From positions 1-22,736 of IMG/VR virus record IMGVR_UViG_3300035698_003776: 22,736 bases of DNA; one strand, given 5' to 3'. Positions within the stretch are counted from its first letter, which is position 1; each line of letters opens with the position of its first letter. The notes beneath the pieces are model-generated. The model was not told where the DNA came from. It did no database searches and saw only the letters and a program-made list of their open reading frames with translations. A program made the translations under genes and the position numbers. Below are positions 1-22,736 of the stretch, in pieces. This stretch comes from a virus.

Positions 1-321
1 CGTTTGAGCGAGGTGGCTAAAATAGACCCACGGCTGGCACTATATATGTTTGATATCGGGGTTAATCTAGGGCCAGTGTGGGCGATCAAGTTCCTGCAAC
101 GCGCATTAGTTACATTAGGGTGCCAAGTGATTATAACCGGGCGACTGAGTACTACTACATATCAGTCCCTTGAGTCTTTAAGGGATATCGAGCGCAATTC
201 CGCGTATACCATGGTGGCCGCACATCACGCTATGCACTATATTGGTCTAGTAGCCAAGCGCCCTAAAATGGGTAGGTTTATTAACGGGTGGCTTAAGAGA
301 GTGAGAAGTGTCAATGACTAA
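1..321 (+). CDS. Endolysin, C-terminal part (GH108 / PG_binding_3-like), 5' end outside window
   Basis: The frame is open from base 1, so this is the 3' end of a longer gene and the TTG at base 4 is probably not its start. The visible 106 codons resemble the C-terminal helical domain of phage N-acetylmuramidases of the GH108 family. The segment reading ALYMFDIGVNLGP, followed by an LQRAL helix, matches the usual 'D-x-x-x-N-x-G...LQRAL' pattern, and the ending GRFINGWLKRV matches the conserved G-W-x-x-R close. The catalytic Glu region of GH108 would lie upstream and cannot be checked. In that family the enzyme cleaves peptidoglycan for lysis. It overlaps the next gene by 8 bases and sits directly before the replication genes, as the lysozyme does in T7-like phages. 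The family assignment is from pattern memory only. Confidence 0.72.
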   Translation, partial: RLSEVAKIDPRLALYMFDIGVNLGPVWAIKFLQRALVTLGCQVIITGRLSTTTYQSLESLRDIERNSAYTMVAAHHAMHYIGLVAKRPKMGRFINGWLKRVRSVND

Positions 322-1096
322 GACCATTAAACTACATCCGTCCAGTGTCCAGCGCATGTGGGGGCACACTACCAACGCATCATTTGATAATGGATGCCTT
401 CGGTATATGGCATATAAACACCGGCTCGAAAACGAGGGTCGGACTGATATCGATGGTTTATATAAGGCGATAGGGCGTATTGGCGAGGAACGGGTATATG
501 TCGAACTCCGCAAGACCCATGGCGCTGAAGATATTGGTATCGAGGTACCGATCAGACGGGAGGTGGCGTCAGATGTACTGATATCAGGGCGTATCGACTT
601 TGTGACTCCTGATGCCCTCCACGAGGTTAAGACAACTATCTCTGATTACAAGCGGCGGAACGTGGTACGTAAGGGTATCCCCGATCCTAGTCATATAGGG
701 CAACTAGTGACGTACCTACAGATGCGAGGGGATTCCTTGGGATACCTGTGGGCTCACTACGTCCACTTTAACCCTGAGACTCTTGACCTACAATTCGAGA
801 CACGCAAGTTTGAAGTAATAATCGAAGGGGAGACTGTCAAGGTTGACGGTGTATTCTACGATAAGCTAAGCAGCTATATGAGTTTCTACACGCACCTGCA
901 TCACGCACTTGTGGGTGAAGATTTGCCGCCTAAGCCAATCAGCGATAAACCTTGCACAAAGTGCCCTTTCAGTAAAATTTGTGCAGATAACCCTCAAGAT
1001 CGGACGGCTTTTGACCGATTATATACTACGGCCGGGGTAGCGGAGATCGAGGCGGTCACTACTACCCCACACATCAAATGTCATAAGAGGAGATAA
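314..1096 (+). CDS. Cas4/RecB-like PD-(D/E)XK nuclease with Fe-S cysteine signature
   Basis: A 260-residue predicted DNA exonuclease. With Met at 314 as residue 1, the nuclease core is visible as GRID (D95), HEVK (E104, K106) and a RecB-type QLVTY motif (Q130 to Y134). Four cysteines fit the Cas4/AddB iron-sulfur arrangement: one near the N-terminus (C28) and three near the C-terminus in CTKCPFSKIC (C214, C217, C223). Cas4-like phage nucleases resect DNA ends and are common in phage recombination modules; no CRISPR genes are nearby. ATG 314 has GAGAAG five bases upstream; an in-frame GTG at 308 is the alternative start. The 3' end leads directly into the next gene with a strong ribosome site between them. 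The fold is well supported; the 5'-3' or 3'-5' polarity cannot be read from the sequence. Confidence 0.88.
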   Translation: MTKTIKLHPSSVQRMWGHTTNASFDNGCLRYMAYKHRLENEGRTDIDGLYKAIGRIGEERVYVELRKTHGAEDIGIEVPIRREVASDVLISGRIDFVTPDALHEVKTTISDYKRRNVVRKGIPDPSHIGQLVTYLQMRGDSLGYLWAHYVHFNPETLDLQFETRKFEVIIEGETVKVDGVFYDKLSSYMSFYTHLHHALVGEDLPPKPISDKPCTKCPFSKICADNPQDRTAFDRLYTTAGVAEIEAVTTTPHIKCHKRR

Positions 1097-1098
1097 CT

Positions 1099-1743
1099 AT
1101 GACAAGTTTTAACGTAACATCTTTGGATCTAAGCGGCGTAACAGATGAAGACCTCGCGAGTAGTAGCCCGGATCAGGTACGGTACCTACGCAAGCCTGGC
1201 AAGTACGAGTTCACTATCGATTCCATTGAAGAAAAGGACATGCGTACAGACGCAGCAGGCAAGCAGTGGGGGAATATCCTGCTTCGAGCCTCAACCTCTA
1301 CAGATGAAGTTTCGGACCTCAAAATGTCTGGGTTCATCAGTGTACCTGTAGAGACACTAATCTACACAGGCAAGTCTGGTAACGAGAGTAAAATTAAGAC
1401 TCGGATCTTTAGTAGTTTAGTGTCATCCGTCACAGGTAACCCCATCAGTACGTCGGAACTACCAAGCATCATCGGTAACCTAGGTGATATCCTAGCACCG
1501 GGCGCGACGTTCACAGCGACTGTCAACTACCGTGCTGATCGGGTTATTCGCAATGACGAAAACGATTATCGTATCGCGCTAGTAGTGGGCGGTAACATGG
1601 TTGATGAAGACGGGGATGAGGTATCATTTGCAGACTATGATGGTGCCAAGGCTCACTACCGCAGTATCAAGGGATTTGACCCGGCCCGCGGACTTGAGTT
1701 CATCTCATTCCTAGCACCTACTAGCCAAGCGAAGAGTGCATAA
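1099..1743 (+). CDS. Unknown replication-module protein, possible ssDNA-binding (OB-fold-like) protein
   Basis: A 214-residue soluble protein preceded by a strong AGAGGAGA ribosome site. I do not recognise it by motif. A beta-rich start (KPGKYEFTIDSIEEK, then GKQWGNILLRAS) resembles the opening strands of phage single-strand-binding proteins such as DUF669-type families. The protein is acidic and has no catalytic motif or membrane segment. It lies between a Cas4-like nuclease and an HNH endonuclease and upstream of a helicase and polymerase, a usual place for a phage SSB, and no other SSB candidate is present in the window. The coding call is firm because of position, ribosome site and tight junctions; the SSB function is an inference from context and weak resemblance. 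Confidence 0.85.
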   Translation: MTSFNVTSLDLSGVTDEDLASSSPDQVRYLRKPGKYEFTIDSIEEKDMRTDAAGKQWGNILLRASTSTDEVSDLKMSGFISVPVETLIYTGKSGNESKIKTRIFSSLVSSVTGNPISTSELPSIIGNLGDILAPGATFTATVNYRADRVIRNDENDYRIALVVGGNMVDEDGDEVSFADYDGAKAHYRSIKGFDPARGLEFISFLAPTSQAKSA

Positions 1744-2138
1744 TGGATCCCAAGACTCAAGCAGCAGTGATGGGCGCGTTGCGGCGCGTCTGGCACCGCC
1801 ACCCTAGACGGATTGCAATCCTAAAGGCCGCGGAGATAAGGGAGCCCCACTACCGAAAGGATGGGTCACGCGCTGCAAGAGACTTGGTATACTTTATATG
1901 TGCGGAGTGTGGGGGAAAGGCCAAGTCTAATACTAACGCTGAGTACCCTCAAGCACACGTGGATCATATCGACCCAGTTATTCCTATCGATGGCCCACGC
2001 CCCCCTTGGGGAACCCTAGTAGAGCGGCTATTCTGCTCTGATGATAATCTCCAAGTACTGTGTGGTACTTGTCACAAAGCCAAGACCAAGGCGGAAAATG
2101 CCGAACGTCGGGCGTATAAGAAGGATCACCATGACTAG
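1743..2138 (+). CDS. HNH endonuclease
   Basis: A 131-residue protein with a zinc-bound HNH nuclease fold. C53-x2-C56 (CAEC) and C107-x2-C110 (CGTC) are the predicted structural zinc ligands. The catalytic beta-beta-alpha elements are HVDHIDPV (D74, H75), DN (N102) and the final H111 of CHKAKT. The N-terminal half is basic and may bind DNA. The ATG overlaps the previous TAA by one base, suggesting translational coupling. Free-standing phage HNH proteins can be homing endonucleases, junction-processing nucleases or packaging partners. Its place inside the replication block, with no visible intron beside it, favours a replication or recombination role, but the sequence does not decide this. Confidence 0.88.
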   Translation: MDPKTQAAVMGALRRVWHRHPRRIAILKAAEIREPHYRKDGSRAARDLVYFICAECGGKAKSNTNAEYPQAHVDHIDPVIPIDGPRPPWGTLVERLFCSDDNLQVLCGTCHKAKTKAENAERRAYKKDHHD

Positions 2139-3549
2139 ACGATTCTTAGATGTGTTGGACGGTAGCGGTAAACCCGCCCGAGAGGTACAAACAACCTACT
2201 TCAACCACCTTGAGAAGACTATGGGGACGCATCGGGTTCATGGTGCCATGATGCCCCCCGGAGCTGGTAAGTCGTACATTGCCCGCACTATCCAACGCAC
2301 AGTACCAAACGCTGTTATCATAACTCCGAACAACGGATTGGTTGATCAATACACGGATACCTACCCAGACCTTAATGGCCTAAAAGGTAAGGACTACTAC
2401 GAGACCGAAGACGAATACCGAGCATCTAGGGTTCGCGCACTGTCTCATGACAACGTATTCAATCCACTGTCTTACTATTACTTTTACCTACAACGCCCAG
2501 AGCTACCACGACCGTCTACTGTCATCATTGACGAGGCGCATCGTATAGGTGATATGCTTATGCTTACTATAGCAAAGAGCCTGCAGTGTAACAAGCTTGG
2601 TATCCCCCTGGAACTAGATGAAAAAGAAATACAGCAATGGCTCGAAAATCAAGTCGCCAAGCTCGCACCATTTTATGAGCCGGAGAGTGGGCGCAAAACT
2701 AAGCTAGTACTTAGTGGGCAATATGAGCAACTGCAATTACTCACAGTATACCTGCGTAACAATATACGCAAGGTCAAGATATTCTATGAGCGCAAGGAGG
2801 ACTACAAGGGTAGGAAACAGACGTTCCTTACAGTACAGCCCCTGGAAGTCCCAACGGATCTTATGAACATAATCTTTGGGGCCGACACTCGGATCTTATT
2901 ATTTAGCGGTAGCATGACAACCGCCCACACCGATGTACTATTCCCCAAGGAAAAGAAGATCGACTTTGTGTACTTCGAGCCGCTGGCTACAGCCGATATT
3001 TTATATAGACCTATTGATAGAAAATTACGGCGTGACCCTCAAGTTATCGCAGACAGTATCCGAAGAGAGTATGTAGACCGAGGTAAGCCTAATACAATGG
3101 TGCATTTGACATACCATATGGCAAGAGAAATTGCACCCTTATTGAAAGACCTTAAGCCCGTGACTCATACCAAAGACAATAAGCTAACACAGCTTGAGGT
3201 ATTCAAGGCCAAGGGTGGTATTATCCTAGCCAGTGGTATGGCCGAGGGTGTTGATCTACCTGGTGATATGTGTAGACTACTTATGATCCCGTTACTACTG
3301 TATCCCAACCGCGGTGATCAGGCCGTACAGAAGCGGCTGGCAATGCCGGGCGGACAGGATTGGTACACACTAGAAACAGCAATGACAACCATCCAACAAC
3401 TCGGACGAGGTGTACGAGGCGCGTCCGATAGTTGTGTGGCGGTTATATTCGACGCGATGTTCCCTCGCCTATTCCAGGATCGGGTGGTTACACCGCATTT
3501 AACTAACGGCTTTAAGGAGGCTATTCAATGGCACAATGCAAAGAAGTAG
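2131..3549 (+). CDS. Superfamily 2 DNA helicase, DinG/XPD-like
   Basis: A 472-residue ATP-dependent helicase. Motif I is PPGAGKS (residues 42-48), motif II is DEAH (134-137), and the C-terminal part has ASGMAEGVDLPGD followed by QQLGRGVRG (motif VI), the layout of the DinG/XPD/Rad3 HELICc2 domain. The stretch between motifs I and II, where Fe-S members carry four cysteines, reads GKDYYETEDEYRAS and has none, so this is a cluster-free member. ATG 2131 is chosen because AAGGA lies just upstream and it overlaps the HNH stop by 8 bases; the frame is open further upstream to an ATG at 2041, but that would run through the HNH gene. It probably unwinds DNA during replication or recombination. No replicative hexameric helicase is seen in the window, so it may be the main phage helicase. 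Confidence 0.88.
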   Translation: MTRRFLDVLDGSGKPAREVQTTYFNHLEKTMGTHRVHGAMMPPGAGKSYIARTIQRTVPNAVIITPNNGLVDQYTDTYPDLNGLKGKDYYETEDEYRASRVRALSHDNVFNPLSYYYFYLQRPELPRPSTVIIDEAHRIGDMLMLTIAKSLQCNKLGIPLELDEKEIQQWLENQVAKLAPFYEPESGRKTKLVLSGQYEQLQLLTVYLRNNIRKVKIFYERKEDYKGRKQTFLTVQPLEVPTDLMNIIFGADTRILLFSGSMTTAHTDVLFPKEKKIDFVYFEPLATADILYRPIDRKLRRDPQVIADSIRREYVDRGKPNTMVHLTYHMAREIAPLLKDLKPVTHTKDNKLTQLEVFKAKGGIILASGMAEGVDLPGDMCRLLMIPLLLYPNRGDQAVQKRLAMPGGQDWYTLETAMTTIQQLGRGVRGASDSCVAVIFDAMFPRLFQDRVVTPHLTNGFKEAIQWHNAKK

Positions 3550-4247
3550 TTTTAGTAATATCTGACACACAGATACCCTTCGACCACGAGGACTCATTGC
3601 GATTCCTTCGCGCGCTCGAGGCTCATGCGAACCCGACGTTAGTTGTGCAGGTGGGTGATTTAACCGATCAGCATGCCCTCAGTAGATACTACAACGATCC
3701 GGATGGTATGAGTGCAGGTGATGAGCTTAAGGCCACAATCAAACGTCTACGACAGTACTACAAGGCATTCCCTGAGATGAATGTTATCCTAGGCAATCAC
3801 GATGAACGCCTCTATCAAAAAGCTTTTGAGGCGGGTATTCCCAGGAGCTACATTCGAGGGCTAGACGACGTACTGGAATTCCCGGAGGGGTGGGTGCTTC
3901 ACGACGAGCTAGTAATTGACGAGGTAGTGTACGAACACGGGCATGGTCTAGGCAATGGCGGAGGTAACAACACATTCAAGAAAGCCGCGGATGTCAATAT
4001 GTCACATACTGTATATGGGCACTTCCACGCGTCCGCAGGCATCAGGTACTTTGCTAACAAGAAGCATCTAGTGTGGGCCATGAACGTCGGTTGTCTAATG
4101 GACTCGAATAGTTATGCAGCCGCGTACGGTAAGCGGTTTCCGACTAAGCCTATCATTGGGTGTGCAGTTGTCGATCGAGGTGTACCAACGTACTACCCTA
4201 TGATCCTAAACGCCAAGGGCCGCTGGATCGGGAGGTTATTCGCATGA
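3528..4247 (+). CDS. Calcineurin-like metallophosphoesterase
   Basis: A 239-residue protein with the full set of dimetal phosphoesterase motifs: SDTQ (D13, with Q15 where His is usual), GD (D44), GNHDE (N90, H91), HGHG (H137, H139) and GHFH (H165, H167). Such phage enzymes hydrolyse phosphodiesters or phosphomonoesters, with DNA ends, cyclic nucleotides and nucleotides among known family substrates; the actual substrate here is unknown. The start at 3528 is supported by AAGGAGG seven bases upstream and overlaps the helicase end by 22 bases. Membership of the replication block suggests a DNA-end or nucleotide role similar in context to SbcD-like exonucleases, though the length fits a stand-alone phosphatase domain without an SbcD capping domain. 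Confidence 0.9.
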   Translation: MAQCKEVVLVISDTQIPFDHEDSLRFLRALEAHANPTLVVQVGDLTDQHALSRYYNDPDGMSAGDELKATIKRLRQYYKAFPEMNVILGNHDERLYQKAFEAGIPRSYIRGLDDVLEFPEGWVLHDELVIDEVVYEHGHGLGNGGGNNTFKKAADVNMSHTVYGHFHASAGIRYFANKKHLVWAMNVGCLMDSNSYAAAYGKRFPTKPIIGCAVVDRGVPTYYPMILNAKGRWIGRLFA

Positions 4248-5038
4248 ACCTACTAGACCTAGCAGTTAAAATCAAAACAGACGGACTATTCGCAGTTGTC
4301 CTTGGATCGAGTGGTGCAGGTAAATCTCACTTCATAGGAACCTACCCAGGCAAGGTAGCATTCCTTTACGGGGCGGGGGAATCTCACGGCCCCGCCTCGG
4401 CACATAAGAATGGTGGTGATAATCTTTTGGCTATACCTTGGGATCAAGACGGGGGAGTTGTACTGGCTCCCGACAAGATTGTACCTAGGATTAAAAAGAT
4501 ACTCGACCCTGATGTATTGAAGGCGGCCGGTGTTAAATGCGTAGCGCTTGACTCCCTTACTAATTTATGCTTAGACATCAAGAAGACCACCGTGTTCAAG
4601 CAGCGTTGCTCTGATGCAAAGGGCAACCACAATGCCTATAAGGAGACTGAGGCATTGATTGAAATTATTAGTACTATCATCCGCCAGTTGCAGGTGCTCA
4701 ATGATCAGCACGGTATTGATTCAATCTGTACTATCGACCTACAGGTTCAGAGTGTTGCCGATGACGGGTCTATCCTAGAATCGAAACCTGGACTACCTAC
4801 GTTCGGTGTAGGCAAGGCATTGATTCAACAATTCCCTGATATCCTTATGCTAAATAGGCGTTCAGGCCAGACACCTGCATTCGAAAATGCTGCTAGGGTC
4901 GTGAGCAAGAGCCATGATCGAGATAGCAAGGCCACAGTCAAATTCGTAGAATACCACCCACGACTAAGGGGCGTCAATGAGTTACCAGAAATCATGCAAG
5001 CATCTGTACAGCAAATCCTCGACCTCAAAGGAGCTTAG
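4244..5038 (+). CDS. RecA-fold ATPase, Sak4-like recombinase (AAA_24 type)
   Basis: A 264-residue P-loop ATPase. Walker A is GSSGAGKS (residues 21-28) close to the N-terminus, and the Walker B strand is VKCVALDS (D103 region). A compact RecA core beginning almost at residue 1 is typical of phage Sak4-type single-strand annealing or strand-exchange proteins, which work with a phage SSB. ATG 4244 overlaps the previous TGA as ATGA and is preceded by GGAGG; the open frame extends upstream to 4160 but that part overlaps the phosphoesterase. Together with the Cas4-like nuclease and the candidate SSB it forms a plausible end-resection and recombination set. Alternatives within AAA_24 are possible, as the family includes ATPases of unknown function. 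Confidence 0.85.
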   Translation: MNLLDLAVKIKTDGLFAVVLGSSGAGKSHFIGTYPGKVAFLYGAGESHGPASAHKNGGDNLLAIPWDQDGGVVLAPDKIVPRIKKILDPDVLKAAGVKCVALDSLTNLCLDIKKTTVFKQRCSDAKGNHNAYKETEALIEIISTIIRQLQVLNDQHGIDSICTIDLQVQSVADDGSILESKPGLPTFGVGKALIQQFPDILMLNRRSGQTPAFENAARVVSKSHDRDSKATVKFVEYHPRLRGVNELPEIMQASVQQILDLKGA

Positions 5039-5039
5039 G

Positions 5040-5297
5040 TTGAAATATCAATTCCGATGGCTTGCTGCATCCCTAGATTCGTTTCTTCACGGTCTTAGTG
5101 AAGCAGAGAAATACCTAGGAACTAAGGAGTTCACACTCGGCGTCTCTCAGGAGGCGTACGACAACCTTGATCGGAACCTACAACGAAGGGACTCAAGTGC
5201 TCCCCTCACCGTGTGGGGGATCCCGGTGGTGGTTGATGAGGACGCAGTAGGATTCAATACCATATGCCATAAACTAGACGAGTATGGTAGATCATGA
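5040..5297 (+). CDS. Small protein of unknown function between Sak4-like ATPase and polymerase
   Basis: An 85-residue protein that I do not recognise. TTG 5040 is chosen as start because AAAGGAG lies about six bases upstream and it begins just after the ATPase stop; the only upstream ATG (4977) lies inside the ATPase gene and lacks a comparable site. The N-terminal half is rich in aromatic and charged residues, and the centre reads APLTVWGIPVVVDEDA, a short hydrophobic beta-like segment. There are no cysteines except one near the C-terminus and no membrane helix. It overlaps the polymerase start as ATGA, so it is probably translated with it and could be an accessory factor, but this is only context. 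Confidence 0.72.
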   Translation: MKYQFRWLAASLDSFLHGLSEAEKYLGTKEFTLGVSQEAYDNLDRNLQRRDSSAPLTVWGIPVVVDEDAVGFNTICHKLDEYGRS

Positions 5298-6520
5298 TCG
5301 TAGCCTTAGATATTGAAACTTGTACAGACCAAGGCGCTAGCTTTGAGTACTTCCGCAAGGATTTTCGTATCTTCTCTTTGTCCTGCGCATGGCGGGATGA
5401 GGGGGGCAAAATTACTTACTGGTTTAGTGACCACCCTGGGCGCATTGAGGCCAAGCTTGCATCCCTGGCACGTAGTCAGGATCAGCTAGTCGCACATAAC
5501 TTAGCGTTTGAGTATGGGGTGATCACTAAACTATACCCCGCACTTGGCCTCAATTGGTGTGCCGACACTATGCGCCTAGCTCAACTTTACGATGCCGGGG
5601 GGGACGAGTTCGGTGAGCCTACCCTTACCACTGATCAGATGATGGCGTATGAGCTGGGCGAAATAACTGATGCTGATCTCGGCAAGATATGGAACAAGTC
5701 TAAAGGCTTGAGTCTCGAAGCGTGTGCTATGAGGTTTCTATCAGGGGATCAGCATTCCCACAAACTCCCTGCACACAACTGGCTACAAGAGCATCATGGT
5801 ATCAAATCCAAGTTCGGCCAATTCCTTCATCTACTTCCTTTCGAGTACCTTGAGGAATATAATAATGCCGATACCCGTGTGACGCTGCTATTATATGAGC
5901 ATCTTATCCAATGTCTTAAGGAGGCGTCATTCGATTGGGCGCGGGATAATGAGCTATACCAAATGCGTGTACGGCTTATGTCCGGCGCGTACATACGTGG
6001 CGTTAAGGTAGACCGTACATCGTTGTTCGAATACATCAAGCAGGTCGAAGCAGAGATAGAGGCCATGGAGCACCTGTTCTTTGAGGAGTTCGCTGATGCC
6101 CTAGTCAAGGTACAGGAGTACAAGGCGGATCAGTTATATCAAAACTTTATTTGGGATATGAAGCTCAAGTCTGATAGAGCCCGATGTAATCGGTGGGAGA
6201 AAATGATCAACGGTGATTACGATGATAGGTGGAAGCCATTTAATATTGGTAGTAGTCACCAGCTCCGAATTCTGTTCTGTGAAGTACTCGGAATGAACGC
6301 CAAATTCCTAACGCCCAAGGGTAGCCCGTCGTTTAAGTCCACTCACTTGGTACAGTGGGGTAGGGGCGGTGAAATACTCAAGAACCGTAAAAAGCGGATG
6401 ATTGTGCTAGCACAGGCAGTGAACGTATATATTGCTTCAGCATTTGATGGCAGAGTACATCCAAGTATGCGTGTCTCCGGGACAAGAACCAATAGGATAT
6501 CGGGAGGTTACAATGCCTAA
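5294..6520 (+). CDS. Family A DNA polymerase, N-terminal part: 3'-5' exonuclease and thumb/early palm
   Basis: A 408-residue protein carrying the proofreading exonuclease of a PolA-type enzyme: Exo I is DIET (D6, E8), Exo II is HNLAFE (N69 to E73) and Exo III is YNNAD (Y189, D193). The C-terminal third corresponds to the thumb and reaches the conserved RVSGTRTNRIS motif (R401 is the equivalent of the T-x-x-GR-[IL]-S arginine), then stops seven residues later at TAA 6518-6520. Motifs A, B and C of the polymerase are absent from this chain and lie in the next frame, which begins at 6513. A normal phage PolA would be a single chain of about 720 residues. The split may be real, joined by recoding, or due to a one-base sequence error; see findings. 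Confidence 0.88.
   Translation: MIVALDIETCTDQGASFEYFRKDFRIFSLSCAWRDEGGKITYWFSDHPGRIEAKLASLARSQDQLVAHNLAFEYGVITKLYPALGLNWCADTMRLAQLYDAGGDEFGEPTLTTDQMMAYELGEITDADLGKIWNKSKGLSLEACAMRFLSGDQHSHKLPAHNWLQEHHGIKSKFGQFLHLLPFEYLEEYNNADTRVTLLLYEHLIQCLKEASFDWARDNELYQMRVRLMSGAYIRGVKVDRTSLFEYIKQVEAEIEAMEHLFFEEFADALVKVQEYKADQLYQNFIWDMKLKSDRARCNRWEKMINGDYDDRWKPFNIGSSHQLRILFCEVLGMNAKFLTPKGSPSFKSTHLVQWGRGGEILKNRKKRMIVLAQAVNVYIASAFDGRVHPSMRVSGTRTNRISGGYNA
6502..6507 (+). promoter_or_regulatory. Internal Shine-Dalgarno inside the first polymerase frame
   Basis: GGGAGG lies five bases before ATG 6513, an excellent ribosome-binding arrangement for the second polymerase frame. The same bases also encode the conserved S-G-G of the first frame, so the match could be partly fortuitous. 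It is what supports independent or coupled translation of the C-terminal polymerase chain. Confidence 0.6.
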
Positions 6521-7454
6521 GCCTTGGGTCAACATGAAGCCTACCGGATGTAGTGCGATCGATACGACTGTCGAGAAGCTCAACAAAACTAGGGGAGTAC
6601 CTAAAGTTAACCTCCCCGCGCTTGCTAGAAGAGACGTGCCATTTATGGCGTGCTGGATCACGGACGCCGGGTATACTATGGTGTCGTCCGACTTCTCGTC
6701 ACTAGAGCCTAGTATCACTGCGCACTTTTCACAAGACTATTTTTACAAGTACGCGACCTTTGATGGTATTGGTAAAGAGCCGTGGATACACGAGAACGGT
6801 ACCTTGATGATTGATGACATTTATTTGATGACTGCATCTCGTATGCCGGGTATGTCCGAACCGATCGTAAACTTCTTTCGGGACTCAGCTAATTGTAAGC
6901 AGTGGGTTATTAACTCAGAAGTAATTAAAGATCACCCCCTGATTAAGCCGATAAGGAAGCAGGCGAAACCTGCATGTCTAGGGTTCAATTACGGCATGGG
7001 GCCAAAACGATTTGTAACCCAGGCATACGACGCAGGGTTATCTGTTACGCACTCAGAGGCAAAAGCAATGTTTGTATCGTACTGGGATTTGTTCTCAGGT
7101 ATCCGCGACTTCACTAAGCGATTGGAATATATAATTAAAAAGCAAGGTGCTATTATTAATCCCTTTGGGTATAGACTAACGCCCGAGCCCCGCAAGGGCT
7201 ACAATGCCTATATCCAATCAAGTGCCTCAGGTGTAGTGGACGTACTTAGCTTACTATTCTTTGATCGGTGTAAGTACGCAAAATTCATAGCCTTCATTCA
7301 TGATGAGATCATCTACGCCGTGCCTGACAATAAACTTCAGGACGCGAAGATAATACAAGACGAGTGTGTAGAAGAGTTAAACAAGCTCCTGGGGTTCACG
7401 GTGCCAATGCGGCTCGGGTTCGTTGCGGGCAAATCATTCAAGGATTTCAAATGA
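6513..7454 (+). CDS. Family A DNA polymerase, C-terminal part: palm and fingers, Leu762-type
   Basis: A 313-residue chain holding all three PolA catalytic motifs: motif A SSDFSSLEP (D60), motif B RKQAKPACLGFNYG (R148, K152, Y160) and motif C FIHDE (H263, D264, E265). Aligning motif B on K152 and Y160 places L156 at the position of Phe762 in E. coli Pol I. ATG 6513 overlaps the end of the N-terminal half by eight bases, in the +1 frame relative to it, and follows a GGGAGG. Because the template-binding GTRTNRIS motif is on the upstream chain, both parts are expected to be needed for normal activity. It ends in an ATGA overlap with the diphosphohydrolase-like gene. An alternative is that a +1 shift near 6512-6518 makes one continuous product. 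Confidence 0.88.
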   Translation: MPKPWVNMKPTGCSAIDTTVEKLNKTRGVPKVNLPALARRDVPFMACWITDAGYTMVSSDFSSLEPSITAHFSQDYFYKYATFDGIGKEPWIHENGTLMIDDIYLMTASRMPGMSEPIVNFFRDSANCKQWVINSEVIKDHPLIKPIRKQAKPACLGFNYGMGPKRFVTQAYDAGLSVTHSEAKAMFVSYWDLFSGIRDFTKRLEYIIKKQGAIINPFGYRLTPEPRKGYNAYIQSSASGVVDVLSLLFFDRCKYAKFIAFIHDEIIYAVPDNKLQDAKIIQDECVEELNKLLGFTVPMRLGFVAGKSFKDFK

Positions 7455-8011
7455 GTTACAGTGTAGAACGAGATGAAGACGGCGGACTTAGAATGAGTAG
7501 TGAGAGAACGCGTGAGCAGCTACTACCTACCCATGACAGCCCTAAGCGAACCGTCGAAGATGCTCAGAAAGAGTGCCAACCCCAGACAGATTATGTCAAT
7601 GCGGGTGGTGTAGGGGAGGATGAGATAGACATGCAAACCTACACAAGGGAGCTGATAGAGAAAATCGAGGCGGAGTGTGCGAAGGATGTGGATGGGGAAT
7701 TCCAGGCGCTACATGCAGTCCGACATAATAAGGATAAGCCGCAGCTATCATTGATCCCATCATTGGCGCAAGAGTCTGAGGCACGCGTGTGGATGCTGGG
7801 TGCTGAGAAGTATGGCAGAGATAACTGGCGGAAACTATGGGGAGAGTCTACTGTATCTGTGATTATGGATTCCCTGTTGCGCCATGCTAATGCTATACTG
7901 AAAGGGGAACTGATTGATCCGGAATCCGGTGAGCCTCACTCCTCCCATATCCGCTGTAACGCCGCCATGTTAACTGAGTACACACTGCGTGATACAGAAA
8001 CTTTTAAGTAA
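7451..8011 (+). CDS. dATP/dGTP diphosphohydrolase-like protein (DUF5664/MazZ-like)
   Basis: A 186-residue protein whose C-terminal 100 residues match the phage nucleotide-diphosphohydrolase family typified by MazZ of cyanophage S-2L. Visible motifs are NKDKPQLSLIP (93-103), GAEKYGRDNW (117-126), DSLLRH (140-145) and DPESGEPHSSH (156-166), with the acidic and His residues expected for metal-dependent pyrophosphohydrolysis of purine dNTPs. The first 85 residues are charged, low in hydrophobics and probably flexible; the family core is usually near the N-terminus, so this is an extension. The start at 7451 is an ATGA overlap with the polymerase. Position beside the polymerase fits nucleotide-pool control. 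No PurZ- or DatZ-like gene is present in the window, so a 2-aminoadenine genome is not indicated. Confidence 0.85.
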   Translation: MSYSVERDEDGGLRMSSERTREQLLPTHDSPKRTVEDAQKECQPQTDYVNAGGVGEDEIDMQTYTRELIEKIEAECAKDVDGEFQALHAVRHNKDKPQLSLIPSLAQESEARVWMLGAEKYGRDNWRKLWGESTVSVIMDSLLRHANAILKGELIDPESGEPHSSHIRCNAAMLTEYTLRDTETFK

Positions 8012-8100
8012 TACCCCCACCTTACGGACTTATTTAGTACACGGGCTTAAGTTATAGGCATGTGTACCGATACGTCTATGGGTGCAAAGGAGGCACGTAA
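8012..8100. promoter_or_regulatory. Intergenic gap with inverted repeat and strong Shine-Dalgarno; candidate promoter
   Basis: This is one of the two longest non-coding gaps in the window (89 bases) and marks the change from replication to accessory genes. GTACAC at 8037-8042 and GTGTAC at 8062-8067 form a perfect six-base inverted repeat around a 19-base loop that contains CTTAAG. TTATAG at 8052-8057 is a weak -10-like element, with no convincing -35. AAAGGAGG at 8086-8093 is an ideal ribosome site seven bases before ATG 8101. A promoter or operator here is likely by position, but no consensus proves it, and there is no U-tract for a terminator. Confidence 0.4.
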
Positions 8101-8475
8101 ATGGATTTTAAAAATCATAAAATTGGAAAGTCCAGGATCAAGGCTACAGACCTCCCCCGCACTCTGTCCATACTAGGCCAGCATGTCAAAGTCCGCGTGA
8201 CTCATATCGATAAAGTTGAGGACGAAACTCTCTATGGTCAATCCCATGGAGCGGAGCGTATCATCGATATCGATCTATACCATCCCAAGAAATTAATCCA
8301 CTCTACTCTCTTCCATGAAGCCATTCATATGGCCCTCCACCTTTCTGGCCTTTCTGGACTTATTACACCTGATCAGGAGGAGGCGGTTGTGACAGCAATT
8401 GAGACCTCCTTTGCTCATGCTATAGACTTCGATAAACTGGTTCCACAAGACGAGGGTAGCTATGAAGATTCTTAA
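8101..8475 (+). CDS. HExxH zincin-like protein, putative metallopeptidase
   Basis: A 124-residue protein with FHEAIHMALH (H72, E73, H76), the zinc-binding HExxH motif, followed 17 residues later by an EE pair (E93/E94) that could give the third ligand as in gluzincins. Residues around 45-62 form a beta-like segment before the zinc helix, the layout seen in small phage ImmA/IrrE-type or SprT-like zincins. There is no signal peptide, so it should act in the cytoplasm. It has the best ribosome site in the window and is the first gene after the 89-base gap, suggesting strong expression. Possible roles include cleavage of a host regulator or a virion component; the target is unknown and proteolytic activity is only inferred. 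Confidence 0.82.
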   Translation: MDFKNHKIGKSRIKATDLPRTLSILGQHVKVRVTHIDKVEDETLYGQSHGAERIIDIDLYHPKKLIHSTLFHEAIHMALHLSGLSGLITPDQEEAVVTAIETSFAHAIDFDKLVPQDEGSYEDS

Positions 8476-8632
8476 GTTCAACGGGCTATATCATGCAATC
8501 GGCGTTACAGAGTGTGGTGCCATATTACACGAGCGATTCGAATCTGCTGATGCAGCTTCTGCGTATCTTATATCAATGTCGGTGCGCCCCAAAACTCGGG
8601 ACGACTACGTCAAATCACCAAGGAGTAATTGA
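8462..8632 (+). CDS. Small protein of unknown function (56 residues)
   Basis: A short frame starting at ATG 8462, preceded by GAGGG five bases upstream and overlapping the end of the zincin-like gene by 14 bases. The protein begins MKILKFNGLYHAIGV and ends with a basic PKTRDDYVKSPRSN. It fills the only space between the zincin and the ClpP-like gene, and its stop at 8630-8632 lies just before the next start at 8634. No domain is recognised; a beta-strand start and a central helix (ESADAASAYLISMS) are the visible elements. The coding call rests on its start context and on neat packing between the neighbouring genes. Confidence 0.65.
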   Translation: MKILKFNGLYHAIGVTECGAILHERFESADAASAYLISMSVRPKTRDDYVKSPRSN

Positions 8633-8633
8633 G

Positions 8634-9275
8634 ATGGTACGATTGTTTATTGTGCTATCAGTAATGGTAGCGGGTGTTTCCTTTGCTAAGATCGACCCAA
8701 AGAGTGTATTCAAAATCGAGGGGACGATAACCGAATCCCCTAACTTCATGCTCTCCATACTTGCCAGGGGCGCTCCCGTGACCCAGATCTCACTGATAAC
8801 CAAAAAGATTACTGAATACACTAAGGTCAAGCGCAAGTCCATAACATTACTAATCAACACCTCAGGTGGTGAGACCGGGCCGGAGTTTCATAAATTCATA
8901 GCCACACTTCTGACACTGAAGCAAGGCGGTACAGTCGTGCGGTGCATCATCACGGGCCGGGCGCTAAGTGCTGGGGCGGGGATCTTCAGCAATTGTAATG
9001 TCCGCCTGGCCAAGCCCGGAGCACTTATTATGTGGCATCTAACGGCAGTGGCGGTAGTGGGTGGGCGTTACAATGCCGGGGCGGCTAGAGACCTTGCGCA
9101 TAAGATACTACGCCTGGCCGATGAGATACATGGAACCTCAAAGCGACTATGGGCGCCGATGGTAGACCTCCTCCGTGATGATGACTACTTCCTGCAGCAC
9201 CTCCATGCTCAGACCCGCCTCAAAGTATCCGACGTGATTAAGCATGTCCCTGGGTTTGCGAGGATGATTCCATGA
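8634..9275 (+). CDS. ClpP-like serine protease with N-terminal signal peptide
   Basis: A 213-residue protein. Residues 1-18 are a short basic start plus hydrophobic stretch ending in VSFA, a good Sec signal peptide with cleavage expected after Ala18. The rest resembles the ClpP/crotonase fold: INTSGGE (74-80) is the substrate-strand/oxyanion loop, GRALSAGAG (108-116) contains the putative nucleophile S112 where ClpP has ASMGA, and IMWHLT (132-137) holds H135 where ClpP has MIHQP. DDDYF (182-186) is near the expected third acidic residue. ATG 8634 follows AAGGAG by eight bases and gives exactly the signal peptide; the frame upstream to 8493 would bury it. Export makes a head-maturation role unlikely; envelope or periplasmic proteolysis, for example in lysis or exclusion, is an inference. 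Confidence 0.82.
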   Translation: MVRLFIVLSVMVAGVSFAKIDPKSVFKIEGTITESPNFMLSILARGAPVTQISLITKKITEYTKVKRKSITLLINTSGGETGPEFHKFIATLLTLKQGGTVVRCIITGRALSAGAGIFSNCNVRLAKPGALIMWHLTAVAVVGGRYNAGAARDLAHKILRLADEIHGTSKRLWAPMVDLLRDDDYFLQHLHAQTRLKVSDVIKHVPGFARMIP

Positions 9276-9481
9276 GCCATATGCCCTTTTCGCTAGGTAC
9301 CCCTCGCAAGCGCTTTAAGTGTACTGAGTGTGGGTTCGATCATATACGCCGTGGGTACGCTGTTGCCCACATGATGAATTGTGTGAACTGCGGTGGGATT
9401 GCTGTGTCTAAACTCACCGCCCGTGAGGAAGCGGAACGCAAGGCGGAGCGTTTACGTAGTTTAAGGAAGCCGCGTCGATGA
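9272..9481 (+). CDS. Small zinc-finger/zinc-ribbon protein
   Basis: A 69-residue protein with two CxxC knuckles, C17-x2-C20 and C37-x2-C40, typical of a small zinc ribbon. The C-terminal 25 residues form a strongly charged helix rich in Arg, Lys and Glu (TAREEAERKAERLRS), suggesting nucleic-acid or protein contacts. It overlaps both neighbours through ATGA junctions, so it is translated as part of the accessory block. Many phages carry such small ribbons as regulators or as accessory factors of packaging or transcription; no specific role can be read here. Confidence 0.78.
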   Translation: MSHMPFSLGTPRKRFKCTECGFDHIRRGYAVAHMMNCVNCGGIAVSKLTAREEAERKAERLRSLRKPRR

Positions 9482-9732
9482 GTATGTATCAATACTATGA
9501 GCGATTACAGAACATCCTTGAAGATGATGTTGATCACCTACTCACAGAGCCTGATCCGGCTAAACGTGACCCTAAGATAATCATGAATAAACTCAAGCTC
9601 ATGCAAGAGTGTGAGGATATTCTAAACGAGTCCCGTAAGGATGAGACGGAGATAAACTGGGAGAAGTTGAGTCCCACTGCACAAACTGATATACTTAAGA
9701 TAATCCAACGTGACTTAGGAGTCGACGCATGA
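9478..9732 (+). CDS. Small helical protein of unknown function
   Basis: An 84-residue acidic, mostly helical protein with no cysteine-rich or catalytic motif; the visible blocks are YYERLQNILEDDVDHLL and KIIMNKLKLMQECEDILN. It starts in an ATGA overlap and ends in another. Its place two genes upstream of the large terminase and its helical, charged character leave open a small-terminase or DNA-packaging role, but no helix-turn-helix can be asserted. An in-frame ATG at 9484 is an alternative start. Confidence 0.75.
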   Translation: MSMYQYYERLQNILEDDVDHLLTEPDPAKRDPKIIMNKLKLMQECEDILNESRKDETEINWEKLSPTAQTDILKIIQRDLGVDA

Positions 9733-10220
9733 GTGAGCTAAGAATCGACAAGAACGCCGTTAAAGCCCGAGCTGTAAATCCCGAAAAGGACGTGAACTTT
9801 ATCCTCAGCACATGGCTAAAGTCATACCATAACTCCTCGTTTGCAGGTGCCATACCCAATGCTGAGTACTACCACTTCCACCAGCTCCTGATTAAGAAGA
9901 TTCTAACAACGTCTTCAAATAATATCACAATCCTATGCTCCGCAGATGACGAAGATCAAATCTTGGCGTACAGTGTATACAATACTGAGGAGCCTTTAAT
10001 CCACTACATCTACGTTAAATACCCATTCAGGCGCTTTGGGTTAGGTAGGTACTTGCTCCTTTCAATTCAAAAATTTCATGGTAACCTCCCTCTATCCTGC
10101 AGCCACATCGCCAAGCGCTGGGCGCAGAAAGCTAAGAAATTCAATCTTAAGTTCAACCCCTACCTGATTGGAAAACATGACGAAGTTGAGTCCCCGACAG
10201 ATGAAGGCGATGCTGAGTAG
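9729..10220 (+). CDS. GNAT-like N-acyltransferase
   Basis: A 163-residue protein with a recognisable acetyl-CoA-binding motif A: IHYIYVKYPFRRFGLGRYLL (91-110), where the beta-strand IYV is followed by the R-x-x-G-x-G pyrophosphate loop (R101 to G106). The upstream segment ITILCSADDEDQILAYSVYN supplies the preceding beta strands of the GNAT fold. After residue 145 the tail is acidic and probably flexible. It starts in an ATGA overlap behind TTAGGAG and overlaps the terminase start. GNAT proteins next to terminase genes occur in other phages; the target (protein, tRNA or small molecule) is unknown. Confidence 0.75.
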   Translation: MSELRIDKNAVKARAVNPEKDVNFILSTWLKSYHNSSFAGAIPNAEYYHFHQLLIKKILTTSSNNITILCSADDEDQILAYSVYNTEEPLIHYIYVKYPFRRFGLGRYLLLSIQKFHGNLPLSCSHIAKRWAQKAKKFNLKFNPYLIGKHDEVESPTDEGDAE

Positions 10221-11574
10221 AAGGATAGCCACTACGGCATCCTCACCCGCCTGGTTTAAAAATAGCTTCCCCGAACAGATCGCATACATTAAAGACCCTG
10301 CGTCACTAAAGGCCGCCCGTTGTACGCGGCGTGCAGGTAAGTCATACGGCGCTGGGTTATACCTATTCAAGGAGGCGTGGGAAAACCCCGGAGTCTCGGT
10401 GGTTTACATCGCTCTGACCCGAGATAGTGCTGAACGTATTATGTGGAAAGACGTACTCAAGGCTATTAACCGAGACCTAGATTTAGGCGCTAAATTTAAC
10501 GACCAAAAGCTGTATGTGACATTACCTAATGGCAGTGTTATTTACCTCTTGGGGGCTGACGCCAGGGAGGACGAGATGAATAAACTCCTCGGGCAAAAAT
10601 TTAAACTAGCCATAATTGATGAAGCGTCTAAGTATCGTATTGATATTACTAGATTAATCTTTGACGTACTCAAGCCAGCAATGGCGGATTTACGCGGTAG
10701 CATTGCGTTGATCGGGACTCCTGATAACTTCATCAAATCGATCTTTGCTGATATCACTAGGGGTCGTGTGCCTGGGTGGTCGGTACATAGGTGGTCGGCA
10801 TCTGATAATCCCCATATGACTATGCAGTTTGCTGATGAGATAGCCAGCCTTAAAGCCAAGGATCCCAAGGTCGAGGAGAGGGCATGGTTCATTCAGAATT
10901 ATATAGGTGAGTGGGTTGTGGATACCAAGGCATTGATTTACCAGTATGACAATGAGAACGTTGTGTCTGAGATACCACGCCACAACTTTACATACTACCT
11001 GGGTACGATGCTCTCATATAGTGGCTACTCCTCCTTTGCTGTGGTGGCCACTGCTCCCTCCGAGGGTAGGGCTGCGTTCATTGTCGAGGCGTTTAAGCGC
11101 CCCGCCGGGGATCTACATGCTACCCTCGAGGAAGTCATAAAGCTCAATGCCAGATATAACTTCGCAGGGATTGTGGCGGCTGATGCGTCCCATCGTCTAA
11201 CCGACGAGATACGCCGACGTTTCCCTATATCGGTTGAGGCCGCCCCACCTGAGCGGGATAAATCCGCCCTTATTAAATTATTTGTTTCCGAGCTGAGCCA
11301 AAATAATATTAAAGTTTTTTCAGGGAATACCGATATATTAGAAGAGTGGGATGCAGTCATCAAGGATGATAAAGCCCCACGCACTGCACTTCGAGAACAC
11401 CCCGCATGCCCTAACCAAGTTTCTACCGCTGCATTATATGCCTGGGCCAAATGTACGAACTATCACTACGAACCCCTATCTACAAGCGATGACCCCAATG
11501 ACGCATACTGGGATAGACTCTCTCAAACCGCCTACCAAGAAGGCATCGACGCCTTTGAAGATTTCTTCAATTGA
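10177..11574 (+). CDS. Terminase large subunit (packaging ATPase; nuclease site atypical)
   Basis: A 465-residue packaging motor. The ATPase is clear: RRAGKS (51-56) is Walker A, LAIIDEA (144-150) is Walker B with D148/E149, and GTP (180-182) is the coupling motif. The C-terminal RNase H-like domain has AADASHR (D336) and ends EHPACPNQVSTAALYAW (407-423), which corresponds to the common 'HPxxPNHxxDAALYAW' end of phage TerL. However, the first aspartate position reads LGTMLSYSG (M278), and the third reads STAAL (T417), so two expected metal-binding Asp residues appear replaced. The start is uncertain: ATG 10177 lacks a clear ribosome site, and ATG 10201 or 10210 could be used; all overlap the GNAT gene. 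It acts with the portal to pump DNA into proheads. Confidence 0.93.
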   Translation: MTKLSPRQMKAMLSRRIATTASSPAWFKNSFPEQIAYIKDPASLKAARCTRRAGKSYGAGLYLFKEAWENPGVSVVYIALTRDSAERIMWKDVLKAINRDLDLGAKFNDQKLYVTLPNGSVIYLLGADAREDEMNKLLGQKFKLAIIDEASKYRIDITRLIFDVLKPAMADLRGSIALIGTPDNFIKSIFADITRGRVPGWSVHRWSASDNPHMTMQFADEIASLKAKDPKVEERAWFIQNYIGEWVVDTKALIYQYDNENVVSEIPRHNFTYYLGTMLSYSGYSSFAVVATAPSEGRAAFIVEAFKRPAGDLHATLEEVIKLNARYNFAGIVAADASHRLTDEIRRRFPISVEAAPPERDKSALIKLFVSELSQNNIKVFSGNTDILEEWDAVIKDDKAPRTALREHPACPNQVSTAALYAWAKCTNYHYEPLSTSDDPNDAYWDRLSQTAYQEGIDAFEDFFN

Positions 11575-11788
11575 AGACCTGTCTGCATTACTTGCTGTTA
11601 TGGAAAAATACCACGTGACTTCTCTTGAGTATAAGGGTATAATACTAAAGCGAGCGATCTTGGTAGACGCAGTATCTACCTCACCCACCATGTCTGAAGA
11701 CAATTCCGATGACGAGCCTCAACCCGAACACACAACGTCCCCGGAAGAACTCGCATACGCATTACATAATCTAGGATCATCTCTATAG
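11555..11788 (+). CDS. Small protein between terminase and portal, non-AUG start proposed
   Basis: A 77-residue acidic protein if started at TTG 11555, which is in frame and has AAGAAGG eleven bases upstream. The frame is open far into the terminase gene (ATGs at 11489 and 11498), but those lack ribosome sites; ATG 11600 would give 62 residues. The recognisable part is ISSIEDLSALLAVMEKYHVT followed by SLEYKGIILKR, a compact helix plus beta hairpin, then an acidic Ser/Pro-rich linker and a short C-terminal helix. It overlaps the portal start by one base. Small proteins of this kind between TerL and portal are frequent in podoviruses but mostly uncharacterised. Start choice is uncertain. Confidence 0.68.
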   Translation: MKISSIEDLSALLAVMEKYHVTSLEYKGIILKRAILVDAVSTSPTMSEDNSDDEPQPEHTTSPEELAYALHNLGSSL

Positions 11789-13629
11789 TGAAGCCTCCTA
11801 TTAAGCATAAGTTACAGCGTGCTACGGCCGATCAGCCCTATCAAACATGGTGGGTTGCTGATGACGGCATGGTGCATAGTCATCTGATAAGTATGGTCAA
11901 TGCGATTACTCAGGCTCAATCTGAGCAACGCCTTCAAGATCTAAGGCACGCATATTTATACCAAAATCGATCTACCTCCGACGTATTCCTAGGCAACGCT
12001 AGTCGTAGTCTACCTGATAGATTCCAGGTCACATATAACGTGGTCAAGTCTGCTATTGATACCCTGACTGCGCGTATTGCTCAGAACCGCCCCCGCCCTC
12101 GTATCCTAACCGAGAAGGGTGACTACGATAAACAGAACCGAGCTAAGAAGCTTACCCAATATATCGATGGGTTACTGTCGAGTGCTAAGACTTACCGCCA
12201 TGCTGCTCGTGCATTTAAGGATGGTGGTATCTTTGGTACAGGTGTGATTAAGGTTATTGCCGACACTGAGGCTAAGAAGATTAGGACGGAACGCACGCTA
12301 ATCACTGAGATAGTTGTTGATGATATGGAGGCTGCATACGGCGACCCTATGTCCATGTATCAAGTCCGCCTGGTTGCACGGGAGGTGTTAGCACAGCAAT
12401 TCCCTGAGCATGCGGGTAAGATCCTCCATGCGGAGTCTGAGCCACTACAAGGTAAGCTAGCCAATACCAATATGATTAAAGTCATAGAGGGGTGGCATTT
12501 ACCCGGTGCTGATGGGACTGGTGGCCGTCACGTAATCGCCATTAATAACGAGACCTTATTTGATGAGGTCTGGAAACACGATTGTTTTCCATTCGCATTC
12601 TTCAGATATCTAACTCAGATTGCTAGCTTCTATGGTCAAGGTATTAGTGAAGAGTTAATGGGGACGCAACTAGAAATCAACAAGATTCTTAGAGATATAC
12701 AGCGTGCACAGAACCTCATTGCGGTTCCGCGTGTCCTTATGGAGATGAACTCTAAGGTTATCACCTCCCACCTAAATAATGAAATTGGTAGTGCTATTAA
12801 GTACTTAGGTGTTAAGCCTGACTTTTTTACTCCGACTGCTATGAACAACGAAATATACAGCCATGTCAAGTGGTTGATTGCGTCTAGTTATGAGAAGGTC
12901 GGTATATCTCAGTTATCTGCTACAAGCAAGAAGCCTACAGGACTAGACTCAGGTAGGGCGCTCCGTGAGTACAAGGATACCGAGAGTGAGCGCTTCGCCA
13001 CTACCGAGGCTAACTACCGAGAATTCTTTGAAGATATCGTAGGGCTCTCATTAAAGTTTAGCCGTGACCTATATGAGCATAGCCCTGGGCTATCTATCAA
13101 GTCTGAGACCGGTAAATTCATTGAGTCCATAAAATGGTCAGATGTCGATATGGATGATGACAAGTTCACATCGCGTGTATATACCTCCTCTATCCTCCCC
13201 TCAACTCCTGCGGGTCGCCTCCAAAAGGTCGAAGAGTATGTACGCGCGGGGTGGATGGATCGAGAAGCTGCATTACGCCTACTAGACTTTCCAGACGTGG
13301 ATTCATGGGAGACCATGGAAACAGCCGACCGCAACTATGTAGAACGTATCATCGGAGACATCCTTGGAAAAGGGAAGTACATTCCACCGGAACCTGAAAT
13401 GCTTTTGGATAAGGATATTGAGATTGCGCGCAAAGCATACCTCGAAGCCCTTAATACAGACGCCCCTATGGAACGTGTGGATCTTCTATTGCGTTGGATT
13501 GAGGCCGCTGCATCCCTACTACCGGTTGCTTCTGCTTCTGATATTGCACCTGTATCACCTGTAGCGCCGATGGCACCGTCTGCAACTCCCATGCCAGTAC
13601 CTCGATCTGGCTTGTTACCCCAGGGATAG
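11788..13629 (+). CDS. Portal protein
   Basis: A 613-residue protein starting at GTG 11788, which overlaps the previous TAG by one base. It has the expected length and position (after TerL, before scaffold and capsid) and portal-like content: an N-terminal AYLYQNRS segment, the NVVKSAIDTLTARIAQNRPRPR helix with a following strand, and the central FPFAFFRYLTQ... EINKILRDIQRAQNLI clip/stem region, then a long acidic helical part with ATSKKPTGLDSGRAL. The C-terminus is Pro/Ala/Val-rich and low complexity (APVSPVAPMAPSATPMPVP). Portals form a dodecameric ring at one capsid vertex through which TerL pumps DNA. No membrane or catalytic motif is visible. The call rests on overall resemblance to podovirus portals plus context. 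Confidence 0.9.
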   Translation: MKPPIKHKLQRATADQPYQTWWVADDGMVHSHLISMVNAITQAQSEQRLQDLRHAYLYQNRSTSDVFLGNASRSLPDRFQVTYNVVKSAIDTLTARIAQNRPRPRILTEKGDYDKQNRAKKLTQYIDGLLSSAKTYRHAARAFKDGGIFGTGVIKVIADTEAKKIRTERTLITEIVVDDMEAAYGDPMSMYQVRLVAREVLAQQFPEHAGKILHAESEPLQGKLANTNMIKVIEGWHLPGADGTGGRHVIAINNETLFDEVWKHDCFPFAFFRYLTQIASFYGQGISEELMGTQLEINKILRDIQRAQNLIAVPRVLMEMNSKVITSHLNNEIGSAIKYLGVKPDFFTPTAMNNEIYSHVKWLIASSYEKVGISQLSATSKKPTGLDSGRALREYKDTESERFATTEANYREFFEDIVGLSLKFSRDLYEHSPGLSIKSETGKFIESIKWSDVDMDDDKFTSRVYTSSILPSTPAGRLQKVEEYVRAGWMDREAALRLLDFPDVDSWETMETADRNYVERIIGDILGKGKYIPPEPEMLLDKDIEIARKAYLEALNTDAPMERVDLLLRWIEAAASLLPVASASDIAPVSPVAPMAPSATPMPVPRSGLLPQG

Positions 13630-13636
13630 GATCCCT
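13622..13636 (+). other. Short hairpin spanning the portal stop codon
   Basis: AGGGAT (13622-13627) and ATCCCT (13631-13636) form a perfect six-base stem with a three-base loop, and the TAG stop (13627-13629) lies at its apex. No U-run follows, so it is not a typical intrinsic terminator. It may tune translation or mRNA stability before the scaffold/capsid genes, or be chance. Confidence 0.35.
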
Positions 13637-13652
13637 CACACAAGGATAAATT

Positions 13653-13850
13653 ATGGCTTCCATGTTCATGTCAATGCTGGCATCCCTGCTATCTTCTTAC
13701 GTAGCACGCCTTGCCACTAAAGAGTTCGCCCATTGGGCATTGTTTGAGATCGCCACCTCAATAGTTAAGTCAACCGAGACAGATCAGGACGACAAATGGC
13801 TAGATGCTGTCAAAGATACAGTCGAAGGTAAGGGTGCACCGCACCTGTAA
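13653..13850 (+). CDS. Small membrane-associated-like protein of unknown function
   Basis: A 65-residue protein behind AAGGA at a good distance. The first 20 residues are hydrophobic and Met/Ser-rich (MASMFMSMLASLLSSYVARL), which could form an amphipathic or membrane helix, and the C-terminal half is charged (DQDDKWLDAVKDTVEGKG). It sits between portal and scaffold, a place where podoviruses carry small virion or ejection-related proteins. It is too short for two clear membrane helices, so a holin is not convincing. Confidence 0.75.
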   Translation: MASMFMSMLASLLSSYVARLATKEFAHWALFEIATSIVKSTETDQDDKWLDAVKDTVEGKGAPHL

Positions 13851-13893
13851 CATGACGATATTAACCACTCTAATGACAGGAGGATACGAACAT

Positions 13894-14766
13894 ATGAGTG
13901 ACGCACAAGCAGTAGAATCAGAAGCAGCGGCAGCAGTGGTAGAAGAAACCGTGGTGCCGGAAAGTGTAGCCCAAGAGCAATCAGTGGGTGAAAAAGTGAC
14001 AGAAGCTGTCCCTGAGGTCAGCAACGACCTTTCAGCACAGTTCGCCGAAATACAGCGCAGGGAGCGAGCAATACGTTCCCAGCAAGTTAAGCAGCAACAG
14101 ACCCTTAAGGCCGAACGCGAAAAATGGGTCAACGAGCTTAAGCAAAACCCACTAGCTAAACTGCAGGAACTAGGTCTCAGTAATGATGATATAGCTAATG
14201 CAGTCCTAGATACGCCGGCAGCACCCTCCGCTGAAGAGTCAATGCGCCATGAACTCCAAGAGTTACGTGCACGACTCGATAGCCAAAATGCGGCCGAGCA
14301 AGAAAAATCAAACCAGCGTATGCTTGACGACTATCGTCAGGAAGTATTTGCCGTCATTGAGTCAGACACCGAGAACTATGAGTTAATTAGCCAGTCTCGG
14401 AATGGTAAAGATCTTTACTGGGATACAATCGTGGCATACTACCAGGAATATGGGGAAGCCCCGGATCCAAAGAAAATCGCCGAACAAGTCGAGAACCATC
14501 TCTATGAGGACGGAAAGAAATTCTTGGGTACAAAGAAGTTTGCCCCCGCACCGAAAGTTGAGGCCGAAGTAAGTAATGCACCGGCCGACATGTCTGCAAT
14601 TGTCTCTAAGACATTGAATAGCAAGCACACAATGCAGGCTGCACCCATGGTAAAATTCGTAGGTAGCGATAGCGCGCGCTCCGCAACGTCTGCGTTTGCC
14701 CGTCATCAAGACGAGAAGCGTAAGGCACTCACAGCCAAACTTAACCAATTAATATCTAAAGGATAA
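13894..14766 (+). CDS. Capsid scaffolding protein
   Basis: A 290-residue acidic, strongly helical protein directly upstream of the major capsid gene. Features typical of phage scaffolds are visible: an Ala/Val/Glu-rich flexible N-terminus (residues 1-40), long Gln/Glu/Arg-rich coiled-coil-like segments (FAEIQRRERAIRSQQ; ELQELRARLDSQN), no cysteine, and a basic C-terminal helix (RHQDEKRKALTAKLNQL) that in this protein class contacts the capsid protein. ATG 13894 is preceded by AGGAGG; an upstream in-frame ATG at 13852 lacks a ribosome site. The scaffold directs prohead assembly and leaves before or during packaging. No embedded protease is recognised. Confidence 0.87.
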   Translation: MSDAQAVESEAAAAVVEETVVPESVAQEQSVGEKVTEAVPEVSNDLSAQFAEIQRRERAIRSQQVKQQQTLKAEREKWVNELKQNPLAKLQELGLSNDDIANAVLDTPAAPSAEESMRHELQELRARLDSQNAAEQEKSNQRMLDDYRQEVFAVIESDTENYELISQSRNGKDLYWDTIVAYYQEYGEAPDPKKIAEQVENHLYEDGKKFLGTKKFAPAPKVEAEVSNAPADMSAIVSKTLNSKHTMQAAPMVKFVGSDSARSATSAFARHQDEKRKALTAKLNQLISKG

Positions 14767-14774
14767 TAAAAAAA

Positions 14775-16007
14775 ATGGCTATCTTAAACATGACAACTGC
14801 TGATCCAATCCTCAAAGAGCATTACGACCGGCAATCCGTGGACAACCTAGTTTACAAAAAGAACCCCCTACTAGCTATGCTCCCAAAGAAAGAAGACTTT
14901 CGCGGTCGTAACTACCCAATGCCTTTGGTATATGGTAGCCCTCAAAACCGTAGTGCTTCGTTTTCAACTGCGGTTGCTCAATCATCCTCGTCTGCAACTG
15001 AGGCTTTCGTCCTAACTCGAGTCAAGAACTACTCTCTTGCATTCATCGACGGTGAGACTCTTAAGGCCACTGAGGGCGATGCTAACGCATTCGTTGAGGC
15101 TGCAACCCTCGAAATTGATGGTGCTATTAACTCTCTTTCCAATGACATTGCGTTCTCTATCGGACGTGATAGCAGTGGATACCGTGCCCAAGTTAGCGCT
15201 GAGCCGGCTGTAGCAGGCTCTGCTGTTATTACACTTAAAAATGCCCTTGACGTTGCTGGCTTCGAGGTCGGACAATCAATCGTTATTCACTCCGCAAAGA
15301 GCGGGGGCTCCGCCCGTATTTACGCCTCTGGTGTTTCATCGGGCCTCATTACTGCTGTCTCTCGTGGTCGTGTTACTAGTACGATCACTGTCGGTGTGGC
15401 ATATGATGGCAACGGAACTATCGCCCCTGATGACTACATTTTTGTCGACGGTGATCGAGGTAGCAAGATATCAGGACTTGAGGATTGGTTGCCGGACAGT
15501 GCTCCATCCGCCACTGTGTTCTTTGGTGTAGATCGTAGTGCTGATACTACTCGCCTAGGCGGCGTACGTACCGATGGTACTGGTATGCCTATCGAGGAGG
15601 CTCTTATCGATGCTGCTCAGGATATCGCTACTGAAGGTGGAATGCCTGATTATGCGTTCCTTAACTTTGCTCAGTACAGCAAGCTTATTAAGCAGTTAGG
15701 TAGCAAGGTTCAGTACGTAGACCTTGAAGTCAATGCTGTAGTCGGGTTCCGAGGGATCTTGATCCACGGTGCACACGGCGAGATTAAGGTAGTTCCTGAT
15801 CGAACTATTCGAGATAAGCGTGCATACCTTCTCCAAATGGATACTTGGAAACTCTGCTCTCTGGACGCAGTTGTTCATATTCTCAACAGCGATGGCCAGC
15901 AAATGCTGCGTCAATCAACTGCGGATGCTTACGAGATTCGAGTTGGTTCATACGCACAGCTTGGCTGTTCAGCACCCGGTTTTAACGGTGTTGTTACGCT
16001 CGATTAA
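14775..16007 (+). CDS. Major capsid protein (HK97-fold, podovirus type)
   Basis: A 410-residue protein after the scaffold gene, the expected place and length for the capsid subunit. The N-terminal DPILKEHYDRQSVDNLVYKKNPLL segment with GRNYPMPLVYG strands resembles the N-arm/E-loop area, and the C-terminal part (AYLLQMDTWKL... YEIRVGSYAQL) reads as A-domain/P-domain strands. A central beta-rich stretch (about residues 130-245, Gly/Ser/Val rich) may be an insertion domain. The sequence appears to favour GCT, CGT and GGT codons more than its neighbours, as expected for a highly expressed gene (visual impression only). AAAGGA lies about 11 bases upstream of ATG, across an A-rich spacer. Two hairpins follow the stop. 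Confidence 0.9.
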   Translation: MAILNMTTADPILKEHYDRQSVDNLVYKKNPLLAMLPKKEDFRGRNYPMPLVYGSPQNRSASFSTAVAQSSSSATEAFVLTRVKNYSLAFIDGETLKATEGDANAFVEAATLEIDGAINSLSNDIAFSIGRDSSGYRAQVSAEPAVAGSAVITLKNALDVAGFEVGQSIVIHSAKSGGSARIYASGVSSGLITAVSRGRVTSTITVGVAYDGNGTIAPDDYIFVDGDRGSKISGLEDWLPDSAPSATVFFGVDRSADTTRLGGVRTDGTGMPIEEALIDAAQDIATEGGMPDYAFLNFAQYSKLIKQLGSKVQYVDLEVNAVVGFRGILIHGAHGEIKVVPDRTIRDKRAYLLQMDTWKLCSLDAVVHILNSDGQQMLRQSTADAYEIRVGSYAQLGCSAPGFNGVVTLD

Positions 16008-16091
16008 TATTGAGTCAATCAGTCGGTGGATGTCCGACCATTGGGGTGGAATGCCCCTCAACCTCACTACTACTTTAAAGGACTTTTAATT
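16008..16091 (+). other. Post-capsid gap with two tandem stem-loops
   Basis: This 84-base gap follows the major capsid gene. Stem-loop 1 pairs GTCGG (16022-16026) with CCGAC (16034-16038) over a seven-base loop. Stem-loop 2 pairs GGGGT (16043-16047) with GCCCC (16053-16057), with one wobble pair, over a five-base loop. There is no U-run after either, so read-through is expected. They could stabilise or process capsid mRNA, or act as leaky terminators that set capsid expression above downstream genes. No ORF of convincing start context was found here. Confidence 0.45.
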
Positions 16092-16472
16092 ATGGCTTCT
16101 GCCTCTTACTACCGTGATGGTGGTGCTAAAGAGCCTGGTATTGTGCATCTCTTCATGAGAGCTGATATTGGATCATCAGGCGACCCAACCATTGACGTTG
16201 CCAACTCTAAGGGCGTTGCGTCTATTGTGCGTAATGATACAGGTGATTACACAATCACTTTGGATCAACCTTATAACCTCCTCCTAGCATGTAACCCGAT
16301 GCTCCTCGAAGCGGATGATACTGATCTAACATTTCAGATTATATCCCAGGACGTTAGCAATGCAACTCCGGTTGTGAAAATCGGTGCCCATGCTGCATCA
16401 TCTCCGGCCGATCCCCCATCCGGATCCGACCTCTATGTCCACCTTGTTCTACGTAACTCTTCAGCAGGATAA
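16092..16472 (+). CDS. Putative capsid decoration / structural protein
   Basis: A 126-residue beta-rich protein directly after the major capsid gene. ATG 16092 follows AAAGGAC at a workable distance; the open frame extends upstream to 16026 but through the hairpin region. The sequence alternates short beta-like segments: KGVASIVRNDTGDYTITLD, LTFQIISQDV, TPVVKIGAHA and SDLYVHLVLRNS. This pattern, a stand-alone small beta protein ending in LYVHLxLRNS, is familiar from phage structural proteins encoded beside capsid genes and used as capsid decoration. No enzyme motif or coiled coil is seen. Decoration function is from position and general resemblance, not from a diagnostic motif. Confidence 0.78.
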   Translation: MASASYYRDGGAKEPGIVHLFMRADIGSSGDPTIDVANSKGVASIVRNDTGDYTITLDQPYNLLLACNPMLLEADDTDLTFQIISQDVSNATPVVKIGAHAASSPADPPSGSDLYVHLVLRNSSAG

Positions 16473-16477
16473 ATCAC

Positions 16478-16705
16478 ATGCACCCCTTAGCTCTATCTAT
16501 CGCTAAAGACGCGAAAAAATCTGCGAAACCTGCCGCCGATAGTGGTGAGCTTCGGTCACGTGCCCGCACTGCTGCGGCTCAGAAATTAATTAAAGCACTA
16601 CAAAACGGCGACGCTGAGGCATTACTAGCAGGCTTCGATGAACTACAAGTCATGGCCGAAGAATCGATCGAAGATGACTCCGAAGAATTAAAGGACGAAG
16701 ACTAA
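16478..16705 (+). CDS. Small charged protein of unknown function
   Basis: A 75-residue protein with a basic first half (KDAKKSAKPAADS, RSRARTAAAQKLI) and an acidic second half (EESIEDDSEELKDED), predicted to be helical in the middle. Its start follows AGGATAAATC and its stop overlaps the next ATG by one base. It lies in the capsid/head-completion block. No domain is recognised; the strong charge split suggests a protein- or DNA-contact role. Confidence 0.72.
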   Translation: MHPLALSIAKDAKKSAKPAADSGELRSRARTAAAQKLIKALQNGDAEALLAGFDELQVMAEESIEDDSEELKDED

Positions 16706-17373
16706 TGGCGGTAACGCTTTCCACTCTCAAGTCCCGAGCTAGACAGCTTGCCGATATGGAAAATTCCACGTTCATTGGGGATACGGCTGAACTACTGAAT
16801 ATGATTAACGGTTCTTACTATGAGCTATATGATCTTATAGTTGACTCCTTTGAAGACTATTATGTAACATCAACAACGTTCACACTCACGTCTAGTGACA
16901 GCGGTGTGTATGCTCTACCTGCTACATTTTACAAACTCCGCGGAATGGATCTCCAAATTGGGGGTAACTACGCGACAATGTATCCATTTGATTGGAATGC
17001 CAGGAACCGTCATGCCAATAGACGCCGGGCTCAATACCGCCTCATGGGTTCAAACCTCCGCATCGAACCTAGGGATAATGCAGTAGGATCTTATCAGCTA
17101 TGGTATGTACCTACATTAACTGCATTAAGTAACGATGCTGATGAACTAGATTCAATTATGACACGTGCTGGTTGGGAGGAGTATATAGTGGTAGACGCTG
17201 CTATAAAGATGCTCAGCAAAGAGGAATCTAGCACCACTCACCTAGAACGAATGAAGGCGAGCGTCAGGGCACGTATCGTGGCCGCCGCAGCCCAGCGTGA
17301 TATAGATCAACCGGAGCGTGTCTCCGACGTACATGATGCAGTAGGGGACGACGATGAGGGCCGTTTCAGATGA
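16705..17373 (+). CDS. Head-tail adaptor (SU10-type / gp4-like)
   Basis: A 222-residue protein in the position of podovirus adaptor proteins. The start TLSTLKSRARQLADMENS followed by LLNMINGSYYELYDLIV gives the paired N-terminal helices typical of portal-binding adaptors. It is followed by beta segments (TTFTLTSSDSGVYALPATFYKLRGMDLQ; RIEPRDNAVGSYQLWYVP) and a C-terminal helical tail (MKASVRARIVAAAAQRD) that in this family docks to the portal. Length and layout match SU10/phiEco32-type adaptors better than the shorter siphovirus connectors. The ATG overlaps the previous TAA by one base, and the gene ends in an ATGA overlap. Confidence 0.82.
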   Translation: MAVTLSTLKSRARQLADMENSTFIGDTAELLNMINGSYYELYDLIVDSFEDYYVTSTTFTLTSSDSGVYALPATFYKLRGMDLQIGGNYATMYPFDWNARNRHANRRRAQYRLMGSNLRIEPRDNAVGSYQLWYVPTLTALSNDADELDSIMTRAGWEEYIVVDAAIKMLSKEESSTTHLERMKASVRARIVAAAAQRDIDQPERVSDVHDAVGDDDEGRFR

Positions 17374-17684
17374 TAACCATCCCCCCGTTCAAAACCCTTA
17401 AAGTACAAGACCCAGTAATGGATCGCGTGCAGGCTAATATCGAATTGGTCCTCTCCCCCCTAGGCAATATCCCACTTCTCTCCGGTATCCTGCTCCCGGA
17501 TATTGTCCTCGGTTCGTCCGAGACGGCCGTGAAACACAAGTTAGGGCGAGCCCCAAGGGGCTGGCTGATTGTAGACAAGAACGCTCAACAAGATGTATGG
17601 CGGACTAACGCCACCACCCTCCCGACACAGTTCCTCAACTTGACTGCTGCCGGTACTGTAACCGTAACCCTCTGGGTATTTTAG
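17370..17684 (+). CDS. Small virion protein, fibre/closure-like
   Basis: A 104-residue beta-rich protein between adaptor and fibre genes. The segment VKHKLGRAPRGWLIVDKNAQ followed by a short loop and TVTVTLWVF at the C-terminus is a motif seen in several podovirus structural proteins (a GxxPxGWIVVD element followed by closing beta strands). No catalytic motif is present. It begins as an ATGA overlap with the adaptor. A head-closure or fibre-base role fits the position, but the exact part of the virion cannot be decided from sequence. Confidence 0.75.
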   Translation: MITIPPFKTLKVQDPVMDRVQANIELVLSPLGNIPLLSGILLPDIVLGSSETAVKHKLGRAPRGWLIVDKNAQQDVWRTNATTLPTQFLNLTAAGTVTVTLWVF

Positions 17685-17696
17685 GAGAAGCTAGTA

Positions 17697-18341
17697 GTGG
17701 CAACCACTCTAAACATGGCACTGGTATTGCCCGTCGTAGGTTCCACGGCTGGGCCTACATATGCGTCACTAAATAACTCGGCCTTTGATGCAATTGATAC
17801 GCATGACCATACAAGTGGTAAGGGGGTGCGGATCCCATCCGCAGGTATCAACATTAACGCAACGTTAGAGTTTAATTCCAACGGTATGTCTGAGGTATCG
17901 TTCATTACCTTAGAATCTCAGTCTACTGCGCCGACCGGTGTCCAGTCTATATACGTCAACAATAGTAATGACTTGTACTACAAGAATGCTTCAGGCACTG
18001 CAGTTCAGATAACTGCTAGTGGTAGCCTAGCTGCGGTAGGTAGTGGTGTGATCACGTACAGTGCTCCGTCCTCCTACCCTCACGCCGTATCCACAGGGGA
18101 CGCACAAAAGGTTCTTGGAGTAGATACGTCGACGGCAAAAACTCTAACACTACCAGCGGCTTCCAATGAAATGGCATTTTGGGTTAAAGATATTGCAGGA
18201 TCTGCCGATAGTAATAATATCACCGTCACCCCAGACGGCTCCGATACGATCGAAGGTGCAAATGCCGATTGGCTCCTAAACGAAAATAACAGCGCCCGCA
18301 TGTTTATTAGTGACGGCGTATCAGCCTGGTATGTTCTGTAA
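17697..18341 (+). CDS. Fibre-like virion protein (head or tail fibre)
   Basis: A 214-residue protein starting at GTG 17697 behind TAGGAGAA. The N-terminal region contains THDHTSGKGVRIPSAGI, a motif common at the start of phage fibre-type repeats, followed by Ser/Thr/Gly-rich beta segments (LYYKNASGTAVQI; NNITVTPDGSDTIEGA) and ending WYVL, the usual close of such beta-rich fibre domains. There is no coiled coil. It could decorate the capsid or attach to the tail. Placement directly before the large nozzle-like gene suggests a tail-complex protein, but the family also includes head fibres. Confidence 0.8.
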   Translation: MATTLNMALVLPVVGSTAGPTYASLNNSAFDAIDTHDHTSGKGVRIPSAGININATLEFNSNGMSEVSFITLESQSTAPTGVQSIYVNNSNDLYYKNASGTAVQITASGSLAAVGSGVITYSAPSSYPHAVSTGDAQKVLGVDTSTAKTLTLPAASNEMAFWVKDIAGSADSNNITVTPDGSDTIEGANADWLLNENNSARMFISDGVSAWYVL

Positions 18342-21300
18342 TGCCCTTAAATAAAAAGACTATTGATATCCCAGTAAGCGGTGGTATTAATCAAAAAATC
18401 TCTTCAAAGACACTGCCGTCCCCGTTCCTACACACATTGCAGAATGGTAGGTACAGGGTCGAGAATCGTATTGACAAGCGGTATGGCTATGATAGCTTAG
18501 GTACTTCCATCTCAGGGGGTACGTCTACTATGTCAAACCTCGAGGGTCTATCTACGATCCGGGATGAGCTGCTTGCGTTTACATCAAGTAATCTATATTC
18601 ATATTCAGAGCTTACATCGAAGTGGGTAGACAAAGGGGGATTTACCCTCACCACCCCAGGCCTCACTTCGATTGTGTCGAGTCCTACAGATAGTTCTGGC
18701 GTCGATACTATATCCGCAGGGGGTATTCAAGTCACCATATGGGTCGAGGGTGCATTATACTACTATAATGTAGTTGACGTTGTTACCGGCGTTACTTATG
18801 CAAGCAAAGCTAGTTTGGGTGAGGACTATGGTAGTCGGCCTAGGCTTTTTTCCTATACAACTGCAGGTGGCAGTGTCGCAATAGGGATCGCATTGTATGT
18901 GTCCTCGTCGACGGCTATTGTCATAAAATCCATTCGAGCCGCATCACCTACTGCGATCGCAACCGCAACGCCATACACAGACGTATCTTCTACAGGTGCA
19001 TTTGATATCGCATCCTTCGGCTCAAACCTCTATTTGTTCTACCATATCACTGGGGGCAATGACGTCCGCCTTTCACGGATCACGGGCGAGACACTCACAG
19101 TTGCAGCGACAACCTCCTTCACGTCGTCTGCTACACCGATGGGCGCCAGGTCCATGGCAGTACATGTCGACGATAATGGTGTATGGCTCGGGTGGTCTGT
19201 GTCTACTACAGTCCGCTCTAAACTGTATAGCACTAGCCTCGTTCAACAATACGCTGAAACGTCTATGGGTGGCTTGTCAGGTGTGGCAGGGCTATCTATA
19301 GGTACAGACATTAATGCCGCGGGTGACCGTCACGTAACGTATGTCGCAACTAAGGCTAACGCAACGGATAGTCACTACCAAACATTCCAAGGTAGTGTGG
19401 GTACAGATGGTACGGCCACAGCCCTATCTCGATTCTTTGGGAGTGTGGGGGCGGTGACTAGGCCCATGACTCGTAATGGTGTTATGTACTATGTTGTGTT
19501 ACATGACAGCCCATTGCAAGCCACCTATTTTGTTATCACTTCTACGGGTGCTATTATCAGTAAGTTCCTGGCAGGCGAGGGTGGTACCCATGACTCAGTA
19601 TATAGACACACAAACTTCAATCTAGTATTGGCATCGGACACTGCAAGCGGGGTGGATGTAGACACTGCATATTTTGGGTGCCTACGTAAAGGTCGCGTAC
19701 AGTCTGCTAATGGTACATTATTTGCATCAAAATTGCCTCGGGTTGCTTCCCTAGCGTTCGATCCATCTGTGCGGAATATCACGGCCAAAGTGCAAGATAA
19801 TCTACTAATTGCCGGCGGCTCCTTGTTGTCATATGACGGTGAGTCCACTACAGAGTATGGGTTTGCACTATACCCTGAAGGTGTTACATATCAGGTGGAT
19901 GCAACACCAGGAGCCATTGCGAACGGTACCTACCTGATATATGCGTTATATGAGTGGACAGACGCCCAAGGCGTCCGCCATCAGTCTGCACCATCAATTC
20001 CGATAACAGTGGCGTTGACCGGGAGTAATGACACAATCGACGTGAGTATCCCCACACTAAGGATGACGGACAAAGACGGTACGACCCGAGCTAACATTAA
20101 AGTTAAGCTATACATGACTGAGGCTGGGGGGACAGTCCCATACTATATAGCGGCCACGGACAATCTTACTGCTAACAATACCGTAACCATGCAGTTAACG
20201 GCTGCCCCTAGTACATCAAATGAAATACTGTACACGTCGGGCGGAGCATTAGAGAACATTGGCGCTCCGTCCCACACCATTGCATTGACACATGATAACA
20301 GGATCTTTGTGGCGGGGCTGGCTGATGAAAATCGTATACAGTTTAGCAAGGAGATTCGGCCCCTAACCGGAGTCGGGTTCAATGAGGATTACTCAATTGA
20401 CGTTGATCCGTACGGCGGTAAGATCAAAGCCCTTGCCTCCATGGATGACTACCTAATCGTCTACAAGGAAACGGCCACGTTTGTGATTGCAGGTAGTGGT
20501 CCGAATGACTCGGGTGTTGGTTCTAACTATAGCCCCCCTCAACTAGTGTCATCTGACGTTGGGTGCAGAGACGTTAAGTCTGTTTTACAGACGCCCCAAG
20601 GAGTCGCATGTATGTCTCGAAAGGGTGTACATATGCTAACCCGCAGTCTTAATATGGAATATATCGGAGACAAGGTTGAGGACTACAACGACGCGGTTAT
20701 CCGATCTACTGAGGTTCTAACCGACAGTAACGAACTACGAATGGTTACAGACCAAAACGTAATACTCGTATACAACTACTACTTTGGGCGTTGGTCGGTG
20801 GATACCGCACCGGGGGCTGTAGATGCAACCAACTGGAAAACATCATACTTATATATATCATCGTCAAAGGTTATGAAAGAAAATCCTACCAGTTACCTAG
20901 ATGATGGCTCCTATGTTTCGATGAAAATCCGCACTGGCTGGCTACATATCGGAGCGTTGCAGGGATTCCAACGGGTGTACCGTCTCGCACTATTGGGCAC
21001 ATACCATGCCAACAACTCATTCGCCATTAAGACCTACTACGATTACTCTGAAATTACTCAAGGTACATACAACGTCACGGCGAATACACTAGTGAATACG
21101 GCAGTATATGGGGACAGTACTACGTATGGTGATGACACATTCTACGGTGGGGGGGATACCGACGAGGTTTATCAGCTCCGCCTACACCTCGCCAAGCAAA
21201 AGTGCCAGGCAATTAGTTTTGAAATATCCGATTCAACGGTCGGCTCCAACAACACAGGACAAGGGTATAGCCTAGATGGTCTCTCACTCGAAGTGGGCGG

Positions 21301-21343
21301 CAAGGGCGGTGTCTTTAGAACCAGTAACACAAGGTCGATATAA
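18341..21343 (+). CDS. Large tail nozzle / packaged-DNA stabilisation-type protein
   Basis: A 1000-residue protein, the longest in the window. The start IDIPVSGGINQKISSKTLPS, then a KRYGYDSLG segment, matches the opening of podovirus stabilisation and nozzle-type tail proteins, where a short N-terminal strand leads into beta-propeller-like repeats. The rest is Gly/Ser/Thr/Val-rich beta structure with DDNGVWLGWS, DNRIFVAGLADENRIQFSKE and YLIVYKETATFVIAG segments, which read as propeller blades and the GxxFxEDYS-type interface. The C-terminal third contains FGRWSVDTAPG and AYGDSTTYGDDTFYGG-like repeats. The ATG overlaps the previous TAA by one base, and its own TAA overlaps the next ATG. It should form the lower part of the short tail and hold packaged DNA. 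Confidence 0.82.
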   Translation: MPLNKKTIDIPVSGGINQKISSKTLPSPFLHTLQNGRYRVENRIDKRYGYDSLGTSISGGTSTMSNLEGLSTIRDELLAFTSSNLYSYSELTSKWVDKGGFTLTTPGLTSIVSSPTDSSGVDTISAGGIQVTIWVEGALYYYNVVDVVTGVTYASKASLGEDYGSRPRLFSYTTAGGSVAIGIALYVSSSTAIVIKSIRAASPTAIATATPYTDVSSTGAFDIASFGSNLYLFYHITGGNDVRLSRITGETLTVAATTSFTSSATPMGARSMAVHVDDNGVWLGWSVSTTVRSKLYSTSLVQQYAETSMGGLSGVAGLSIGTDINAAGDRHVTYVATKANATDSHYQTFQGSVGTDGTATALSRFFGSVGAVTRPMTRNGVMYYVVLHDSPLQATYFVITSTGAIISKFLAGEGGTHDSVYRHTNFNLVLASDTASGVDVDTAYFGCLRKGRVQSANGTLFASKLPRVASLAFDPSVRNITAKVQDNLLIAGGSLLSYDGESTTEYGFALYPEGVTYQVDATPGAIANGTYLIYALYEWTDAQGVRHQSAPSIPITVALTGSNDTIDVSIPTLRMTDKDGTTRANIKVKLYMTEAGGTVPYYIAATDNLTANNTVTMQLTAAPSTSNEILYTSGGALENIGAPSHTIALTHDNRIFVAGLADENRIQFSKEIRPLTGVGFNEDYSIDVDPYGGKIKALASMDDYLIVYKETATFVIAGSGPNDSGVGSNYSPPQLVSSDVGCRDVKSVLQTPQGVACMSRKGVHMLTRSLNMEYIGDKVEDYNDAVIRSTEVLTDSNELRMVTDQNVILVYNYYFGRWSVDTAPGAVDATNWKTSYLYISSSKVMKENPTSYLDDGSYVSMKIRTGWLHIGALQGFQRVYRLALLGTYHANNSFAIKTYYDYSEITQGTYNVTANTLVNTAVYGDSTTYGDDTFYGGGDTDEVYQLRLHLAKQKCQAISFEISDSTVGSNNTGQGYSLDGLSLEVGGKGGVFRTSNTRSI

Positions 21344-22736
21344 TGGCAATTTTTGGTATAAATCTTACAGGCATGGGCAGTATCGCACTCCCTTCAACTA
21401 ACGATGGCGGGCTACCTAGGGAGTACGCCACTACCGCGCCTGGGCCAGATAATTTAGTCGATAACCCCGCCATGGACATGACGCCTGAGCAGGCACTAGA
21501 AAACATAGGTAAGGGCCAACTACCGGGGATGCTTAGCAGTATAGAGGGTGATGGTAACCTACAACAGCGCGGCGGAGGCGGGGGCATACTCAACGCACCT
21601 GGTATCAAGGGCGTTGTGGATACTCTTAGGGATGAGGGTTCGAAGGTCGTTCGGGATGTCGCCAGGCCTATCACAGAACAGATGAGCTTCGCCGAAGATA
21701 TTGCCAGAAACGGTATGGGCGCACTCAACCCAGACAAATTAAAAGAGCTCATCAGTCGCCTAGGCTTGCCCACAATGGGTGATATAATGGGAGGCGGAGG
21801 CGGAGATACAACCGCTACCGGCGGTCGTGAGATTGCTGGTGATGCTGGTAATGCTGGTAATACTGGTAATGCTGGTCTCCTACCTCAAGTAAATTTCACA
21901 GGGATTAGTGGGAATTTTGACCCAAACTTGGAGCAGCAAGTATCCCAGCTAGGGAAAAACTTCATAACTCCTGTACAGTTAGATCCTATATCGGGTAGGG
22001 CCGCTAACCAGGTAGACCTAATTTCTATGCTTAGCCGACAAGCTCGTGGCGAGGGTGGCCCTAGTCCAGCGGAATTACAACTCAAAGCCGCCCAAGATGA
22101 AAACACGAATCGGGCGCTAGCAATGGCTGCGTCCATGTCAGGTCGAGCACTACCTGCATCACAGCGCCAGATACTACAGCAACAAGCTATGGGTGCTCAG
22201 GGTGCAGGCCAGCAGGCGGCTATCCTACGGGCTCAGGAGCAACTACAGGCGATGCAGCAGCTCGGCGGTGTGGTTGGTACTGCTAGGGAGCAGGACCAAC
22301 TCCGGGCTAAGTTGGGGCTCGATGCGCAGACTACAGACAGAGACTTCCAGCTCCAATCCGGCCTAGCAGATCAAGCCGCATTCAATAGTGCCTTGGGGCA
22401 AAGTGCAGGCATCTCGGCAGACTTACGTAAATCAAATGCGGGGTTTGCACTAGATGCGTCTAAATCAAATGCGGGGTTTGCACTAGATGCGGCTAAATCA
22501 AATGCCGCAAATGCTATGATGGGTCGGGGCCAAGACCTTGGAGTATCTGAGGGGTTGCTTGAACGTAATCTCAGGCGCGACCTGCAGGACTCACAGGCAC
22601 AGTCAGCCGCTGATAGTGCCCGAGTGGCGCGGGATACAGCAATCGCCGGAGGGGTAATCGAGGGGTTTTCGTCGATGATACCCATGGCAGCAGCCGGTTC
22701 GGATAAGCGCCTTAAGCATGGTATCAAAAATGTAAG
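21343..22736 (+). CDS. Repeat-rich virion protein entering an S74 chaperone domain (3' end outside window)
   Basis: The frame runs from ATG 21343 (1-base overlap with the preceding stop) to the window edge, at least 464 residues without a stop. The N-terminal part is Gly-rich (RGGGGGI; GGGGGD). A short AGN-type tripeptide repeat occupies residues 165-178, and a Gln/Ala-rich helical region (about 235-330) is followed by an 11-residue repeat KSNAGFALDA(S/A) at 363-384. The last residues, SDKRLKHGIKNV (453-464), match the start of a peptidase S74 intramolecular chaperone, which in tail fibres and spikes trimerises the protein and then cleaves itself. The rest of that domain should lie just beyond the window. 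Likely a tail-associated or internal virion protein; the exact role is not certain. Confidence 0.82.
   Translation, partial: MAIFGINLTGMGSIALPSTNDGGLPREYATTAPGPDNLVDNPAMDMTPEQALENIGKGQLPGMLSSIEGDGNLQQRGGGGGILNAPGIKGVVDTLRDEGSKVVRDVARPITEQMSFAEDIARNGMGALNPDKLKELISRLGLPTMGDIMGGGGGDTTATGGREIAGDAGNAGNTGNAGLLPQVNFTGISGNFDPNLEQQVSQLGKNFITPVQLDPISGRAANQVDLISMLSRQARGEGGPSPAELQLKAAQDENTNRALAMAASMSGRALPASQRQILQQQAMGAQGAGQQAAILRAQEQLQAMQQLGGVVGTAREQDQLRAKLGLDAQTTDRDFQLQSGLADQAAFNSALGQSAGISADLRKSNAGFALDASKSNAGFALDAAKSNAANAMMGRGQDLGVSEGLLERNLRRDLQDSQAQSAADSARVARDTAIAGGVIEGFSSMIPMAAAGSDKRLKHGIKNV
21835..21876 (+). repeat. 9-base coding repeat (Ala-Gly-Asn)
   Basis: GCTGGT followed by GAT or AAT repeats nearly five times (one unit begins with ACT), giving a flexible AGDAGNAGNTGNAG linker at residues 165-178 of the last protein. 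This is a slippage-prone microsatellite-like tract whose unit number may vary between relatives. Confidence 0.85.
22429..22505 (+). repeat. 33-base tandem direct repeat within coding sequence
   Basis: Two adjacent 33-base units (22429-22461 and 22462-22494) differ only at one base near the end (TCT versus GCT), with a third partial unit of 11 bases (22495-22505). They encode KSNAGFALDA(S/A) twice and then KSNA. Near identity at the DNA level suggests a recent duplication in the virion-protein gene. Confidence 0.9.

What the first reader, a model, noticed from the sequence alone, without database searches (positions are those of the whole stretch)
5294..7454. Family A DNA polymerase divided over two overlapping frames at the thumb/palm junction
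Exonuclease motifs and the conserved GTRTNRIS motif are in 5294-6520, while motifs A, B and C are in 6513-7454. The cut falls right after the GTRTNRIS block, which must contact primer-template with the palm, so both chains should be required. The second frame has its own ATG with GGGAGG five bases upstream, which supports a true two-subunit polymerase by coupled translation. However, that site also encodes the conserved S-G-G, and dropping one base near 6515 would give a smooth SGGYNPKPW continuation, so a sequence error or +1 recoding remains open.
Basis: partly seen in the sequence, partly recalled or inferred. Interest (0 to 1): 0.8.

Follow-up and report, generated by a model that had tools for sequence, protein, structure and literature searches.

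The report
Phage DNA polymerase in two chains
An uncultured phage appears to build its own DNA-copying enzyme from two separately translated pieces that share one active site, and a distant cousin phage has its gene cut at the same place, so the cut is very probably real biology and not a sequencing slip.

Summary
A family A DNA polymerase is encoded by two overlapping frames, 5294-6520 (3'-5' exonuclease, thumb, first palm strand with the Arg668-equivalent) and 6513-7454 (motifs A, B, C). The second frame is +1, with ATG 6513 and GGGAGG five bases upstream. The decisive evidence is one relative, IMG/VR contig L138. Its polymerase is 30% (N) and 37% (C) identical, it has a similar gene order, and its gene is split at the same point, in the same +1 frame, with a GTG start and an SD-like AGGGAG. 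A sequencing error is therefore very unlikely. All other relatives found, about 80 and distant (about 25% identity), are continuous. The junction falls in a palm loop that varies from 8 to 28 residues in those enzymes and is low-confidence in the AlphaFold model, so the cut is inside the early palm, not exactly at the thumb/palm border. Best explanation: translational coupling makes two chains that assemble into one polymerase with a composite active site. A conserved +1 frameshift is the main rival; no slippery site, intron or downstream RNA structure was found. Precedent: OM43 phages MEP401/402 have a two-gene PolA, cut nearby, with an extra ORF between. New variant of a known kind.

The parts
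5294..6520 (+). PolN chain, 408 aa: 3'-5' exonuclease domain, thumb, first palm strand; ends ...SGTRTNRISGGYNA-stop
6479..6502 (+). GTRTNRIS block; Arg codon 6494-6496 aligns with E. coli Pol I Arg668
   Evidence: R401 invariant in 42 sequences
6502..6507 (+). Shine-Dalgarno-like GGGAGG; part of the 12-mer ATCGGGAGGTTA that also precedes the RecA-like gene start at 4244
6513..6520 (+). 8-nt stop/start overlap ATGCCTAA: PolC start codon ATG 6513-6515, PolN stop TAA 6518-6520
6513..7454 (+). PolC chain, 313 aa: rest of palm and fingers; motif A D60 (6690), motif B K152-Y160 (6966-6992), motif C HDE 263-265 (7299-7307)
4244..5038 (+). RecA-like ATPase gene upstream; start overlaps the previous stop (ATGA) and has the same SD 12-mer; homologue in L138
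3528..4247 (+). metallophosphoesterase, syntenic in L138 (43% identity)
7451..8011 (+). dATP/dGTP diphosphohydrolase-like gene downstream, ATGA overlap with PolC; homologue directly downstream of PolC in L138

Best explanation
The phage makes its family A replicative polymerase as two chains from one mRNA. Ribosomes finish PolN (exonuclease, thumb, first palm strand) at TAA 6518, and initiation at ATG 6513, served by the strong SD GGGAGG inside the polN coding sequence, makes PolC (rest of palm and fingers), so synthesis of the two is coupled. The chains then assemble into a normal Klenow-like fold. The active site is composite: PolN gives the minor-groove Arg (E. coli R668 equivalent) and proofreading; PolC gives the metal-binding Asp residues and the dNTP-binding motif B. 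Neither chain alone should polymerise DNA efficiently. Shown here by sequence: the split, the frame relation, SD and start, distribution of the motifs, the same split in a relative, and the loop position of the junction. Inferred: coupled initiation, physical association and activity.
For: Two halves of one profile. Strong SD plus ATG at 5-nt spacing with an 8-nt stop/start overlap, rare by chance (hybridisation of -11 kcal/mol or stronger at 0.6-1.1% of NTG codons of the window), in a genome whose genes are packed with 1- and 4-nt overlaps. The SD context ATCGGGAGGTTA recurs before the RecA-like gene start. Relative L138 has the same cut and the same +1 frame with GTG 6547, an SD-like AGGGAG 8 nt upstream (-8.2 kcal/mol) and a 14-nt overlap; its SD context GGGAGACTT recurs before its dGTPase-like start. 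Catalytic residues are intact and invariant on both chains. In the joined read-through model (pLDDT 82, pTM 0.80) the junction lies in a low-confidence loop, 406-438, a loop that varies from 8 to 28 residues in 41 continuous relatives. The fold matches Bst, Taq and phage G20c Pol I (Z about 31-33). No RNA family and no extra sequence between the frames, so no intron or intein. Precedent for a two-gene phage PolA: MEP401/402 (PMC10580990).
Against: Only one near relative could be found, and both share the +1 relation, which a +1 frameshift would also give. In L138 the two frames align to the continuous consensus without a gap exactly at the stop codon (GRLAGGTS|NIQALARRD), as a fused product would. 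The L138 start is a GTG with a weaker SD. Start sites, association of the chains and activity were not tested. AlphaFold was run on a joined chain, not as a complex.
Confidence: 0.8

Rival explanations
1. Programmed +1 ribosomal frameshifting at the PolN stop codon makes one continuous polymerase of about 719 residues, with PolN as the unshifted product; the SD-like GGGAGG acts as a stimulator, as in prfB.
For: Same +1 relation in window and L138; in L138 the frames join without loss exactly at the TAA (GRLAGGTS|NIQ); both have SD-like sequence upstream of the stop; in L138 the UAA is followed by C.
Against: The last sense codons (GCC before UAA G; UCU before UAA C) do not allow good P-site re-pairing in the +1 frame and are not conserved between the two. 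In the window the SD is 6-7 nt from the last sense codon, not the 3 nt of prfB (prfB details from general knowledge). No unusual downstream structure (z 0.23 and -0.66). A start codon sits at good SD spacing in both.
Confidence: 0.12
2. A one-base sequencing or assembly error splits an ordinary continuous polA.
For: About 80 distant IMG/VR PolA loci are continuous, and a one-base change would join the frames.
Against: The same split at the same position and in the same frame occurs in an independent, about 35% identical relative. No homopolymer longer than 3 is near either junction. No other disrupted gene stood out in the ORF list. A strong SD and start coincide with the junction.
Confidence: 0.03
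3. Remains of an inserted element: a group I intron, split intein or homing endonuclease broke the gene, as in MIJ3 PolB or as suggested for MEP401.
For: Phage polymerase genes are frequent intron and intein targets (PMC10580990, PMC6892783).
Against: The frames overlap by 8 nt (window) and 14 nt (L138), leaving no room for an element; no Rfam intron match.
Confidence: 0.02

Closest known systems
Split family A DNA polymerase of Methylophilales (OM43) phages MEP401/MEP402, Zobellviridae (PMC10580990)
   Same: Two genes: the first holds exonuclease, thumb and the TGR block, the second motifs A-C. The split is reported in most group I members. MEP401 sequence read here: gp13 ends ...CRTKTGRLSSSSPNLQNFDGEIKTLFLSRYGE, gp15 begins MILNADAKALEW.
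   Different: In MEP401 the cut lies further on, just before motif A, and a small ORF (gp14) sits between with no overlap. Here the cut is before the NLQ-equivalent segment and the frames overlap.
Continuous phage Pol I of actinophages (e.g. Gordonia phage Orla, Microbacterium phage Huwbert) and phage G20c Pol I (PDB 7r0k)
   Same: Same fold and motifs; 28-32% identity of the C half to Orla and Huwbert; the same variable loop after GTVTGRLSSG.
   Different: One continuous chain; Phe at the 762 position in Orla and Huwbert, where window and L138 have Leu.
Split polymerases of other families in phages: split PolB with intein (MIJ3, PMC6892783) and split Pol III alpha (jumbo phages, PMC7824862)
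   Same: A polymerase divided over two genes.
   Different: Other polymerase families; MIJ3 has intein motifs, the Pol III parts are distant genes.

Membership tests
Family A DNA polymerase (PolA) | motifs A, B, C with two catalytic Asp, Arg/Lys/Tyr of motif B, and the TGR Arg | tested here: met
   R401, D466, E471, R554, K558, Y566, H669, D670 (joined numbering) invariant in 42 sequences; Pfam DNA_pol_A 1.3e-18; the Gly of TGR is Asn here
Family A DNA polymerase (PolA) | 3'-5' exonuclease motifs I-III | tested here: met
   D6/E8, N69, Y189/D193 invariant; the motif II Asp is Glu73 (3 of 42 sequences)
Family A DNA polymerase (PolA) | Klenow-like fold | tested here: met
   joined model pLDDT 82; Bst Z 32.6, 3.0 A over 496 residues; Taq Z 31.1; G20c Pol I Z 30.8
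Two-gene (split) phage PolA | exonuclease, thumb and TGR block on one ORF, motifs A-C on the next | tested here: met
Two-gene (split) phage PolA | layout kept in relatives | tested here: met
   L138; only one near relative available
MEP401-type (Zobellviridae) split DNAP | inserted small ORF and cut just before motif A | tested here: not met
   frames overlap and the cut is earlier in the palm
prfB-type +1 programmed frameshift | shift codon that re-pairs in +1 and SD 3 nt upstream | tested here: not met
   GCC UAA G, SD 6-7 nt away; L138 UCU UAA C
Intron- or intein-split polymerase gene | intervening sequence or intein motifs | tested here: not met
   8- and 14-nt overlaps; no Rfam match
Two-subunit polymerase | the two chains associate and are both needed for activity | not testable with these tools
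   needs co-expression and assay

The most novel reading that the evidence does not exclude
The split site is a new kind of conserved +1 recoding at a UAA stop without P-site re-pairing, giving both a free exonuclease-thumb protein and a full-length replicase, perhaps alongside independent initiation of PolC, so that one site sets the ratio of proofreading subunit, catalytic subunit and fused enzyme.
Probability: 0.08. Interest if true: 0.78.

Novelty: new variant of a known kind. Interest (0 to 1): 0.6.

Why it matters
A replicative polymerase whose active site is shared by two coupled chains is unusual. A second lineage in addition to MEP401, with a different cut site and no intervening ORF, suggests that the early-palm region is a place where PolA can be divided repeatedly. 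It gives a concrete, small system for asking how a split polymerase assembles and whether splitting separates proofreading from synthesis. It also shows that two-frame polA genes in metagenomes should not automatically be treated as errors.

Tried and rejected
Phage records: only 20-28% identity for the C half, nothing at 1e-5 for the N half; searching with the L138 halves gave no split relative either. Genome-level relatives by portal: none; by terminase and helicase: weak matches only. Recoding: no unusual RNA structure downstream of either stop. Intron or intein: rejected (frame overlap). Upstream alternative start ATG 6447 in the PolC frame has no evident SD and would overlap polN by about 74 nt; 6513 is preferred. 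PolN alone has no Pfam match; it is recognised by PHROG and by alignment.

Full report
Observation. The window carries two overlapping frames, 5294-6520 (408 aa) and 6513-7454 (313 aa), the second +1 to the first, with an 8-nt overlap ATGCCTAA. The first matches positions 672-977 and the second 998-1232 of the same PHROG DNA polymerase profile; the second also matches Pfam DNA_pol_A. GGGAGG (6502-6507) lies five bases before ATG 6513.

Is the split real? The genome uses SD sequences widely, and PolC has one of its strongest: GGAGGT, -11.0 kcal/mol with the anti-SD. On the geneless strand only two ATGs in 22.7 kb carry an SD of six or more bases; -11 kcal/mol or stronger is reached at 0.6-1.1% of ATG/GTG codons of the window. 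The 12-mer ATCGGGAGGTTA recurs just before the RecA-like gene start at 4244. Several neighbouring genes overlap by 1 or 4 nt, so a coupled start inside the previous gene is normal here.

The decisive comparison. Exact-peptide scans and phage records gave only distant, continuous polymerases: the loci examined held no split. A degenerate pattern for motif B with Leu at position 762 brought in contig L138. L138 is 30% identical to PolN over residues 2-403 (E 3e-39) and 37% identical to PolC over 29-313 (E 9e-57). Homologues of the RecB-like nuclease, metallophosphoesterase, RecA-like, PolN, PolC and dGTPase-like genes lie in the same order. Its polymerase is cut at the same place: PolN ends ...CGTISGRLAGGTS-stop at 6560, and the +1 frame continues with GTG 6547 ...GRLNIQALARRD, preceded by an SD-like AGGGAG (-8.2 kcal/mol). 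Its SD context GGGAGACTT recurs before its dGTPase-like start. Two independent assemblies sharing the same cut and frame at about 35% protein identity are not explained by error.

Where the cut lies. In a 42-sequence alignment R401 of PolN and D466, E471, R554, K558, Y566, H669, D670 of the joined numbering (PolC) are invariant. Alignment of the profile with E. coli Klenow places R401 at Arg668. The loop between this Arg and the Pro of the NLQxVP segment has 8-28 residues in the continuous relatives and 39 in the window. The AlphaFold2 model of the read-through protein (pLDDT 82, pTM 0.80) has pLDDT under 50 at 406-438, which holds the junction at 408/409, and matches Bst, Taq and phage G20c Pol I. 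The gene is thus cut in a flexible, naturally variable loop of the early palm, a place where a chain break should be tolerated. The read-through sequence was made with a four-letter code word (TAAG read as K) for this purpose only.

Mechanism. The best-supported model is coupled translation of two chains that assemble into one enzyme. PolN carries proofreading, thumb and the minor-groove Arg; PolC carries catalysis and nucleotide binding, so both should be needed (inference from established Pol I biochemistry). +1 frameshifting is the main rival, because both phages share the +1 relation and L138 aligns through the stop without a gap. But the last sense codons (GCC, UCU) cannot re-pair well in +1, differ between the phages, and no unusual downstream structure is found. 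An intron or intein is made unlikely by the overlap and the absence of Rfam matches.

Known context. Split DNA polymerases have been described in phages MEP401/402 and related metagenomic genomes (PMC10580990). Reading MEP401 shows a cut just before motif A with a 77-aa ORF between: the same division of labour, a different cut and layout. Split PolB with an intein (PMC6892783) and split Pol III alpha (PMC7824862) are other families. Searches of the held literature gave no other report of a split phage PolA, which does not cover subscription journals. Leu at position 762 with RecB-like and superfamily II helicase neighbours fits the Leu762 group of virioplankton PolA (PMC6302109).

Limits. Coupled initiation, chain association and activity are inferred.

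Noticed in passing
window 6978-6980 (PolC L156) and L138 motif B: Leu at the E. coli 762 position in both split polymerases (40 of 42 aligned sequences have Phe); with a RecB-like nuclease and a Rad3-type SF2 helicase nearby this fits the Leu762 virioplankton group.
   Followed up: partly
window just upstream of 4244 and 6499-6510: The 12-mer ATCGGGAGGTTA precedes both the RecA-like and PolC starts; in L138 GGGAGACTT precedes both the PolC and dGTPase-like starts. SD regions of replication genes look alike within each phage.
   Followed up: partly
window 8493-9275: ORF with a hydrophobic N-terminal stretch followed by a ClpP-like protease domain (weak PHROG hits, best 2e-5), lying between the replication genes and the terminase.
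   Followed up: no
window 2131-3549: Rad3/DinG-type helicase (Helicase_C_2) whose phage matches are weak (haloarchaeal viruses, jumbo and other phages at about 25%); L138 has a primase-like and a RuvC-like gene in the corresponding place.
   Followed up: partly
window 4977-5297: 106-aa ORF between the RecA-like gene and PolN, with no Pfam or PHROG match and no counterpart in L138.
   Followed up: partly
window 6756-6960 (PolC about 82-149): Insertion of about 36 residues between motifs A and B (TFDGIGKEPWIHENGTLMIDDIYL...), largely shared with L138 and absent from the continuous actinophage relatives.
   Followed up: no
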